Assembly: GCA_009777775.1 (NCBI GenBank)
Contig: WRLE01000002.1
Location: forward strand, 1 to 64,000
Length of the DNA stretch: 64,000 bases
Source: Oscillospiraceae bacterium
GTDB taxonomy: Bacteria > Bacillota > Clostridia > Oscillospirales > Oscillospiraceae
Reading direction: 5' to 3'
The position numbers and the translations under genes were made by a program. Positions 1 through 64,000 of the stretch are shown one piece after another. Numbering within the stretch: the first letter of the stretch is position 1; every line of letters starts with the position of its first letter. The notes below the pieces were generated by a model, which was not told the DNA's origin, searched no databases, and was given only the letters and a program-made list of their open reading frames with translations.

Positions 1-373
1 AAGCAATATTATCAGTTTCTAGGTAAGCTCCCTGCGCGACTTCAAAGGTGCCATACATGCCGGCGCCGGTCAAGTGGATCAAGTAGGTGGGCGGCGAGCC
101 GGTAAATTCGGCTTTCCAAATGACGGTGACATCGGGGTCAATGCGCAAGTCAAGCCTTTCTGTCACTCCTGTGACGTTTCCGGTAACAGTGACTGTATTG
201 CCGGATGCTGTGGCGGTGAGAGTTCCCGTACCGCCGTGGGGGAAACTGTTGATTTGCCCCGCGAGTTCTGATGCGTTCGCCGCGCTTGCTGTAATGGTCA
301 TTGCCGCGAACATGGCAAATACCATCGCGAGGACGAGAACTGCCGATAGGGTTTTCCTTGATGCTGTTTTCAT
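1..373 (-). CDS. N-terminal part of SLH-array surface protein (runs off window)
   Basis: The reading frame is open from an ATG at 373 to the left window edge, giving about 124 residues. It starts MKTASRKTLSAVLVLAMV, a signal peptide very like those of the paralogues to its right. The mature part has the same beginning as they do: a FPHGGTGTLTATASGN segment, a VTVTGNVTG motif and a GTFEVAQG motif that opens the beta-helix-like region. An in-frame ATG exists at 391, but the GGAGGAAG ribosome site lies between the two ATGs, so 373 is the start. The SLH domains expected at the C-terminus are outside the window. It is the first visible member of the array and presumably a cell-surface protein; its ligand is unknown. 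Confidence 0.8.
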   Translation of the reverse strand, partial: MKTASRKTLSAVLVLAMVFAMFAAMTITASAANASELAGQINSFPHGGTGTLTATASGNTVTVTGNVTGVTERLDLRIDPDVTVIWKAEFTGSPPTYLIHLTGAGMYGTFEVAQGAYLETDNIA

Positions 374-444
374 GATAATATCTTCCTCCATAATTTGAAT
401 ATTTAAAAATTTGATTGGTAAATTTATCTCTCGTAATACTACAT

Positions 445-615
445 GAACCATTCGTAGGGCGCGGCATCCTTGACGCGCCGTTTGGGTTGCGTTGGATGCC
501 TTGGGTGGTGCGCTGCCTAGGGTTGCCGTGGATGCCTCGCGGCGCGTCTGGGAAGCCGCGCCCTACAGAAGCCGCGCCCTACAGAAGCCGCGCCCTACAG
601 AAGCCGCGCCCTACG
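445..615 (+). repeat. R1 inverted-repeat element, copy a
   Basis: A left arm beginning GTAGGGCGCGGCATCC and a right arm ending AAGCCGCGCCCTAC are imperfect reverse complements over about 27 bp. They are separated by a GC-rich centre. The 16-bp right end is repeated in tandem four times (551-614). The element lies between the SLH gene ending at 686 and the start of the next one at 373. Confidence 0.85.
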
Positions 616-642
616 AAAGACTTTGTTTTAAGTGCAAAACTT

Positions 643-687
643 AAACTCCTAGCTAACTCCTAATTCCTAACTCCTAATTCCTAACTC
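643..687. repeat. degenerate CTAACTCC/TAATTC tandem repeat, copy a
   Basis: Short units such as CTAACTCCTAATTC are repeated up to the stop codon of the SLH gene. Related tracts end the other array genes at 5841-5892, 8261-8306 and 11170-11216. The complement resembles TTAGGAGTTAGG. Confidence 0.7.
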
Positions 688-3037
688 ACCCGTAGGTTCT
701 GCCGCTGAATCTTTCGCTCGGCAATATGACACGGCTGATTATCGCTGCGGCTTCTGCTCTTGTTATATTGTTGCCTGGGTTGAATGTGCCGGCTGTGTCG
801 CTGCCGCCGATTACTCCTGCTTCATATAGCATAAATATGGAGCTGGAATGTGTAGTTGAAACACTCACGTCAGGTAGAGAGTTCACCGTGTTTTGTTTAG
901 TAAACTCTGATTTAGGAAGTGCATTGGCGAATATATATGCCATCTCCCTGCGGGTGGCTAGCTGGTTGAAGGTAGTAAAATCAGAAGCATATATAATACC
1001 ATTTGATATGGCATAATCGATATAGACCTGGAACCAGGGTATACCCTGAACAAAATCATCCGCTCCCGTAGTATATATTCTGTGTACCCTTGCCGCCACC
1101 GTTATGGCTTCTGCAACCGTAATGTTCCCAGTGGGTCTAAAGGTGTTGTCCGGGTAGCCAGACATCAAACCGTATTCATAGGCGTTTGCTACTGCTTTTT
1201 CCTTATTATAGCCGTACCAAGCGTCTTCATTTATGTCATTAAACATCCCTGCGGTATAATCTCTCGACTTTTGGAAATTGTCCATGGAGCCTGTTTCAGC
1301 TAGACTTGCTCCACCTGATGTTGATGCTTCCCATTTCGCATATAGGGTGAGGTTTGCTGTAACAGCAGTGTCGAAATTGTATGGGGTAGTCAATGCAGCG
1401 TTGCTGAACCAGCCTGCGAATGTATTTCCGCTTTTAGTCGGGTCTGCAGGTTTTGTCACCTTACCACCCGTTGCGACTGTCTGGCTTGTAACTGCGCTAC
1501 CGCCGTTGGAATTGAAAGTAACTGTGAATGTGGTGGGAGCGGTATCCCATTTAGCGTAAAGGGTGATATTCGCAGTTACGTTTGCGTTGAAGTCATAAGC
1601 ATTGGTGAGCTCCGAGTCCGAATACCACCCGCCGAAGGTGGAATCTGTCTTCGTCGGGTCTGAGGGTTTGGTCACCTTGCCACCCGCTGCGACAGTCTGG
1701 CTCGCAACTGAGCTCCCACCATTGGAGTTGAATGTGACTGTGTGTTCTGCTATCACTTCCTCCTCGATAACTTTTATTCCTTCAATTTCGAAAAAGCCTT
1801 CATTACCATTATACGAATATCTGATACCATAGGTTTTGACGGTGCTCGGACGTACGAAAGATGTTGATGACACAGCACCAAATGGTAATCCTGGTATGAT
1901 GAGTGGTGGTCTCACGAAACTTTCTTCAATCGCCCACTGGACAGTAGCTTCTTCTGGATAAACTTTTAAATCAGTGGATGTATCGATTATATACTCATCT
2001 TTGCCAGCAGAATTGTCCCAAGCGCAGACCACAGCAGGGCTGTCGATAATTGAATATTCGCCGTTCATGCGAACTACAGCAGATCCCAAATATGCTGATT
2101 CCGTTATCACAGTATCATTACCCTGGGCGAATATAAATCCGCCATTTATAAACCATTGGGCTTGCTCATTGCCATTTGTAATGGCATAACCAGAATTTGC
2201 ACTGATGGTGCCACCTGTGATACCTAGCATATGGGTGTTGTAAATTCCATTACCCGCTCCTGTGTTCCTGATAATACCATCGCTCATAGATAAGGAAGGT
2301 GCACGAACAGTAGCATCATTAGCAGAGCTCCCCGATGATTCCAATAGTCCGCCGGTTATTGTGACAGAGTTATTCGCAGCTATTGCACAATCTGCTCCTC
2401 TTACTACACCGTTGCTTATTGTAATTTGGGAATCATTATTGCCTTCTATTGCTGTTCCATTTGCTGAGATAACAATACCTCCAGAAATGTTTATGCTTCC
2501 ACTTGTGGCAATAGCAGAGCGAATGCCTTCGCACTCCACCCTACCGCCTGTTACTTCTACATCGCCGCCGTTAATACATATGGAATCCTTCGAGCGCACT
2601 GTGCCGCCTGTAACCTTTACAGTAGCTGCCGCTGATCCCCGTATAACATCCCCGCCGGCCCCCTCCAAATTTTCTATAAGTCCTCCCGTTGGTATTTCCA
2701 GAGTACCCCAAGCAAACATATGGATGAGGTAGGTGGCGTTCCTCCCACTAAATGAAGCACTCCATTTTACCGTAACTCCATCATGAAGGTATAAGGTAAG
2801 CGCATTTGTTGCATCGGCGACATTTCCAGTCACAGTAACAGTGTTTCCATTGACGGATGCGCTAAATTGCCCTGTCTTAGCTCCTCCATTACCTGGATCG
2901 AAGATGTTAATAACATGCGCAACCTGCGAAGCGGTCATTGCGCTGGCGCTGGCAGTCATTGGTAGCGCCAGTAGCATCCCCATTACCATTGCTATAGCAA
3001 GCAAAGTAGCCAGTGGTCTTCTCGTTTTTCTATTCAT
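686..3037 (-). CDS. SLH-domain surface protein with two InlB-type repeats (array member 1)
   Basis: This is a 783-residue secreted protein. The start is the ATG at 3037 (MNRKTRRPLATLLAIAMV), preceded by an AGAGGAAG ribosome site. The frame is open further upstream, but only across the R1 element. A signal peptide covers about residues 1-30. Residues 50-350 contain many short xVTGGxV and xISGGI units, typical of a right-handed beta-helix. Two InlB-type repeats (TVTFNSNGGS...LYAKW) lie at about 430-565. Three SLH domains lie at about 590-783, including SGYPDNTFRP and ITRAEAA. SLH domains bind pyruvylated secondary cell-wall polymer, so the protein should sit on the cell surface. Its C-terminal 200 residues are nearly identical to those of the neighbouring paralogues, while the beta-helix varies. 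The ligand is unknown. Confidence 0.9.
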   Translation of the reverse strand: MNRKTRRPLATLLAIAMVMGMLLALPMTASASAMTASQVAHVINIFDPGNGGAKTGQFSASVNGNTVTVTGNVADATNALTLYLHDGVTVKWSASFSGRNATYLIHMFAWGTLEIPTGGLIENLEGAGGDVIRGSAAATVKVTGGTVRSKDSICINGGDVEVTGGRVECEGIRSAIATSGSINISGGIVISANGTAIEGNNDSQITISNGVVRGADCAIAANNSVTITGGLLESSGSSANDATVRAPSLSMSDGIIRNTGAGNGIYNTHMLGITGGTISANSGYAITNGNEQAQWFINGGFIFAQGNDTVITESAYLGSAVVRMNGEYSIIDSPAVVCAWDNSAGKDEYIIDTSTDLKVYPEEATVQWAIEESFVRPPLIIPGLPFGAVSSTSFVRPSTVKTYGIRYSYNGNEGFFEIEGIKVIEEEVIAEHTVTFNSNGGSSVASQTVAAGGKVTKPSDPTKTDSTFGGWYSDSELTNAYDFNANVTANITLYAKWDTAPTTFTVTFNSNGGSAVTSQTVATGGKVTKPADPTKSGNTFAGWFSNAALTTPYNFDTAVTANLTLYAKWEASTSGGASLAETGSMDNFQKSRDYTAGMFNDINEDAWYGYNKEKAVANAYEYGLMSGYPDNTFRPTGNITVAEAITVAARVHRIYTTGADDFVQGIPWFQVYIDYAISNGIIYASDFTTFNQLATRREMAYIFANALPKSEFTKQNTVNSLPDVSVSTTHSSSIFMLYEAGVIGGSDTAGTFNPGNNITRAEAAAIISRVILPSERFSGRTYG

Positions 3038-3105
3038 TACAATGTTCTTCCTCTCATAATACGAATATATTTTAATTGCTAAATTCTTCTCTCGTAATAT
3101 TACAC

Positions 3106-3235
3106 GAACCATTCGTAGGGCGCGGCATCCTTGACGCGCCGTTTGGGGTGCGTTGGGTGTTGGTTCACCGCCTGGGGTGCCGTGGAGGCTTGCGGCGCGT
3201 CTGGGAAGCCGCGCCCTACAGAAGCCGCGCCCTAC
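3106..3235 (+). repeat. R1 inverted-repeat element, copy b
   Basis: It has the same left and right arms as copy a, with two 16-bp right-end units. It lies between the 3' end of the sigma-factor gene (3249) and the start of SLH array member 1 (3037). With copy c at 5684-5813 it brackets the sigma-factor gene in direct orientation. Confidence 0.85.
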
Positions 3236-3248
3236 ATTTATTTTCATG

Positions 3249-5531
3249 TCATAGGGTGTAACTGTTCCAGCCATATTGATACCAGCCGCCGTTGCCTTGT
3301 GTATCTATTTTGATTTTTATTTTACCATCGACGTGCAAGTCACTTACGTCAAGATAAACATCGACCCACATCTCTTCTCTGGCTTCGGCTACAGCTGTTG
3401 CTGCTACCGCTGGTACATAAATACTTATTGTCGCTTTATAAGTGTCGGTAGCCACGGCATTCACTAATGTCCCGCGATTAAACCATTCCGTTTGCAAATA
3501 TCCGAAGTCTATTGCAAAAGTTCCTCCGCTGTATGTAAACCCAACAAATTGATTATCGGTCGCCGTCCAGTATCCACGTAGACGATCCCAGATGATGTCA
3601 AGGGCATCACTCCTGGGTAAGTTCGCAATCGATCCAGATAGACCGTTATCAATAGAATCATCAGGTACTACGGTAGTGGGTATGGGTGCTGGTATATCCC
3701 TTTCCCGAGGTATTCTTGGAGTTTCTCTCACCTCAAAATTCCGAGGTATTTCAAATGGTATCCTATCATTTTGTGGTGTTGTAGGTGAAGCTTCAGCAGA
3801 ATCATCAGTACCCCGCGGATTCACCACTGTTATTTCACTTTGTATTATTCCAAATGGTGCTGGCGTGGTAGTTGCTATCTCCATATGAGGAATAAAGTCC
3901 TGGTTAATATCCGTTGCTTCGTTGTCATCAGTCGGTGCATCACTCTCCACCACCCTTTGATGTTGGCTGTCTGTTTGCGTTTCATCACTTTCCGATTCAT
4001 CTGTTGCATCATCATCTGAAGCCACACCTTCCGTTGTCGGAGCATCGCTTGGAATTGTATCAATAATTGTATCAATAGAAGAGTCATCAGTTTGTATTGT
4101 CTCAGTTGATGGCGCTTCATCTGGCTGTATAACAGGCAGCAAGGAGTCTAAGGGAGATGGTGCTGGTGAAGAGATAATATCTTCATCTGAAATGGTATCA
4201 TTATCTACTATGTCCTCTTCTTGCGAATCAATAGTGCTATTGTTATCTCCTAGATAGTTTTCTTCATGTTCATCGATGCTTTCAATGGGATTTATTTGCT
4301 CTATGTCATCATCTATATCGTCTGTATATGGTTCTTCTCCAGGAGCAGATATATCTGTTTCTTCCTCTTGGTCTATATCGATGTTAATGGCTCTTTCCAT
4401 TATCACTGTATCATCTACACTGCTTATGTCATCATCGTTGTCTAGAACATCACCCTGATTCATGTTGGAAAAGAACACTATCAATAATACCGCCACAGTA
4501 CCGACTACTGCGATAATTGATACCCATGCAGCGATTTTCAATTTAGGTGATGTTGTTTTTTTTGCTTCGCCTGTCACATTGGTCTTCGATGTTTCCAAGG
4601 GTATTGATGGCGCAGATGATGCAGACAAGCTGGTTGCGCTAGTCCCGCCGACTGCGCTGCTCCCGTTGGCTGCGGTGTTCCCACTGGTTGCACTGTTCCC
4701 GCCGGCAGCGGTGCTCCCGCTGGTTGCGGTACTCCCGCTGGCTGCACTGTTCCCGCTGGCAGCGGTGCTCCCGCTGGTTGCGCCGTTCCCGCCGGCTGCG
4801 GTGCTCCCGCTGGTTGCGCCGTTCCCGCTGGAAATAAATTGCGTTATCGCTCCCTTTGTTCCTTCAATCACACTTTGCCCCAAAGAGAGAGTTTCAATAT
4901 GACTTTTGAAAACCACCCCAAAGGAAAGCATTAGTATTCCTGTAACACCATACAACTTCTCTCCAGATTTGCGTTCCTGTTCTTCTATTTCAGACTTTAT
5001 TGCTTTTCTGGCGAGAAATAGGCGCGTTTTTACTGTGTTTGCGCTACACTCCATAACCTCTGCTATTTCGTCCACGGACATTTCATTAAAATAATATAGC
5101 ACTATTGCTTGTCTCTGGACTTCTGACAAACTTTCAATTATCATACCAAGCCGTTCTTTTAAGTCTTCTCTTTCTGCGTAGGCTGCTGGCAGCAGTTCAT
5201 CTGATTCCATTGAACTAAGACTCTCGACTTCTTGCTCAGCATCAAGCAATATGGCGACATTCTTCTTTCGCAGTTGCATATTGCATAGATTCTTTGCGAT
5301 GACCTGTATCCAGACCGAAAATGTTGCTGGAGTCTTTAATGTCTCCAGTTTTTGCCAAGCGGTGATGAATGCTTCCTGCAGAACATCCTCTGCGTCGCTG
5401 GCATTTCTCATAATCATTCTGGCGAATGCATATACTTTATCGCAAAATATATCATACAACATTTCAAAGCTATCAGTATCCCCGCTTTGTGCAGAAATTA
5501 CAAGGTCTGTCTCTTGCTGTGTCATTGCCAT
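3249..5531 (-). CDS. ECF-type sigma factor fused to a membrane segment and long acidic extracytoplasmic tail
   Basis: This 760-residue protein starts at 5531 (MAMTQQETDL), with GGAGG eight bases upstream. Residues about 24-90 are a sigma-70 region 2 (DAEDVLQEAFITAWQ). Residues about 125-178 are a region 4 helix-turn-helix (MSVDEIAEVMECSANTVKTR). A weak hydrophobic stretch is at 194-207. A Gly/Ser/Ala/Thr tandem linker spans about 235-305. A strong transmembrane helix at about 331-354 follows a Lys-rich KKTTSPKLK, which by the positive-inside rule puts the N-terminal half in the cytoplasm. Then come about 270 acidic, low-complexity residues and a more ordered C-terminal domain (about 640-760, DIIWDRLRGYWTATDN) that I do not recognise. 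Ordinary ECF factors are about 180 residues. It sits inside the SLH array between two R1 copies, so it may control surface-protein genes; that is inference. How it would be released from the membrane is not evident. Confidence 0.85.
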   Translation of the reverse strand: MAMTQQETDLVISAQSGDTDSFEMLYDIFCDKVYAFARMIMRNASDAEDVLQEAFITAWQKLETLKTPATFSVWIQVIAKNLCNMQLRKKNVAILLDAEQEVESLSSMESDELLPAAYAEREDLKERLGMIIESLSEVQRQAIVLYYFNEMSVDEIAEVMECSANTVKTRLFLARKAIKSEIEEQERKSGEKLYGVTGILMLSFGVVFKSHIETLSLGQSVIEGTKGAITQFISSGNGATSGSTAAGGNGATSGSTAASGNSAASGSTATSGSTAAGGNSATSGNTAANGSSAVGGTSATSLSASSAPSIPLETSKTNVTGEAKKTTSPKLKIAAWVSIIAVVGTVAVLLIVFFSNMNQGDVLDNDDDISSVDDTVIMERAINIDIDQEEETDISAPGEEPYTDDIDDDIEQINPIESIDEHEENYLGDNNSTIDSQEEDIVDNDTISDEDIISSPAPSPLDSLLPVIQPDEAPSTETIQTDDSSIDTIIDTIPSDAPTTEGVASDDDATDESESDETQTDSQHQRVVESDAPTDDNEATDINQDFIPHMEIATTTPAPFGIIQSEITVVNPRGTDDSAEASPTTPQNDRIPFEIPRNFEVRETPRIPRERDIPAPIPTTVVPDDSIDNGLSGSIANLPRSDALDIIWDRLRGYWTATDNQFVGFTYSGGTFAIDFGYLQTEWFNRGTLVNAVATDTYKATISIYVPAVAATAVAEAREEMWVDVYLDVSDLHVDGKIKIKIDTQGNGGWYQYGWNSYTL
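4640..4835. repeat. in-frame GC-rich minisatellite in the sigma-factor gene
   Basis: Short imperfect units encode GNGATSGSTAAG-like blocks (Gly, Ser, Ala, Thr only) between the sigma domains and the membrane helix. The block is a multiple of three in phase, so copy-number change would alter linker length without breaking the frame. Confidence 0.75.
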
Positions 5532-5683
5532 ATTTGCTTCCTCCAGTATCTATATCAATTGAGGCTTTCATAATATAGATGCATATTTTGTTATATTGGT
5601 TTTATGTTTTATGAAATTTTTTCGTTTGTGGTGTAGCCTTCGAATAGTATTTGGTGATACTACGTATTTTGGCAGATTACCAA

Positions 5684-5813
5684 AACCGTTCGTAGGGCGC
5701 GGCATCCTTGACGCGCCGTTTGGGGTGCGTTGGATGTTGGTTCACCGCCTGGGGTGCTGTGGAGGCTTGCGGCGCGTCTGGGAAGCCGCGCCCTACAGAA
5801 GCCGCGCCCTACG
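5684..5813 (+). repeat. R1 inverted-repeat element, copy c
   Basis: Both arms are present, with two 16-bp right-end units. It lies between the stop of SLH array member 2 (5891) and the start of the sigma-factor gene (5531). Its left flank differs from that of copies a, b and d, because the sequence upstream here belongs to the sigma-factor region. Apart from R1 and the tract at 5841-5892, I see nothing else in the gap 5532-5890. Confidence 0.85.
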
Positions 5814-5840
5814 AAAGACTTTGTTTTAAGTGCAAAACTT

Positions 5841-5892
5841 GAACTCCTAGCTCACTCCTAACTCCTCACTCCTCATTCCTAATTCCTAACTC
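5841..5892. repeat. degenerate CTAACTCC tandem repeat, copy b
   Basis: Same type of tract as at 643-687, again ending at the stop codon of an SLH gene. Confidence 0.65.
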
Positions 5893-8017
5893 AGCCATAG
5901 GTTCTGCCGCTGAATCTTTCGCTCGGCAATATGACACGGCTGATTATCGCAGCGGCTTCTGCTCTTGTTATATTGTTGCCGGGGTTGAATGTGCCGGCTG
6001 TGTCGCTGCCTCCGATTATGCCTGCTTCATATAGCATGATTATGGATTGTGAATATGGAGTTGCATTGTTTACATCAGGTAGGGAATTCACCGTGTTCTG
6101 TTTGGTAAACTCTGATTTTGGGAGTGCATTGGCGAATATATACGCCATTTCCCTGCGGGTGGCTAGCTGGTTGAATGTAGCAAAATCGGTTGACGATATT
6201 ATCCCATTGCTTATTGCATAATCGATGTACACCTGGAACCAGGGGGTACCCTGGACGAAATCATCCGTTCCCGTGGTATATATTCTGTGTACCCTTGCCG
6301 CCACCGTTATGGCTTCTGCAACCGTAATGTTGCCGGTGGGTCTAAAGGTGTTGTCAGGATAGCCAGACATCAAACCGTAGTCATAGGCGTTTGCTACGGC
6401 TTTTTCCTTATTATAGCCGTACCAAGCGTCTTCGTTTATGTCGTTGAACATCCCTGGGGTGTATGTCCTGGACTGGAGGAAGTTTTCCATAGAGCCTGTT
6501 TCTGCTGGACTTGTTCCACCTGATGTTGATGCTTCCCATTTCGCATATAGGGTGATGTTCGCCGTCACAGCTGTGTCGAAATTGTATGCGGTAGACAATG
6601 CGCTGTTGCTGAACCAGCCTGCGAATGTATAACCGCTTCTAGTCGGGTCTGCAGGTTTTGTCACCTTGTCACCCGTTGCGACTGTCTGGCTCGCTACTGC
6701 ACTCCCGCCATTGGAGTTGAATGTGACGGTGTGTTCTGCTATCACTTCCTCCTCGATAACTTTTATTCCTTCAATTTCGAAAAAGCCTTCATTGCCTTTA
6801 TACGAATATCTGATACCATAGGTTTTGAAGGTGCTCGGACGTACGAAAGAGCTTGATGACACAGCACCAAATGGTAATCCTGGTACTATGAATGATGGTC
6901 TCATGAAGCTTTCTTCAATATCCCACTGGACCGTGGCGTCTTCTGGGTATACTGTCAGATCTGTCGAAGTGCCAGCTGTGTACTCATCTTTGCTCGGTGA
7001 ATAGTTCCATTCGCAAATTATGGCATCGCTATCAGGGGAAACAAAGAAATTCGTGTTGATATTCGATTGGACTGCTCCATGTGACGAAATTTCATTTACG
7101 CCATAGGCAAATATAAAGCCACCAGTCATTCGCAATTGCGTTCCATTGCAGAAAACAGCACATCCAGACTTCGCACTGATGGTACCACCTGTAATCTCCA
7201 TCTCATGGGTGTTGTAAATTCCATGACCTATTCCTGTGTTCCTGATAATACCTCCGCTCATCGTTATGTTAGATGCATCAACAGTAGCAGTATAGATTCC
7301 CGATGATTCCAATAGTCCGCCAGTTATCGTGACGGTGCTTCCAGTGCCATATGAGTTAATCGCATACATTACTCCTCTCACTACGCCATTGCTTATTGTA
7401 ATATGAGAATTACCACTATATCCATATATTGCTGCTCCCATTGCAGAGACAACAATACCTCCAGAAATGTTTATGGTATTACTTGAGCAAATAGCATTGT
7501 AATCGACTCCGTCTTCGCACTCCATCTCCACCCTACCGCCTGTTACTTCCACGTTGCCACCGCTGATAGCATGTCCGTTATTCGCACGCACTGTGCCACC
7601 TGTAACCTTGACTGTGTTTGTATCTCTTGCATCTATAGCGTTCCCATAAATAGACGAATTTTCTATGAGTCCTCCCGATGGTATTTCCAGAGTACCCTGA
7701 CCTTCCAAATCGATGCAATTTGACCCACTAAATGAAGCACTCCATATTACCGTCACTCCATTGTCAAGGTTTAATCTTAGCATATTTTTCGCATCGGCAA
7801 CAGTTCCTGTCACAGTGACAGTGCTTCCATCGACAGATGCGCTAAATTGCCCTGTCATCGCTCCGCCGTTACCTGGATCGAAGTTGATGATGTGCATCAT
7901 CAGTTCCTCCGCTGTCATTACTGCTCTCGCCGTTGTACCCGGTATTGCCGTCATTAAGCTGAACACGATCGCAATGGCGAGAAGTGCCGATAGGGTTTTC
8001 TTTGATGTTGTTTTCAT
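5891..8017 (-). CDS. SLH-domain surface protein with one InlB-type repeat (array member 2)
   Basis: This is a 708-residue secreted protein. I start it at the ATG at 8017 (MKTTSKKTLSALLAIAIV), because the GGAGGAAG ribosome site lies between this ATG and the in-frame ATG at 8035. After the signal peptide comes a beta-helix-like region with VKVTGGTVR, INISGGIVV and VTITGGLLES units. One InlB-type repeat follows at about 427-492, then three SLH domains at about 512-708. It carries one InlB repeat where array members 1, 3 and 4 carry two, as expected from recombination between the repeats. The SLH part is nearly identical to that of member 3, including the SLPDVNNATPYSQSI stretch that members 1 and 4 lack. 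Confidence 0.9.
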   Translation of the reverse strand: MKTTSKKTLSALLAIAIVFSLMTAIPGTTARAVMTAEELMMHIINFDPGNGGAMTGQFSASVDGSTVTVTGTVADAKNMLRLNLDNGVTVIWSASFSGSNCIDLEGQGTLEIPSGGLIENSSIYGNAIDARDTNTVKVTGGTVRANNGHAISGGNVEVTGGRVEMECEDGVDYNAICSSNTINISGGIVVSAMGAAIYGYSGNSHITISNGVVRGVMYAINSYGTGSTVTITGGLLESSGIYTATVDASNITMSGGIIRNTGIGHGIYNTHEMEITGGTISAKSGCAVFCNGTQLRMTGGFIFAYGVNEISSHGAVQSNINTNFFVSPDSDAIICEWNYSPSKDEYTAGTSTDLTVYPEDATVQWDIEESFMRPSFIVPGLPFGAVSSSSFVRPSTFKTYGIRYSYKGNEGFFEIEGIKVIEEEVIAEHTVTFNSNGGSAVASQTVATGDKVTKPADPTRSGYTFAGWFSNSALSTAYNFDTAVTANITLYAKWEASTSGGTSPAETGSMENFLQSRTYTPGMFNDINEDAWYGYNKEKAVANAYDYGLMSGYPDNTFRPTGNITVAEAITVAARVHRIYTTGTDDFVQGTPWFQVYIDYAISNGIISSTDFATFNQLATRREMAYIFANALPKSEFTKQNTVNSLPDVNNATPYSQSIIMLYEAGIIGGSDTAGTFNPGNNITRAEAAAIISRVILPSERFSGRTYG

Positions 8018-8080
8018 GATACTGTCTTCCTCCATAATACGAATATTTAATTGATAAATCCATCTCTCGTAATATTAGCA

Positions 8081-8233
8081 GAACCGTTCGTAGGGCGCGG
8101 CATCCTTGACGCGCCGTTTGGGTGCGTTGGATGCCTTGGGTGGTGCGCCGCCTGGGGTTACTGTGGAGGTTTGCGGCGCGTCAGGGAAGCCGCGCCCTAC
8201 AGAAGCCGCGCCCTACAGAAGCCGCGCCCTACG
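8081..8233 (+). repeat. R1 inverted-repeat element, copy d
   Basis: Both arms are present, with three 16-bp right-end units. It lies between SLH array members 3 and 2. The sequence to its left (TCTCTCGTAATATTA) is shared with copies a and b. Confidence 0.85.
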
Positions 8234-8260
8234 AAAGACTTTGTTTTAAGTGCAAAACTT

Positions 8261-8306
8261 GAACTCCTAGCTAACTCCTCATTCCTAACTCCTCACTCCT
8301 AACTCA
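8261..8306. repeat. degenerate CTAACTCC tandem repeat, copy c
   Basis: Same type of tract as at 643-687, ending at the stop of SLH array member 3. Confidence 0.65.
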
Positions 8307-10481
8307 CCCATAGGTTCTGCCGCTGAAGCGTTCGCTCGGTAATATGACACGGCTGATTATCGCTGCGGCTTCTGCTCTTGTTATATTGTTGCCGGGGTTG
8401 AATGTGCCGGCTGTGTCACTACCTCCGATTATGCCTGCTTCATATAGCATGATTATGGATTGTGAATATGGAGTTGCATTGTTTACGTCAGGTAGGGAAT
8501 TCACCGTGTTTTGTTTGGTAAACTCTGATTTTGGGAGTGCATTGGCGAATATATATGCCATCTCCCTGCGGGTGGCTAGCTGGTTGAATGTAGCAAAATC
8601 AGAAGCATATATGATCCCATTGCTTATGGCATAATCGACATAGACCTGGAACCAGGGGGTTCCCTGAACGAAATCGTCTGCTCCTGTGGTATAAATGCGG
8701 TGTACCCTTGCCGCCACCGTTATGGCTTCGGCTATTGTAATATTGCCAGTGGGTCTAAAGGTGTTGTCAGGATAGCCAGACATCAAACCGTATTCATAGG
8801 CGTTTGCTACGGCTTTTTCCTTATTATAGCCGTACCAAGCGTCTTCGTTTATGTCGCTGAACATCCCTGGGGTGTATGTCCTGGACTGGAGGAAGTTTTC
8901 CATAGAGCCTGTTGCCGCTGGGTTCGTTCCAGCTGATGTTGATGCTTCCCATTTGGCATATAGGTTGATATTTGCTGTAACCGCAGTATCGAAATTGTAT
9001 GCGGTAGTTAGTGCGCTGTTGCTGTACCAGCCTGCGAATGTATAACCGCTTCTCGTCGGGTCTGTGGGTTTTGTTACTTTGCCACCTGTCGCGACTGTCT
9101 GGCTTGTAACCGCGCTACCGCCGTTGGAGTTGAAGGTGACGGTAAATGTGGTAGGGGCGGTATCCCATTTGGCGTAAAGGGTTATATTCGCAGTTACGTT
9201 TGCGTTGAAGTCATAAGCATTGGTGAGCTCCGAGTCCGAGTACCACCCTCCGAAGGTGGAATCTGTCTTTGTCGGGTCTGCGGGTATGGTTGCCTTGCCA
9301 CCCGCCGCGACTGTCTGGCTCGCTACTGAGCTCCCACCATTGGAGTTGAATGTGACAGTGTGTTCTGCTACCACTTCTTCCTCGATAACTGTGACACCTT
9401 CTACCGCGAAGAATCCTTCGTTTGCTCCGTTTTTATAATGAATGCCACTTTGAGAGTCATCGTAGTCCCAATAGACACTCGCGTCGGAGTTTGTTTGCAA
9501 GTCGGTCGATGTGTCCTCGTCATATGTCGGTGCTCCGTCCGGCTTGTCCCAGGCGACGACGACCGCGTTGCCTCCGATTGAGACGGAACTGTTTCTGTCG
9601 TGGTCGATCACCTTATTAGTACCCGATCCCGCTATTTCTGTTCCAACGCCAAATATAAACCCGCCGGTCACATTGATGTCGCCAACGAGAATACCGGAAT
9701 CTATCGCAGCTCTGCCGTATGAGGCTACTATTCCTCCGCTTACCTCGACGATGCTTCGTGTATTTGCAACGTATATAGCTGCTTGCTCTCTTGCCAGTAC
9801 GGCGCCGCCGCTAATTGTGACTTCAGATGAAGCAAATATCGCATGAATAGCCGATGCCACTGTGCCGCCGCTAACCGTGACAGTTGCTGTTCCGAACATT
9901 GTGCTTATTGCAAACTTAGTTGACTCTATACTGCCCACCGCTCCGCCACTCACGTTGATGCCACCTCCAAACGAAGATGACTCTATAGAATCTACCGCTC
10001 CGCCGCTCACGTTGATTGTCGTGCCCGTTCCTCCCGAATATATACGATCTACCGAGCCGCCTCTAACAGTTATCGTAGCGTTCGCACCGTAAGAACTGAC
10101 TGCATCTCCACTCCCGCTTTGCGTGATGGACCCTCCCTCGGCGACTTCGAAAGTCCCGCTGCCGGTAAGTTCGATGAGCGGGCCGTTCATGTCTCCGGAG
10201 TAGCTTGCCCCCCATAGCACTGTCACCCCAGAGTCAATGTTCAACTCAAGCATGTTAGACGCGCCCGTGACCTCGCCGGTGACGATTACGACGGGCCTGC
10301 CCGTAATCCGGAGAACATCCAGATTATTCGTGCTGCCGTCTCCCGGGTCGAAGTTTAAGATGTGCGTCCTCAGTTCCCCCACTGTCATAGCAACTGCTGT
10401 AGTGGGTATTGCCGTCATTAGGCCAAGTACGAGCGCGATAGCGAGTAGTACCGATAGGGTTTTCTTTGATGTTGTTTTCAT
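8304..10481 (-). CDS. SLH-domain surface protein with divergent N-terminal region (array member 3)
   Basis: This is a 725-residue secreted protein starting at the ATG at 10481 (MKTTSKKTLSVLLAIALV), with AGAGGAAG upstream. The signal peptide matches member 2, but the beta-helix region (about 40-340) is clearly different, with repeated INVSGGAV and VTVSGGTV units. Two InlB-type repeats are at about 373-510 and three SLH domains at about 530-725. The C-terminal part is close to that of members 2 and 4. The combination of a divergent ligand-facing part with a near-identical anchor supports cassette exchange between paralogues. Confidence 0.9.
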   Translation of the reverse strand: MKTTSKKTLSVLLAIALVLGLMTAIPTTAVAMTVGELRTHILNFDPGDGSTNNLDVLRITGRPVVIVTGEVTGASNMLELNIDSGVTVLWGASYSGDMNGPLIELTGSGTFEVAEGGSITQSGSGDAVSSYGANATITVRGGSVDRIYSGGTGTTINVSGGAVDSIESSSFGGGINVSGGAVGSIESTKFAISTMFGTATVTVSGGTVASAIHAIFASSEVTISGGAVLAREQAAIYVANTRSIVEVSGGIVASYGRAAIDSGILVGDINVTGGFIFGVGTEIAGSGTNKVIDHDRNSSVSIGGNAVVVAWDKPDGAPTYDEDTSTDLQTNSDASVYWDYDDSQSGIHYKNGANEGFFAVEGVTVIEEEVVAEHTVTFNSNGGSSVASQTVAAGGKATIPADPTKTDSTFGGWYSDSELTNAYDFNANVTANITLYAKWDTAPTTFTVTFNSNGGSAVTSQTVATGGKVTKPTDPTRSGYTFAGWYSNSALTTAYNFDTAVTANINLYAKWEASTSAGTNPAATGSMENFLQSRTYTPGMFSDINEDAWYGYNKEKAVANAYEYGLMSGYPDNTFRPTGNITIAEAITVAARVHRIYTTGADDFVQGTPWFQVYVDYAISNGIIYASDFATFNQLATRREMAYIFANALPKSEFTKQNTVNSLPDVNNATPYSQSIIMLYEAGIIGGSDTAGTFNPGNNITRAEAAAIISRVILPSERFSGRTYG

Positions 10482-10489
10482 TATAATGT

Positions 10490-10580
10490 TCTTCCTCTCA
10501 TAATTCGAATATTTTGATTTATATTGAATAAATAGGATTAATCCTAGCAATTAACAAACATATCAGCATATTGATATACT
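10490..10580. repeat. duplicated upstream region of SLH genes
   Basis: The sequence 5' of array member 3, containing AATAGGATTAATCCTA, is nearly the same as that at 13560-13645 upstream of array member 4. The duplication therefore includes the promoter region as well as the gene. The two copies diverge beyond about 10580 and 13645. Confidence 0.7.
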
Positions 10581-10585
10581 ATCGT

Positions 10586-10614
10586 TTGACATTTCTACTA
10601 CTTTATGCTATCAT
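10586..10614 (+). promoter_or_regulatory. sigma-A promoter of the antitoxin gene
   Basis: TTGACA at 10586-10591, a 17-bp spacer, and TATCAT at 10609-10614 stand 33 bases upstream of the antitoxin start codon. Confidence 0.6.
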
Positions 10615-10646
10615 TTTGATGTGATATGAAGAAATGGAGAAATTAT

Positions 10647-10949
10647 ATGTCAAAGATGAAGTTTTTATCTATTAGAGAGTTACAACAGCAAGGCAGTGGA
10701 ATAAAGGAAATTCTTGTTAATGACGGTCGAATCGTTATCACGAGTAACGGTAAGCCCATTGGTCTTGCAGTTGGTGTTGACGAGGATTCATTTGAAGAAA
10801 TTCTTGAAGACTGGAAAAGAGTTAGGGAACTTAGGCATCAGCGTTTCATAGACCAAAAGCTCGATGAATCTGAAAATCTTGCAACTGAACCGAATGCCCA
10901 ATGGATAGACGAGGATATTTTCTGGTCAGAAGCAGAGGATAGTAGATGA
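10647..10949 (+). CDS. Phd/YefM-family antitoxin
   Basis: This 100-residue protein is read from the ATG at 10647 (MSKMKFLSIRELQQQ), seven bases after GGAG; an ATG at 10626 has no such site. It has the family hallmarks: an N-terminal SIRELQQQGSGIKEIL helix pair, then a VITSNGKPIGLAVGV strand pair. These antitoxins form dimers, bind their own promoter and neutralise a RelE/ParE-type toxin through the C-terminal tail. The C-terminal half here is acidic (DEDIFWSEAED). The stop codon overlaps the start of a toxin-like reading frame as ATGA (10946-10949), the usual coupling in such operons, but that frame is broken. The gene runs opposite to the SLH array. Confidence 0.8.
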   Translation: MSKMKFLSIRELQQQGSGIKEILVNDGRIVITSNGKPIGLAVGVDEDSFEEILEDWKRVRELRHQRFIDQKLDESENLATEPNAQWIDEDIFWSEAEDSR

Positions 10950-11008
10950 AATACACCGTTAAATACTTCCAAACTGCACGAACCGTTCGTAGGGCGCGGC
11001 ATCCTTGA
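10946..11008 (+). pseudogene. truncated RelE/ParE-like toxin remnant
   Basis: The frame starts in the ATGA overlap with the antitoxin and reads MKYTVKYFQTA, which resembles the first strand of ParE/RelE toxins. At about 10980 the sequence becomes the R1 element, and the frame ends at a stop at 11006-11008 after 20 codons. No toxin sequence reappears beyond R1. The toxin is therefore lost and the antitoxin is an orphan. Family assignment rests on only 11 residues and on gene order. Confidence 0.6.
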
Positions 11009-11141
11009 CGCGCCGCATTGGGTGCGTTGGATGCCTTGGGTGGTGCGCCGCCTGGGGTTGCTGTGGAGGCTTGCGGCGAGCTTGGTGCGCTGCCGATGTT
11101 ACCGTGGATACCTGCGGCGCGTCTGGGAAGCCGCGCCCTAC
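10980..11141 (+). repeat. R1 inverted-repeat element, copy e (interrupts toxin gene)
   Basis: The left arm begins within the toxin frame. The centre is longer than in the other copies, with an internal partial duplication (two GCGGCG-ending blocks). One right arm follows, then the usual downstream flank of an SLH gene. Confidence 0.8.
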
Positions 11142-11169
11142 GAAATTCATTGTTTTAAGGGTTAAACTT

Positions 11170-11216
11170 GAACTCTTAGCTCACTCCTAACTCCTCACTC
11201 CTCATTCCTAACTCAT
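11170..11216. repeat. degenerate CTAACTCC tandem repeat, copy d
   Basis: Same type of tract as at 643-687, ending at the stop of SLH array member 4. Confidence 0.65.
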
Positions 11217-13552
11217 CCATAAGTTCTGCCGCTGAAGCGTTCGCTCGGTAATATCACTCTGCTAATAATCGCTGCGGCTTCTGCTCTTGTTATATTGTTG
11301 CCGGGGTTGAATGTGCCGGCTGTGTCGCTACCTCCTATGACTCCTGCTTCATATAGCATAAATATGGAGCTGGAATGTGTAGTTGAAACGCTCACATCAG
11401 GTAGGGAGTTCACGGTGTTCTGTTTGGTAAACTCTGATTTTGGGAGTGCATTGGCGAATATATATGCCATCTCCCTGCGGGTGGCTAGCTGGTTGAATGT
11501 AGCAAAATCAGAAGCATATATGATCCCATTGCTTATGGCATAATCGACATAGACCTGGAACCAGGGGGTACCCTGGACGAAATCATCCGCTCCTGTGGTA
11601 TATATGCGATGTACCCTTGCTGCCACTGTTATTGCTTCGGCTATCGTAATATTACCGGTGGGCCTAAAGGTGTTGTCAGGATAACCAGACATCAAACCAT
11701 ATTCATAGGCGTTTGCTACGGCTTTTTCCTTATTATAGCCATACCAAGCGTCTTCGTTTATGTCGTTGAACATCCCTGGGGTGTATGTCCTAGACTGGAG
11801 GAAATTGTCCATGGAGCCTGTTTCAGCTAGACTTGCTCCACCTGATGTTGAAGCTTCCCATTTCGCATACAGGGTGAGGTTTGCTGTAACAGCAGTGTCG
11901 AAATTGTATGCGGTAGTCAATGCAGCGTTGCTGAACCAGCCTGCGAATGTATTTCCGCTTTTAGTCGGGTCTGTGGGTTTAGTTACTTTGCCACCTGTCG
12001 CGACTGTCTGGCTTGTAACCGCGCTACCGCCGTTGGAGTTGAAGGTGACGGTGAATGTGGTAGGGGTGGTATCCCATTTGGCGTAAAGGGTGATATTCGC
12101 AGTAACGTTTGCATTGAAGTCATAAGCATTGGTGAGCTCCGAGTCCGAGTACCACCCGCCAAAGGTGGAATCTGTCTTCGTCGGGTCTGCGGGTTTGGTT
12201 GCCTTGCCACCCGCCGCGACTGTCTGGCTTGCTACAGAGCTCCCGCCATTGGAATTAAATGTGACAGTGTGTTCTACTATCACTTCCTCCTCGATAACTT
12301 TTATTCCTTCAATTTCGAAAAAGCCTTCATTGCCTTTATACGAATAGCTGATACCATAGGTTTTGAAGCTGCTCGGAGGACGTACGAAAGATGCTGATGA
12401 CACAGTACCAAATGGTAATCCTGGTATGATGAGTGGTGGTCTCACGAAGCTTTCTTCAATATCCCACTGGACCGTGGCATCTTCCGGATATACTTTTAAA
12501 TCAGTGGATGTACCTGCTTCATACTCATCTTTGCCAGCGGAATTGTCCCAAGCGCAAATTATGGCATCGCCGCCGACATTAATTGATGAATATTCGCCGT
12601 TAATGCGAACTACAGCAGATCCAATATATGCTGATTCAGTTATCACAGTATCATTACCCTGGGCGAATATAAATCCGCCATTTATAATCCATTCGGCAGG
12701 CACACTGCTATTTCCATTTGTAATAGCATAACCAGAATTTGCGCTGATGGTGCCACCTGTGATACCTAGCATATGGGTGTTGTAAATTCCATTACCCGCT
12801 CCAGTGTTTCTGATAATACCGCCGCTCATCGATAAGTAAGATGCATCAACAGTAGCATACCCAGATGATTCCAATAGTCCACCAGTTATAGAGACGGTGC
12901 CAACGGAAGAAATTGCATTATATGCGCTTCTTACTACACCGTTGCTTATTGTAATGTGAGAATCAGTCCTGCCATTTATTGCTGTACCTTCTGGAGAGAC
13001 AACAATACCTCCAGAAATGTTTATGCTTCCATTTGTGTCAATAGCGTAGCCGTCGTATGGGCTCTCCACTCTTCCGCCTGTAACTTCCACATTTCCGTCC
13101 ATGATACCAGTGTAACTACCTCGCACTGTTCCGCCTGTTACCCTGACTGTGGTTGTAGCTCCTGCAGCTATAGCGAACCCTATTCCCCAACTTTCTATAA
13201 GTCCTCCCGATGGTATTTCCAGAGTACCCTGACCATCCAACTGAATGGCACAGGAATCATTTGTCGCACTAAATGAAGCCCTCCATATTACCGTCACTCC
13301 ATTGTTGAGGTTTAAGCTGAGCCCTTTTTTTGCATCGGCAACATTTCCTGTCACAGTGACAGTGTTTCCCTCGACAGCTGCGCTTAACTGCCCTGTCTCC
13401 GCTCCGCCGTTACCTGGATTGAAGTATCTTATATAATTTCCAATCTGCGAAGCGGTTGATGCGCTGGCAGTCATTGGTAGCACCAGTATCATCCCCATTA
13501 CCATTGCTATAGCAAGCAAAGTAGCCAGTGGTCTTCTCGTTTTTCTATTCAT
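11213..13552 (-). CDS. SLH-domain surface protein with two InlB-type repeats (array member 4)
   Basis: This is a 779-residue secreted protein starting at the ATG at 13552 (MNRKTRRPLATLLAIAMV), with AGAGGAAG upstream. The signal peptide is nearly identical to that of array member 1, and the beta-helix region is also closest to member 1 (MLGITGGTISANSGYAITNGN). Two InlB-type repeats are at about 426-565 and three SLH domains at about 584-779. Parts of the first two SLH domains are closer to member 3, while the last (SVSTTHSSSIFMLYEAGV) matches member 1, so the gene looks like a mosaic. It is expected to be anchored to the cell wall; its ligand is unknown. Confidence 0.9.
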   Translation of the reverse strand: MNRKTRRPLATLLAIAMVMGMILVLPMTASASTASQIGNYIRYFNPGNGGAETGQLSAAVEGNTVTVTGNVADAKKGLSLNLNNGVTVIWRASFSATNDSCAIQLDGQGTLEIPSGGLIESWGIGFAIAAGATTTVRVTGGTVRGSYTGIMDGNVEVTGGRVESPYDGYAIDTNGSINISGGIVVSPEGTAINGRTDSHITISNGVVRSAYNAISSVGTVSITGGLLESSGYATVDASYLSMSGGIIRNTGAGNGIYNTHMLGITGGTISANSGYAITNGNSSVPAEWIINGGFIFAQGNDTVITESAYIGSAVVRINGEYSSINVGGDAIICAWDNSAGKDEYEAGTSTDLKVYPEDATVQWDIEESFVRPPLIIPGLPFGTVSSASFVRPPSSFKTYGISYSYKGNEGFFEIEGIKVIEEEVIVEHTVTFNSNGGSSVASQTVAAGGKATKPADPTKTDSTFGGWYSDSELTNAYDFNANVTANITLYAKWDTTPTTFTVTFNSNGGSAVTSQTVATGGKVTKPTDPTKSGNTFAGWFSNAALTTAYNFDTAVTANLTLYAKWEASTSGGASLAETGSMDNFLQSRTYTPGMFNDINEDAWYGYNKEKAVANAYEYGLMSGYPDNTFRPTGNITIAEAITVAARVHRIYTTGADDFVQGTPWFQVYVDYAISNGIIYASDFATFNQLATRREMAYIFANALPKSEFTKQNTVNSLPDVSVSTTHSSSIFMLYEAGVIGGSDTAGTFNPGNNITRAEAAAIISRVILPSERFSGRTYG

Positions 13553-13671
13553 TACAATGTTCTTCCTCTCATAATACGAATATTTTGATTTATATTGAAT
13601 AAATAGGATTAATCCTAGTAATCAAAAAATGTGTCAGCATATTGATAAATTCGTCCCTCGTAATATTACAC

Positions 13672-13740
13672 GAACCGTTTGTTGAGCCGCCTAGGGTGCC
13701 GTGGATGCTTTGCGGCGCGTCTGGGAAGCCGCGCCCTACG
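13672..13740 (+). repeat. R1 element, copy f (left arm missing)
   Basis: Only the GAACCGTTTG entry sequence, part of the centre and one right arm ending GCCGCGCCCTAC remain. It lies at the outer edge of the SLH array, upstream of member 4. Confidence 0.75.
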
Positions 13741-13920
13741 AAAGACTTTGTTTTAAGGGCTAGACTTGAACTCCTAGCTCATTCCTTTTTTCATAGCTGC
13801 GATTTGTGGTCGTTTGCGCCTGTTTTGTGGTCGTCTGACCGCATCGTATTTCAGAAAGCAGCTGAAATGCTTACTACTTCCCAATATTTTCGCTATTCTA
13901 TCAAAGATTCACCCTTTTGT

Positions 13921-13944
13921 AACCTATCCCAAGGATAGGTTTTT
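13921..13944 (+). terminator. terminator-like hairpin without an obvious gene
   Basis: AACCTATCC and GGATAGGTT form a 9-bp stem with a 3-base loop, followed by TTTT on the plus strand. No plus-strand gene is visible upstream in the 13553-14084 gap. Apart from this hairpin, the R1 fragment, the duplicated upstream region and the minus-strand terminator, I see nothing in that gap. Confidence 0.45.
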
Positions 13945-13965
13945 GTAAAAAATATGAAAAAAAGT

Positions 13966-14008
13966 AGAAAAAAGATGAAACAAACTTAAAATTTGAGTTT
14001 GTTTCATC
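13966..14008 (-). terminator. terminator of the LuxR-type regulator gene
   Basis: A perfect 13-bp stem (13974-13986 with 13996-14008) is followed on the minus strand by a run of six T. It lies 77 bases after the stop of the gene at 14085. Confidence 0.75.
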
Positions 14009-14084
14009 TATATAACAAATCGTTTCACCAGTCTGTCACCCTGTTGCTCACACAACAAGTTCCGTTGCTCTGCGTAACACTATG

Positions 14085-15653
14085 TTATTCTTGAATTTCG
14101 GCATTTTGCATCATGCTTGCTAAAAGGAGCAGCTCTGCACGAGAGCCAATGTTCAATTTTGTATATATATTTCTATTATGAAACTTAACAGTGCTGAGGG
14201 AAATATTTCGCTGATCGGCTATTTCCATTGCTGTCATGCCTTCTATATAACAGTCAAATACTTCTCTCTCCCTTGAGGTCAATGTGTCTAGACTGGACAT
14301 GAAACTTGAATAATTAGCAACCACTGGTGAGCTTTCCTCCACTTTTATACCTTTCTTTTCTCTCATCGCATCTTGTTCTGCAAGGAAATCTAAAAGGTCA
14401 TCGATTTCCGGAATATTCGTCCGCTCTGTGCCACCTTTCCTAATCATGGCTAGACCAGCTGTAATTGGTTGGACATAGCGAATACTGAGCAAAATTGATG
14501 CTAGCACTGAAACAGCGGTCACTAGCACAAGCAAAAGATAAATTAGCAACCTTTGATCTCTAGTTTGTGCATTATATTCTGATTCCAAAACCATTACGGT
14601 GATTTCCCATTTGTTATCACCATCCAATGGAGATAGTTGGATTTTTTCCCCAATTCCAATAAAATTATCCAAACCATCTGAATAGCTTGTCAACACACCC
14701 TTAGGTTTTGCCAGCAATATGCTATCAGATACACTTACAGACTGTCTACCATATGCACCGCTTTCGAGCCCTTTATCCGAGCGCAACTTATCTTCTTCCC
14801 GCAACGACAGCAAGCCAGAAATGTTGGAAAACTCGGAGGCACTGAGAGTATGAGCGTGCATGAAAAACACTTTGCTGATTTCAAATCCGCAGACTCCAAA
14901 AAACTCTCCATCTGATCCATATATGGGAACCGCAACGAAGGCAGCATCGTCCCAAGTCAAAGGTAGGTCGATAACTGGTGAAACATACCAGTTTTTTACC
15001 AAGTTTTCATCAGAATTTTCTTTAATTATATCAAAAAAATCATATTCTTTTGTACTAAACTCGGGTTTCCAATGATTATGATGTATGATTTCATGCTGCC
15101 ATGCAAGTTCTGCTGCTCCTCTGAAAAGATACAAAGGAGGATTTATCGGATTTGGATTGTTTACGCTTCCAATTTTAATATGCATACCGCTCTTGTTTAA
15201 TTCCGCATTTTCTATCTTTGTGTTTGCTGTCACATCAAGTATAAAGAAAACGCCGCTGGCAGAAACCCCATACAAAGACTGCTCTGCAATCCCATATACT
15301 TTGTTTTCAAGCTCCGCTATCCCTTTCGGGTCATCATTGAGATTACTAAAACTTATGCCCTTTGCTTCCAATTCGCTTTCTATAAGTGTAGAGACATTTC
15401 TGGAAAAGCGGATACTTTGCGCTGCCACTCCATCGAAGTATTCTTTTACTTTCAATGAATAATCACTAAGATATGCATTCAAGAGCGTTTCTGTTTTTGA
15501 CTCCACGCTCCATATTAACCCAGTAATATTTAAGAACACAAATACAGCTGTCAGAAGGATTCCAAGCACCGGTATTAGAAATAATATGAGACGACTGCTC
15601 ATTTTACTGAGAAATCGGTTTTTTGTTAGCATTTCCCCTGCCAGAACCTTCAC
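14085..15653 (-). CDS. membrane-anchored LuxR-type transcriptional regulator with extracellular sensor domain
   Basis: This is a 522-residue protein. A transmembrane helix at about 21-48 (LILFLIPVLGILLTAVFVFL) and a second at about 370-398 flank some 320 extracytoplasmic residues that look like a Cache-type ligand-binding region. A cytoplasmic linker leads to a C-terminal LuxR/GerE helix-turn-helix at about 455-512 (LTSREREVFDCYIEG, then STVKFHNRNIYTKL). There is no kinase or receiver domain, so it would be a one-step sensor that binds DNA while anchored in the membrane. The next gene upstream encodes a solute-binding lipoprotein that could present a ligand. I keep the GTG start at 15653; the ATG at 15632 is possible, and neither has a well-spaced ribosome site. 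Confidence 0.8.
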   Translation of the reverse strand: MKVLAGEMLTKNRFLSKMSSRLILFLIPVLGILLTAVFVFLNITGLIWSVESKTETLLNAYLSDYSLKVKEYFDGVAAQSIRFSRNVSTLIESELEAKGISFSNLNDDPKGIAELENKVYGIAEQSLYGVSASGVFFILDVTANTKIENAELNKSGMHIKIGSVNNPNPINPPLYLFRGAAELAWQHEIIHHNHWKPEFSTKEYDFFDIIKENSDENLVKNWYVSPVIDLPLTWDDAAFVAVPIYGSDGEFFGVCGFEISKVFFMHAHTLSASEFSNISGLLSLREEDKLRSDKGLESGAYGRQSVSVSDSILLAKPKGVLTSYSDGLDNFIGIGEKIQLSPLDGDNKWEITVMVLESEYNAQTRDQRLLIYLLLVLVTAVSVLASILLSIRYVQPITAGLAMIRKGGTERTNIPEIDDLLDFLAEQDAMREKKGIKVEESSPVVANYSSFMSSLDTLTSREREVFDCYIEGMTAMEIADQRNISLSTVKFHNRNIYTKLNIGSRAELLLLASMMQNAEIQE

Positions 15654-15841
15654 CTTCTCTCTTCTTTGCCAGCCAACTAGCTTGCTAGCTCCCCATAATT
15701 ATACCCTAATACATATCAGCTTCTCGTTGTCGTAACACCTCGAATAGCTTGCTTTGAAAAGCTTGTTCCTAGAAAAGCTTGCCTAAAATGGCTTGCCTAA
15801 AATGCTTACGCATGAAAAAACCGTAAAAATAATCGTAAGGT

Positions 15842-17191
15842 TTATCCACCGAGCCTATTTTCAAGTTCAATCCATGTGTCGTTCCCAACTGTATCCAGGT
15901 CAATTGTGCCAGCGGTTTGATAAGGGCGCAGTATTTCCCTCATTTCTACAACATAATCATCATGAAGCTGTCCATAATCATCGAATAGGGGAGATGGGTA
16001 AAAGCTGTAATCCCTATACATAATGGCTATGCTCTCGAAAAGGGAACGCTGGTCAGCGGCTTCGATTTGCTCAAATCCTCCTGCAAAGAATGCTTCATAT
16101 GCTGCATTTTTCACAGGCATATAACCCATTCTCAAACAAAACTCAGTGTTTGCTTCTATACCGGTAAACCATCTGACGAATTCAGCTGCCGCTTCTTCCT
16201 TTGCCTTGTCACCTGCAATCGCACATAAACCTGTACCCCGTTGAACCGCTGATTTTTCAGCATCACGGAAAACTGGGAAAGGTACCACCACCACTTCTAA
16301 GGGGTCTGTGGTATTATCGGAATAAATGACGGTTTCACTGAAATATGCTATGGAAGCTGTTGAACCAATTTCGCAAAGTGCTTCCCCTGTCATAATCTGT
16401 GTGGTGCCGTATCCATATTGGAGGTTTATATGTCCAGCTGCAGCTGCCTTTGCCCACAAGCTCCAAGCTTCCTTTGCTATTGGGTCATCAAAAGCAATTT
16501 TATCATCTTGGAAAAATGACCCCCCCAGCTGTCTAGCTGTAAATTGGACGAAATTAAAGGGCGAATCATAAAACATAAATGCTTTCCCATCATATGGTGC
16601 ATTTGGTGTTTTTTCATCAGTCCAATTATAGTATTCCTCCATGACTTCAAACATACCTTCCCAGGTGAGCAAGTCGTCAAGGGTATATCCTGTATCAGCG
16701 GAAAATCGTCTAAAAACAGTGTTGTTTATGAAGCAAACTTCCGACGATTTTGCCATGGGAAATACAATTTGCTCACCGTCAATAATTCCTTCTTCCACAA
16801 ATGCCGGCAAATATTCGCTCATTTCTTCTTGAGTAAAGTATTCATTCCAGTCCAGAAGCAAATCAGTTCCAATTACAACAGCGGTTTTAGGGTAAGCTAA
16901 AAATATGTCTGGCAGGCTTCCCGCTCCAGGAACTCCATTGGCGGCATCCACTAGGGCAGTATGGATGTAGTCAGAGTTGGCAAGCATGGTTACTTGAATG
17001 GTGATTCCTTTGTCTTTTCCCACAGTTTTGTTGAATTCATCCACCAATTCATTCATATCCGAATCTGTTTGGTTGCCATAAACATGCCACATAGTAAGCA
17101 AAACCGGCTCCTTCGGTGTTTTTGAACAAGAAGAAAGCAATAATGTCATTATTAATGAGATTACGAGCAATAAACTAATACTTTTTTTCAA
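15842..17191 (-). CDS. extracellular solute-binding lipoprotein (sugar ABC type), no permease nearby
   Basis: This is a 449-residue protein read from a TTG at 17191, six bases after GGGAGGGG. The lipobox is LLSSC at about residue 22. The mature part has the family-1 binding-protein pattern (LLTMWHVYGNQTDSDMNELV, later RWFTGIEANTEFCLRMGYMP). Such lipoproteins bind oligosaccharides for ABC importers. No permease or ATPase gene lies beside it; its neighbours are the membrane LuxR-type regulator (same strand, 188 bases downstream) and an SLH gene. It may serve a permease encoded elsewhere, or supply the adjacent sensor with ligand; the second idea is inference. The gap 15654-15841 contains only imperfect AAAGCTTG/AATGCTT direct repeats. 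Confidence 0.85.
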   Translation of the reverse strand: MKKSISLLLVISLIMTLLLSSCSKTPKEPVLLTMWHVYGNQTDSDMNELVDEFNKTVGKDKGITIQVTMLANSDYIHTALVDAANGVPGAGSLPDIFLAYPKTAVVIGTDLLLDWNEYFTQEEMSEYLPAFVEEGIIDGEQIVFPMAKSSEVCFINNTVFRRFSADTGYTLDDLLTWEGMFEVMEEYYNWTDEKTPNAPYDGKAFMFYDSPFNFVQFTARQLGGSFFQDDKIAFDDPIAKEAWSLWAKAAAAGHINLQYGYGTTQIMTGEALCEIGSTASIAYFSETVIYSDNTTDPLEVVVVPFPVFRDAEKSAVQRGTGLCAIAGDKAKEEAAAEFVRWFTGIEANTEFCLRMGYMPVKNAAYEAFFAGGFEQIEAADQRSLFESIAIMYRDYSFYPSPLFDDYGQLHDDYVVEMREILRPYQTAGTIDLDTVGNDTWIELENRLGG

Positions 17192-17250
17192 TGGATACCC
17201 CTCCCAATTCCTAATCTATATGCGCCGAATATGACACAAATTGTTTTATA

Positions 17251-17310
17251 ACGGTGCGCTTGGGATGCTGCGCATGGAACGCGGCGCGTCAAGGATGCCG
17301 CGCCCTACAG
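17251..17310 (-). repeat. R1 element, copy g (inverted, left arm only)
   Basis: The sequence ends GCCGCGCCCTAC and contains GGCGCGTCAAGGATGCC, the reverse complement of the R1 left arm. It lies just after the stop of the SLH gene at 17321, in the opposite orientation to copies a-f. Confidence 0.75.
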
Positions 17311-17320
17311 AATTTCTAAT

Positions 17321-19450
17321 TCAATAAGTTCTGCTACTAAATCTACTTTCAGGGCGAATCACTCGGCTAATGATCGCTGCGGCTTCTGCCCTTGTGATGT
17401 TATTATCTGGGTGAAAGGTTCCCAATTCATCGCTTCCACCGATAACCCCAGCTTCATATAACATTAGAATGAAACTGTAATATGGTGTTGCTGCTCTCAC
17501 ATCTGGAAGAGAGTTCACAGTATTTTGTTTATTAAACTCGGATTGAGGTAATGCGCTGACGAATATATATGCCATTTCTGCACGGGTTGCAGAGCGATTA
17601 TATACGCTAAAATCCTCAGCATGAATTATTCCATTAGCAATGGCATAGTCCACATAAACTTGATACCAGATACTTCCTTGGACAAAATCGTCTTCACCTG
17701 TAACATATATTTTATGTACTCGTGCTGCTATTGTAATCGCTTCGGCTAGAGATATGTTCCCATTGGGTCTGAAGCTGTCATCGGGATAGCCTGACATGAG
17801 CCCATACACATATGCGTTTTCCACAGCTTTTTCCCTATTGCTACCATACCAGAAGTCTTCGTTCACATCTATGAACATTGCTGGTATATATGTCCCAGTC
17901 TTCTGGAAATTATCCAAGGACGCATTCTGGGGTAGTGGCGATGATGACGGCGATGTTGACGGTGATGTCGAAGGAGCTGTTGATGTTGGAGGCGAAGTCG
18001 ATGGCGATGGCGAACTGCTGGTCGAACTTTCCCATTTCGCATACAATGTAATGTTCCCATTTACTGCTGCTCCGAAATTATATGCTGTTGTCAAGCTTTG
18101 GTTAGTATACCAACCGGAAAACAAATAGCCAGATCTCGTTGGAACTTGTGGGACAGTTGCCTTTTCCCCTGCATTAATTGTTTGAGAAGGTACCGCGCTA
18201 CCACCGTTGCTGTCAAAACTGATGGTGTAGCTAATTTGAGTGGCATTATCGATGCTAATGCCGCTTATTGGATAAAATCCTGAGTTTCCACCATTGGAGT
18301 AATCAATTCCAGCAGCGGAATTATTCCTAGCCCATTTTGCGCTCGCTCCAGTATTGACACGAAGATAATTTGACGAAGCTTCGTTATATGTCATTCCACC
18401 AGCGTTTTTATCCCAGGCTACAACCACAGCACTTCCTCCGATACTTGGTGTGACACTACCATGGTTGATGGTTGCATTCCCCATTCCTGTAACACTGCTA
18501 CCAATTCCGAATATGAAACCTCCAATTATGCTAGCAGACGAGTTTCCAGAGCTTACTATCGCACTGTGGTCACTGGATGTAATGACACCACCCGTTATAA
18601 TGAGTTGGGGTCCCAATATGCCAACTGCAACATCATCTATTGCACTAATTATTCCTCCACTTATATTCACCGTACCAGTATCTGTAAAGTTTACGGCACC
18701 AAAAGCCAAACCGCTTTCAGAGAATATCGTACCGCCACTAATGCCGACATTACATGAGTCTCCGCTTATACTCACAGCACCATAACCATCATATACTCCA
18801 TCGCGATACACTTCTCCACCGCTCATATTGAAAATATGGGAGTTTCCATTTACAACAATCGGTGATGGACCTGTGATATATCCACCATAAATATTTAGAC
18901 TGTTATTAGCACCATTATCGAAAATGGCAATACCAGCAGGAGATGCTGCACTAAGGCTTGCTCCTTCAACATCAACTGTTAAATTAGTTCCACTTAGGGC
19001 TATAACAATTCCTCCTGGAGTAGAATTGTCCACCGTACCATCGCTCAGAATCAATGTGGTTCCAACACCAGAAAGGAGAATCGATGCACCGCTTCCAGAC
19101 TTTGACAAAGAGCCGCCCTGGGATAAGCGAAATATACCATTACCAGTTAAGCCAATCATAGTTCCATCGGTGTTTTTTGAATAGCTCGCTGCCCACTCGA
19201 CGCTCACATTAGCGTCTATGTCTAACATAAGAGAATTTGTTGCATCCGTTACCGAGCCGCTTACCGTAACAATATTTCCAGAAGCAACTGCATTCAATGT
19301 GCCAATGCCTCCATGGTCAAAGGCTTCTATTTCCAGTGCGATTTGGTCAGCATCAGCAGCTGATGTGGTGATAGGTAGCGCAGCGAAAACTCCGATTAAA
19401 AGCGTAAATACCAGCAGTGTCGATAATGCTTTCTTTGTTATGTTATTCAT
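17321..19450 (-). CDS. SLH-domain surface protein with one InlB-type repeat (outlying paralogue)
   Basis: This is a 709-residue secreted protein. The start is the ATG at 19450 (MNNITKKALSTLLVFTLL), eight bases after GGAGG; the in-frame ATG at 19465 precedes that site. The N-terminal half has beta-helix units (LNIYGGYIT, VNISGGIIS). One InlB-type repeat (TISFDSNGGS...LYAKW) is at about 407-475. A Ser/Thr/Pro linker at about 485-515, absent from the other paralogues, leads to three SLH domains at about 527-709. It is clearly more divergent than the array genes, so it is an older duplicate. It is separated from the array by the regulator and binding-protein genes but still has an R1 half at its 3' end. 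Confidence 0.9.
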   Translation of the reverse strand: MNNITKKALSTLLVFTLLIGVFAALPITTSAADADQIALEIEAFDHGGIGTLNAVASGNIVTVSGSVTDATNSLMLDIDANVSVEWAASYSKNTDGTMIGLTGNGIFRLSQGGSLSKSGSGASILLSGVGTTLILSDGTVDNSTPGGIVIALSGTNLTVDVEGASLSAASPAGIAIFDNGANNSLNIYGGYITGPSPIVVNGNSHIFNMSGGEVYRDGVYDGYGAVSISGDSCNVGISGGTIFSESGLAFGAVNFTDTGTVNISGGIISAIDDVAVGILGPQLIITGGVITSSDHSAIVSSGNSSASIIGGFIFGIGSSVTGMGNATINHGSVTPSIGGSAVVVAWDKNAGGMTYNEASSNYLRVNTGASAKWARNNSAAGIDYSNGGNSGFYPISGISIDNATQISYTISFDSNGGSAVPSQTINAGEKATVPQVPTRSGYLFSGWYTNQSLTTAYNFGAAVNGNITLYAKWESSTSSSPSPSTSPPTSTAPSTSPSTSPSSSPLPQNASLDNFQKTGTYIPAMFIDVNEDFWYGSNREKAVENAYVYGLMSGYPDDSFRPNGNISLAEAITIAARVHKIYVTGEDDFVQGSIWYQVYVDYAIANGIIHAEDFSVYNRSATRAEMAYIFVSALPQSEFNKQNTVNSLPDVRAATPYYSFILMLYEAGVIGGSDELGTFHPDNNITRAEAAAIISRVIRPESRFSSRTY

Positions 19451-19575
19451 GAATGTGTCCTCCAAAACTATACTACACTTACTTTAACAAGACTGGTTTC
19501 GGTTTTTATTTCCTTTAGCTATATGATTATAACAGGAAGTTATGGACATGGCTATAATTATATAAATTTTACATA

Positions 19576-19622
19576 AGAAAAAATCACCCCTCACCATGTC
19601 AAAGCGTAATAGTAAGGAGTGA
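19576..19622 (-). terminator. terminator of the MarR-family gene
   Basis: TCACTCCTTAC and GTGAGGGGTGA (minus-strand reading) pair with two G-U pairs and are followed by TTTTTT. It lies 41 bases after the gene's stop. Confidence 0.7.
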
Positions 19623-19662
19623 CTTTATATTATCTTATGAATAAAGTCTATTCATTATTTTT

Positions 19663-20241
19663 TTATTTACCACGGCTTCTGCCATCGTATGGATTTCTGT
19701 AACCATTGTTATCTCTGCGATTGTTACGTCTCTCATATGACGGTCTATAATGAGACATAAAAGCAGCCATGACTCTGCGACGTTCGTCAAAATCCTCATC
19801 GGGGAATTGCTCTTCATATTGTTTAATGATTTTATCAAGATACTCGCTGAAGTTTTTTAGTTCATCATCATTTAGACAATCGAGGATTTTTGTTGACTCA
19901 GAACCGTTTTCTTCCATTTCTTCAGCAGTTTTCATTCCTTCATCAGTTAATTTTATCATGATTACGCGCTTATCTTCTTGGGAAGGTTCTCTTGTTATAT
20001 AGCCGCTCTTTTCGAGTTTTGCCAATAGTTCAGCCAGGGATTGTTTGCTCATTCCGAGTAGATAGTTCAACTCTCTTTGGCTTATTTCCGGTTTCATTTT
20101 CAGCATTGCCAATACGCGACCCTGTCCTCGAAGGGGACTGCGGCTCTCTGCGCTGCTTACCAATCTTCTCAAGGACATACGCTGCATCAAGGTTTGGAGC
20201 TGTTGAAGTTGCTCGGTGATAATCGTTTTTAATTCATTCAT
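19663..20241 (-). CDS. MarR-family transcriptional regulator
   Basis: This 192-residue protein is preceded by AAAGGAGTG. The winged helix-turn-helix is at about 40-110: GRVLAMLKMKPEISQRELNYLL, SKQSLAELLAKLEKSGYI and the wing REPSQEDKRVIMIKLT. Such proteins are dimeric repressors, often responding to small phenolic or oxidised molecules. The C-terminus is an unusual Arg/Asn/Tyr-rich tail (about 160-192, SYERRNNRRDNNGYRN), likely disordered and possibly nucleic-acid binding. Its own promoter is framed by two near-identical dyads (20412-20470), pointing to autorepression. No efflux or stress gene is directly attached; the divergent neighbour is the zinc-ribbon protein at 20586. Confidence 0.85.
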   Translation of the reverse strand: MNELKTIITEQLQQLQTLMQRMSLRRLVSSAESRSPLRGQGRVLAMLKMKPEISQRELNYLLGMSKQSLAELLAKLEKSGYITREPSQEDKRVIMIKLTDEGMKTAEEMEENGSESTKILDCLNDDELKNFSEYLDKIIKQYEEQFPDEDFDERRRVMAAFMSHYRPSYERRNNRRDNNGYRNPYDGRSRGK

Positions 20242-20411
20242 GTTTTCACTCCTTTCTATTGTAAATACATTAAGCTATTTTACAACTTGAAGTGCGATAA
20301 TTTGTTGCACCATTTATATACAATTAGGCTAGGATGTTCCATCTTCTAAGCGTTAGCGTACACGGTGGGTTCATACATCCATTCAGGTGGCGCAATATGT
20401 AATAATTAATC

Positions 20412-20470
20412 GTCAGGTGCTTGACCAATTTGATTTTAACATAGACCGGAAATATTGTCAAGTACCTGAC
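20412..20470 (-). promoter_or_regulatory. marR-type promoter framed by two operator dyads
   Basis: On the minus strand, TTGACA (20456-20461), a 17-bp spacer and TAAAAT (20433-20438) form a near-consensus promoter. GTCAGGTGCTTGAC at 20412-20425 and GTCAAGTACCTGAC at 20457-20470 are reverse complements of each other with one mismatch, and each is itself a partial dyad. One overlaps the -35 box and the other lies just downstream of the -10 box. Binding by the MarR protein is inferred. In the rest of the gap 20242-20585 I see nothing certain. Confidence 0.65.
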
Positions 20471-20585
20471 TAATTTGTAATTGTGAACATTTTGTTAACA
20501 AGTCTATTTCAGTCTGCGCTAGCGCATTGGCATATGGTATACTTCCTTGATTACCCAATGACAACACAAGGAGGGTATTGCTAAA

Positions 20586-21215
20586 ATGGCAAAAATCAGA
20601 ACAACATGCCACATATGTAGATACAGCGAAAAGGGTAAAACGGCTCTAAAAGTCTGCTACAGGTGTAAAACGAATCTAGTTAATCCAGATGAGGAATTGT
20701 TGAAATATACCCAATGCACATATGCATGGGGAAAAGACTCTATATCGGGAGATGGTTGCTCACTATACCTGACAAATAAACGGCTAATTATAGTTCATCA
20801 TTTTTCATCAATGACTTATAGCGGAGGGATAATCGGGGAATTAATAGCAAGCGCAAAATCCAGACATGAGAATAAAATGGATTCAGTGTCTCTCGAAGAC
20901 ATCGTTTCATATGGCAAGAGTATTCTAGGTGTGATGGTTCCTGCGTTCACCATTAACTTAAAAGATAAGAAGCTCCTTCGATTGAGCGCAAGACCCGCCC
21001 AAGAATGGATTGATGCCATAAAAGAAGCCAAAGCGGATTTTTCCAACGCCAAAAAAAAGCGTCCGAAAGTTTCAAGCAGCAATGATGATGGCTCTGATGA
21101 CGTTTCCGAAATCTCTTCTGATAGAATCTTGGAGATAAGCTCGGAACTTCGCACTGAAATTAATGCAACAAAAAACTCCGATAATAGTTCTGAGATAAAC
21201 TCAGAAGAATCTTGA
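20586..21215 (+). CDS. zinc-ribbon and PH-like domain protein, function unknown
   Basis: This 209-residue protein follows an AAGGAGG site. Cys8, Cys11, Cys24 and Cys27 (CHIC...CYRC) form a zinc ribbon. Residues about 50-145 contain LYLTNKRLIIVHH and a later LKDKKLLRLSA, the pattern of bacterial PH/GRAM-like domains that follow zinc ribbons in many Gram-positive proteins. The last 60 residues are Lys-rich and then Ser/Glu/Asp-rich with repeated SEISSD/SEINSEE motifs, probably disordered. No signal peptide or membrane segment is seen, so it should be cytosolic or peripherally attached. It ends 11 bases before the convergent YdcF-type gene. Its role is not known to me. Confidence 0.7.
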   Translation: MAKIRTTCHICRYSEKGKTALKVCYRCKTNLVNPDEELLKYTQCTYAWGKDSISGDGCSLYLTNKRLIIVHHFSSMTYSGGIIGELIASAKSRHENKMDSVSLEDIVSYGKSILGVMVPAFTINLKDKKLLRLSARPAQEWIDAIKEAKADFSNAKKKRPKVSSSNDDGSDDVSEISSDRILEISSELRTEINATKNSDNSSEINSEES

Positions 21216-21225
21216 AAAAACAGTT

Positions 21226-22050
21226 CTACTTAAAAAGGTATTGCCATATTATCGCTGCGGCTTCCCTGAAATGGTAAAGTATGCGAAGGCTTATGTAGGG
21301 TGTTTTCGCAGCTACTCCGATTACATTATAGCCAAAGCTTTCTGCGATATGCTTTGCTCTGTACAGATGAAATTCATTGGTGACAATGGCGATGGTCAAA
21401 TGCTCTTTGTCCAAATCCTTGTCTTCAATGAGTGCAAAAGAAAAAGCAAGGTTCTCCAGCGTTGTTGTGGATTTGTCTTCTTTCCATATTTTATCTTCAG
21501 CTATATCGTGGAGACGCAAATAACGAAACATCGCTTCTGCCTCTGTTATGCTTTCACCTTGACCCTGTCCTCCGGTGACAATAATTATCGGTGTCTTTTC
21601 TCTGCTTTTTGCATATTCTAGGGCTGCATCAAGACGGGTTAGTAGCACAGCGCTGGGTGTTTCACCGTGAATACCGGCACCTAACACTATGACAATATCT
21701 GCTTGCGCATCTTCGCTGCGAGCTGCTGACATTATCATGATTTGTAAGAAGATAAAACATCCCACAGAAAGAATAATCCCTATCATATAGCATCGGTAAA
21801 TGAAATTTGCAAATCTTTTGAATTTATCCCTTTGCCGAAGTATAGACAACAATCGATAGACCCAGAGTAAACCGGTGATGCCCAATGTCAAAACAAAGGC
21901 TATGTTCATAGCGGGATAGCCAACTAGCATCAATATAAAACATAATATACAAAGCAGCGAAGAAGCAATGCAAAAGAACAAAGCAAGGCTTCTTCCTTTT
22001 GTTTTGTTTGCTTTGATATTAATTGAGTTTTCATCAGTCTGTATGTCCAT
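21226..22050 (-). CDS. YdcF/SanA-type (DUF218) membrane protein
   Basis: This is a 274-residue protein. Three to four hydrophobic helices occupy about residues 22-110. They are followed by the DUF218 domain (about 115-265) with ADIVIVLGAGIHGETPS, IIIVTGGQGQGESITEAEAM, and a STTTLENLAFS segment, all typical of the family. Members are thought to act in envelope processes such as antibiotic tolerance or cell-wall metabolism, but no reaction is firmly assigned. The GGGGAT ribosome site precedes the ATG. It is a single gene, convergent with the zinc-ribbon gene. Confidence 0.8.
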   Translation of the reverse strand: MDIQTDENSINIKANKTKGRSLALFFCIASSLLCILCFILMLVGYPAMNIAFVLTLGITGLLWVYRLLSILRQRDKFKRFANFIYRCYMIGIILSVGCFIFLQIMIMSAARSEDAQADIVIVLGAGIHGETPSAVLLTRLDAALEYAKSREKTPIIIVTGGQGQGESITEAEAMFRYLRLHDIAEDKIWKEDKSTTTLENLAFSFALIEDKDLDKEHLTIAIVTNEFHLYRAKHIAESFGYNVIGVAAKTPYISLRILYHFREAAAIIWQYLFK

Positions 22051-22201
22051 ATTTTATCCCCTTTGGGTTTTGGCTCCAGTAGAATATCGTATATATTTTC
22101 ATTCGTTTACACTATAAATCATCTTCGTATCCATTAAGTATCATATAATTTTTAAGGGGTGACATTATCTGAAGTTATTCTACACATATAGTTATGTTTC
22201 C

Positions 22202-22230
22202 TTGACAGATTGCTAAATATCAATTATCCT
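22202..22230 (+). promoter_or_regulatory. sigma-A promoter of the methyltransferase gene
   Basis: TTGACA at 22202-22207, a 17-bp spacer and TATCCT at 22225-22230 lie about 75 bases upstream of the ATG at 22304. Confidence 0.5.
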
Positions 22231-22303
22231 TTGAATATACTAACGACATGCGAATAAAAACACAAATGCGAGGAAACAAATATTATTGATAGGAGTGGCT
22301 TAG

Positions 22304-23398
22304 ATGAAATACGAGAGACCGAAATACCAAGACCCCAGCATAAAAGTGAAAAAAACCCAATCTACTTTTGGCGGCGGTTCCGATGTGCCTGTTCCTGATT
22401 ATCCCATAAGCGCCATCGAAAACTTCCGCAGAGCAGCGAAACGAGACAATCCCATATGGGTACCCAACTCCATGACTGATCTCCAATCATTTTTCACCCG
22501 CGGACCTCTATTTGGTGAACAAAGTGGAGTCGTCCATGTTCGTGATTTGAAAAACGGCGACAGGTACATAGACTGGTTTGGTGGAGATTGGACATGGGTT
22601 TCTGAAGCAGGCGGACCTATGCTGACCCCAGGAACCAGCAGGCTCGACGATATCACAAAATGGGAGACAGAGTTGAAGTTCCCAGACATATCTAGCCTTG
22701 ACTGGAAATCCCAGGCAGAGGATTTTATGGAAAACAGATATGACCCTGATAAAGCAATGTGTGTAAACATTGGACCTGGTTGTACTGAGCGTCTAGTGGC
22801 AATCCTCGATGGTTATGGCGAAGCCATGTCCGCTCTAGCCATAGAGCCGGAAGCGGTATTAGCCTTCTTCCATGCTTATGCTGATTTCTTCATTTCTGCC
22901 ATTGATAGAATCTACGAGTTGTTCCCTGTTGATATGGTAACCATGCACGACGACTGGGGCACCGAAAGGGAAGCTTTCTTTTCCGAAAAGATGATGGAAG
23001 AGCTGGTCTTCGAGCCAACTAAAAAAATCGTCCAACATGTGAAATCCAAAGGCGGTATTTTCGAGCTTCACAGCTGCGGCAATGTCACCCGTTTCGTTCC
23101 ATATATGATCGACATGGGCATAGACTTTATGCAATTACAACGTAGAGCGGTGGATGTACCAAAACTAAAAGAGCTATACGGCGACAAAATCGGTGTCAAC
23201 GCCGGTGGCTTAGAAGGTGTCTCTATGGCAGCTCCGCTTACAAATGAACAATACCTCGAAGCCTTACGCAAAACGGTGGATATCTACGCAAAAGGCGGCG
23301 GCTACATCACCTCCACCATGCGCAGAGAGCCCGAAGAATTATGGGATGCCATATTCGAACTCTACTGCTACAGCAGAGAGTATTACGAAAACGAGTAA
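22304..23398 (+). CDS. uroporphyrinogen decarboxylase-family protein (MtaA/CmuA-like methyltransferase)
   Basis: This 364-residue protein has AGGAG eight bases before the ATG. It spans the URO-D TIM barrel. The segment FELHSCGNVTRFVPYMIDMG carries the HxCG motif that binds zinc in the methylcobamide:CoM-type methyltransferases rather than in haem biosynthesis. The C-terminal cysteine that completes the site in MtaA is not evident (GGGYITSTMRREPEE). No other haem genes or corrinoid protein are nearby. It is therefore likely a methyl-transfer enzyme of unknown substrate. A second member is at 48092, and a DUF1638 gene, a frequent companion of this family, is at 57867. Confidence 0.8.
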   Translation: MKYERPKYQDPSIKVKKTQSTFGGGSDVPVPDYPISAIENFRRAAKRDNPIWVPNSMTDLQSFFTRGPLFGEQSGVVHVRDLKNGDRYIDWFGGDWTWVSEAGGPMLTPGTSRLDDITKWETELKFPDISSLDWKSQAEDFMENRYDPDKAMCVNIGPGCTERLVAILDGYGEAMSALAIEPEAVLAFFHAYADFFISAIDRIYELFPVDMVTMHDDWGTEREAFFSEKMMEELVFEPTKKIVQHVKSKGGIFELHSCGNVTRFVPYMIDMGIDFMQLQRRAVDVPKLKELYGDKIGVNAGGLEGVSMAAPLTNEQYLEALRKTVDIYAKGGGYITSTMRREPEELWDAIFELYCYSREYYENE

Positions 23399-23411
23399 AT
23401 CACTAAAGTAA

Positions 23412-23445
23412 AAAGCGGGAGCGGTTGTTCGCTCCTGCTTTTTTG
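23412..23445. terminator. bidirectional terminator
   Basis: AGCGGGAGCG and CGCTCCTGCT form a 10-bp stem flanked by TTTTTT on the plus strand and by AAAA on the other side. It can end both the methyltransferase gene and the convergent operon that stops at 23463. Confidence 0.8.
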
Positions 23446-23462
23446 TTATGCGTTTTTATGTT

Positions 23463-24950
23463 TTACCAAGATGCTGCTAGTCCGCCTCCCGAATAATCGC
23501 CTACTAAACGGCAAGTTTTGTTGTATGAGTTGTATTGGCTAGTAAGCACATCAAGGCTACTCGCATAAGCACCTTTATAAAGCAATCCGCTATTATCATA
23601 AACTTCTATTACAAAACCACATGATGCAGCGCCAGAATAATAACTTTTATTATAGAGTATTATGCGCCTATAGCTCGATACGAGAGCAAGCTGTTCACCA
23701 TTCCATGCAATTATAGGTGTATCTATGTTCAAATAGTTTTCAAAAGATAACAGATAGTTGCGCTCTCCTTCCAGCACCAGATGATAGGTATTATCAGCTT
23801 CCTCTTCCAGTAAAATGAAACGTCCATCACCTAAAGCCACATAAAGAAGACCACCTGTATAAACTGGATCGAGAACATAAGTATCACCAGCATCCTCATA
23901 GAGCAGTAGCTTTTGCAATAGGGTCATAGTAGCAATATCGATAACAGTGAGATAGCAGGAGTTATCTTCTAGGGCTATAAGGTTTATGCATAAGCCATCC
24001 TCTGAAATGCTAAGGTCTCTGACGATTTTCGATTCGTATTCGTCTTTAATTTTATCATTAGGAAATACTTTAGAAATATTATCATATTCTAGTATCTTGT
24101 ATTCATTATTATTTTCACCAATAAAATATGATATGGGTATAAAACATATCATGAAGTCATTATTACCAGAGTCATTATTAAATGCGCTTTCTCGTGATAT
24201 TGCTAGATATATACCATTCTCAGCTTCAAAACTGCTAGTATGCAAAAAAACATCGGTTTCCAGACTATAATTTACTTCCACTACATTTCCAGCACTATCT
24301 TTCCCTATAGTAACAATAATTTTTTGAGCATCTTCAGCCTCGAGCATAAAAAAGTCTGAAAATTTTTTATTCATCCTTGAATTAGACAAATTAGATATGT
24401 GCTGCATTTCTCCATCGTATTTTTCATAGTATCCTCCAAAGCGCATATGTGTTGAAATTCGATAATAATTTGTATAATCAGTATATTTATGGGTTTCTGT
24501 ATAGTTCTCACCATTTTTTGTACGAGAAGCAACATCTCTAATTAAATCATGTAATCCTTCAAATTCCATCGAAACATGACCAAAATCTACATTATCATCA
24601 TTTAGTTCAATTCCGATTGGAGAATGGGTTGAAACATTGCTATTAATTGTTAAAAATATTGGTCCTTGTGGAGACTCAATCATGGATTGATACTCAGTAT
24701 AAAAAAATGTAAATTCAGTGTGAGTCTGAGGAGGGTCTCCAAACTTGTGCATCGTCTCCCAAAACAAATGATAGTCCAAATGAGCATCTACAGATACAGA
24801 AAGCCCGTCTGCTGCTTTTACATCGCCGACTTCTTCCACCATTGTGAAACTGACATTGTATTGCGCATCGCTAAGGCTGATATGTCCATAACACATCCCA
24901 CCTAGGCTTAAAACAAGAAGGAGCATAAAAATCACAAAAGACTTTTTCAT
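23463..24950 (-). CDS. exported protein of unknown function, last gene of GntR/ABC operon
   Basis: This 495-residue protein has an N-terminal signal peptide or membrane anchor (MKKSFVIFMLLLVLSLGG) and no convincing lipobox. The C-terminal half (about 260-490) has repeated strands such as LLYVALGDGRFILLEEE and IIAWNGEQLALVSSYRRIIL that suggest a beta-propeller. The start lies five bases after the stop of the ABC ATPase gene, so it is part of that transporter operon. It may be an extracytoplasmic accessory of the transporter. I do not recognise the family. Confidence 0.65.
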   Translation of the reverse strand: MKKSFVIFMLLLVLSLGGMCYGHISLSDAQYNVSFTMVEEVGDVKAADGLSVSVDAHLDYHLFWETMHKFGDPPQTHTEFTFFYTEYQSMIESPQGPIFLTINSNVSTHSPIGIELNDDNVDFGHVSMEFEGLHDLIRDVASRTKNGENYTETHKYTDYTNYYRISTHMRFGGYYEKYDGEMQHISNLSNSRMNKKFSDFFMLEAEDAQKIIVTIGKDSAGNVVEVNYSLETDVFLHTSSFEAENGIYLAISRESAFNNDSGNNDFMICFIPISYFIGENNNEYKILEYDNISKVFPNDKIKDEYESKIVRDLSISEDGLCINLIALEDNSCYLTVIDIATMTLLQKLLLYEDAGDTYVLDPVYTGGLLYVALGDGRFILLEEEADNTYHLVLEGERNYLLSFENYLNIDTPIIAWNGEQLALVSSYRRIILYNKSYYSGAASCGFVIEVYDNSGLLYKGAYASSLDVLTSQYNSYNKTCRLVGDYSGGGLAASW

Positions 24951-24955
24951 ATATA

Positions 24956-25687
24956 CTACTCCTCTCCAGCAATGCTTTCTATGGCTCGGCTGACTCTGTC
25001 TGCTCGGTAATCGTATTTCTCTTTGACAAAGCTGACCAAGTCGTTACCTTGCTCTTCTAAATCCATGATATATACATCGTCCACAATGATTCCTCTTTGC
25101 AACAGGAGAGCGCGGCTAATAAAGCCAGAAACCTCCTCAATCAAATGGGTGGACAGTAATACAGTTTCTGTGGGTTCAAGTATTCCCATGAGCATTTTAT
25201 AGAAATCCTCACGGTTGAAAATATCATTTCCCGCAAAGGGCTCATCCATGAGAATATAATCAGCTCCTTGGGATAATGCCATTATCACTTCGAACTGGTT
25301 TTTTTGTCCAGATGAAAAGGAGCGCAAGCTTTTTTTCATTGGGAGCTCAAAAAATTCCATTAGCCCAGTAAACCTTCTATCATTATAATTCGGGAAATGC
25401 TCACCATAAAACTCCCCATGGGCTTTTGGTGTCAGATTTGGAAAAAACGAGTGTTCACTGGTGGCAAATGACAAGCGCGCAATATTTTTACGTGTAATTG
25501 GCTCTCCATCCAATGTGATTGTTCCGCTATACTTTAAAAGTCCCAGTACACATTTCATCAGTGTAGTTTTCCCTGCACCGTTTTCTCCGAATAATCCGAC
25601 GATTTCACCTTGTGGGAGAGAAAACTCCACTCCCGACAATGCCTGCGTAGTTCTATATTTTTTGCTTAGACTTTTTATTTCGATCAT
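24956..25687 (-). CDS. ABC transporter ATP-binding protein
   Basis: This 243-residue protein is read from the ATG at 25687 (MIEIKSLSKKYRTT), eight bases after GGAGG. The ATG overlaps the stop of the upstream membrane gene as ATGA, so the two are translationally coupled. It has Walker A GENGAGKTT, signature FSSGQ (a variant of LSGGQ), Walker B YILMDEP and the switch His in LLSTH. The organisation, with a YtrA-type GntR gene and small membrane subunits, resembles the ytr-type exporters that respond to cell-wall-active compounds in Gram-positive bacteria; the substrate is unknown. Confidence 0.9.
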   Translation of the reverse strand: MIEIKSLSKKYRTTQALSGVEFSLPQGEIVGLFGENGAGKTTLMKCVLGLLKYSGTITLDGEPITRKNIARLSFATSEHSFFPNLTPKAHGEFYGEHFPNYNDRRFTGLMEFFELPMKKSLRSFSSGQKNQFEVIMALSQGADYILMDEPFAGNDIFNREDFYKMLMGILEPTETVLLSTHLIEEVSGFISRALLLQRGIIVDDVYIMDLEEQGNDLVSFVKEKYDYRADRVSRAIESIAGEE

Positions 25688-26190
25688 TTTATTGACCTCC
25701 ATATCTTTTCCCATTGATTAGGTGCCAGACAGGCAGCTGGTGTAAGTTTCATGTATATGAAATAGAATATTAGTAAAATTATAATCGCTGTTAAAATGAA
25801 AATAAATGCGAATATCAGCGGCATGATCAGACAGCGTTTGTAAAGCTCCGAACCGTTGGGTAGTCGTCTCATGAGATAAATGTTTTTGCTTTCATGATAG
25901 AAGAACAGATAATGAGCTACCATTACAAATATAAACACAATTAATGCGAAATGCAGCAGCATACTGAAACCATAACTTAAAAAATCTACGAAGTCGGGCA
26001 TAACTTTATCAACATCAAGAATCATATCTATTCCAAATCGAGTATATAGCCGCTGTTTCGCATCAAAGAATCTGTATAGAAAAGCCCACACTACCGAAGC
26101 AACTACGAAAATATACGAAACTAAAAATGCAACTATTTCCTTTTTATGTGAATATCCAGGGGGAAAGTTTCGACTAATAAATTTATTCAT
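25684..26190 (-). CDS. ABC transporter membrane subunit (small)
   Basis: This 168-residue protein starts at the ATG at 26190 (MNKFISRNFPPGYSHKK), with GAGGAGG six bases upstream; the start lies inside the end of the preceding gene. Three hydrophobic segments are visible at about 20-45, 75-100 and 125-155 (FAFIFILTAIIILLIFYFIY). No signature motif is seen, so the assignment rests on its place between another membrane gene and the ATPase. Confidence 0.7.
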   Translation of the reverse strand: MNKFISRNFPPGYSHKKEIVAFLVSYIFVVASVVWAFLYRFFDAKQRLYTRFGIDMILDVDKVMPDFVDFLSYGFSMLLHFALIVFIFVMVAHYLFFYHESKNIYLMRRLPNGSELYKRCLIMPLIFAFIFILTAIIILLIFYFIYMKLTPAACLAPNQWEKIWRSIK

Positions 26191-26893
26191 CTGTACCCTC
26201 CTCGAATGCACGGAAAACAGAATACACAGAGACAGCTAACATTAGCGATAAAAACACATAGTATGTAATATAATTACCTATATCGAAACCTATTGCAAAT
26301 GCTGAAGTTAACCATACAAAAAAACCGTATTGAAAACCAGCGTTATTTCCTTTATTTATTCGCATTGAATAACTAGCTGAAGCTATAGCAAAAATTATCA
26401 TGTATAGAACATGGTACAGAATCAAACCATAGTCCTTCAATGGAAGGAGCTGGTGCAGATAATTATTTGAATAAAAAACCAGCATAACCGCTTGAGGTTG
26501 TGGATATAACCTCATGTAAACAGAACATAGAGCATATAAAAGGCAGAATAGTATTGCTCGAAAGAGAATTATAAAACAACTATTAACTATACTGTGCCAA
26601 ATAAAAACCATTTTTCGAGTTATTCTTAATCTAGATAATGTATATTCGATTTTTATACGACTTTCAGTATCTGCTGTACCAATAAATATCCACAGTAAAG
26701 CTATAGCAAAGCGAAATATGATTTCCAAGCGTGAATTATTCATTATGGTGTCTAATCCATACAATCCTTCTGCATTACGAAAGGCAATTGCGAAAAACAC
26801 GCTTTGCACCACTGCCATTACAAGGACGAGCAATATAAATTTGTACAATATGCTTCGCACATATAACATCATCACCGATAGATGCTTTTTCAT
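26183..26893 (-). CDS. ABC transporter membrane subunit
   Basis: This 236-residue protein has about six transmembrane helices, from LYKFILLVLVMAVVQSVFFA near the N-terminus to YYVFLSLMLAVSVYSVF near the end. AAAGGGAA precedes the ATG. The stop overlaps the ribosome site and start of the next membrane gene. It is likely the permease core of the exporter together with that gene. The 225 bases between it and the GntR gene hold no gene I can support. Confidence 0.7.
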   Translation of the reverse strand: MKKHLSVMMLYVRSILYKFILLVLVMAVVQSVFFAIAFRNAEGLYGLDTIMNNSRLEIIFRFAIALLWIFIGTADTESRIKIEYTLSRLRITRKMVFIWHSIVNSCFIILFRAILFCLLYALCSVYMRLYPQPQAVMLVFYSNNYLHQLLPLKDYGLILYHVLYMIIFAIASASYSMRINKGNNAGFQYGFFVWLTSAFAIGFDIGNYITYYVFLSLMLAVSVYSVFRAFEEGTDE

Positions 26894-27117
26894 AATGAGT
26901 CATTCCCTTTCGCATTTTTAGCATATTCATAAATGCATCTTCATAATTCTGGCAATAGACAATAATCTCTACATGGAGATTCTTTAACCGTTTACACCAG
27001 CTTGTATACCAGTTTTTATACAATGTTTCTATTCGGCTGATTAATAATCGTTCATATACGAATATTCTTAGACTTTTAATACTAGTTTTGATTTAATGCT
27101 ATTTGTCAGACATTACA

Positions 27118-27489
27118 TTAATTCCAGTTTTGTTCAATTAGCGAGAGTGCTTCTTCCAAAGTCAATCCCGATTGCTTTAGCGCAGCTATGACAGACAAAA
27201 TATCGCTTTCCAACAACTCCGAGCGTATGCGCTCTATATCGGCATTATCCAGAGCTATAACGCTTTTCGCTCCGGAGCGAGATTCGATTAAGCCCTCGTC
27301 TTCGAGCATTTTATATGCCTTTTGGACTGTATTCGGGTTTATACCTAGCAATGATGAAAGCACCCTACGGCTGGGTAGCTCGTCCCCATTTACAATAATA
27401 CCCGAAACTATCCCCCGCATGATAAAACGCAGTATCTGTGCATAAATCGGGCTTCCATTTTCAATTGAAAATAAATCAAAAGATATCAT
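27118..27489 (-). CDS. GntR-family (YtrA-type) transcriptional regulator
   Basis: This 123-residue protein is read from the ATG at 27489 (MISFDLFSIENGSPIYAQI), where YtrA-type proteins normally begin; a GTG at 27510 is in frame. The winged helix-turn-helix covers about 10-80: DELPSRRVLSSLLGINPNTVQKAYKMLEDEGLI. A short helical tail replaces the large effector domain of other GntR types. It is the first gene of the ABC exporter operon and probably represses it. Its promoter carries a nested set of inverted repeats. Confidence 0.85.
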   Translation of the reverse strand: MISFDLFSIENGSPIYAQILRFIMRGIVSGIIVNGDELPSRRVLSSLLGINPNTVQKAYKMLEDEGLIESRSGAKSVIALDNADIERIRSELLESDILSVIAALKQSGLTLEEALSLIEQNWN

Positions 27490-27512
27490 AAATACACTCT
27501 CACAAATCACAA

Positions 27513-27574
27513 AACCGTATTAGCCATATAATACAGTGTAACTGTACTATACAACTAATACGGTTCCTTGTCAA
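27513..27574 (-). promoter_or_regulatory. gntR promoter with nested operator repeats
   Basis: On the minus strand, TTGACA (27569-27574), 17 bases and TATAGT (27546-27551) form a strong promoter. AACCGTATTAG (27513-27523) and CTAATACGGTT (27555-27565) are perfect 11-bp inverted arms around the start region. Between them is a smaller palindrome, ACAGTGTAACTGT (27533-27545). Binding by the GntR protein is inferred. Confidence 0.65.
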
Positions 27575-27586
27575 GGGTTTTTTAAA

Positions 27587-27721
27587 TTATTTTTTACCAC
27601 TAGATTCAGTTACATAAAATCTCCAATAATAACTTGGACTGTTCATGCTACAAACAAAAGCAATTATGATGACAATAGATAGAAAAACAAGAATAAGACA
27701 TAGTGTTTTGAAAAACTTCAT
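27587..27721 (-). CDS. small membrane or exported protein, 44 residues
   Basis: The frame runs from ATG at 27721 to TAA at 27587 and reads MKFFKTLCLILVFLSIVIII and on to a polar end (YYWRFYVTESSGKK). AGGAGA stands eight bases before the ATG and overlaps the stop of the cupin gene, so the two are probably one transcript. Residues 6-24 form a single hydrophobic helix. No family is recognised; the good ribosome site and coupling make it a likely real gene. Confidence 0.6.
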   Translation of the reverse strand: MKFFKTLCLILVFLSIVIIIAFVCSMNSPSYYWRFYVTESSGKK

Positions 27722-27732
27722 ATAAGTTTCTC

Positions 27733-28044
27733 CTAAGTATTTATATCATAAAAAACGCAAAGCCAGATGCATGGTGGTTCGGTTGAGGTATAAGTGACCT
27801 TGTGTTTTTCGTGGGGTAGTATTAATAATGTGTCACCTTTTGTGAAGGAAACTCTTCGGTTATTTTCAAATTCTATTTCTGCATTACCTTCGAGAAGCAC
27901 GATAAACTCAGTTTCATTTTGGTCATACCAATCGGATACTTGCCCAGTACTAACAATCCGCTCAATGCGGACATTATCGCTTTGGGCGAGAATTGTTACT
28001 AATTCATCTGGCAATGGCAGCGATGGTAAATCATATATATTCAT
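27733..28044 (-). CDS. small cupin-domain protein
   Basis: This 103-residue protein is read from the ATG at 28044 (MNIYDLPSLPLPDELVT). It is a single cupin barrel: the first motif region is WYDQNETEFIVLLEGNAEIEF and the second is GDTLLILPHEKHKVTYTS. Metal-binding residues are partly kept (Glu in the first motif, HEKH in the second). Similar stand-alone cupins bind small ligands or act as isomerases; no substrate can be named. No clear ribosome site precedes the ATG, and a GTG at 28053 is in frame. Confidence 0.75.
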   Translation of the reverse strand: MNIYDLPSLPLPDELVTILAQSDNVRIERIVSTGQVSDWYDQNETEFIVLLEGNAEIEFENNRRVSFTKGDTLLILPHEKHKVTYTSTEPPCIWLCVFYDINT

Positions 28045-28099
28045 TGCAATCACACATTATCAAAACAATACTATATCAAGTACTTTGATAATAATTTCA

Positions 28100-29374
28100 T
28101 TAATGATCCAATAGCTTTACCTTTGCGATTGGAGCAGACAAGCCACGACCGCCGTGGTATATCGCATAAGCATGGTAGATACCTGTAGCATCACAAAAGA
28201 CGAAGCCTTCAGAATACATCGTACCTATGTCTTGGTTTGCAAAATTGACCACTGTACCTTGTGGTAGCTGCTCCAGTTCGTAGATTATGCCTTCCTGGTT
28301 ATAAAAGCGTAAAATATCATCATCAGTAAATTCCAGTTCAAACACAACTATTTTGAAATCATACAAATCGCCGTCATATGACAATACATAGTTGTCACCG
28401 TATGCACCAGGACTCGTCACATATATGACATCAGATTCCGAGTATATACCTTCCACATCTGATTGATAGTCAATAAACAAAGGAACACCAAGAATGACAT
28501 CAACCGGACAATGAAGTTTCCAAAAAGTTTTGCCATCTATCGAAATGACTTCTTGCCCCTCTGTTGAAACTATATATTCAATTTGGAGCTGCACAGTCGT
28601 TTCACCTGAGTTATCGACAATATATTCATCTCCATCCCATTCCACATGTGAAAATGTGAGAAGATTATCATTTTCGAGTTCCCAAATTCCCATGTAAAGG
28701 GTTCCATCATCACTGGTATAATCGACTTCACCATAATCGTAAAATCTATATGACTCTTTGAATCCATCAGAAAAATCCGATGCACTGTGCCAAAATCCAA
28801 GCAAAGATACAGGCTCAGCAATTTGGTTGCTCTCCACAGTTTTTAATATATCCTTAGTTTGTTCCAGAGTAGAATCATTATTTGTGTCTGTAATATTCTC
28901 ATTGAGTACTCTCGCATAGGTTGCTCTGTCGCCATCTTGATCGACTAGAGTTAAGAGGTCATCGGAAAATGAATAGGTAAACTCAAAAGGTCCCTCAACA
29001 ATTCCACCAGTATCCTCATGTCCGCTTTCACCCAGTAATGTAAAACTACCTTCTCCATGGAATACTATTGTTGCATATTTGTCACAGCAGCTTTCATATA
29101 CACGCTTATCAGGAAAAAACTCGATAACAGTCGGAGAACAAAAATACCACAGTGGTACCCCTCTAACCGTTTCCCAAGTACCAACAAACTGGTCATAGAA
29201 ATCATCGTTATTCTCACTAATTGTCTCCGATAATTCACGTATATACTCAGACATTGCGACATCGCTAACACTTGCACTAGGCTGAGCCGGACTCTGCACT
29301 TCATCTCCACAAGCGCATAAGCCCAATATTAGCATCGATAATATGACTGCATATAATCCTAGTTTTCTACTCAT
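28100..29374 (-). CDS. lipoprotein with two lipocalin-like segments, unknown function
   Basis: This 424-residue protein is read from the ATG at 29374, eight bases after GGAG; a GTG at 29377 is in frame. The signal peptide ends with lipobox LCACG. Two segments each begin with a Gly-x-Trp pattern followed by beta-strands (VGTWETVRG at about 65 and LLGFWHSASD at about 190), which suggests lipocalin-like barrels. The start is two bases after the stop of the RCC1-repeat lipoprotein gene, so they form an operon. The two share a near-identical signal peptide and a GTWET junction. Confidence 0.65.
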   Translation of the reverse strand: MSRKLGLYAVILSMLILGLCACGDEVQSPAQPSASVSDVAMSEYIRELSETISENNDDFYDQFVGTWETVRGVPLWYFCSPTVIEFFPDKRVYESCCDKYATIVFHGEGSFTLLGESGHEDTGGIVEGPFEFTYSFSDDLLTLVDQDGDRATYARVLNENITDTNNDSTLEQTKDILKTVESNQIAEPVSLLGFWHSASDFSDGFKESYRFYDYGEVDYTSDDGTLYMGIWELENDNLLTFSHVEWDGDEYIVDNSGETTVQLQIEYIVSTEGQEVISIDGKTFWKLHCPVDVILGVPLFIDYQSDVEGIYSESDVIYVTSPGAYGDNYVLSYDGDLYDFKIVVFELEFTDDDILRFYNQEGIIYELEQLPQGTVVNFANQDIGTMYSEGFVFCDATGIYHAYAIYHGGRGLSAPIAKVKLLDH

Positions 29375-29376
29375 CA

Positions 29377-31731
29377 CTATTTCTCCAATATTGATATTGT
29401 TATGGTGAGACTTTCAGAATCCCATTTTATATCTGCACCATAACATTCGGCTATAACTCGTAATGGGACGAGAGTTCTTCCATTTACAATTTTCGCCAAC
29501 ACATCTAGTTTGATTTCTTCTGTACCCATTAGTAGTATATCGCTACCAATAGTTAATCTAATCGTTCCGATATATCTATCTTCAATTCCAGCATTGAGAG
29601 CAGTTATTGTTTGAGTAGATTCATTCCAGTATACCGATGCACCGAAAGCTTCGAAAATTGAACGAAATGGCACAAGTGTACGCCCGTTTTCGATTATCGG
29701 CGGTTGATCAAAAGCAAGTAGGTTACCGTCTAAATAAACTCGGATAATATCTGAAGGTGGATTTATAAGCGTTGATGTATCAGCTTGAAGCTTTACATCA
29801 TATAAAATTATTTCAGGCTCAATTCTATCATTGTTTTCAATAAGCATATCCCAATCCCATATGGTAATTTTTCCATCACCAAGGTTGCCATTAAGATTTG
29901 CTCCCCAGGACCATAAGCTGCCATTAGTCTTAACTGCGAGGCTGTGCCATGCGCCTGCTGATACAATTGCCACATCGCTCATAATCCGTATTGGTGTATT
30001 TTTAGCTCTATTCACCCCGCCCGTGTCTGTTTGCCTTGTATAGTCACCCCAAGCCCATAAATTACCATCTATCCTGATAGCAAAGCTGTGATCTCCTCCC
30101 GCTGAGGCATAAATTACATCATCCAATACTTTTACTGGACTAAGTCTATTGTATTTTCCACTAGAATCGTGTGAATAACCTGTGCCATCACCAAGCTTTC
30201 CATGATTATTATCTCCCCAAGCCCATAAACTCCCATCATTTTTAATCGCTAAGTTGTGACTATATCCCGCAGAAATAAAAACTACATCTTCCATGATTCT
30301 AACAGGAGTTGGTCTAGCATTGTCTTGCACAATATTATAACTGGCATCTTTTACAGAAATCGAACCATCTCCAATCTCCCCATATTCATTATTTCCCCAG
30401 GACCAGAGACTTCCATCAGACTTTATCGCCAAATTGTGAATGCTCCCCGCTGAAATAGCGACCACGTCGTCCATAATTTTCACAGGAATGCTTTTGTCAT
30501 TATTTTCCTTTGTTTCCAAATTATCATTGTAGTCAAGATCCAGCCAATAACCTTTATCTAAATAAGTTGTTCTTGTACCGTCACCAAGCTGCCCATACGC
30601 ATTGTTGCCAAATGACCAAAGACTTCCGTCCTCTTTAAGTACAAGGCTGTGGTAAGAACCAGCTGAAATAGCAACGACATTATCCATTATTTTTACTGGT
30701 TCGTATCTGTCAATATTTGTACCATCGCCGAGTTGTCCAAATTTGTTCCAGCCAAAAGCCCATAAACTACCGTCAGACTTTATAACAAGAGAATGAGTTC
30801 CACTGGCTGCAACAGAAACTACATCCTCCATGACTTTGGTAGGAATCAGCTTGTCATGATCTTCTATTATTATTCTTGGATAAGCATCATTCCTAATTGT
30901 AACAGTACCATCACCATGCTCACCAGCTACATTTCTCCCCCAAACCCATAAACTACCGTCTTCTGTAATAGCGAAGTTGTGTCCATTTCCCGCCGAAATT
31001 GTTTCCCAAGTACCAACTTGCTTGAAGTATGAATCATCGTTATACTCATTATGCGTCTCCGTTAAGTCACGAGAAGACTCTGACAATATATCATGACTTT
31101 CATCATTATTAGCTTCTTGCAAAATCAACCCAGATACAGCATCTAGCATGGATAAAAAGTCCTCGCTATTCGTATCATCTGAGAATATTGTTGCATATGA
31201 GATATAACCATTATCATAACTAATCATAATAATAGTGATATATAAGTACTCGTCTTCTGGAATTGTTTTTCCAACCAATGAAGCATCGGTTAATATGCAG
31301 TAAACTCCATACCCATTATCAACGACTAATTCAAAAGCTTCCACGGTATCTTCAACCGCTCTTGGTAACAAATATGATGTTCTTGAGGAGTATAATCTAT
31401 CAAAATTTTCAGTCGAAAGCGGAGCTTCCATAACACTTTTACCAATAGTAATTTTACAAAAATCTTTCTTTCCAACTGGAGGAGTGATTCTCAGGTCATT
31501 AGATACTATTAATCCAAAAATAACCGTACCATCTTCAGAGGTTACCTCCCAACCATCTGGTATAACAATACTCACTGTCCCTATCTCGATTTGAATAACA
31601 GTAGGTTCATATGTTTCGACATTTTCACCAGTATTGTTTTGAAATTGCAACTGCGTTTCTGTTCCACAAGCACATAAGCTCAAGACTAGCATCGATAATA
31701 TGACTGCATATAATCCTAGTTTTCTTCTCAT
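29377..31731 (-). CDS. lipoprotein with seven RCC1 repeats and C-terminal copper-amine-oxidase-N-type domain
   Basis: This 784-residue protein is read from the ATG at 31731, seven bases after AGGAGG. The lipobox is LCACG. Residues about 45-205 form a globular domain of unknown type. A GTWET junction at about 235 leads into seven repeats of the form ISAGxxHxLAIKxDGSLWxWGxNxxGQLGDG (about 240-650), enough for a complete seven-bladed RCC1-type propeller. The last 100 residues (VYLDGNLLAFDQPPIIENGR, TLVPFRSIFEAFGASVYW) are a stalk-like copper amine oxidase N-terminal domain, common on surface proteins of Clostridia. It should be an outward-facing binding protein. The partner gene at 28100 follows directly. 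Confidence 0.85.
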   Translation of the reverse strand: MRRKLGLYAVILSMLVLSLCACGTETQLQFQNNTGENVETYEPTVIQIEIGTVSIVIPDGWEVTSEDGTVIFGLIVSNDLRITPPVGKKDFCKITIGKSVMEAPLSTENFDRLYSSRTSYLLPRAVEDTVEAFELVVDNGYGVYCILTDASLVGKTIPEDEYLYITIIMISYDNGYISYATIFSDDTNSEDFLSMLDAVSGLILQEANNDESHDILSESSRDLTETHNEYNDDSYFKQVGTWETISAGNGHNFAITEDGSLWVWGRNVAGEHGDGTVTIRNDAYPRIIIEDHDKLIPTKVMEDVVSVAASGTHSLVIKSDGSLWAFGWNKFGQLGDGTNIDRYEPVKIMDNVVAISAGSYHSLVLKEDGSLWSFGNNAYGQLGDGTRTTYLDKGYWLDLDYNDNLETKENNDKSIPVKIMDDVVAISAGSIHNLAIKSDGSLWSWGNNEYGEIGDGSISVKDASYNIVQDNARPTPVRIMEDVVFISAGYSHNLAIKNDGSLWAWGDNNHGKLGDGTGYSHDSSGKYNRLSPVKVLDDVIYASAGGDHSFAIRIDGNLWAWGDYTRQTDTGGVNRAKNTPIRIMSDVAIVSAGAWHSLAVKTNGSLWSWGANLNGNLGDGKITIWDWDMLIENNDRIEPEIILYDVKLQADTSTLINPPSDIIRVYLDGNLLAFDQPPIIENGRTLVPFRSIFEAFGASVYWNESTQTITALNAGIEDRYIGTIRLTIGSDILLMGTEEIKLDVLAKIVNGRTLVPLRVIAECYGADIKWDSESLTITISILEK

Positions 31732-31810
31732 CACTATTCCTCCTGAACTATTATTTTTCCAGTACCTATATAATTAAGTTTATATATCAAGTGTATCTAA
31801 AATGTATAGC

Positions 31811-31846
31811 ATAAAACACAAAGCGGTGTAGTTTCAACCGCTTTGT
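31811..31846 (-). terminator. terminator-like hairpin
   Basis: ACAAAGCGG and CCGCTTTGT (31818-31826, 31838-31846) form a 9-bp stem followed on the minus strand by GTTTT. It lies downstream of the small membrane protein gene at 31922. Confidence 0.55.
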
Positions 31847-31921
31847 TAATATTGTTTATATGCACCATTACGACTGCATCTCGAAAGCCTGACTGCATGC
31901 TGACCACAAAAAGTATTGACG

Positions 31922-32092
31922 CTATTTATTTCTCATTTGTACGACACTGACAGCAATAAAGATTGTTCCGAGTAAAGCAACAGGTATCGAAAGCCAGTTA
32001 TGTTGCCAATTAGACAATACTCTCATAAGGACAACACCTGCCGAATTCAGGACTATTCCAATATAGAACAAAGGCGGCATTTTCTTTTTCAT
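31922..32092 (-). CDS. small two-helix membrane protein, 56 residues
   Basis: The frame runs from ATG at 32092 to TAG at 31922 and reads MKKKMPPLFYIGIVLNSAGV, then a polar turn, then WLSIPVALLGTIFIAVSVVQ. GGAGG lies seven bases before the ATG. Two hydrophobic helices with a short loop are clear. No family is recognised. It lies between the lipoprotein operon and the AAA-ATPase gene, with its own terminator-like hairpin. Confidence 0.6.
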   Translation of the reverse strand: MKKKMPPLFYIGIVLNSAGVVLMRVLSNWQHNWLSIPVALLGTIFIAVSVVQMRNK

Positions 32093-32153
32093 CTGCTATC
32101 CTCCAAAATTATTGTATTCTTTTTTTTAGTAAAACCCCTATGCTTTGAAAAAT

Positions 32154-32240
32154 CATCCTTGATACAAGACAGGGATAACCGCTGGTGACACGGTACAGCT
32201 CATCTGCAATCAAGGAAATGTCCATATTGCTTGCTTTGTT
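32154..32240 (-). pseudogene. fragment duplicate of the AAA-ATPase gene
   Basis: About 87 bp repeat the segment at 33026-33112 inside the neighbouring gene with only a few differences. They encode the equivalent of DISLIADELYRVTSGYPYLV. The fragment starts five bases after the stop of the intact gene and has no frame of its own. It is a remnant of a tandem second copy. Confidence 0.75.
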
Positions 32241-32244
32241 ATCT

Positions 32245-33813
32245 TTACACCATAACGTCAAAAATTTGTTTTCCGTTCCACTCGACCCATTGAGCGATTG
32301 GAGTTTTGCTTTCCCCTTTGCGAAAATCGAAAGTTAGTAGATAACCTGTATCTGTACCCTTGTGGTCGAGATATCCCCATAGCTGATCGTAGGCTTTGCT
32401 ATGTTCGGATTCGCCTTTCCATAGCTTTAGCTCAAGAATGAATTGATTGCTGCCAAAATCCACCACTATGTCCATCCGGCGCAAATCAGTAAACTGGCTT
32501 TCGATGTGATAAAAGCCTTGCCCATTAATTAATGGTTTCAAATATGACAGAAACAGCAAACGCCCTTCGCGTTCGATAAAATCTGCATCTCGCTCGCTGA
32601 AAATCTCTGAGTAGTGAGCTGCGAATTTTTTTAGGCAAAGCTCCATGTCGAATCGCCCGCCATTTAAAACATCGTTTTGCAAAACACCCGTTATTCGTTT
32701 ACTTGATGTAGCATTTTTTGATACGAAGTAGTTATACATACGTGTTTCAAAAATAGTATTCGTAACCTTCGCTCTTCTACGGTCTCCAGATTTTATGAAC
32801 CCATACATAGAACCAAGTTCGATTACTGGATCATCTGTATTATACTCGTACTCTTTGCCAATAAATAGCAAATTGTAAATGAAATCATAAAGATTTTTGT
32901 TGTTTTCCAGATTTTTTGTCATGTCGTCAAATAGGGTGCTTTTTTCAAATAGTACAAATTGGACAGCTTCTTGTATGCCAGCCAGCGTCCAGTTTTTTTC
33001 AAGCTTTTCGTCTATGTGCTTGCATATCCTTGATACAAGATAGGGATAACCGCTGGTGACACGGTATAGCTCATCAGCAATCAAGGAAATGTCCATATTG
33101 CTTGCCTTGTCCGCATCATATTGCGCCAGCATGGTGGCTATCTCAGCTGAGGAAAAAGACAAATCCACATCAAAATCAGCAGCGATATTCCAAGGCGAAT
33201 TGTACAGCCTGTTTTCTGTCGCTTCTGTAGTGATGGCACCTTCGGTAATCATCTTAAGCTTAATGTTCTTAATATCATACACTCCTGCAAGAATGACGCT
33301 ATGGAAAGTTATATCCATGTTTTGCTCTCGTTTTAGGTACTTATCTCGAAGCATTCCAAGAAAATGAAGGTATGTCCTGTTGTCGCTTGTTTTATCGACT
33401 TCATCAATCATCAGGACGAATTTTTTGTCCTTACACATTTCTGTGATATGAAAACCAAGAGCATCAAAGTCATCTACATCGCTGTTATACCATCTTTCCC
33501 TATACTCTGCCGATACATCAGCGAACTCCAACGCTCTTTGAATTAGCTTCATAAAAGTCTCGCAAAAGTTGGAAGCTGAAGCGAAAGTTTTGTCACCAAG
33601 ACCCTCGAAGCTGATTGAAGCGACAACATACTCGTCCTTTAAAGTAGTCCTCAGAAGTGATAAGGTTGTGGTTTTACCATATTGTCTTGCGCGATTTATA
33701 GTAAAATAATCGCCATAATCGACCATTGCTTTAATTTTAGTCAGTTTTTCGCTTATATCGACCATATAATGCTTTTCGGGCACACAAACCCCCGTCACAT
33801 TGAATCTCCGCAT
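32245..33813 (-). CDS. AAA-ATPase-like protein with C-terminal PD-(D/E)XK nuclease-like domain
   Basis: This 522-residue protein starts MRRFNVTGVCVPEKHYMV. The N-terminal P-loop is the family's RARQYGKTTTLS at about 42, and Walker B is KFVLMIDEVDK at about 133. The C-terminal 150 residues hold a nuclease-like core with DIVVDFGSNQFILELKLW, fitting the D...ExK pattern. Such AAA/PD-(D/E)XK proteins occur in many copies in anaerobic gut bacteria and look like mobile or defence-related genes, but their function is unproven. A fragment of a second copy follows directly. No partner gene is attached. Confidence 0.8.
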   Translation of the reverse strand: MRRFNVTGVCVPEKHYMVDISEKLTKIKAMVDYGDYFTINRARQYGKTTTLSLLRTTLKDEYVVASISFEGLGDKTFASASNFCETFMKLIQRALEFADVSAEYRERWYNSDVDDFDALGFHITEMCKDKKFVLMIDEVDKTSDNRTYLHFLGMLRDKYLKREQNMDITFHSVILAGVYDIKNIKLKMITEGAITTEATENRLYNSPWNIAADFDVDLSFSSAEIATMLAQYDADKASNMDISLIADELYRVTSGYPYLVSRICKHIDEKLEKNWTLAGIQEAVQFVLFEKSTLFDDMTKNLENNKNLYDFIYNLLFIGKEYEYNTDDPVIELGSMYGFIKSGDRRRAKVTNTIFETRMYNYFVSKNATSSKRITGVLQNDVLNGGRFDMELCLKKFAAHYSEIFSERDADFIEREGRLLFLSYLKPLINGQGFYHIESQFTDLRRMDIVVDFGSNQFILELKLWKGESEHSKAYDQLWGYLDHKGTDTGYLLTFDFRKGESKTPIAQWVEWNGKQIFDVMV

Positions 33814-34044
33814 ATTATCACCTCATTTGCGAAATATTGCTAATTCACACTTTGTTAGATTTGACGTATTGGCATCTTTATTTTGTCAAAACAGCAAATT
33901 ATAATCTGATAAATAAACGTCCATATCGTAATGCTTTCTAAAGCTTAAATTACATATCGAATGCAATTTCATGAATTCCTCTTTGAAGTATAATTAATTC
34001 GCTATTCGTCGACGCTAAATAGCGAGTGTATACCACGCAACGTA

Positions 34045-34814
34045 TCATTCATCATCTTCTATCTCATACTTAGCTTTAATGCGTTTTTCGATATCTTCTG
34101 CTGATGGCAGTGTATCAACTAGTTCGGCAGGAACGAAATCCGACAACTTGTACTCGCTCACACCGATTGGTTTGTTGATGTCCCTCAAAGCATATTCAGC
34201 AGTCAGCTTCTTTCGTTCTTTGCACAATATAATTCCTATTGTGGGATTATATCTTCTCGGTTTTCAATAAAATCAAAAACAAACGGACTTTTAAGCGTAT
34301 CCAGTACAAGCTCGTTTTGCGGTGTAGGAAGCCTTTCGTGATAATTTGTGGCTTTGTCCAACGTTGCCTGTCGCTGATATGTTTTCGTCTCAATCCTGTA
34401 TTCCAGTTTACTGAGTGATAAATTATCTCGGATTATCTCATCGGCATACCACAGATATTCAGCGAGGCTCTTTGTCTTATCCATCAAAGCTGTATTATGT
34501 GACTAGCTAAAAAGTGCAGACACTCTCTGCACAATTTCAGGATCATCAATGAACTCGGCAAATTTACGCATATATTTGAGATTTCGTGATGAGTATCCCC
34601 TGATTCCGGGGAACGCCAATTTAATGTCTCTAGCAAGGTTATCAATAAATTTATTGCCCCACTTGCTATTTGCAATTATCGTTTTTCCGATATTCCAGTT
34701 AAGAACTATTTGCTCTCGGTTGGCACCTAAGACCGCTTTATATTGGGCGGCTCTAATGCGTGTGTTTATATCTTCCAGTATTTCAAAATACTCATTATCA
34801 TTAATCTACATCAT
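34045..34814 (-). pseudogene. decayed DUF1016 (YhcG-type) PD-(D/E)XK nuclease
   Basis: Three collinear pieces of one gene remain. The N-terminal helical domain (NDNEYFEILEDINTRIRAAQ to EIVQRVSALFS) is in frame with an ATG-ATG at 34814 but separated from it by a TAG at 34806-34808. A second in-frame TAG at 34503-34505 separates it from the middle piece, LMDKTKSLAEYLWYADEI to LKSPFVFDFIENREDI. A deletion then joins this, out of frame, to NPTIGIILCKERKKLTAEYA at the C-terminus. About 100 residues that should contain the nuclease active site are missing. The protein is certainly inactive. Confidence 0.8.
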
Positions 34815-34999
34815 TCATCACCGCCAGCCATTTGATATAGGGTTTCTTTCAGCTTGCTGCTAATCGGAGAGTTTGGGTCGAAACACATTTCAACGAAATC
34901 GCGCCATTCCTTTGTGTCGCTGTATTTACGCACTATATCACTTCCAGGGTATAATATTTTCGCACGTAAAAATTCAGATTGCTTCATTCCTCTCACCAC
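34811..34999 (-). CDS. small protein upstream of the DUF1016 pseudogene, possibly a gene fragment
   Basis: This 62-residue frame begins MVRGMKQSEFLRAKILYPGS; an internal ATG at 34987 (MKQSEFL) follows an AGGTGGTGAGAGG stretch and may be the true start. Its stop TGA overlaps the ATGATG start of the decayed nuclease gene. I do not recognise it. It may be a translationally coupled partner or the end of a longer lost gene. Confidence 0.4.
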   Translation of the reverse strand: MVRGMKQSEFLRAKILYPGSDIVRKYSDTKEWRDFVEMCFDPNSPISSKLKETLYQMAGGDE

Positions 35000-35095
35000 C
35001 TTTCGTTGAGATTTTAGCTATTGTTCAAGTGGAAACACTACCGCGAACACCTCCCCGACAAAAAAGAATCGGGGAGAGTTCGCATTAGTTCCTAT

Positions 35096-35184
35096 TGGCG
35101 GAAGAGGTGGGATTCGAACCCACGGTAGGTTGCCCTACACCGCATTTCGAGTGCGGCTCGTTATGACCACTTCGATACTCTTCC
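35096..35184 (-). tRNA. tRNA-Ser (anticodon CGA)
   Basis: Acceptor GGAAGAG pairs with CTCTTCC. The anticodon loop is CTCGAAA on a CCGCA/TGCGG stem, and a long variable arm (TGTAGGGCAACCTAC) is typical of type II tRNAs. TTCGAAT forms the T loop and CCA is encoded. Its 3' end faces the decayed nuclease and AAA-ATPase region, a common side for element integration, but I found no repeated attachment sequence. Confidence 0.92.
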
Positions 35185-35310
35185 ATGTATGTTGCACTTT
35201 TGTGCTTGTGATTTCAAGAATACAAGATTATAATGCAACTGTCAATATCAATCGCTCGGATTGGTAATTGTCATTATAAATCAATTGCATACCATGGGGA
35301 GGTGGAGTAT

Positions 35311-35658
35311 ATGTCTGGGAAGCTGCGCGAGGTTGATATTAAGTCTGATAAACCTACTGTTGACGATGCTATTCGGAGAATGACCTATAATATAAAGAAT
35401 GGAAAAGCTCTCGGGGCTGATGTGGTTAAGTTTATCCATGGTTATGGTGCTTCTGGAAAGGGTGGTGCGATTCGGGTAGAGGCGCGCAAGTATTTGGATC
35501 GCCAAGTGGCAAGTAGGCAAATTAGCTACTATATTAAAGGGGAGGATTTTTCCATTTTTGATGACAATACTCGCAAGGCTTTCACTGTTTGTGATGAATT
35601 ACGCAGAGATAGCGACCTGGAAAGGCACAATAATGGTATCACCATTGTTGTTTTGTGA
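35311..35658 (+). CDS. Smr-like domain protein
   Basis: This 115-residue protein is read from the ATG at 35311 (MSGKLREVDIKSDKPTVDDA), preceded by GGAGGTGGAG; the frame is open upstream to 35233 without such a site. The pattern DDAIRRMTYNIKNGKALGAD, then VVKFIHGYGASGKGGAIR, matches the Smr nuclease fold with the HGxGxGxLR-type loop. Smr domains bind or cut branched DNA or act on stalled-ribosome mRNA. The C-terminal extension (SIFDDNTRKAFTVCDELR) is common in short Clostridial members. Confidence 0.7.
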   Translation: MSGKLREVDIKSDKPTVDDAIRRMTYNIKNGKALGADVVKFIHGYGASGKGGAIRVEARKYLDRQVASRQISYYIKGEDFSIFDDNTRKAFTVCDELRRDSDLERHNNGITIVVL

Positions 35659-35764
35659 ATAGTTTCTAGCACCCTCGTACCTTGTAATGTTTCTGCGTTT
35701 GTAGCTATGAGCGATTTTCATGCTTATTGTTATTTTTGATGAAAACATATATACTGTTGTCTGG

Positions 35765-35803
35765 TGGATGCTTCGGCGGCGCGTCTGGGAAGCCGCGCCC
35801 TAC
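35765..35803 (+). repeat. R1 element, copy h (right arm only)
   Basis: It contains GCGGCGCGTCTGGGAAGCC followed by GCGCCCTAC, the R1 right arm. A more diverged piece (GCATATTGGAAGCTGCGCAA) follows at about 35835-35855. It shows that R1 is dispersed and not restricted to the SLH array. Confidence 0.7.
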
Positions 35804-35930
35804 AAAAGATATGGTTACATCGCAGCGCATATTGGAAGCTGCGCAATACAAATGACGTTGTATGTTGACTGAAGTATGTATATCTTGTCAAGTGCGAAAT
35901 TTTAGTTTGCTACTGGAAAGGTTTGTAATA

Positions 35931-36422
35931 ATGAATGCAATCGTAGCTGTTAATAGTGATTGGGGGATTGGTTATAATAATACCCAATCTATTGTAATAG
36001 ATGAAGATAGGAAATTTTTTAAGACTACAACAGATGGTGGAACTGTTATTGTTGGTAGAACGACATTTGAGGATTTTGGCAGCCCATTGCCCAACAGAAG
36101 AAATATCGTTATGACCAGAGATGAAGACTTTACTGCAGAAGGAATATTCGTCGCTCATACAATAGATGAAGTCCTTGCGCTGGTGGCAAATGACGACCCC
36201 GATAAGGTGTTTGTCATCGGCGGAGGTAGCATATATAATATGTTTCTGCATTTATGTTCATATGCATATATCACAAAAATTGATGCAGCTCCATTGTCCA
36301 ATGTTTTCTTTCCAAACCTTGACGAGTTGCCCGATTGGACAGTTGATATCAAAGGCGAGACCCTCGAGTCAGTTGGTGTGAAATACTCCTTTGACCGATA
36401 TGTAAATACTTCAATTCGCTAA
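35931..36422 (+). CDS. folA: dihydrofolate reductase
   Basis: This 163-residue protein is read from the ATG at 35931 (MNAIVAVNSDWGIGYNN); GGAAAGG stands nine bases upstream. It has the family pattern: VAVNSDWGIG at the N-terminus, GGTVIVGRTTFEDFGSPLPN, then KVFVIGGGSIYNMFL. It reduces dihydrofolate to tetrahydrofolate with NADPH. The next gene is a thymidylate synthase, which consumes methylene-tetrahydrofolate and makes dihydrofolate, so the pair is functionally linked. The catalytic acidic residue is within SIVIDEDRKFFK. Confidence 0.9.
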   Translation: MNAIVAVNSDWGIGYNNTQSIVIDEDRKFFKTTTDGGTVIVGRTTFEDFGSPLPNRRNIVMTRDEDFTAEGIFVAHTIDEVLALVANDDPDKVFVIGGGSIYNMFLHLCSYAYITKIDAAPLSNVFFPNLDELPDWTVDIKGETLESVGVKYSFDRYVNTSIR

Positions 36423-36530
36423 GTACAATGACATGAGTTATTACTCATATGTATCGAAAATTACAAGTAACAATTGCAATTTCTTTAACATTTTTTTATA
36501 GCGATACTCCCAAAATTGGAGGTTTATTTC

Positions 36531-37277
36531 ATGTTTGAATTATTTGTAATGGGTGAATCCCTTTCTGAAGCATATCACAAGGCTTTGGTAATCTTACACG
36601 AAAACAATGATGAATTACCATGCCCTGATTACGATACTAGGCAAAAGGAGGCATCGGTAACTTTTGTTGCAACAAACCCCTTTGCCGAACCTATGATTAG
36701 CAGACTTTTTATTGGCGACCCTCGCTCCCTTGAACAATACTGTCAAGAAATGTTAGACGGAATACTCGACTTTGAAGTGGGGTTGGGTAACTGGGACTAT
36801 ACATATCATCAACGCATGGAGTCACAGATTCCTTGGGTTATACAAGAGCTCACTCGAAACCCCGAGTCCCGTCGCGCTGCAATTTCCATACGCAGCGATG
36901 ATGACCAAACCACGGGGTCTCCAGCTTGTTTACAGCATCTTCAATACTTCATTAGAAACGATGCGCTCCATTGCAAGGTGCTTTTTCGTTCCAACGATGC
37001 TACAAAGGCTTCTTTCATGAATGCTTTTGCCTTAGTTATGCTACAAAAGAGAATTGCTGATGCCCTTTCTATGCCAGTTGGTTCATATACTCATCGAGCA
37101 AATAGTTATCATGTATATGAGCGAGATTACGATATGTTCGATGGATATGTAAGGCGAATAAAAGCCGGTGGCGAGCTTGCTTATCACTATGTTGGAGACT
37201 GGGAAGAGCAAATGGAAGATGCCAAAGCGGAAATTTCAAAAATGGTACAGGAATTGATAGCTAGGAGCGCGGAGTAG
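36531..37277 (+). CDS. thyA: thymidylate synthase, ThyA family
   Basis: This 248-residue protein is read from the ATG at 36531 (MFELFVMGESLSEAYHKAL), eight bases after GGAGG. It has SRRAAISIRSDDDQTTGSPA followed by CLQHLQYFIRNDALHCKVLFRSND. The Cys is in the position of the catalytic cysteine (PCH in the usual ThyA), and RSND binds the nucleotide. It is shorter and more divergent than E. coli ThyA, resembling the archaeal and Clostridial type. It methylates dUMP to dTMP. A nucleotide hydroxymethylase cannot be excluded by eye, but the adjacent folA favours thymidylate synthesis. Confidence 0.8.
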   Translation: MFELFVMGESLSEAYHKALVILHENNDELPCPDYDTRQKEASVTFVATNPFAEPMISRLFIGDPRSLEQYCQEMLDGILDFEVGLGNWDYTYHQRMESQIPWVIQELTRNPESRRAAISIRSDDDQTTGSPACLQHLQYFIRNDALHCKVLFRSNDATKASFMNAFALVMLQKRIADALSMPVGSYTHRANSYHVYERDYDMFDGYVRRIKAGGELAYHYVGDWEEQMEDAKAEISKMVQELIARSAE

Positions 37278-37296
37278 GGGCGAATAGCATTCGCCC
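37278..37296. repeat. short REP-like hairpin
   Basis: GGGCGAATAGCATTCGCCC is a near-perfect 19-bp palindrome between thyA and the methyltransferase gene. It is followed by AGGAATTAGGAGTTAG, the complement of the tract at the 3' ends of the SLH genes, which here contains the next gene's ribosome site. Confidence 0.6.
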
Positions 37297-37321
37297 GACC
37301 AGGAATTAGGAGTTAGATGTA

Positions 37322-38431
37322 ATGAGTATAAATTTTTCCGTTCCTTGCCTTTTTGGGCTGGAGGGGCTTTGTGCGGATGAGCTTCGGCGACTTCGCATGG
37401 AAGATGTCAAGGCTGAAAATGGGCGGGTTCTGTTTACAGGAAACCTCGTTGATATAGCAAGAGCGAACATTGCCCTTCGCACAGGCGAGAGGGTTTTGTT
37501 GATAATCGGAGAAACAAAAGCACATAGCTTCGATGAATTGTTTGAAGGCGTTCGCGCCATGGACTGGGATAACTATATCACCATAGATGGCGCTTTTCCC
37601 GTTAAAGGATATTCTCTAAATTCTCAGCTTCATTCAATCCCAGACTGCCAAAGTATCATTAAAAAAGCGATTGCAGAACAGTTAAAAAGTAAATATAAAC
37701 TTGAATGGTTCCAGGAGACAGGAGCTAAATTCCAAGTTCAATTTGCCATTAGAGATGATATTGCAACATTATATATTGACACTTCAGGAGCTGGTTTGCA
37801 CAAGCGAGGTTACAGACCCAGCAGTAATGTCGCACCTTTGAGAGAGACCCTTGCGGCTGCCATAGTAACCCTTTCCAGATACAAAGGTAAACAACAGGTT
37901 TGCGACCCATTTTGCGGTTCTGGAACCATCGCCATTGAAGCTGCGCTAATGGCTCTAAATCGAGCTCCAGGTCTAAACCGCAATTTTGCTGCGATGCATT
38001 GGGATTGGCTGGAGCAAGAATTATGGGAATCTAGCAAATCAGAGGCGAAAGATCGTGAATACACAGGTGATTACGAAATATGGGGTGGTGATATAGACGA
38101 AAAAAGCATAGAAATTGCAATTGAAAATGGGAAACGCGCTGGTGTCTCAGATATAGTCCGATTTGAAACAGCTGATGCCACAAAATTTCAAAGAGATCTA
38201 TCAGGTGGAATAATAATGACAAATCCACCCTATGGGATGCGTGTTTCTGACAAGAAAGAAGCAGAGGCTCTTTATCGCGCATTTGGCAGTGCAGTGGAAA
38301 AACTTGAGGGATGGAATATGTATATTTTATCATCCCATACTGAATTTGAGCGAAATTTTGGTAAAACAGCAACTAAAAAAAGAAAGCTCTACAATGGTAT
38401 GATAAAATGTGATTTATTCATGTATTTTTAA
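37322..38431 (+). CDS. THUMP-domain rRNA (guanine-N2-) methyltransferase, RlmL/YpsC type
   Basis: This is a 369-residue protein. An N-terminal ferredoxin-like/THUMP region (about 1-160, VPCLFGLEGLCADELRRL) binds RNA. The C-terminal Rossmann methyltransferase has CDPFCGSGTIAIEAALMA for S-adenosylmethionine, the acidic loop GGDIDEKSIEIA, and the catalytic TNPPYGMR motif. It should methylate a guanine in 23S rRNA. GGAG lies nine bases upstream of the ATG, inside a TTAGGAGTTAG repeat tract. It is a stand-alone gene. Confidence 0.9.
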   Translation: MSINFSVPCLFGLEGLCADELRRLRMEDVKAENGRVLFTGNLVDIARANIALRTGERVLLIIGETKAHSFDELFEGVRAMDWDNYITIDGAFPVKGYSLNSQLHSIPDCQSIIKKAIAEQLKSKYKLEWFQETGAKFQVQFAIRDDIATLYIDTSGAGLHKRGYRPSSNVAPLRETLAAAIVTLSRYKGKQQVCDPFCGSGTIAIEAALMALNRAPGLNRNFAAMHWDWLEQELWESSKSEAKDREYTGDYEIWGGDIDEKSIEIAIENGKRAGVSDIVRFETADATKFQRDLSGGIIMTNPPYGMRVSDKKEAEALYRAFGSAVEKLEGWNMYILSSHTEFERNFGKTATKKRKLYNGMIKCDLFMYF

Positions 38432-38553
38432 CCTTTGCAGGGAATAATGGGAGTAATTCGGCGTTATTGTCCGTTTCGTGGAGATATATTGCCATAATTC
38501 ATCGACATTCCCATATATCCGAATATTTGTGTGTTATTTACTAATTATTCCAG

Positions 38554-38582
38554 TTGCGAAAAATAATGAGTTCAATTATTAT
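38554..38582 (+). promoter_or_regulatory. groESL promoter
   Basis: TTGCGA at 38554-38559, a 17-bp spacer and TATTAT at 38577-38582 place the transcript start just before the CIRCE element. Confidence 0.6.
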
Positions 38583-38592
38583 TAATGAAACG

Positions 38593-38619
38593 TTAGCACT
38601 CGTTACTTGAGAGTGCTAA
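38593..38619 (+). promoter_or_regulatory. CIRCE operator (HrcA site)
   Basis: TTAGCACTC, nine bases, GAGTGCTAA: a perfect match to the consensus, placed at the expected start of the groESL transcript. HrcA represses here except under heat or folding stress. No hrcA gene is in the window. Confidence 0.95.
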
Positions 38620-38665
38620 TACAGTTCATAGTATAGTATTTAGCTTGCGACTATTATGTATATAA

Positions 38666-40680
<2,015 letters not shown>

Positions 40681-40749
40681 TAACTTCTTTAATAAATATT
40701 TTGCCAATATACACTTTGTACTGGTAAGAAAACTAGCAAAAAATAACAT

Positions 40750-40790
40750 AAACAGACGAGTTAGCATAAGGCTTCCTCGTCTGTTTTGTT
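40750..40790 (+). terminator. groESL terminator
   Basis: AAACAGACGAG (40750-40760) pairs with CTCGTCTGTTT (40776-40786), followed by TTG and AT-rich sequence. The T-run begins inside the stem. Confidence 0.8.
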
Positions 40791-40827
40791 ATTATTAATT
40801 AATTTATCGCTAGAAGCCGCTTTACCG

Positions 40828-42063
40828 CTAAGAGCCGCTTTGTCTCTCCTTTTTTCTTATCCTTTTATGGGCATACATTCGTTCATCGGCAATACTGAGT
40901 ACATCACTGGAGGACATTTCGTTTTTTTCATCAAGGGCAACCACACCAAAACTGATGCTATAGTACATATCTTTTCCTTCAAGATATTCATCTGTTTGGA
41001 TTATATGTTGCAACTCCTCCATGCGCATATGTGCCAAATCGTAACCCGACTCTGGAGCAAGGAGCATAAATTCATCTCCGCCAATACGGCAGACAACGGT
41101 ATCCGCAGAAAAGGCTTGCAAATGCTTGGCTATTTTTGTGATATACACATCGCCCTCACCATGTCCATATTTATCATTGACAAATTTTAGGTTGTCTAAA
41201 TCCACAAATATCAGAACAAATCGCTTTTTAGCAAGAAGCCATTCATTGAGAGTCAACAGCCCATAAAAACGATTAAATGCATTGGTTAATGCATCACGAT
41301 ATGCAAAGTCTTCCAGCTCTTTTATCTGCTTCTTTTCATCACTCACATCGTTGATAATGAGAGCTAATGAGTTTTCTCCATGCCATTCGATTTTATATGT
41401 GTTTACCACAAGATAACGGTCAGAATTATTTTGCTCAAATTGAATGTCAAAGGAACCGCTATACACAGACTCGTCCGCAGGTAGCAATTCCATAAGTTTT
41501 GATATGTATTTCTGGTCTTTGTTAATCTCTTCTTGGGCAAGGTCATTGCTTAAAAATACTTCATGTTCATTCATCGAAACAACAAATATTTGCTCGGGTA
41601 TATGGCGAGTCAGTTCTGTGAGAAGGATGTTACTCATTTCCATCGCTTGTGCATGTTTTCTGCTGGTGGTGATTTCATTTTCCAGCATTTGTTGTCGGTC
41701 GGATAGCTGATTTACCATTGTGTTGAACGCATCGGCAAATTCACCTAAAAAATCCACCCTTTGCTTGTAATCGCCCTTTGCCACTTGCTGCGTCTGCCAG
41801 GTGAGATGCTTTAGGTTTGCCTGTAGTGTTTTAAGGGGTGCAGCTAGTTCATTAGCCGATGTTGGGGGTACAACACTAAGGTCTCCGCGAGCTAAGGCGC
41901 GAGCGAAATCATTATGCTCCCCTATGCATTGGGCAAAGTACATCAAACCTTTTGCAAACAGCACAAAATCTTCCTCGATGTCATCAATGTTAATTTCTGC
42001 ATTTGATGCATCGAAGAATACACTGCGTAGATATGTAAACAACAAATCAGCTGTTTCGCTCAT
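40828..42063 (-). CDS. diguanylate cyclase with HAMP-like and PAS-like regions
   Basis: This 411-residue protein has GAGG upstream of the ATG. The C-terminal GGDEF domain (about 255-405) has the intact catalytic RIGGDEF, VFVDLDNLKFVNDKYGH-type metal and substrate motif (here LIFVDLDNLKFVND) and ISFGV. The RxxD inhibitory site is not evident ahead of GGDEF. Residues about 60-125 look HAMP-like (LAAPLKTLQANLKHLTWQ), although no membrane helix precedes them, and about 145-250 look PAS-like. It should make cyclic di-GMP. It is downstream of the V4R-domain gene on the same strand, which suggests a sensing partner. Confidence 0.85.
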   Translation of the reverse strand: MSETADLLFTYLRSVFFDASNAEINIDDIEEDFVLFAKGLMYFAQCIGEHNDFARALARGDLSVVPPTSANELAAPLKTLQANLKHLTWQTQQVAKGDYKQRVDFLGEFADAFNTMVNQLSDRQQMLENEITTSRKHAQAMEMSNILLTELTRHIPEQIFVVSMNEHEVFLSNDLAQEEINKDQKYISKLMELLPADESVYSGSFDIQFEQNNSDRYLVVNTYKIEWHGENSLALIINDVSDEKKQIKELEDFAYRDALTNAFNRFYGLLTLNEWLLAKKRFVLIFVDLDNLKFVNDKYGHGEGDVYITKIAKHLQAFSADTVVCRIGGDEFMLLAPESGYDLAHMRMEELQHIIQTDEYLEGKDMYYSISFGVVALDEKNEMSSSDVLSIADERMYAHKRIRKKERQSGS

Positions 42064-42092
42064 ATGCGAACCTCAACGAAGAGAAAATGATT

Positions 42093-42125
42093 AAGGGGAG
42101 AAACAATAGTTTCATCTCTCCCCTC
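42093..42125 (-). terminator. hairpin between the V4R gene and the cyclase gene
   Basis: AGGGGAGA (42094-42101) pairs with TCTCCCCT (42117-42124). The minus-strand continuation is only weakly T-rich (TAATCATTTT), so this is an attenuator or weak terminator at best. Confidence 0.4.
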
Positions 42126-42209
42126 GTTGCCAACGCTCTGCTGGGACATGGTAAATAGTCTATGAAAGACTCTTTCGTAGTCTGCGACGAGTTGGGCTTT
42201 ATTTAACGA

Positions 42210-42773
42210 TTATGAGGTTTGTGTAGCGGAAACTGTAACCGGAACAGCACTAAATCTGCAAACCCTGTCTCCGCTAGCCCAGCAATCGGTCTCCCGCACC
42301 TCATACACGGTTCCTGTATATGCTTCTAGAATTCCTGAAATGAAGCCTTCGTCATAGACACAAACATTTTCGTTTGTAATAGGCAGTCCGCTACAATCCA
42401 GGTCTTCGGCGACGGTGAGAACTATGGAACCGTCCTCGGCATTGTATGACTCCATACGGAGTATCCCGATTTTTAATGTTTTTAACTGCTCCTGTAAATG
42501 TGAAACAAAGCTGTCAAAATCCATATCAAGGGTTAGCACATTTTGGGCAAATTCCGTTCCCGCTTTATATCCAGCAGTACGGAAAAATTCATTAGCCTTT
42601 TCCAACCCCAGTTCGCTGCTGAGGGCATCAAGTAGGGTAAATTGCATGAGCCTATAAACGATAACTGGCATTTCAATGCCCAAGTCTCCGCGACCGTGCT
42701 TGATATCGCCCAGCCCTTCCCACTTAAATTCCTTCCTCGTTTCATCGCTAAATACATTGAATACGTTTTCCAT
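42210..42773 (-). CDS. V4R-domain (4-vinyl reductase-like) protein
   Basis: This 187-residue protein has GGGGGAGAG before the ATG. The C-terminal half holds the V4R pattern: VCVYDEGFISGILEAYTGTV, YEVRETDCWASGD, then RVCRFSAVPV. V4R domains bind small hydrophobic molecules and are often fused to, or encoded beside, regulators. The N-terminal part (about 1-90) is helical. Its position upstream of the diguanylate cyclase gene suggests that it is that enzyme's ligand sensor; this is inference. Confidence 0.8.
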   Translation of the reverse strand: MENVFNVFSDETRKEFKWEGLGDIKHGRGDLGIEMPVIVYRLMQFTLLDALSSELGLEKANEFFRTAGYKAGTEFAQNVLTLDMDFDSFVSHLQEQLKTLKIGILRMESYNAEDGSIVLTVAEDLDCSGLPITNENVCVYDEGFISGILEAYTGTVYEVRETDCWASGDRVCRFSAVPVTVSATQTS

Positions 42774-43146
42774 GGTTCTCTCCCCCTTTTATAAGGTATT
42801 TTTATTAAGGGGTATCACATAAGCATCAGCTTCGTGGGCAATTTCCACTTGCAAAACCTGCTTGCTGCGCCTAGCTTTAGCAATTATTATGGGAGCAGAG
42901 CTCCCAACCCCTTTTTTGCAGTATAGTCATTTTTTGTTACTTTGTCAAGTAAATGCACTCCCAAATTAGGAGTGCTGTTACTGGTCATGGGTAATTTCGT
43001 AGGCACTAACCGTGTCATCTAAGAGCGATAGCGAAGGATCTTACTACGCTGTAATTGCTGTCTATTAAGATTGCCACGTCGCAACGCTGCTCGCAATGAC
43101 ACTGGATTATTCCCCCCGTGACTAGTAATGGAGTGTTTTTGCCTTT
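42774..43146. other. intergenic region with repeat R2a and dyad remnants
   Basis: It holds the upstream region of the V4R gene, a GCGATAGCGAAGGATCTTAC stretch resembling dispersed repeats of other bacteria, and the R2 copy at 43068-43102. No gene or RNA is recognised. Confidence 0.5.
43068..43102. repeat. R2 dispersed repeat, copy a
   Basis: A 35-bp sequence beginning AGATTGCCACGT and ending CGCAATGACAC. The second copy is at 47875-47909, with one base different. Its complement (GTCATTGCGAGCAGC) resembles a REP-like repeat seen in many unrelated bacteria. Confidence 0.75.
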
Positions 43147-44226
43147 TTAGTTGGAAACTGTGTTTATATTATATATTATTTGCGCCACTTGCGCCCTTGT
43201 TGCAGGGCTGTTTGGTAATAATTTTCCATTTGAACCATTGATTATGCCTCGGGCAACAGCCCAACTCATTGCAGCTATAGCATACTCGGAAATATCACCC
43301 GCATCTGGAAACAACATAAATCCAAGCCCTTCGATGGTGACATCGCCTCCTCGGTATGCGCTGTATCTATACAAAATGGCTGCCATTTGCTCCCTTGTTA
43401 TTGGAGCATTGGGTCGAAATGTCATATCGTTATATCCCAGCACAATATTATTTTCACTTGCCCAGTTAGACGCATTGTAGTAATATAGTTGTGTGTCTTG
43501 GACATCAGAAAATTCCAACTCATTAGTCGCCTCCGGTTCACCATCCATTCTATAAAGCACAGTCACAAACATCCCCCTTGTCATGGTAAGCCCTGGGGAA
43601 AATGCTATATTAGATGTACCTTGGAACAAGCCCCTTTCAAATACATAGTCCACCGCTTGATAATACCAGTCTTTTTCACGAACATCCCTAAAGACAGCAT
43701 GGGGTTTGTTTTGGCTATCTGCGCTAACTAAATAATATCCATCCACCAGAGCAGTTGATGATTCCATGATGACTACCTTTGCAATTGTGTCCTCAGTGGA
43801 AAAATAACGTTGGCTTAATTGGACTGCGGTTCCAGATTCCACTTCCTGCCCGGTTGTTATATTGACCACAGTGCCGCTTTCGATGATAATGCTCGCACTG
43901 CCAGAATGTAAAATAAGACTAGCTCCAAAAGGTATTTGTACAGCATCGCCTTGGGAAAGGGTAAGACGCAGGAAACTTGGAGTAAAACTATAGCTATCAA
44001 ATTGCCCCAATAAAGTGTTTAATGCATTTTCAGCATCATTTTCTACATTTCCTAAAATATCTCTCATTTCCGATTCCACGGATTTCAAAAAAGCACCTTC
44101 CAAATAGCTCAGCGTGATTAGCGGGTTATCAGCAGAGCCTGCAAGGGATGCCGAGGCAGTCAGCGTGAAGATGAATAAAAGCGATATAATGCTGGCAACA
44201 GCATTTCTTTTCATAATACTTTTCAT
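43147..44226 (-). CDS. SLH-domain surface protein, not of the array family
   Basis: This 359-residue protein has a signal peptide (MKSIMKRNAVASIISLLFIF). Residues about 40-180 include a short FecR-like or autotransporter-like segment (SGSASIIIESGTVVNITTGQ). Three SLH domains occupy about 180-355: FRDVREKDWYYQAVDYVFER, FSDVQDTQLYYYNASNWASE with NAPITREQMAAILYR, and a third ending SPATRAQVAQIIYN. These are the common Clostridial SLH type and differ from the SLH domains of the array at 1-13.6 kb. It is expected to attach to the cell-wall polymer. Confidence 0.85.
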   Translation of the reverse strand: MKSIMKRNAVASIISLLFIFTLTASASLAGSADNPLITLSYLEGAFLKSVESEMRDILGNVENDAENALNTLLGQFDSYSFTPSFLRLTLSQGDAVQIPFGASLILHSGSASIIIESGTVVNITTGQEVESGTAVQLSQRYFSTEDTIAKVVIMESSTALVDGYYLVSADSQNKPHAVFRDVREKDWYYQAVDYVFERGLFQGTSNIAFSPGLTMTRGMFVTVLYRMDGEPEATNELEFSDVQDTQLYYYNASNWASENNIVLGYNDMTFRPNAPITREQMAAILYRYSAYRGGDVTIEGLGFMLFPDAGDISEYAIAAMSWAVARGIINGSNGKLLPNSPATRAQVAQIIYNINTVSN

Positions 44227-44396
44227 TCCCTAAATAGGTTTATTAACTGAGATCCTTAGTGTTATGCTACCACAAATGAGAAAACATTACAATAAATTCA
44301 CGCATAATACAGTATTTTATCCAGGTTTTTCACGAGTAAACAAAGGGTAAACTGCTAATATATAAATGAGAAAAGATAACAATGCTTAAAAAAGCC

Positions 44397-44425
44397 TTGA
44401 CATACGAAGCGGATTTGCATAGAAT
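44397..44425 (+). promoter_or_regulatory. sigma-A promoter of the acidic gene pair
   Basis: TTGACA at 44397-44402, a 17-bp spacer and TAGAAT at 44420-44425. It is 115 bases upstream of the ATG at 44541. Nothing else is evident in the 44227-44540 gap. Confidence 0.6.
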
Positions 44426-44540
44426 TAATCCAAATAAAAAAACGCTACATGATTTGTGCAGGTATTTCAAAAAATGGACTACTTGATTAGCTTTATCGGC
44501 GCAGCTATGACAATGATTGTCAAACTGGGAGGATTGCGGC

Positions 44541-45575
44541 ATGCCGGAAAAAGAAAATGAAAATAAGCTCATGGCAATGCTGGAACGCAGAGGCATTGTT
44601 CGGAAAGCAGGTTCCGAAGATGAAGAGCAAAGCGAACTCGATTCTGTCTCCGAAAAAGATAGCTCGCAAAACGAAACCGATGTGGCTGCTTCGATAGGTT
44701 CCACCCAAAGCGAAGCTGTTCGAGTCACACCTGCTGCTCGTCAGCCTGTACCAGGGATGGCTACGCCAATATTATCTGGAGAACAGCCACAAAATACAGC
44801 CAGGGAAGAGCCACAGCATCTTGGCTCCGTTGTGATTGAGCTTAAAGACCCCGATTTATCCCAGGGAGAGAATATGGAAACAACGAGTCTCCAGGATGCG
44901 GAAGACGAAATTACTAATGTATTGCTTGATGATGAAATTAACGATGATATAAAAGAACCCATTTTCGATGACTTGGATGATATAGAATACGATTTAGATG
45001 AAATTTTAGATGAAGATTTTTCCGTAACATCGATTCCTTTGACATTTCCCGGTGGGTTTCAGACCTTTTCCAGCGATACAGCACAAAATGAAGAGATAGA
45101 TACCATGGAATTATCCCCACCCAATGAATATCAACAGCAATCAACTCCAGACGACCATACCAATAGATTTATCGATATAGAAGATTTATATGAATTGCTC
45201 GCACTAAAATCCAACAGGACTGAAACAATTTATCTAGTTGAGGAATACTTGAAATCCCTTCCTGATTCACTTCCTGATGAATCTCGCCGAGACATAGTAA
45301 CAAAAATAGTCGCTGCCTCAGGTTTCGATTACGACTTGCTCATGGGCGATGGTGTTTTGCGGGTAAAAATGCTCAAAGATTACGCCGAAAGGTTTGCAAG
45401 CCGAACAGATGAATATGTTGCCAGTCGCCAAGCAGAACTGGATGAACTTGACAAGCAAATACAGCGAATCCGTGGTCTCATCGAAGACCGCCGTGAGCTT
45501 CATAAAAGACAATTTTTCGCAATAGAAGCTGAGGCTCAAAGACTAAAGGAAATACTCGAATTTCTCGCAGGTTGA
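44541..45575 (+). CDS. acidic, mostly disordered protein with C-terminal coiled coil, unknown
   Basis: This 344-residue protein is read from the ATG at 44541 (MPEKENENKLMAMLERRGIV), eight bases after GGAGG. Residues about 25-215 are low-complexity and strongly acidic (LLDDEINDDIKEPIFDDLDD). Residues about 220-344 are helical and end in a coiled coil (YVASRQAELDELDKQIQRIR). There is no signal peptide, so it is cytosolic. It forms a pair with the membrane protein gene 39 bases downstream. No family is recognised. Confidence 0.65.
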   Translation: MPEKENENKLMAMLERRGIVRKAGSEDEEQSELDSVSEKDSSQNETDVAASIGSTQSEAVRVTPAARQPVPGMATPILSGEQPQNTAREEPQHLGSVVIELKDPDLSQGENMETTSLQDAEDEITNVLLDDEINDDIKEPIFDDLDDIEYDLDEILDEDFSVTSIPLTFPGGFQTFSSDTAQNEEIDTMELSPPNEYQQQSTPDDHTNRFIDIEDLYELLALKSNRTETIYLVEEYLKSLPDSLPDESRRDIVTKIVAASGFDYDLLMGDGVLRVKMLKDYAERFASRTDEYVASRQAELDELDKQIQRIRGLIEDRRELHKRQFFAIEAEAQRLKEILEFLAG

Positions 45576-45614
45576 GTATATTAGGCTTCATGACACTTTA
45601 TGAGGGGGTTTTCT

Positions 45615-46409
45615 GTGCAGAAATATGAATTAACCGAACGCGGAAAAATCCTGGTAGTTAGCATTGTGGTTGTTATTTTATTGGTCTTGTCTGCAATATT
45701 AATGATTAGAGCAAACGCAAACCAATCTCCCATCGATACCAGTCCTTCTACTAGCGAGCAAACACCCATGGATACGACACCCATGGATACTGCCTCGCCT
45801 ATTTCAGATACATCAGAAAGTCCGCCGCCAAGTGGCGGCGGTTTTGGTGATGATGAAAATATTGCTCCATCTGACGAAAATGGTGATGACGATGAAATCG
45901 TTCCATCACACGATAATAGCAATGACGATAATAACAACGATGAAACCAATGATGAGACTAACGATGACCTAACAGACATTTCAAATGAAAACGATGATAA
46001 TAGCGTAGTCAGCTCTCCACCAATAGATGATGACATCATTAATATCATCCAAATTACCGGTCCCACTGGAGGAAATCCTAAGGCTGGTACCCTTATATTT
46101 CTCTTTGCGCCAGATTATCAAAATGAAATTGATTCTCAGACACAATTGCTGCTTTCAGATTTTTTGCTCGCATCGAGCAATAATGAAAACAGCACTATAG
46201 CCATTGAGACTCCGTTACTATCCGCAGAGCACAGCCAAGTTCTAATGACCGCTATGGTTGATGCTTTTGCTCAGAATGACATTCCCGAGTACCGTATATC
46301 CCATATTCAAAGGGAGACCCCAGATGAAGTCAAAGATGAAGAAACAACCATTGATGGGGTAACAATAATTGAGGTCAGTCTTTATTATATTACTTCTGGT
46401 GGGAAATAA
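45615..46409 (+). CDS. membrane-anchored protein with acidic linker and possible OmpA-like C-terminal domain
   Basis: This 264-residue protein is read from a GTG at 45615 (MQKYELTERGKILVVSIVVV), six bases after GAGGGGG. One transmembrane helix is at about 14-34. A Pro/Ser/Thr and then Asp/Asn-rich linker covers about 40-145. The last 110 residues (GTLIFLFAPDYQNEIDSQTQ, LLSAEHSQVLMTAMVDAF) have the size and helix-strand order of an OmpA/MotB-type domain, but the peptidoglycan-binding residues are not clear. It pairs with the upstream acidic protein. The role is unknown. Confidence 0.6.
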   Translation: MQKYELTERGKILVVSIVVVILLVLSAILMIRANANQSPIDTSPSTSEQTPMDTTPMDTASPISDTSESPPPSGGGFGDDENIAPSDENGDDDEIVPSHDNSNDDNNNDETNDETNDDLTDISNENDDNSVVSSPPIDDDIINIIQITGPTGGNPKAGTLIFLFAPDYQNEIDSQTQLLLSDFLLASSNNENSTIAIETPLLSAEHSQVLMTAMVDAFAQNDIPEYRISHIQRETPDEVKDEETTIDGVTIIEVSLYYITSGGK

Positions 46410-46418
46410 ATTAAGAAT

Positions 46419-47780
46419 TTACATTTTTTCCAATATTGGCAGCAACTCTTCAAACATCATTCCATGTGACGCTTTTACAAGAACAGCGTCGCCTTTTTTT
46501 ATTAAATTAGGTAGAGCAGCCATTAGGCTCGCTTTGCTGGAATAGTATTTTGCCAAATCCCCTCCTGCTGACAAATACTCATCATATATAAACTTTGCTT
46601 TTTCACCACAGCAAATCAAACTATCCACTCCCTTTTCCCAGGCGAAAGCACCTATTCTTCCATGGAGTTCGTCTGATTGTTCTCCTAAATCCAGCATATC
46701 GCCTAAAATGGCAACTCGACGTTGGTTGAGCATGGAAAGTGATGTCAAAGCTGCCATTACCGAATTTGGATTGGCATTATAGCAATCATCGATGAGGGTG
46801 ATATATGCGGTATCTTTTATATTTGACCTACCATCCAGTGGAGCATATGTCATCAGCCCTTTTTGTATTTCCTCATTCGATAGGCCGAGTATGCGACCCG
46901 CTGCCACTGCCGCCAACGCAGCCATAGGCAGGTGGCTGCCATATGATGCAATTTTAACATCGAAGCTTCCAAAATCGCCAAGTACATCAAATTTTACTTT
47001 TTCTGTACCGATTTGCGTTATATTTTCCGCACGAACATCATTATGCTCACCCATACCAAAGAATGTTGTGCTCATACCAGTGTTGGCATTTTTTAGCAGC
47101 TCATTATCACCGTTTAATATGGCTTTGCCGTTAGGATTCATAAAAGCAAAAACTTCGCTCTTGGCTTCCAGCACGCCTTTCAAGCTTCCAAGGGTTTCCA
47201 AGTGGGAATATCCGATTTGTGTAATTATGCATATATCGGGTTTTACCATTTGTGCCAGTCTACTCATTTCACCGAAATCGCTGATACCCATTTCGATTAC
47301 TGCTGCATCATGACTTTCATCTAGTAATAAAAGCGTCAAGGGTACACCCAGTTCATTATTGAGGTTGTCTGGGGTTTTTAAAACATTAAACTTCGATTCC
47401 AGCACAGTAGCAGTCATTTCTTTTGTGGTTGTTTTACCCACACTGCCTGTTATTCCTATAATTGGGATGTTAAAAAGGCTCCTGTGATACTCACCAACTT
47501 TTTTAATGGCTTCCAAGGTGGAAGAGACCAACACATATGGACCTTGAGCATCGGGAATTGTTTTTTGCGCCAAACAGCAAGCGGCACCTGACTCAAAAGC
47601 ATTATTGGCGAAAGAATGCCCATCTGCGTTAGTTCCTTCAATGCAGACAAAGAGATTCCCTGCTTTTACCTCCCTGCTGTCTCTAACAGCTCCAGAAATG
47701 GGATTATTAAAATCATCAGGATTCCCTATAACTTCACCATTTGTAATATTCGCAATTATTTTAGGCGTTAAGTGCTCCAT
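46419..47780 (-). CDS. murF: UDP-N-acetylmuramoyl-tripeptide--D-alanyl-D-alanine ligase
   Basis: This 453-residue protein has GGAGGAG upstream. It has the Mur ligase pattern: N-terminal domain (GNLFVCIEGTNADGHSFANN), ATP-binding GITGSVGKTTTKE, VIEMGISDFGEMSRL typical of MurF, and IDDCYNANPNSVMAAL. It adds D-Ala-D-Ala to UDP-MurNAc-tripeptide, the last cytosolic step of the peptidoglycan precursor. It stands alone here, convergent with the OmpA-like gene, outside a dcw cluster. Confidence 0.95.
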   Translation of the reverse strand: MEHLTPKIIANITNGEVIGNPDDFNNPISGAVRDSREVKAGNLFVCIEGTNADGHSFANNAFESGAACCLAQKTIPDAQGPYVLVSSTLEAIKKVGEYHRSLFNIPIIGITGSVGKTTTKEMTATVLESKFNVLKTPDNLNNELGVPLTLLLLDESHDAAVIEMGISDFGEMSRLAQMVKPDICIITQIGYSHLETLGSLKGVLEAKSEVFAFMNPNGKAILNGDNELLKNANTGMSTTFFGMGEHNDVRAENITQIGTEKVKFDVLGDFGSFDVKIASYGSHLPMAALAAVAAGRILGLSNEEIQKGLMTYAPLDGRSNIKDTAYITLIDDCYNANPNSVMAALTSLSMLNQRRVAILGDMLDLGEQSDELHGRIGAFAWEKGVDSLICCGEKAKFIYDEYLSAGGDLAKYYSSKASLMAALPNLIKKGDAVLVKASHGMMFEELLPILEKM

Positions 47781-48091
47781 ATCGAATTATCTCCTCCACA
47801 ATAAATTTTTTCACTGTATATTTTTCACCCCAGCAGTATACACCGATTAGTTTATTTGTTCAACAATGCTGTGAAGATTGCCACGTTGCAACGCTGCTCG
47901 CAATGACACGGGGGGGGTTAGGCTCCCTTTGAAATTGGCACTACATTTCTCATTTAATTTGCTATTTCAACATTTTCTATTGACCAAGCGGCTTTGCTGT
48001 GATTAAATGCGTCCATACAGGCGCGGTTTTGCTGCATACCATAAAACGCCTCAAAATAATACATCAGCCCAATATGAGAGGAGTCAAACCA
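47781..48091. other. intergenic region with repeat R2b
   Basis: It contains the R2 copy at 47875-47909, followed by a run of nine G. No gene, RNA or clear promoter was recognised; an open frame from 47999 is only an upstream extension of the next gene. Confidence 0.45.
47875..47909. repeat. R2 dispersed repeat, copy b
   Basis: The same 35-bp sequence as at 43068-43102 apart from one base, in the same orientation. Confidence 0.75.
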
Positions 48092-49135
48092 ATGGCGAGA
48101 ATTACACCAAAGGAAAACTTTTTGAAACTGGCAGGCGGAGGTCATCCGGAGTATGTGCCCTACTACACATTCATGGGCAATGAACCCATACCAGAAATAT
48201 CCACCAAGGGAGCATCTCCAAACATTTTTGTTCCCAATCCACCCAATGCCGATGGGAGTTACACAAGCGTATGGGGAGTGACCAACTACCCCAATCAAGA
48301 TACAGCAGGTTCATCGATGCCAGAACCGAATGTATTTATCCTTGAAGATATTACGAAATGGCGAGATGCAATCAGAATCCCCACACTGAAAGACGACCTG
48401 GATTTTGAAGCGATGGCAAAGGCGGACTTTGAGCGCATCGGCATTGATCGTAATGAAACAGCACTGAGAACTGGCTTCGGATTCGGTCCTTGGATGTCCT
48501 TGGTATCCTTCATGGGCTTCGAGGGAGCCTTGCTTGCCATGGCTGAGGAGCCTGAATATGTAAAGGAACTCTTTGACTGGATGGCATCTTTTTATGAGCC
48601 CTATATCACCCAAGTCTTGGATGCATATCAGCCTGATATTTGGAGCTTAAGCGATGATACCTGCACCGAACGGGGTCCTTTCTTTTCTGTGGATATGTAT
48701 AAAGACCTTATGAAGCCATACTATTCTCGTTTTTCAAAGCTTGCTAAAGAAAGGGGAATTCCCATTATTTTCCATATTTGCGGAAATGTTGAGCCTTTTA
48801 TCCCCGATATGATTGACCTTGGTGTCAAATATATTGAGCCTGCGCAAGAAACAAACGATATTATGGCTTTGAAGGAGCAATACAAGGGTCAAATGTCATA
48901 TCTTGGTGCCCATGATTGGGGTAAGCACCTTCCGAAAAATTATCCAGATTACGACGAAGAAGAAGTGCGAGCCGATGTTCGAGCGACAATTGATAAATAT
49001 AGTCCAGGCGGTGCTTTTGGTACTCTTATCTGGCCCGTTAGCTTTGTGGGAGACCCACATATAGACGACTTGAAAAAGCTAATATGGAACGAAGCATACG
49101 AGTATGGTAAAAAAGCTTACGGATATACAGAATAA
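48092..49135 (+). CDS. uroporphyrinogen decarboxylase-family protein (methyltransferase-like), second copy
   Basis: This 347-residue protein is read from the ATG at 48092 (MARITPKENFLKLAGGGHPE), eight bases after AGGAG. The N-terminal TPKENFLKLAGG is typical of the URO-D/MtaA family. The HxCG motif is in IIFHICGNVEPFIPDMIDLG, as in cobalamin-dependent methyltransferase partners. The C-terminal cysteine of MtaA is not seen (SPGGAFGTLIWPVSF). It is only distantly related to the copy at 22304. No corrinoid protein is adjacent, so the methyl donor cannot be named. Confidence 0.8.
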   Translation: MARITPKENFLKLAGGGHPEYVPYYTFMGNEPIPEISTKGASPNIFVPNPPNADGSYTSVWGVTNYPNQDTAGSSMPEPNVFILEDITKWRDAIRIPTLKDDLDFEAMAKADFERIGIDRNETALRTGFGFGPWMSLVSFMGFEGALLAMAEEPEYVKELFDWMASFYEPYITQVLDAYQPDIWSLSDDTCTERGPFFSVDMYKDLMKPYYSRFSKLAKERGIPIIFHICGNVEPFIPDMIDLGVKYIEPAQETNDIMALKEQYKGQMSYLGAHDWGKHLPKNYPDYDEEEVRADVRATIDKYSPGGAFGTLIWPVSFVGDPHIDDLKKLIWNEAYEYGKKAYGYTE

Positions 49136-49159
49136 AGAATAAAATCTCTTTATTTGATA

Positions 49160-49189
49160 TTGACAAATGGGCGTTGGGTGGGTTATAAT
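49160..49189 (+). promoter_or_regulatory. consensus promoter of the tRNA-Met/tRNA-Glu genes
   Basis: TTGACA at 49160-49165, an 18-bp spacer and TATAAT at 49184-49189, 20 bases before the first tRNA. Confidence 0.85.
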
Positions 49190-49208
49190 CAAGCCCGCTC
49201 AACTCTTT

Positions 49209-49285
49209 GGCGGCATAGCTCAGTTGGCTAGAGCACACGGTTCATACCCGTGGTGTCACTGGTTCAAATCCAGTTGCCGCTACCA
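49209..49285 (+). tRNA. tRNA-Met (anticodon CAT)
   Basis: The 77-nt cloverleaf has D arm AGCTCAGTTGGCTAGAGC, anticodon loop TTCATAC on an ACGG/CCGT stem, GGTTCAAATCC in the T arm and an encoded CCA. The acceptor has a G-U first pair. It is of the elongator type. A perfect 7-bp hairpin (CGCCGCC/GGCGGCG, 49316-49332) separates it from tRNA-Glu and may guide processing. Confidence 0.9.
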
Positions 49286-49335
49286 AGGCGCACAGTTACA
49301 AAAACCTGCGCCAATCGCCGCCTTTGGCGGCGCGA

Positions 49336-49410
49336 GGCCCGTTGGTCAAGCGGTTAAGACTCCGCCCTTTCACGGCGGCAACACGGGTTCGAGTCCCGTA
49401 CGGGTCACCA
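49336..49410 (+). tRNA. tRNA-Glu (anticodon TTC)
   Basis: The 75-nt cloverleaf has acceptor GGCCCGT/ACGGGTC, anticodon loop CTTTCAC, GGTTCGAGTCC in the T arm and an encoded CCA. Confidence 0.92.
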
Positions 49411-49457
49411 AAAATGAAAATCCCAAAAAATTATTTTTATGGGGTTTTCTTTTTTTC

Positions 49458-49541
49458 TGCATTTATCACTTTGCATTTTTCGCTTTGCATTTATTACTAT
49501 GCATTTATTACTATGCATTTATTACTATGCATTTATTACAT
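49458..49541. repeat. AT-rich tandem repeat downstream of tRNA-Glu
   Basis: Units of TGCATTTATTACTA (14 bp) are repeated about four times, preceded by two diverged units. It is in the 49411-49752 gap between tRNA-Glu and the sugar-binding gene. Confidence 0.8.
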
Positions 49542-49600
49542 TGTCTATATATCATTAAGCCAATTGATGAAATAAACCGATAAATTATAACGAGGCTAAA

Positions 49601-49703
49601 ATTTTCGACATATTTCACCCATTTTCAACATATTTTTCACATTTTGGGGTGTAAGAATTGCGTATGCTATATGGTTTAATATGAAAAATTCGACATATTT
49701 TAT
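49601..49703 (+). promoter_or_regulatory. direct repeats upstream of malE-like gene
   Basis: A 20-bp unit, ATTTTCGACATATTTCACCC, is repeated imperfectly at 49621-49640, and its core TTCGACATATTT returns at about 49689-49700. The spacing suggests a regulator-binding region for the sugar importer. A clear -35/-10 pair was not found. Confidence 0.35.
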
Positions 49704-49752
49704 GTATAACGACCATATGAATAAATAATATAATAATTTTTGGAGGAACCAT

Positions 49753-51000
49753 ATGAAAAAATGGATCGCTTTGCTGGCAATGGCTGCAATGATATTCAGC
49801 CTTTGCGCATGCAACAACTCACAAGGAGGCACAAACAATAGCAACTCAAGCCCTAGCGACTCAACTAATGATACGAATGTACCAGCGGTTACGCTGAAAG
49901 TATGGGCAGCGCAGGAGGACCAGGCATTAACTCGAGAAATAGCCGACAGATTTATTGCCCAATACACAGATTTTGATGTCACCATCGAATTTGGTGTGGT
50001 TGGCGAACCGGATGCTTACAAAACATTTAGCGAAGACCCTGAAGCAGCTGCTGACATATTTTTCTTTCCCAACGACCAACTACGAAGCTTCTATGATGCT
50101 GGCGGCTTATATGAAATCACCCGCAACAAAGACGATATTGTTGCTCGAAACGTTGAAGGTTCAATAAATTCCGCAACAATCGACGGAAGACTCTATGGAT
50201 ATCCGGTAACTGCTGACAATGGGTATTTTCTATACTATGACAAGTCTATACTCAGTGAAGACGATGTTTTGACTCTTGACAGATTATTGGAAGTTTCCCA
50301 AGACGCGGGAAAAAGAGTGCTGATGAATCTCGATAATAACGGATTTTATGTCGCATCATTCTTCTTTGGTGCTGGTTGTACATTGTCCATTGATAATAAC
50401 GGAAATCAAATGTGCGACTTCAATAATGCAAATGGCTTAGCAGCTGCTGCATCAATGCAAGCATTTGCAGCCCATCCAGCCTTCATTGAAGGCAACGATG
50501 ATGTATTGAAAGGCGGCATTGGTGGCAGTATAGCAGCTGGGGTTTCTGGCTCCTGGAATGCTTCTGATATTTCAGCAAAACTCGGTGAAAACTATGCAGC
50601 GACAAAATTACCCACTTTTACTATGAATGGACAACAGGTGCAAATGGGTTCCTTTGGCGGTTATAAGCTGGTTGGAATCAATGCCATGATTTCTGATCCT
50701 ATGAAATTAGTGGCAGCCATGGATTTTGCCGATTTCTTGACAAATGAAGAGAACCAAGTCATTCGCTATATCGCTCGTGAAATGGGTCCATCGAATTTAA
50801 ATGCAGCTGCCAATCCAGCTGTTTCGGAAAATGTAGCATTAAATGCACTGGCGAAACAAGCACCTTATGCAGTTTCTCAAAACGAAGTCCTCAATAGCTA
50901 TTGGTATCCAGCCGGTGCCTTTGGTACCGCAATGGTGAATCTGGATAGCACCAATCTACAGACATTACTGGATAATATGGTGGCTCAGATTCAATCATAG
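49753..51000 (+). CDS. malE: maltodextrin-type solute-binding lipoprotein
   Basis: This 415-residue protein has GGAGG six bases before the ATG. The lipobox is LCAC at about 20, followed by a Ser/Asn/Thr linker. The mature part has LKVWAAQEDQALTREIADRF, TIDGRLYGYPVTADNGYFLY and GGYKLVGINAMI, typical of MalE/MdxE proteins. It captures malto-oligosaccharides or related sugars outside the membrane for the permease encoded by the next two genes. No ATPase gene is in the cluster; such importers usually share an MsmX/MalK-type ATPase encoded elsewhere. Confidence 0.9.
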   Translation: MKKWIALLAMAAMIFSLCACNNSQGGTNNSNSSPSDSTNDTNVPAVTLKVWAAQEDQALTREIADRFIAQYTDFDVTIEFGVVGEPDAYKTFSEDPEAAADIFFFPNDQLRSFYDAGGLYEITRNKDDIVARNVEGSINSATIDGRLYGYPVTADNGYFLYYDKSILSEDDVLTLDRLLEVSQDAGKRVLMNLDNNGFYVASFFFGAGCTLSIDNNGNQMCDFNNANGLAAAASMQAFAAHPAFIEGNDDVLKGGIGGSIAAGVSGSWNASDISAKLGENYAATKLPTFTMNGQQVQMGSFGGYKLVGINAMISDPMKLVAAMDFADFLTNEENQVIRYIAREMGPSNLNAAANPAVSENVALNALAKQAPYAVSQNEVLNSYWYPAGAFGTAMVNLDSTNLQTLLDNMVAQIQS

Positions 51001-51014
51001 TTTAGGTATATTTC

Positions 51015-51035
51015 GGGGTGGGGTTTTCCCACCCC
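51015..51035 (+). promoter_or_regulatory. GC-rich hairpin between malE-like and malF-like genes
   Basis: GGGGTGGG and CCCACCCC form an 8-bp stem with a 5-base loop and no T-run. Such hairpins stabilise the binding-protein message and lower permease expression. Confidence 0.65.
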
Positions 51036-51064
51036 AAATGTCTTTATAAAGCGAGGTGAAAAAG

Positions 51065-52450
51065 TTGGAAGAAAGACAGGTAAAGCATAAAGACAAAGAA
51101 GAAATATCAACAATCAATGCCATTGCCTATGGTAACTGGGCAACGAAATTAACGTTGCTAGTCTCTGGTTTTGGCAATATATATCACAAGCAATTTGTAA
51201 AAGGACTGATTTTTCTCTCCATGCAAATATCCGCAATTCTACTGTTCTTTACATTTGGTTGGCAATACGTTTCCAACATGAATACCCTTGGTACCCATAC
51301 AATGCGCAGCGAAATTGACCCTACATATGGGATTGCAGTCAATGTACCTGGTGATAACTCATTGCAAATCCTACTCTTTTCCATATTTGCAATCGCCATC
51401 ATGTTGCTTGCCTTTGCCATACATTTAGCAGCAGTTAGATCGTCATATGCAGCAGAAATCGATATAAAACGTGGTAGACAGCCCACAAGCTTTATCACAG
51501 ATTTACGCAATATGCTAGACAAAAACATACATACTGCCATGCTCGGTTTACCTACCCTTGGCGTTCTCGCATTTACTGTCATACCCATTGTATTCATGAT
51601 TCTACTGGCTTTCACCAACTTCGACCGCCTACATCAACCGCCAGGCAATCTATTCACTTGGGTGGGCTTGAGAAACTTTTTCGATACCCTTTCATTCAAC
51701 GGAATCATGGGCCATACCTTTACCAAGGTTTTAGGTTGGACGCTTATATGGGCTGTATTTGCTACTTTTCTCAATTACTTTTTAGGCATGACTGTTGCTC
51801 TTATGATTAATAAAAAGGGAATTCATCTAAAATCATTATGGCGTACATGCTTTGTTATATCCATCGCTGTACCAGGCTTTGTCACATTGCTTTTCATGAG
51901 ACAAATGCTAGCAGATACGGGATCTATCAATGAGCTACTCAAAAGCGATTTTGCTCAAAGGCTGGGATTATCGACGGTGCAATTTCTCAGAGACCCGGCA
52001 ATTGCGCGTGTGACTGTAATAATTGTAAATTTATGGATTGGTATACCATATACCATGCTTATAACTTCCGGAATTCTAATGAATATACCAGAAGACCTTT
52101 ATGAAGCCGCTCGCATTGATGGTGCTGGACCAGCGAAGCAATTTCAAGCAATCACCCTTCCATATATGCTTACCATTACAGCACCCTATTTGATTACCCA
52201 ATTCATTGGGAACATAAACAATTTCAACGCAATATACTTTCTAACCGCAGGGGGACCCCCTGCCACAGACTATTACAATGCAGGAAAAACAGACCTTTTA
52301 GTTACATGGCTGTATAAACTGACAGTTACCCATGGCGACTATAACCTCGCCAGTGTCATCGGTATTTTCGCTTTCATAATTAGTGCCATAATAGCCCTTG
52401 TAACTTTCAACATAACTGCTTCCGCACAAAAGGAGGAGACATTCAGATGA
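51065..52450 (+). CDS. malF: maltodextrin-type ABC permease, MalF-like
   Basis: This protein has about 461 residues. I choose the TTG at 51065 because GAGG lies eight bases upstream; the in-frame GTG at 51056 overlaps that site. An N-terminal cytoplasmic stretch and two helices with an outside loop (about 40-150) precede the six-helix permease core. The EAA loop, which contacts the ATPase, is EAARIDGAGPAKQFQAITLP. WVGLRNFFDTLSF is typical of MalF. It pairs with MalG, whose start overlaps its end. Confidence 0.9.
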   Translation: MEERQVKHKDKEEISTINAIAYGNWATKLTLLVSGFGNIYHKQFVKGLIFLSMQISAILLFFTFGWQYVSNMNTLGTHTMRSEIDPTYGIAVNVPGDNSLQILLFSIFAIAIMLLAFAIHLAAVRSSYAAEIDIKRGRQPTSFITDLRNMLDKNIHTAMLGLPTLGVLAFTVIPIVFMILLAFTNFDRLHQPPGNLFTWVGLRNFFDTLSFNGIMGHTFTKVLGWTLIWAVFATFLNYFLGMTVALMINKKGIHLKSLWRTCFVISIAVPGFVTLLFMRQMLADTGSINELLKSDFAQRLGLSTVQFLRDPAIARVTVIIVNLWIGIPYTMLITSGILMNIPEDLYEAARIDGAGPAKQFQAITLPYMLTITAPYLITQFIGNINNFNAIYFLTAGGPPATDYYNAGKTDLLVTWLYKLTVTHGDYNLASVIGIFAFIISAIIALVTFNITASAQKEETFR

Positions 52451-53301
52451 AGAGCATGAAAACAAGACGAACCCTCGCCAATATCACCATTTATGTCCTG
52501 CTGATTGTTTTATCCATATTATGGCTATTACCCATTGTTTACTTAGTTATAACATCATTTCGTGGTGAACCTGGTGCTTGGCTCGATGGCTATGTCATAC
52601 CAAAGGAGTGGACAATCGGAAACTACACAAGGCTGTTTACTGACACAAGCCAATTCAATTATCCCCTATGGTTTAAAAATACCTTGGTTGTGGCGATCTT
52701 AAGCTGCATCATTTCTACAATATTTGTTCTATTCACCTCCTATGCATTTTCCCGCTTGCGTTTCAAAATGAGACGCCCAATGATGAACATCGTATTGGTA
52801 CTGGGTATGTTTCCAGGATTCATGAGTGTCATCGCAATATATCATTTGGTGAAACTCATAGGACTTGATCAGTCTTTATCTGCTTTAGTGTTGATTTATT
52901 CTGGTTCTGCTGGCTTGTCTTATTATATAATGAAAGGCTTTTTCGATACGATTCCAAGGGAACTGGACGAATCTGCCAACTTAGATGGCTGCACCAACTG
53001 GCAAATATTCACAAAAATAACCATTCCTCTATCTCGTCCGGTAATAACATACACAGTAATGACAACCTTCAGCGCACCATGGGTGGATTTCATCATTGCC
53101 AGCGTTATAATGAAAGATAATTACAGCAATTATACCATTGCTCTGGGACTCTTTCGGATGCTAGAGAGGGAAAGCGTGACCCAGTGGTGGACTGCCTTTT
53201 GCGCTGGAGCGGTTCTTGTTTCCATTCCAATTGCAACTCTGTTTCTCCTAATGCAAAAGAACTATGTTGAAGGCATAACCGGAGGAAGCGTAAAAGGATA
53301 A
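52447..53301 (+). CDS. malG: maltodextrin-type ABC permease, MalG-like
   Basis: This 284-residue protein starts in an ATGA overlap with the MalF stop and follows AGGAGG. Six helices are visible. The EAA-like loop is ESANLDGCTNWQIFTKITIP, and FVLFTSYAFSRLRFKMRRP and GMFPGFMSVIAIYHLV are typical of MalG. It ends with the family's short GGSVKG tail. It forms the transmembrane channel together with MalF. Confidence 0.92.
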   Translation: MKSMKTRRTLANITIYVLLIVLSILWLLPIVYLVITSFRGEPGAWLDGYVIPKEWTIGNYTRLFTDTSQFNYPLWFKNTLVVAILSCIISTIFVLFTSYAFSRLRFKMRRPMMNIVLVLGMFPGFMSVIAIYHLVKLIGLDQSLSALVLIYSGSAGLSYYIMKGFFDTIPRELDESANLDGCTNWQIFTKITIPLSRPVITYTVMTTFSAPWVDFIIASVIMKDNYSNYTIALGLFRMLERESVTQWWTAFCAGAVLVSIPIATLFLLMQKNYVEGITGGSVKG

Positions 53302-53312
53302 AAAATCCCATC

Positions 53313-53341
53313 TTGACAATCCAGCTAGTGAGCATTATAAT
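53313..53341 (+). promoter_or_regulatory. perfect consensus promoter upstream of tandem repeats and tRNA-Val
   Basis: TTGACA at 53313-53318, a 17-bp spacer and TATAAT at 53336-53341. It lies 12 bases after the MalG stop and about 190 bases before tRNA-Val. The -10 box overlaps the first base pairs of the first 74-bp repeat. Confidence 0.75.
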
Positions 53342-53486
53342 CAAACGAAGTGAGAGTCGTGACCGAGCTAGCTCGGTCATGACCGAATGAGTGAAGATTA
53401 CAACGAAGTTTTAATCAAACGAAATGAGAGTCGTGACCGAGCTAGCTCGGTCATGACCGAATGAGTGAAGATTACAACGAAGTTTT
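53339..53486 (+). repeat. two tandem 74-bp repeats with 20-bp palindrome, in tRNA-Val leader
   Basis: Units at 53339-53412 and 53413-53486 differ at one base. Each contains the perfect palindrome TGACCGAGCTAGCTCGGTCA (53360-53379 in the first), which folds to an 8-bp stem with a CTAG loop, and ends AACGAAGTTTT. They lie between a consensus promoter and tRNA-Val, so they should be transcribed. The function is unknown. Confidence 0.85.
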
Positions 53487-53527
53487 TACTAATGAAAACT
53501 CGGCTTTGCATTAATGTAAGCTCATTG

Positions 53528-53604
53528 GGAGGCTTAGCTCAGCTGGTTAGAGCGCTCGCCTCACACGCGAGAGGTCGATGGTTCGAGTCCATTAGTCTCC
53601 ACCA
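53528..53604 (+). tRNA. tRNA-Val (anticodon CAC)
   Basis: The 77-nt cloverleaf has acceptor GGAGGCT/AGTCTCC, D arm TAGCTCAGCTGGTTAGAGC, anticodon loop CTCACAC on a TCGC/GCGA stem, GGTTCGAGTCC in the T arm and an encoded CCA. Confidence 0.9.
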
Positions 53605-53610
53605 GAAATT

Positions 53611-53698
53611 GCAAACCGAATCCAGCGTGTTATACTAGCGAGTGAAGATATTCACAGATTAATTGCGCTCACTGGTATTTGTAATGGGTTCGGTTTGT
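53611..53698. repeat. long-range inverted repeat after tRNA-Val
   Basis: GCAAACCGAATCC (53611-53623) pairs with GGGTTCGGTTTGT (53686-53698) with two mismatches, about 60 bases apart. There is no T-run. A short direct repeat (ATTGACCCC twice) follows before the TetR gene. Confidence 0.5.
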
Positions 53699-53762
53699 AC
53701 TATTGACCCCTTTGTACGATTGACCCCATAATAGAGATATTGCATTTGAGGTGTACCATTTT

Positions 53763-54380
53763 ATGGACGAGCTTTCAGGGACTAAAGAACGCATATTTGA
53801 CACATTCATCGAAATGGTCAGCGTCTTGGGCTATGAAAATGTCACAATCCGCGAAATAGCTAAAAGCATAGACATCAATGCAGCTTCGATATACTATCAT
53901 TACGAGAGCAAAGAGCGGATACTGGAGCATATATACGAATACTATTCCCATCATTATTTCGACACTCGCATTCCTGTTGAATCTATGAAAACCTTGGTGG
54001 AAACCGCAAATCCAGAAGAATTTATTTTTGCGATTGCTCGAAATTATGTTTCAGACGATGAAAAGAAGCATATGCGTATGATACTCATTACGAAAATCAT
54101 ATATATGCGGCTTTTTCAAGATAATACTGCAAATACCATGTTTCGGGAGCATAATGCCAACGACTATCAATATGTATCCGAAATATTGCAACATGGCATA
54201 GATGTGGGAAGAATACAGCCGGATTTCGATTTGGAAATATTCGCTCGCGTTATAACCGGTGCTATGATGGCTATGGGCATCGAAGCCTTTGCCAATCCAG
54301 ATTATTCCGTTGGTTTGCTTGACCATGAAGCCAGGGTCAGGTCTATGCTTGGCAGGCTATTTGATTCTGCACTACTGTAA
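53763..54380 (+). CDS. TetR-family transcriptional regulator
   Basis: This 205-residue protein is read from the ATG at 53763 (MDELSGTKERIFDTFIEMVS), nine bases after GAGGTG. The N-terminal helix-turn-helix is VTIREIAKSIDINAASIYYH followed by YESKERILEHIYE. The C-terminal ligand domain is family-specific (FARVITGAMMAMGIEAFANP). It is upstream of, and in the same direction as, the rubredoxin and desulfoferrodoxin genes, 155 bases away. It might regulate them or the sugar importer on its other side; no target is proven. Confidence 0.85.
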   Translation: MDELSGTKERIFDTFIEMVSVLGYENVTIREIAKSIDINAASIYYHYESKERILEHIYEYYSHHYFDTRIPVESMKTLVETANPEEFIFAIARNYVSDDEKKHMRMILITKIIYMRLFQDNTANTMFREHNANDYQYVSEILQHGIDVGRIQPDFDLEIFARVITGAMMAMGIEAFANPDYSVGLLDHEARVRSMLGRLFDSALL

Positions 54381-54412
54381 TATACAAACCAGTGGTGTTT
54401 TATTATGTGAAA

Positions 54413-54452
54413 ATATTACACTTTGCACATAGAAATGTTACAATTTGAACAT
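54413..54452 (+). promoter_or_regulatory. paired 18-bp direct repeats upstream of the rubredoxin gene
   Basis: ATATTACACTTTGCACAT (54413-54430) and ATGTTACAATTTGAACAT (54435-54452) are spaced 22 bp, two helical turns. Each is an imperfect dyad. They end eight bases before the -35 box, so an activator or repressor site is likely. Confidence 0.45.
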
Positions 54453-54460
54453 ATATATTC

Positions 54461-54489
54461 TTGCAAAAGCTCAATAATAATGTTAATAT
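54461..54489 (+). promoter_or_regulatory. promoter of the rubredoxin/desulfoferrodoxin genes
   Basis: TTGCAA at 54461-54466, a 17-bp spacer and TAATAT at 54484-54489, 46 bases before the rubredoxin ATG. Confidence 0.5.
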
Positions 54490-54535
54490 TTATGAGTTAT
54501 ATACTCTAAAAACCAAATCATGAAAGGAACGCGTT

Positions 54536-54688
54536 ATGAAATACGAATGTGTTTGCGGCTATGTTTACGATGAAGCTGAAGGCGACCCCGACAATGGCAT
54601 AGCTCCTGGAACAAAATGGGAGGATCTCCCAGATGATTACACCTGCCCATTATGCGGCTTGGAAAAAGACTCATTTACAAAACAATAA
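54536..54688 (+). CDS. rubredoxin
   Basis: This 50-residue protein reads [20 protein letters not shown] and continues with [13 protein letters not shown]. The four iron ligands are in CVCG and CPLCG (CxxC...CxxC spacing as in the family), and the [15 protein letters not shown] segment is classical. AAAGGA precedes the ATG. It is a cytosolic one-electron carrier that feeds desulfoferrodoxin and flavodiiron proteins, both encoded directly downstream. Confidence 0.96.
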
Positions 54689-54702
54689 AAAAGGAGCGAT
54701 AA

Positions 54703-55086
54703 ATGAATAGTAGACAAAAATTTTACATCTGCAAAAAATGTGGAAACTTACTCGGGTTAATTGAAGATAAGGGAGTTCCCCTTGTATGCTGCGGCGAGAA
54801 TATGCACGAGCTTGTACCCAATACTGAAGATGCCAGCAACGAAAAGCACTTGCCTTTCGTAACAGCTAGTAACGATGGTATCGAAGTACAAGTGGGAAGC
54901 GAATTGCATCCAATGGAGGAAGCCCACTATATATCTTTTGTTTATGTGGAAACTGAGTCCGGTGGACAGCGCAAAATTCTAAAAATTGGCGAAACACCAA
55001 AGACATCATTTTGCTTTGTGAACGACAAGCCTATTGCGGTATATGCTTATTGCAATCTACATGGGCTTTGGAAAACTGAATTATAA
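54703..55086 (+). CDS. dfx: desulfoferrodoxin (superoxide reductase)
   Basis: This 127-residue protein has AAGGAG six bases before the ATG. The N-terminal desulforedoxin domain has CKKCG and LVCCGENM, the CxxC...CC ligands of iron centre I. The catalytic centre II ligands are visible: His in NEKHLPFV, two His in ELHPMEEAHY, and Cys with His in YCNLHGLW. It reduces superoxide to hydrogen peroxide without making oxygen. It is 14 bases after the rubredoxin gene, its electron donor. Confidence 0.96.
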   Translation: MNSRQKFYICKKCGNLLGLIEDKGVPLVCCGENMHELVPNTEDASNEKHLPFVTASNDGIEVQVGSELHPMEEAHYISFVYVETESGGQRKILKIGETPKTSFCFVNDKPIAVYAYCNLHGLWKTEL

Positions 55087-55120
55087 ACAAAATCCATATT
55101 TTACTTGACTACTAATACTT

Positions 55121-55146
55121 AACCCGCAGATTTCCTCTGCGGGTTT
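55121..55146 (+). terminator. hairpin between dfx and the flavodiiron gene
   Basis: AACCCGCAGA and TCTGCGGGTT form a perfect 10-bp stem with a TTTCC loop, followed only by TTAAG. It is probably a weak terminator or attenuator. Confidence 0.55.
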
Positions 55147-55177
55147 AAGTTCATTATAATTTGTAAGGAGAATGTAT

Positions 55178-56374
55178 ATGCATTGTACCAGAAAGATATC
55201 AGACGATTTATTGTGGGTTGGTGCCAATGATAGGCGTTTAGCCATGTTCGAGGGAGTATATAGCGTTCCAAAAGGCGTATCATATAACTCATATTTGTTA
55301 TCCGATGAAAAAACAGTCCTCTTTGACACTGTTGATAAGGCAGTTCGGGAGAGGTTTTTGGAAAATCTCAGTTATGGTTTAGGTAATAGGGATCTCGATT
55401 ATCTCGTGGTGCAGCATATGGAGCCCGACCATTCTGCTGCTTTGATGGACTTAATCATCAGGTATCCCAATATGACAATAGTATGCAACAGTAGAACCCA
55501 AGCATTTATAACCCAGTTTCACGGAATCGATGTTGAGTCTCGTGCCATAATCGTCAAAGAGGGCGATACCCTCAATACTGGTAAACATGATTTGCTGTTT
55601 CACATGGCTCCCATGGTTCATTGGCCCGAGGTCATGGTAACTTATGATAAAACAGATAAAATTCTCTTTTCTGCTGATGCCTTCGGCTCCTTCGGTGCTC
55701 TCAATGGTGCTCTTTTTGCAGATGAAGTGGATTTTGATAGAGATTATTTAGATGAAGCAAGACGTTACTATGCAAATATAGTTGGGAAATACGGTACCCA
55801 GACAAAAGCTCTACTGGATAAAGCTTCTGCCTTAGAAATTGAAATGATATGCCCCCTTCACGGTTTCGTCTGGCGTAATAATTTAGAGCGTATGTTCTCC
55901 ATATACGAGCTTTGGAGCAGATATGAGCCCGAGGACAAAGGTGTGTTAATTGCATATGCCTCTGTTTATGGCAATACGGAAAATGCAGCAGAGCTTTTAG
56001 CTTGTCGGCTCAGGGAGCAAGGCATCAAAACTGTCATGTTTGATGTTTCGGTTACTGCTGCCTCTGAAATCGTGGCTGCTGCTTTTAAATGGAGTCATTT
56101 AGCAATCGCTTCCACCACATATAATGCTGGTATCTTCGTGACTATGGAAGCTTTTTTGAATGACCTTGTTTCCCACAATATTCAAAACCGTACAGTGGCT
56201 ATTATTGAAAATGGCTCATGGGCTGCAGCTAGTGGAGGCTTAATCCGCGAAATTTTCGAGAAATGTAAAAATATCGCCTTTGTGCGCGATATCCTTAGCA
56301 TAAAATCCAGCCTAACCAATTCCCAGCTGGAGGAAATAGATTCTCTAGCTGCTGCTCTAGTTGCTACTCTTTGA
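55178..56374 (+). CDS. fprA: flavodiiron protein (A-type flavoprotein, FprA family)
   Basis: This 398-residue protein is read from the ATG at 55178 (MHCTRKISDDLLWVGANDRR), seven bases after AAGGAG; the ATG at 55172 is too close to that site. The N-terminal metallo-beta-lactamase-like domain has the diiron ligands: HMEPDHSAAL, MVHWPEV, FSADAFGSFG and CPLHG. The C-terminal flavodoxin domain (about 250-398) binds FMN through YASVYGNTENAAEL. Such enzymes reduce oxygen to water, or nitric oxide to nitrous oxide, with electrons from rubredoxin. With rubredoxin and dfx it forms an oxygen-defence group. Confidence 0.95.
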   Translation: MHCTRKISDDLLWVGANDRRLAMFEGVYSVPKGVSYNSYLLSDEKTVLFDTVDKAVRERFLENLSYGLGNRDLDYLVVQHMEPDHSAALMDLIIRYPNMTIVCNSRTQAFITQFHGIDVESRAIIVKEGDTLNTGKHDLLFHMAPMVHWPEVMVTYDKTDKILFSADAFGSFGALNGALFADEVDFDRDYLDEARRYYANIVGKYGTQTKALLDKASALEIEMICPLHGFVWRNNLERMFSIYELWSRYEPEDKGVLIAYASVYGNTENAAELLACRLREQGIKTVMFDVSVTAASEIVAAAFKWSHLAIASTTYNAGIFVTMEAFLNDLVSHNIQNRTVAIIENGSWAAASGGLIREIFEKCKNIAFVRDILSIKSSLTNSQLEEIDSLAAALVATL

Positions 56375-56442
56375 TTATTATTCACTTTAGTGGCTAAATA
56401 CTAAATAAATGAGATTACTACTGGCAAAGCTTTATACACAAC

Positions 56443-57807
56443 TCATTGATAGATATTTTCAAACATATCTCCACCTATACGGTCTTCTCCCACGGTGCTT
56501 CTTGCTAGACCAAAAACATGGCCCGAGGGACCTATGCGGGGTACCGAGTATCCGAAATCTTGTAATGAGCGGTAACAATCCAGACCTATGGCAGCTACTT
56601 CAATCGCCGTTGCTCCATCGAAATTTGGCAGAGCGAAGTCCCAATTCATAGTTATCGTGCTAATCCAGTATAAATGCAAATACAGTTTCGGTGTATCCCA
56701 TGTACCATATTTTTCATATGACTCCACATGATATGTACTATCTGCAGCGTTTTCCACAGCTTTTAGCAATGCTTGAGCATTGAGCATATGGGTACCATTG
56801 CCGTATTCGCCATTTAGGTCATGCCCCAATGCAACCTTCGGTTTGAATCTGCGTAAAAGCTCAACATGATATTCCAATACATTTTCATATCCATATAGGT
56901 CTATGGCCGCTTCATAACTTGGTGCATCATGGCTGTCAAAGATGCCTATATGTGGATAGTTTCGCAAGCCCACAGTCCATAAGCCCTCTAGCATTTCGTG
57001 CATCCTAGGCATATCGTCCCAGTGGTGGACGAGGTATGCAACTTGCACTTTATATCCCAGCATCCCAGCATAATATGGCAACACTCCAAGAAAGCATAGA
57101 TACTCATCCTTCCCATGTGTGGGAATCATCAGCATATCCGCTTCAGACAATGGCGGATTCCATTCTTGCACCCATTCTGGAGGAGTTCCTTCACCGAAAG
57201 CATATATATCACACAATATGGCATCAGATGGAAATGAAAGTATAATTTCATTGTTTGGCTCTTCAATGGCGATAAATTCGTGTAAAAATCCATATGCTCC
57301 ACCCACTTGGGGCTGTCCATCAATCTCTGGGGAGCTACTTGACAAATAATAAGTCTCAGCAGGCATATCCCATATAAAATAGAGTGAATAGATTGTCTCA
57401 GGAGAGCTGATTGATATTGTTCCTCCCGCTTCTATCAGGAGATTCGTCTCATAATCGCCATCGAACACTACATCCAGCGATTCGTATTCGAAGTTCCCAT
57501 CAAGGACACTAGCTTCCATAAGCTCCGTTATTTCATTGGCAAATATTTCAGGAACAATGGGCGTATCTCTGATGGGTCTTTGCGGGATTGTTGGCTCCTC
57601 TGATTCTATTGGCAAATCATCAGACTCCTCGGGAATATCATCAAAGGGTTCGAAGCTTTCTATTGTCATATCTGTATGGAGGTCAATATCCATATCCTCA
57701 TCGGCTTCGATTGATGATACATAGGGACTACGCAAAGACACCAAAAGCACCAGGGCAAGGGTGAGCACTATTATAGCATTGAGCATTATGTTCCTGTTTT
57801 TTCCCAT
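56443..57807 (-). CDS. PIG-L (LmbE-type) deacetylase with N-terminal membrane anchor
   Basis: This 454-residue protein has AGGTGG six bases before the ATG. An N-terminal helix (NIMLNAIIVLTLALVLLVSL) is followed by an acidic linker and a beta-rich region at about 95-200. The catalytic domain (about 215-360) has IPTHGKDEY, a variant of the PHPDDE zinc motif, and LGHDLNGEYGNGTHMLNAQ, the matching HDxxGEYGHxxH element. These zinc enzymes remove N-acetyl groups from sugars. Outside the membrane, the target may be a cell-surface glycan. Confidence 0.85.
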   Translation of the reverse strand: MGKNRNIMLNAIIVLTLALVLLVSLRSPYVSSIEADEDMDIDLHTDMTIESFEPFDDIPEESDDLPIESEEPTIPQRPIRDTPIVPEIFANEITELMEASVLDGNFEYESLDVVFDGDYETNLLIEAGGTISISSPETIYSLYFIWDMPAETYYLSSSSPEIDGQPQVGGAYGFLHEFIAIEEPNNEIILSFPSDAILCDIYAFGEGTPPEWVQEWNPPLSEADMLMIPTHGKDEYLCFLGVLPYYAGMLGYKVQVAYLVHHWDDMPRMHEMLEGLWTVGLRNYPHIGIFDSHDAPSYEAAIDLYGYENVLEYHVELLRRFKPKVALGHDLNGEYGNGTHMLNAQALLKAVENAADSTYHVESYEKYGTWDTPKLYLHLYWISTITMNWDFALPNFDGATAIEVAAIGLDCYRSLQDFGYSVPRIGPSGHVFGLARSTVGEDRIGGDMFENIYQ

Positions 57808-57866
57808 TATAAACCACCTAAATGCATATGACTGGAGAAAATCGAGAATAAGCGGAAACCTATACT

Positions 57867-58613
57867 TTACACCGCTTCGATGACATAGTTGAGATCATAT
57901 ATTCCTGCTACTTTTTTACCAGGATCCACTGTGAGAAATCTGTCCTCATCCCAATCTCCATCGACAAGGGCTTTTAGCAGGGAAATGCTACCCTCCACTG
58001 TACGCAGCTCAACGCCAAGCCTTTCCATGGCGGCTTTGTATTTTTCATAGGAGTCCGAATATTCATATCCATCGATATTAATGTAAATGGATTCGTGGGA
58101 TTCAATTTTGGGATGCAGGGTCTCCCATAAGTATTCCGCTGTTTCTTCGTCATATTTTTCCAAATAGCTCATATATTCCCTTGATGTTTTATAGTTTTCC
58201 ATTTGGTCGGAATAGGAATAATCACTCATTCTTGCGCCTGTGCGCTCGAAGTATCCAGTTGTGCTCCATCGGGCACTGAAGGAATTATTAAACTCTTGCA
58301 TAAATCTCTCTTTGCTCCCCATAAAAATAGTACAGCAATCATGGGCGCGAGGTATAATCATGGGTATTGGACTAGATAAGCCGATAATCGCGTTCCCACA
58401 CAAGCCGAAACCTAGAATAATAGCATCGTATCTGCGGCCTGTTTGGTTATTTGTAGTGTTGCTTATTTTTTCTTCGATTAGCATTCTAAGGTTATCGGGT
58501 TCCACATGGGCTAGCATGGGAACAAATTCCAAATCTATAATATTGGGTGATTTTGCCACCAAATCACAAGCTATTCGGGTGAAGACATCACAGCAAATAA
58601 ATTTTAAGAACAT
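57867..58613 (-). CDS. DUF1638 protein
   Basis: This 248-residue protein is read from the ATG at 58613 (MFLKFICCDVFTRIACDLVA), with AAGGTTGGTG upstream. The family pattern is clear: YDAIILGFGLCGNAIIGLSS, then PIPMIIPRAHDCCTIFMGSK with its conserved HDC. DUF1638 genes often occur beside corrinoid methyltransferase and URO-D-family genes, two of which are in this window (22304, 48092), although not next to it. The conserved Cys and His residues suggest metal or corrinoid handling, but the reaction is unknown. Confidence 0.85.
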   Translation of the reverse strand: MFLKFICCDVFTRIACDLVAKSPNIIDLEFVPMLAHVEPDNLRMLIEEKISNTTNNQTGRRYDAIILGFGLCGNAIIGLSSPIPMIIPRAHDCCTIFMGSKERFMQEFNNSFSARWSTTGYFERTGARMSDYSYSDQMENYKTSREYMSYLEKYDEETAEYLWETLHPKIESHESIYINIDGYEYSDSYEKYKAAMERLGVELRTVEGSISLLKALVDGDWDEDRFLTVDPGKKVAGIYDLNYVIEAV

Positions 58614-58849
58614 ATAATACACCAACCTTACTATTTTTTCAGTTTAATACTGCCAAGTTTTATCAAGTATACTATACTATATGCGTAAAATCCATATATT
58701 TTTCCTTTTGAGCTAATCGGCTTGTAATAATTTGTTACTATCCAGAAGTTCCATATACATAATTTGCTTATTTGATGAAAAGTTGTATAATAAAGGCAAT
58801 ACATAAGCCTGTCTCAGCAGAGACAATGAGTGAAGGAATTGATTTGAAT

Positions 58850-60319
58850 ATGAAACGTAAAAACATAAATATCGTCTTGTTGCTGGTTTTAGCATTAATG
58901 CTCACCGCTTGTTCCAAGACAGCTGATGAGGTTTCCACACAATATACTCCCTTTCAAATAGCGGGAGCTATTATAACTTCTTTAGATGAAGTTGCTGCTC
59001 GTGAACCTGTGTATTATAACGATGATTATTTCCAGGAATATATCACAGACAAATATAATATTGAAACAGAAGCTATTCTTGATGGAATAATCCTGTATTC
59101 CGCTGGAATGCGAGCCGATGAAATAGCTGTTTTTCTCACAGACGACTCTGCTGATGAAACTGCAATCGGTGTTTTACTCGAAGACTATATCGCAAGACGC
59201 GCCGATGCTTTTAGGGGATACGCACCAGAGCAAGCAGCCATATTGGAAAATAGCATAGTAGTAGTCCATGGTAATTATGTCGCATTGCTTATATGCGAGG
59301 ATATTGGCATGGCTCAAAGGATTTTTCTACAGTGTTTTAGCGATAATCCTCCTCCAATTGATACAAGCTTCATAAATTCAAATGTTCATCAAGACAACGA
59401 TGAGCTTGATGGGGATGAGCTTGATGAAGACGATGATTTTATTGATGAAGATAATATGGAAACAGACCTGGATGATGAGCTTAATTTAGATGATGACGAG
59501 TCTAATAACGATGATACCAGCGAATCTGAAAATACTAACAATAATGAAACCGATAATGAGAACACAATCGACAAAGAATCAGATACCGAGATCGACAAGG
59601 ACATCAATGACACAGTTGACGACATGGAAAGCAATGCCATTGAAAACGGCAAGGAAACAAATCAAGAAGATACATCCAACTCAAATGATGATGAAAACAG
59701 CTCGGATGATGAAATATTCATAAACTCTGACCCAGCAGACCCCAATGATTTATACAATCCTTCCTCAATACTTGCTGCCTGGCATAGCGGTGATAGATCT
59801 GGACTAACGCCAAAAAACCTTCGTATTTTTGATGCTTGCATCGATATAATCGAAAGCTATATAAGAGACGATATGAGCGATTACGATAAGGAGCTAGCTA
59901 TCCACGACTGGATTATTGACTGGGTCAGTTATGATGAAGAATCCATTAGCAATGCTCCTGACGCTTCACCAGACCCCAACAATAATAATCCCTATGGAGC
60001 GATATTTAGTCAAGTATCAATATGTTCCGGATATACATCCACCTTTCAACTATTCATGGATATGCTTGGTATCGAATGTATAACCGTAAACGGTATCTAT
60101 ACAGCAACGGGTGGAGAACACGCTTGGAACATGGTTAGAATTGATGGTAATTGGTATTGCGTCGATGTCACATGGAATGACCCAATTACTTCCAACCCAA
60201 CTAGAGCTATCCAACATCGATTCTTCAATGTGACCACAGCTTTCATGATAGTGACAGGTCACGAATGGGACCAAGACTCGACCCCTATGGCAGATTCTGA
60301 AAAGCTCTATTTTGGCTAA
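58850..60319 (+). CDS. lipoprotein with DUF4358-like and transglutaminase-like domains
   Basis: This 489-residue protein is read from the ATG at 58850 (MKRKNINIVLLLVLALMLTA); a TTG at 58844 is in frame and better spaced from AAGGA. The lipobox is LTAC. Residues about 30-165 (PFQIAGAIITSLDEVAAREP to ILENSIVVVHGNYVALLICE) match DUF4358. An Asp/Glu/Asn-rich linker of about 130 residues follows. The C-terminal domain is transglutaminase-like, with the catalytic triad in SICSGYTSTF, TGGEHAWNMV and CVDVTWNDP. It is followed by a DHHW gene. DUF4358 and DHHW proteins usually accompany an MBOAT O-acyltransferase. Confidence 0.8.
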   Translation: MKRKNINIVLLLVLALMLTACSKTADEVSTQYTPFQIAGAIITSLDEVAAREPVYYNDDYFQEYITDKYNIETEAILDGIILYSAGMRADEIAVFLTDDSADETAIGVLLEDYIARRADAFRGYAPEQAAILENSIVVVHGNYVALLICEDIGMAQRIFLQCFSDNPPPIDTSFINSNVHQDNDELDGDELDEDDDFIDEDNMETDLDDELNLDDDESNNDDTSESENTNNNETDNENTIDKESDTEIDKDINDTVDDMESNAIENGKETNQEDTSNSNDDENSSDDEIFINSDPADPNDLYNPSSILAAWHSGDRSGLTPKNLRIFDACIDIIESYIRDDMSDYDKELAIHDWIIDWVSYDEESISNAPDASPDPNNNNPYGAIFSQVSICSGYTSTFQLFMDMLGIECITVNGIYTATGGEHAWNMVRIDGNWYCVDVTWNDPITSNPTRAIQHRFFNVTTAFMIVTGHEWDQDSTPMADSEKLYFG

Positions 60320-60387
60320 TCAAAAAAAAGAGACAGCTTTCTCTGATGAATGACAACATGTATTTGTACAAGGAATTAGCATGAATA

Positions 60388-61497
60388 ATGGATAAGAAAA
60401 CCGCTTCCTTTCGTAATCTACTGACAACTATTGTTTTCGCTGCTTTCATTTGCGGTTTCTTTTTCGTGAGTATAGTTATCTCGCCTCCAGCGGTTTTGTT
60501 CAGTGAACGCCGTCTACCGGCGAGATTTCCATCTCTATCTATGAAAACAGTCCTCTCCGGGGAGTTTATGGATAGATTCAATACCTATGCAGCAGATAAC
60601 TTCCCCCTTCGTGATGGTTTTCGAGGTATTAACTCCTTCATGGTATTTTACCTCTACTTCCAGAGGGATAAAAACGGTCTTTATATTGACGATTATGGAA
60701 TTGGCGAATATTCTAAAACCAACACAGAGTCCCTTGTTTTGCTATCTGAAAAAATATCATCAATATCAACAAGTCTTGTAGATATTAACTTGTATATATC
60801 AATTATTCCCGATAAGAGCATCTATTCAAATAGGTTTTACCCGGGTTACGATGGAATTCTAGTCGAAAAAACAATTTTAAACCACTTTGACACCAGCAAG
60901 TATCATTTCATTGACCTTGGCGATGTGTTGGATGCTGGAAGTTATTATGGGAGCGATTTGCATTGGAACCAAGTGGAGCTTCTGCCAGTAATAGAAAAAC
61001 TTGGTATTGAAATGGGTTTTGATATGGATTCTTCACAATACGATATGAAATCATATGGTGAATTTTATGGTGTATATGCAGGACAACTGGCATTGGCAAC
61101 TTTCCCAGATGAGCTGAGTGTTTTGTTAAATCCAAGTATTAAAGCAATGTATCTAAACGAACTTACCATGGAGCTGGAACCTGGTCTTGTATACGACGAG
61201 AGTAAACTAGAAGGTCTCGACAAATATGATATTTTTCTCGCTGGAGCGAATCCTCTAATCGTTCTTATTAATGAAGACTCGACGAGTGAACGTGTGCTAT
61301 ACTTGTTTCGAGACTCCTTTTCCTCCAGCTTGGCTCCCCTCCTTGCAAATGCATACTTTAAAGTTTATTTAATTGATTTACGATACATAGATATGAGGAC
61401 ATTAAGCAGGTATATTGAGTTCCAACCTGGCTCTGATGCACTCTTTTTATACAGCACATTGATAGTAAACAATCCACACATACTACAAATAAACTAA
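60388..61497 (+). CDS. DHHW-family membrane-anchored protein
   Basis: This is a 369-residue protein. One N-terminal helix (LLTTIVFAAFICGFFFVSIV) is followed by NERRLPARFP-like (here SERRLPARFP) and FMDRFNTYAADNFPLRDGFR, both typical of DHHW proteins. The catalytic-type motif reads GSDLHWNQ, and LYLFRDSFSSSLAPLL is the SGNH-like serine region. These proteins resemble AlgX/AlgJ and are thought to help acetylate exported polysaccharides. No MBOAT acyltransferase is adjacent in the window. Confidence 0.85.
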   Translation: MDKKTASFRNLLTTIVFAAFICGFFFVSIVISPPAVLFSERRLPARFPSLSMKTVLSGEFMDRFNTYAADNFPLRDGFRGINSFMVFYLYFQRDKNGLYIDDYGIGEYSKTNTESLVLLSEKISSISTSLVDINLYISIIPDKSIYSNRFYPGYDGILVEKTILNHFDTSKYHFIDLGDVLDAGSYYGSDLHWNQVELLPVIEKLGIEMGFDMDSSQYDMKSYGEFYGVYAGQLALATFPDELSVLLNPSIKAMYLNELTMELEPGLVYDESKLEGLDKYDIFLAGANPLIVLINEDSTSERVLYLFRDSFSSSLAPLLANAYFKVYLIDLRYIDMRTLSRYIEFQPGSDALFLYSTLIVNNPHILQIN

Positions 61498-61652
61498 ACA
61501 TTTACCAATGCTCACCAGGGTAAACAATCCAAGGTAAATGAGCCATGATTTGGGGTGTAGTTTGTGCATTTGATTTCGGCTTTCGGGTTGATGATTTTTT
61601 CTGTTAAAATGATAAAATATTATGGAAAACATGGAGAAAGCGAGATTTATAT

Positions 61653-61988
61653 ATGGAAAGCATACAAGCAAAAGCAAATTTTCAAACCATTAACGAAGCA
61701 CAAGCAAAAGAAATGATGGAGGATGGCGATTCCTTTATTCTCCTTGATGTGCGCAGCGAAGAAGAATATAAAGATCAACGTATAGATGGAGCGATTTCTA
61801 TCCCTCTGGACATCATTGAAAGCGCAGCGGTATCGAAACTACCAGATAAAGATGCTCGCATTTTGGTTCATTGCCAAAGTGGAAGACGCAGTGCAGAAGC
61901 AGCTAGCATTTTAGTCGGTTTTGGATATAGCAATATATACAGCTTTGGCGGAATAGCCAACTGGAAATATGGCACGATAAGCGGATAA
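61653..61988 (+). CDS. rhodanese-like protein
   Basis: This 111-residue protein is a single rhodanese domain. It has FILLDVRSEEEYKDQRIDGA, ISIPLDII, and the active-site loop VHCQSGRRSAEAA with the persulfide-forming Cys. It transfers sulfane sulfur or acts as a redox carrier. It is the first gene of a co-directional set with thioredoxin reductase (20 bases on), thioredoxin and an FMN reductase, so it may be reduced by thioredoxin. The ribosome site is weak. Confidence 0.9.
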   Translation: MESIQAKANFQTINEAQAKEMMEDGDSFILLDVRSEEEYKDQRIDGAISIPLDIIESAAVSKLPDKDARILVHCQSGRRSAEAASILVGFGYSNIYSFGGIANWKYGTISG

Positions 61989-62008
61989 TCCGCATAAAGG
62001 TCTGTTAT

Positions 62009-62917
62009 ATGGTTGATGTAATAATAATCGGTGGTGGAACGGCTGGACTGACTGCTGCGATTTTTCTACAAAGAAGCGCAATGGAATGCCTTGTTATCGA
62101 AGCTGAAGAGTTTGGAGGTCGAATATTCCCCACTTTGGCAATCGATAATTATCCAGGAATGCCAGGCATTAGCGGATATGAGTTTTCCGAGGTACTCCGT
62201 GGGCAAGCTTCATCCCTTGGAGCGAATCTAATAGCAGCGAGCGTAGAATCCATTAAACTCAACAAGGATACATGGGAAGTCACAGCCAAAGACTCCATAT
62301 ACACAGCTAAGGCTCTCATATATGCAGCAGGTGAAAAGCAACGTCTCCTGGGTGTTTCTGGTGAAATCGAGCTGCTCGGACGTGGAGTAGCCACATGCGC
62401 AGCTTGCGATGGCGCTTTTTTCCGCAAGCAAACTGTGGCTATTGTTGGCGGCGGAGACAAGGCTTTAGACGATGCTATAACCTTGTCTAGGCTCTGCACA
62501 AGGGTTCACCTTATCCATAGGCGAGATGAATTTCGTGCAGCAGGCAGCACCGTTTTAAAGATGCAGCAAACACCCAATATACAGCAGCATTTAAATACCA
62601 ATATAATTAGCATAAATGGGAGTAGCCGTGTTGAAAGCGTATCTTTGAGCAATACAAAGGGAGAAGAGACAACACTAGATGTGGCAGGTGTTTTCATTGC
62701 AGTTGGCTCCATTCCCCAATCGACATTGTGTGCTGATTTTGCACAAATTGACAACGAAGGCTATGTCATAGCGGGAGAAGATTGCAAAACATCCACCCCA
62801 GGATTCTTCGTAGCCGGCGATGTCAGGAAAAAACCCCTCCGTCAGCTAGTGACAGCAGCAGCTGATGGCGCAGTTGCTGCGACATCGGCAGTAGAATATA
62901 TTATACATAATAAATAA
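62009..62917 (+). CDS. trxB: thioredoxin reductase
   Basis: This 302-residue protein has the normal length for the low-molecular-weight type. It has FAD-binding IIGGGTAGLTAAIFL, the redox pair CAACDGAFF (CAAC where CATC is common), the NADPH site VGGGDKALDDA with HRRDEFRAA, and a C-terminal GFFVAGDVRKKPLRQLVTAA. The HRR motif predicts NADPH use. It reduces the thioredoxin encoded 14 bases downstream. Confidence 0.93.
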   Translation: MVDVIIIGGGTAGLTAAIFLQRSAMECLVIEAEEFGGRIFPTLAIDNYPGMPGISGYEFSEVLRGQASSLGANLIAASVESIKLNKDTWEVTAKDSIYTAKALIYAAGEKQRLLGVSGEIELLGRGVATCAACDGAFFRKQTVAIVGGGDKALDDAITLSRLCTRVHLIHRRDEFRAAGSTVLKMQQTPNIQQHLNTNIISINGSSRVESVSLSNTKGEETTLDVAGVFIAVGSIPQSTLCADFAQIDNEGYVIAGEDCKTSTPGFFVAGDVRKKPLRQLVTAAADGAVAATSAVEYIIHNK

Positions 62918-62931
62918 CGAGGTAAAAAACA

Positions 62932-63240
62932 ATGATTAAAACACTTGATAGCAATAGTTTCGAAGACGCATTACGTAGCAATAAAACAATCGTAGTGGAT
63001 TTTATGACAGATTGGTGTCCTTATTGCAAGCTACTTTCACCAATTCTAGAGGAAGTTGCCCAAGAACACTCCAATGAAATAGAAGTATATTATCTAAACA
63101 CAGATGACCATCCCGACATCGCCGACAAATACGAAATAATGGCTGTACCCACTGTTTTTGTATTTTCTGAAGGCGATGTGATAGCAAACGCTGTCAATCC
63201 ACGGACAAAAGACGCATTATTAGACTTGGTACTGGCGTAA
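62932..63240 (+). CDS. trxA: thioredoxin
   Basis: This 102-residue protein has the thioredoxin fold: TIVVDFMTDWCPYCKLLSPI with active site WCPYC instead of WCGPC, and the cis-proline loop IMAVPTVFVFSEG. The CPYC dithiol is usually found in glutaredoxins and some specialised thioredoxins, and is expected to have a less reducing potential. It lies directly after trxB, which should reduce it. Confidence 0.93.
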   Translation: MIKTLDSNSFEDALRSNKTIVVDFMTDWCPYCKLLSPILEEVAQEHSNEIEVYYLNTDDHPDIADKYEIMAVPTVFVFSEGDVIANAVNPRTKDALLDLVLA

Positions 63241-63274
63241 ACAACATTAAAAAAACATAACATAGGGGAAATAT

Positions 63275-63826
63275 ATGAGCAAAAAAACAATAGGAATTAT
63301 GGTGGGAAGCCTCCGTCGTGATTCATATAGCAAAAAGGTTGCAAAGTTCATCGGTGAACAGTTAGAGGACAGATACACACTATTGTATTTGGATATTGCG
63401 CCCTTGGTCATGTACAATCAGGATCTGGACAATGAAGAGAATTTACCCCAGGAGTGGCGACGTTTCAGGGAAGAAGTCAAGTCAATTGATGCTATACTTT
63501 TCGTCACCCCGGAATACAACCGCTCGATTCCACCTGTTTTGAAAAACGCCCTGGACATTGCATCTCGTCCAACGACTGATAATGCATGGAACGAAAAGCC
63601 TGGTGCCATCGTCAGCGTTACTCCTGGAAGTATAGGAGGTTTCGGTGCCAGTAACCATTTACGACAGTCTGCTGCTTGTTTGAATATACATATGATGCAA
63701 GTGCCTGAAGCGTACATCGGCGGAATTACTGCTTCTGTGGACGATGATGGTGTTTCCAATCAAAGTCTAAAGGATTTTTTAAGTCGCTACGCAGATGCCT
63801 TTTCATCGTGGGTGGAAAGATTTTAG
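63275..63826 (+). CDS. NADPH-dependent FMN reductase-family protein
   Basis: This 183-residue protein has IGIMVGSLRRDSYSKKVAKF for phosphate binding of FMN, VTPEYNRSIPPVLKNALDIA and VSVTPGSIGGFGASNHLR, as in azoreductase and chromate-reductase-type flavoproteins. It reduces FMN or quinone-like acceptors with NAD(P)H. It is the last gene of the thioredoxin set, 35 bases after trxA. Confidence 0.9.
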   Translation: MSKKTIGIMVGSLRRDSYSKKVAKFIGEQLEDRYTLLYLDIAPLVMYNQDLDNEENLPQEWRRFREEVKSIDAILFVTPEYNRSIPPVLKNALDIASRPTTDNAWNEKPGAIVSVTPGSIGGFGASNHLRQSAACLNIHMMQVPEAYIGGITASVDDDGVSNQSLKDFLSRYADAFSSWVERF

Positions 63827-63833
63827 TATATTA

Positions 63834-63863
63834 TTGCCATTTTCTCTATTTTTATAGTATACT
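63834..63863 (+). promoter_or_regulatory. promoter of the last, partial gene
   Basis: TTGCCA at 63834-63839, an 18-bp spacer and TATACT at 63858-63863. Confidence 0.5.
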
Positions 63864-63937
63864 GTGAAAAATATGAACTTCAGTTTAGCGAGGGTTGTTT
63901 TTCCTGGTTTGTATACTCAAAAAAAGTGGTGAATTTC

Positions 63938-64000
63938 GTGGAAAATCCAAAAGAACGCATCCAGATAATCGATGCAGTGCGTGGAATAGCTATTATTTTA
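63938..64000 (+). CDS. N-terminus of an acyltransferase-like membrane protein (cut by window end)
   Basis: A GTG start at 63938 gives MENPKERIQIIDAVRGIAII, open to the window edge. The R-I-x-x-(I/L)-D-x-x-R-G start is typical of DUF1624/DUF418 and related membrane acyltransferase-like proteins. Only 21 residues are visible, so the family is uncertain. Confidence 0.55.
   Translation, partial: MENPKERIQIIDAVRGIAIIL

Follow-up and report, generated by a model that had tools for sequence, protein, structure and literature searches.

The gene at positions 3249 to 5531 of a contig from an Oscillospiraceae bacterium raises the question of whether one polypeptide can serve as sensor, membrane anchor and ECF sigma factor at once. 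The window, i.e. the whole stretch of DNA that was analysed, comprises 64,000 nucleotides (WRLE01000002.1, positions 1 to 64,000). A preliminary description, made from the sequence alone, had proposed a layout with complete sigma regions 2 and 4, a linker, a membrane helix and a tail of about 400 residues. Pfam matches, composition and hydropathy bear out this layout (Table 1), and the single frame of 760 aa supports the presence of a sensor-like tail, an anchor and a sigma factor in the same chain.

Table 1. Position of the sigma factor gene, its predicted parts and its neighbours in the window
Feature	Position	Strand	Basis
Neighbouring SLH surface protein, 862-aa ORF	686..3274	minus	SLH matches
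Membrane-tethered ECF sigma factor gene, 760 aa	3249..5531	minus	Single open frame, Pfam sigma regions, full-length G004 homologue
C-terminal outward domain (predicted), residues 621-760 (about 140)	3252..3671	minus	Conserved in G004; no Pfam match
Acidic Asp/Glu/Ser/Thr/Pro-rich stalk, residues 355-620, predicted extracellular	3672..4469	minus	D+E content
Membrane helix, residues 333-354	4470..4535	minus	Hydropathy 2.78, flanking charge
Cytoplasmic (predicted) Ala/Gly/Ser/Thr-rich linker, residues 216-332	4536..4886	minus	Composition; poorly conserved
Conserved stretch following region 4 (residues 186-215), ERKSGEKLYG...	4887..4976	minus	KLY-type pattern; function inferred
Sigma region 4, residues 126-178	4998..5156	minus	PF08281, 7.6e-17
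Sigma region 2, residues 31-91	5259..5441	minus	PF04542, 2.7e-13
Predicted ECF promoter AAACCRA-N13-GCRTCTAT	5575..5602	minus	43 bp before ATG; same spacing before L005, L041 and L086
Neighbouring SLH surface protein, 714 aa	5891..8035	minus	SLH matches

The frame begins with an ATG, has a GGAGG sequence beginning 13 nt upstream and contains no internal stop. The matches to PF04542 and PF08281 both exceeded the Pfam cut-offs, and the presence of regions 2 and 4, together with the absence of a Pfam match to region 3, places the protein among the ECF (group 4) sigma factors. Up to region 4, Pfam matches corresponded to sigma regions and related helix-turn-helix models; beyond it, there were none. 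The 25 NCBIfam matches listed, out of 108, were all to sigma families, with a score of 95.1 bits for the sigma70-ECF superfamily (cut-off 42.9). Directly after region 4 lies the conserved stretch ERKSGEKLYGVTGILMLSFGVVF, followed by a linker of about 117 residues, in which Ala, Gly, Ser and Thr account for 72% of the residues from about position 221 to the helix. The net charge of the 20 residues on each side of the helix is +3 before and -7 after, so that an N-in/C-out orientation is expected, with the sigma domain inside and the 406 residues beyond the helix outside, as first described. Between residues 362 and 600, the stalk contains 29% D+E and has a net charge of -65.

The C-terminal domain, present in 2 of the 19 genomes of the genus, is as unrecognised as had been stated: profile searches gave no Pfam match and a search of solved structures gave none up to E 10. 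A single solved-structure match at E 0.53, obtained with a two-row profile, was judged to be due to chance. The AlphaFold model of this domain, predicted from the single sequence, had a mean pLDDT of 36.8; that of the sigma part, predicted with 7 sequences, had a mean of 55, with the conserved element near 28 and not placed. As for the resemblance drawn between this domain and the lipoprotein at 28100, a G-x-W pattern is indeed common to both, but nothing beyond that was found, and a lipocalin-like relation was not supported (hhalign probability 0.3%, best BLASTP E 1.2).

A full-length homologue of 657 aa is encoded in another genome of the genus (G004, contig C17). Compared with the 760-aa protein, 136 of 185 residues are identical in the sigma domain and 14 of 30 in the conserved stretch, as are 29 of the 84 aligned residues in the linker, 58 of 185 in the stalk and 63 of 133 in the C-terminal domain; both ends are therefore kept, while the connectors drift. 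Moreover, a 640-aa fusion from a Clostridiales MAG (L005; WRCT01000069.1) is 69% identical over residues 1-213. Its tail gave no match to the C-terminal domain of the window protein, and the two tails are unrelated. A frame error or chimera joining two genes was rejected on the basis of these two proteins, which exclude it in practice.

Other fusions were found as well. The genome of L005, in which SLH matches are absent, encodes a second, window-type fusion of 464 aa (L167, 4541-9736), flanked by secreted proteins bearing at their ends what we take to be dockerin-like repeats. The window's own genome (G000) carries a second, distant fusion of 800 aa on contig C11 (L039, 5588-7990), with repeated 'VTVKYYLDT...GYMG' modules in its tail and a 1190-aa secreted protein adjoining. 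In genome G008 (contig C16; L041, 9757-10611), the fusion frame ends within the membrane helix, and an LRR-like frame (10674-11234) follows out of frame; this broken fusion is either a decayed gene or an assembly error.

Both same-strand neighbours of the sigma gene encode SLH proteins and no anti-sigma gene adjoins it, in agreement with the preliminary description. Judging from its signal peptide, the 862-aa SLH ORF likely starts near 3042. The gene directly before the G004 fusion also codes for an SLH protein, with which the 714-aa protein shares 38% identity over 729 aa. The bracketing of the sigma gene by copies of the R1 repeat was also found, with core matches at 3116 and 5693. This GC-rich repeat, with the core TAGGGCGCGGC, occurs between array genes at window positions 455, 3116, 5693, 8091 and 10990 (+) and 17297 (-), and further cores are found in reverse orientation about 100 bp on.

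The window fusion is not peculiar to this array and is one member of a family spread across many genomes. About a dozen sigma matches in the 19 genomes of the genus sit in frames of 400-800 aa and, among the matches listed for 400 genomes of the family, dozens lie in frames of 400-1190 aa. At least 142 of these 400 genomes matched the sigma domain at 1e-25, ordinary ECFs included; elsewhere in the class, 32 of 391 genomes did so at 1e-30, again with ordinary ECFs included, and long frames occur there as well. We retrieved 45 family regions with long sigma frames for analysis, and the 60 loci scanned contained 64 sigma ORFs with at least 60 residues beyond the sigma domain.

When the window protein was added to these 64 relatives, a hydrophobic segment was observed after region 4 in 64 of the 65 proteins (L045, the one without it, is truncated at the end of its contig), although the search, which takes the best window within 25-200 residues, is biased towards finding one. 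The charge was more positive before than after this segment in 54 of 64 cases, with 8 showing the reverse and 2 being equal, and a second such segment was found in none of the tails. In most members, the linker is long and of low complexity, with a median Ala/Gly/Ser/Thr content of 71%. The KLY-type pattern after region 4 was found in 51 and a Pro-hydrophobic pattern in 54 of the 65 fusions; the window protein has the former and lacks the latter. The part from region 4 to the helix contains a CxxC motif in none of the 65 and is altogether free of Cys in 50. A Pfam anti-sigma domain was not found in the window protein.

In a tree of 88 sigma-domain sequences, the 23 ordinary ECFs, which were chosen by likeness to the window protein and do not amount to a census, formed one clade (support 0.88). 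The change between fused and ordinary was counted once on this tree, compared with a mean of 20.6 and a minimum of 16 for shuffled labels. The tails are exchanged among members: 61 of them, clustered by BLAST, fell into many groups without mutual matches at 1e-6. A Pfam scan was run on 59 tails (60 listed, with L087 and L116 left out and that of the window added), and matched 14 families overall, among them LRR_5 in 8 tails, LRR_8 in 5, Big_2 in 4 and LRR_4 in 3, these counts overlapping, and RCC1, DUF6273 and DUF3298 in one each; the tail of the window protein had no match. Domains of the LRR, Ig-like (Big_2), RCC1, DUF6273 and DUF3298 types are usual in secreted proteins. The DUF3298 match belongs to L098, whose PdaC match was below its cut-off. 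Small ORFs of 121-127 aa were observed directly before one fusion subtype (L048, 10147-10530 (-); L050, 1093-1458 and 8523-8894 (+); L051, 8520-8891 (+)); for one of them, L050 8523-8894, the sigma query gave a match at 2e-7. They could encode partner regulators.

Few fusions are followed by a membrane-protein gene of the kind usually found after ordinary ECF genes. A TM-bearing gene lay directly downstream of 10 of 54 fusions versus 16 of 19 ordinary ECFs (Fisher p 5.6e-7), a comparison weakened by their different origins: the ordinary ECFs were taken from the window's genus, whereas most of the fusions belong to other genera. Seven of these 10 downstream genes were also listed as secreted proteins of at least 400 aa. 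With the same controls, a secreted protein of at least 400 aa was found within 3 kb of 31 of the 54 fusions and 3 of the 19 ordinary ECFs (p 0.003). Of 60 fusions of at least 370 aa, seven were lost because the longest overlapping frame was kept (L087, L095, L098, L107, L108, L111 and the second of L050), and the addition of L167 gave 54; the window's own fusion lies outside this count, which also omits L041, L045 and L052 (cut or short proteins), L047 and L049 (no fusion) and L105 (below the 370-aa limit). Among the 20 control regions, 19 yielded a control ECF (none in L178).

The promoter pattern AAACCRA-N13-GCRTCTAT was built from the DNA upstream of the window gene, L005, L041 and L086, and was then used to find the other sites. 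With a weight matrix made from 13 sites, the window gene's own site scored 40.0, or 23.8 once it was excluded from the matrix, against 3.4 for the second-best position in the window. The window list was scored with the full matrix and five shuffles with the leave-one-out matrix, and the next window site was below some of the shuffle maxima, which reached 11.5. The SLH genes flanking the fusion are therefore not predicted targets, even though they have a homologue in the SLH protein before the G004 fusion.

The exact 27-base pattern AAACCRA-N13-GCRTCTA was found, among the 19 genomes of the genus, 3 times in the window's genome, 5 times in G004 and once in G008. The other 16 had no match, and the three positive genomes are those with a window-type fusion; by our arithmetic, the chance of this split is 1 in 969. 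As a control, the reversed pattern gave 3 matches in 2 other genomes of the 19. In the window's genome, one site belongs to the fusion gene and the other two to genes for SLH proteins of 737 and 264 aa on contig C26, at distances of 59 and 219 bp, respectively, from their listed starts. All five sites of G004 precede surface-protein genes: three of these have SLH matches, among the matches listed, a fourth product is 73% identical to one of them, and the fifth is truncated at the contig end, its available part being 64% identical to an SLH protein. One of the five sites is 35 bp upstream of an SLH gene (start 7087) whose own end is 35 bp from the fusion gene, so that the two genes appear to form an operon.

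SLH-domain matches numbered 126 in the window's genome, 75 in G004 and 21 in G008, which in the first two is estimated at roughly 2% of genes, so that SLH genes behind 2 of 2 and 4 or 5 of 5 sites are not expected by chance. In G008, the exact motif was found only before its own fusion, despite the 21 SLH matches. A shared promoter-like motif is present before some SLH genes of the window's genome and of G004, and the earlier suggestion that the fusion could control surface genes is supported for those on C26 and in G004 but not for the flanking array, which lacks the motif. Upstream of the window SLH gene at 17321-19465, we observed AAAACCGAAACC, which resembles the -35 half of the motif and has no matching -10; this site is perhaps read by a paralogous sigma factor.

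Among the 400 family genomes, the exact 28-base pattern had 8 matches in 5 genomes. Six of these were in the window's genome, G008 and G302, all of which carry window-type relatives; those in G317 and G402 are at about the level of the reversed control (3). The second site of G302 precedes a small lipoprotein-like frame. More distant members, in G159 and G180, had one-mismatch AAACCGG variants only. When one mismatch was allowed in seven genomes, 19 matches to the pattern and 8 to its reverse were obtained (1 and 5, respectively, in G180), and one-mismatch sites were treated as weak evidence because the reversed control gives so many. Accordingly, such matches at G000:C10, G004:C24:8222 and G008:C18 were judged to be chance and not counted as targets. 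A pattern with a 15-nt spacer at C2:200652 was also dropped as a target, the reversed control likewise giving 1 match. Before the 64 relatives, a generic promoter of the AAC-N-CGTC type was not clearly enriched, whether in a looser form (9 of 64 versus 9.5 in shuffled sequences) or a stricter one (6 of 64 versus 2.2, with a maximum of 8).

Our main reading, to which we give a probability of about 0.6, is that the gene encodes a single-chain, membrane-anchored sigma factor which, cued by its outside tail, drives AAACCRA-N13-GCRTCTAT promoters, including its own and those of some SLH genes. The N-terminal ECF sigma domain would be held in the cytoplasm by the flexible linker and one helix, with the acidic stalk and the C-terminal domain within or close to the cell wall, and an outside cue would act on the tail. 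Release would occur by two-step proteolysis, a site-1 cut being followed by the action of an M50 site-2 protease, and the freed sigma domain would then act on its own promoter and on those of some SLH genes. The sequence itself shows the architecture, the orientation signals, the homologues, the lack of an adjoining anti-sigma gene, and the motif with its co-occurrence. Recognition of the motif by this sigma domain is inferred from these, sensing by the tail is presumed, and proteolytic release is our best guess from the precedents of IutY and SCO4117. An M50 protease is encoded in the window's genome but also in 14 of 14 control genomes, and its presence is therefore uninformative. As an alternative to cleavage, the sigma domain might be freed from inhibition exerted by the conserved stretch behind region 4, a candidate autoinhibitory or membrane-contact element.

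The sigma domain might also act while tethered, the linker of ~117 residues allowing it to reach RNA polymerase and the tail modulating it through conformation or clustering rather than cleavage. ToxR/CadC-type membrane regulators work while membrane-bound, and the long, low-complexity linker (median 71% A/G/S/T) is more in keeping with a tether than with a rigid contact for autoinhibition; the failure of Pfam to find an anti-sigma domain points in the same direction. We nevertheless consider action in the tethered state unlikely, since IutY is reported to be activated by Prc and RseP cleavage (PMC5411451) and the truncation data on SCO4117 have been read as cleavage (PMC8999054, PMC5826349).

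It is very improbable that the polypeptide is a surface protein first, with a structural or adhesive tail and a sigma domain that is silent or provides feedback only when the wall is not reached. The tail is built like a surface protein, with a long acidic stalk rich in Ser, Thr and Pro, and surface genes surround the gene. However, conservation is highest in the sigma domain (136 of 185 residues identical in G004) and not in the linker and stalk, and the promoter motif and the fusion co-occur. In another reading, the motif belongs to a different sigma factor, by which the fusion gene is transcribed as well, and the fusion itself has a different regulon. At least two further ECF-like genes are indeed present in the window's genome (the fusion on C11 and an ordinary ECF on C6). 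However, the motif tracks the window-type fusion only (3 of 3 genomes with it versus 0 of 16 without, among the 19), and in several genomes it precedes the fusion gene itself, as described for autoregulating ECFs (PMC6056542), which makes a different sigma factor distinctly unlikely.

If the main reading, a single-chain sigma factor cued from outside, is true, cues at the surface would commonly reach transcription in these bacteria through a single protein, with neither a histidine kinase nor an anti-sigma factor involved, and surface-layer proteins would be governed by at least one branch. The exact motif and the predicted targets (two SLH genes here and five surface genes in G004) make it directly testable. 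A further question follows from the conserved stretch behind region 4, namely by what means an ECF sigma factor lacking an anti-sigma domain is kept silent. More tentatively, the whole family may be free of anti-sigma factors and built on one sigma-linker-helix chassis with exchanged outside domains, each copy linking one cue to a small surface regulon (here SLH proteins and the fusion itself), perhaps while tethered and without a partner.

No fusion of this type was described in the literature searched, a comparison outside which the defining ECF classification (Casas-Pastor et al. 2021) falls. ECF262 and ECF288 are listed with C-terminal extensions, and their examples, Ruminococcus albus and Blautia producta, are Clostridia; they resemble the window protein in having regulatory extensions, but that of ECF288 is described as Cys-rich. 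Going by its table listing alone, ECF262 (example Ruminococcus albus) might be this group. The outward modules of RsgI differ between paralogues. Like the fusions, the SigI/RsgI systems of Clostridium thermocellum are described as involving clostridial membrane sensors with outward sensory modules (PMC6056542). In these systems, however, SigI has SigI-C instead of region 4, which the window protein has, and the anti-sigma factor RsgI is a protein of its own. DUF3298/PdaC forms the outward part of RsiV, and DUF3298 is also the tail of family member L098. RsiV is described as a lysozyme receptor that silences SigV in Bacillus subtilis and is cut by signal peptidase and RasP (PMC7593790). SigV and RsiV differ from the window protein in being two separate proteins, and the tail of the window protein has no DUF3298.

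Single-chain proteins consisting of a sigma factor, a helix and a sensor are known from ECF48, ECF52 and ECF53 of Actinobacteria and from IutY of Pseudomonas, the latter being, according to a review, the one example of this mode that has been characterised by experiment (PMC8999054). ECF52 is described as exclusive to Actinobacteria (PMC8999054, PMC5826349). Its member SCO4117 of Streptomyces coelicolor combines sigma domain, helix, low-complexity extension and outward domain in one chain, for which cleavage has been proposed (PMC8999054, PMC5826349). The window protein shares the helix and the outward low-complexity stalk but has neither the zinc-finger anti-sigma domain, which in ECF52 lies between sigma and helix (CxxC in 0 of 65 fusions), nor the C-terminal carbohydrate-binding domain, its tail having no Pfam match. 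IutY of Pseudomonas putida (ECF243) likewise unites the sigma factor and the signal-receiving part in one membrane protein, which is reported to be cleaved by Prc and RseP (PMC5411451). IutY has a periplasmic anti-sigma domain of the CSS type, whereas Pfam showed no anti-sigma domain in the window protein, and its partner is a TonB-dependent outer-membrane siderophore receptor. SCO4117 and IutY are the closest precedents, and we therefore count the window fusion as a variant of that kind.
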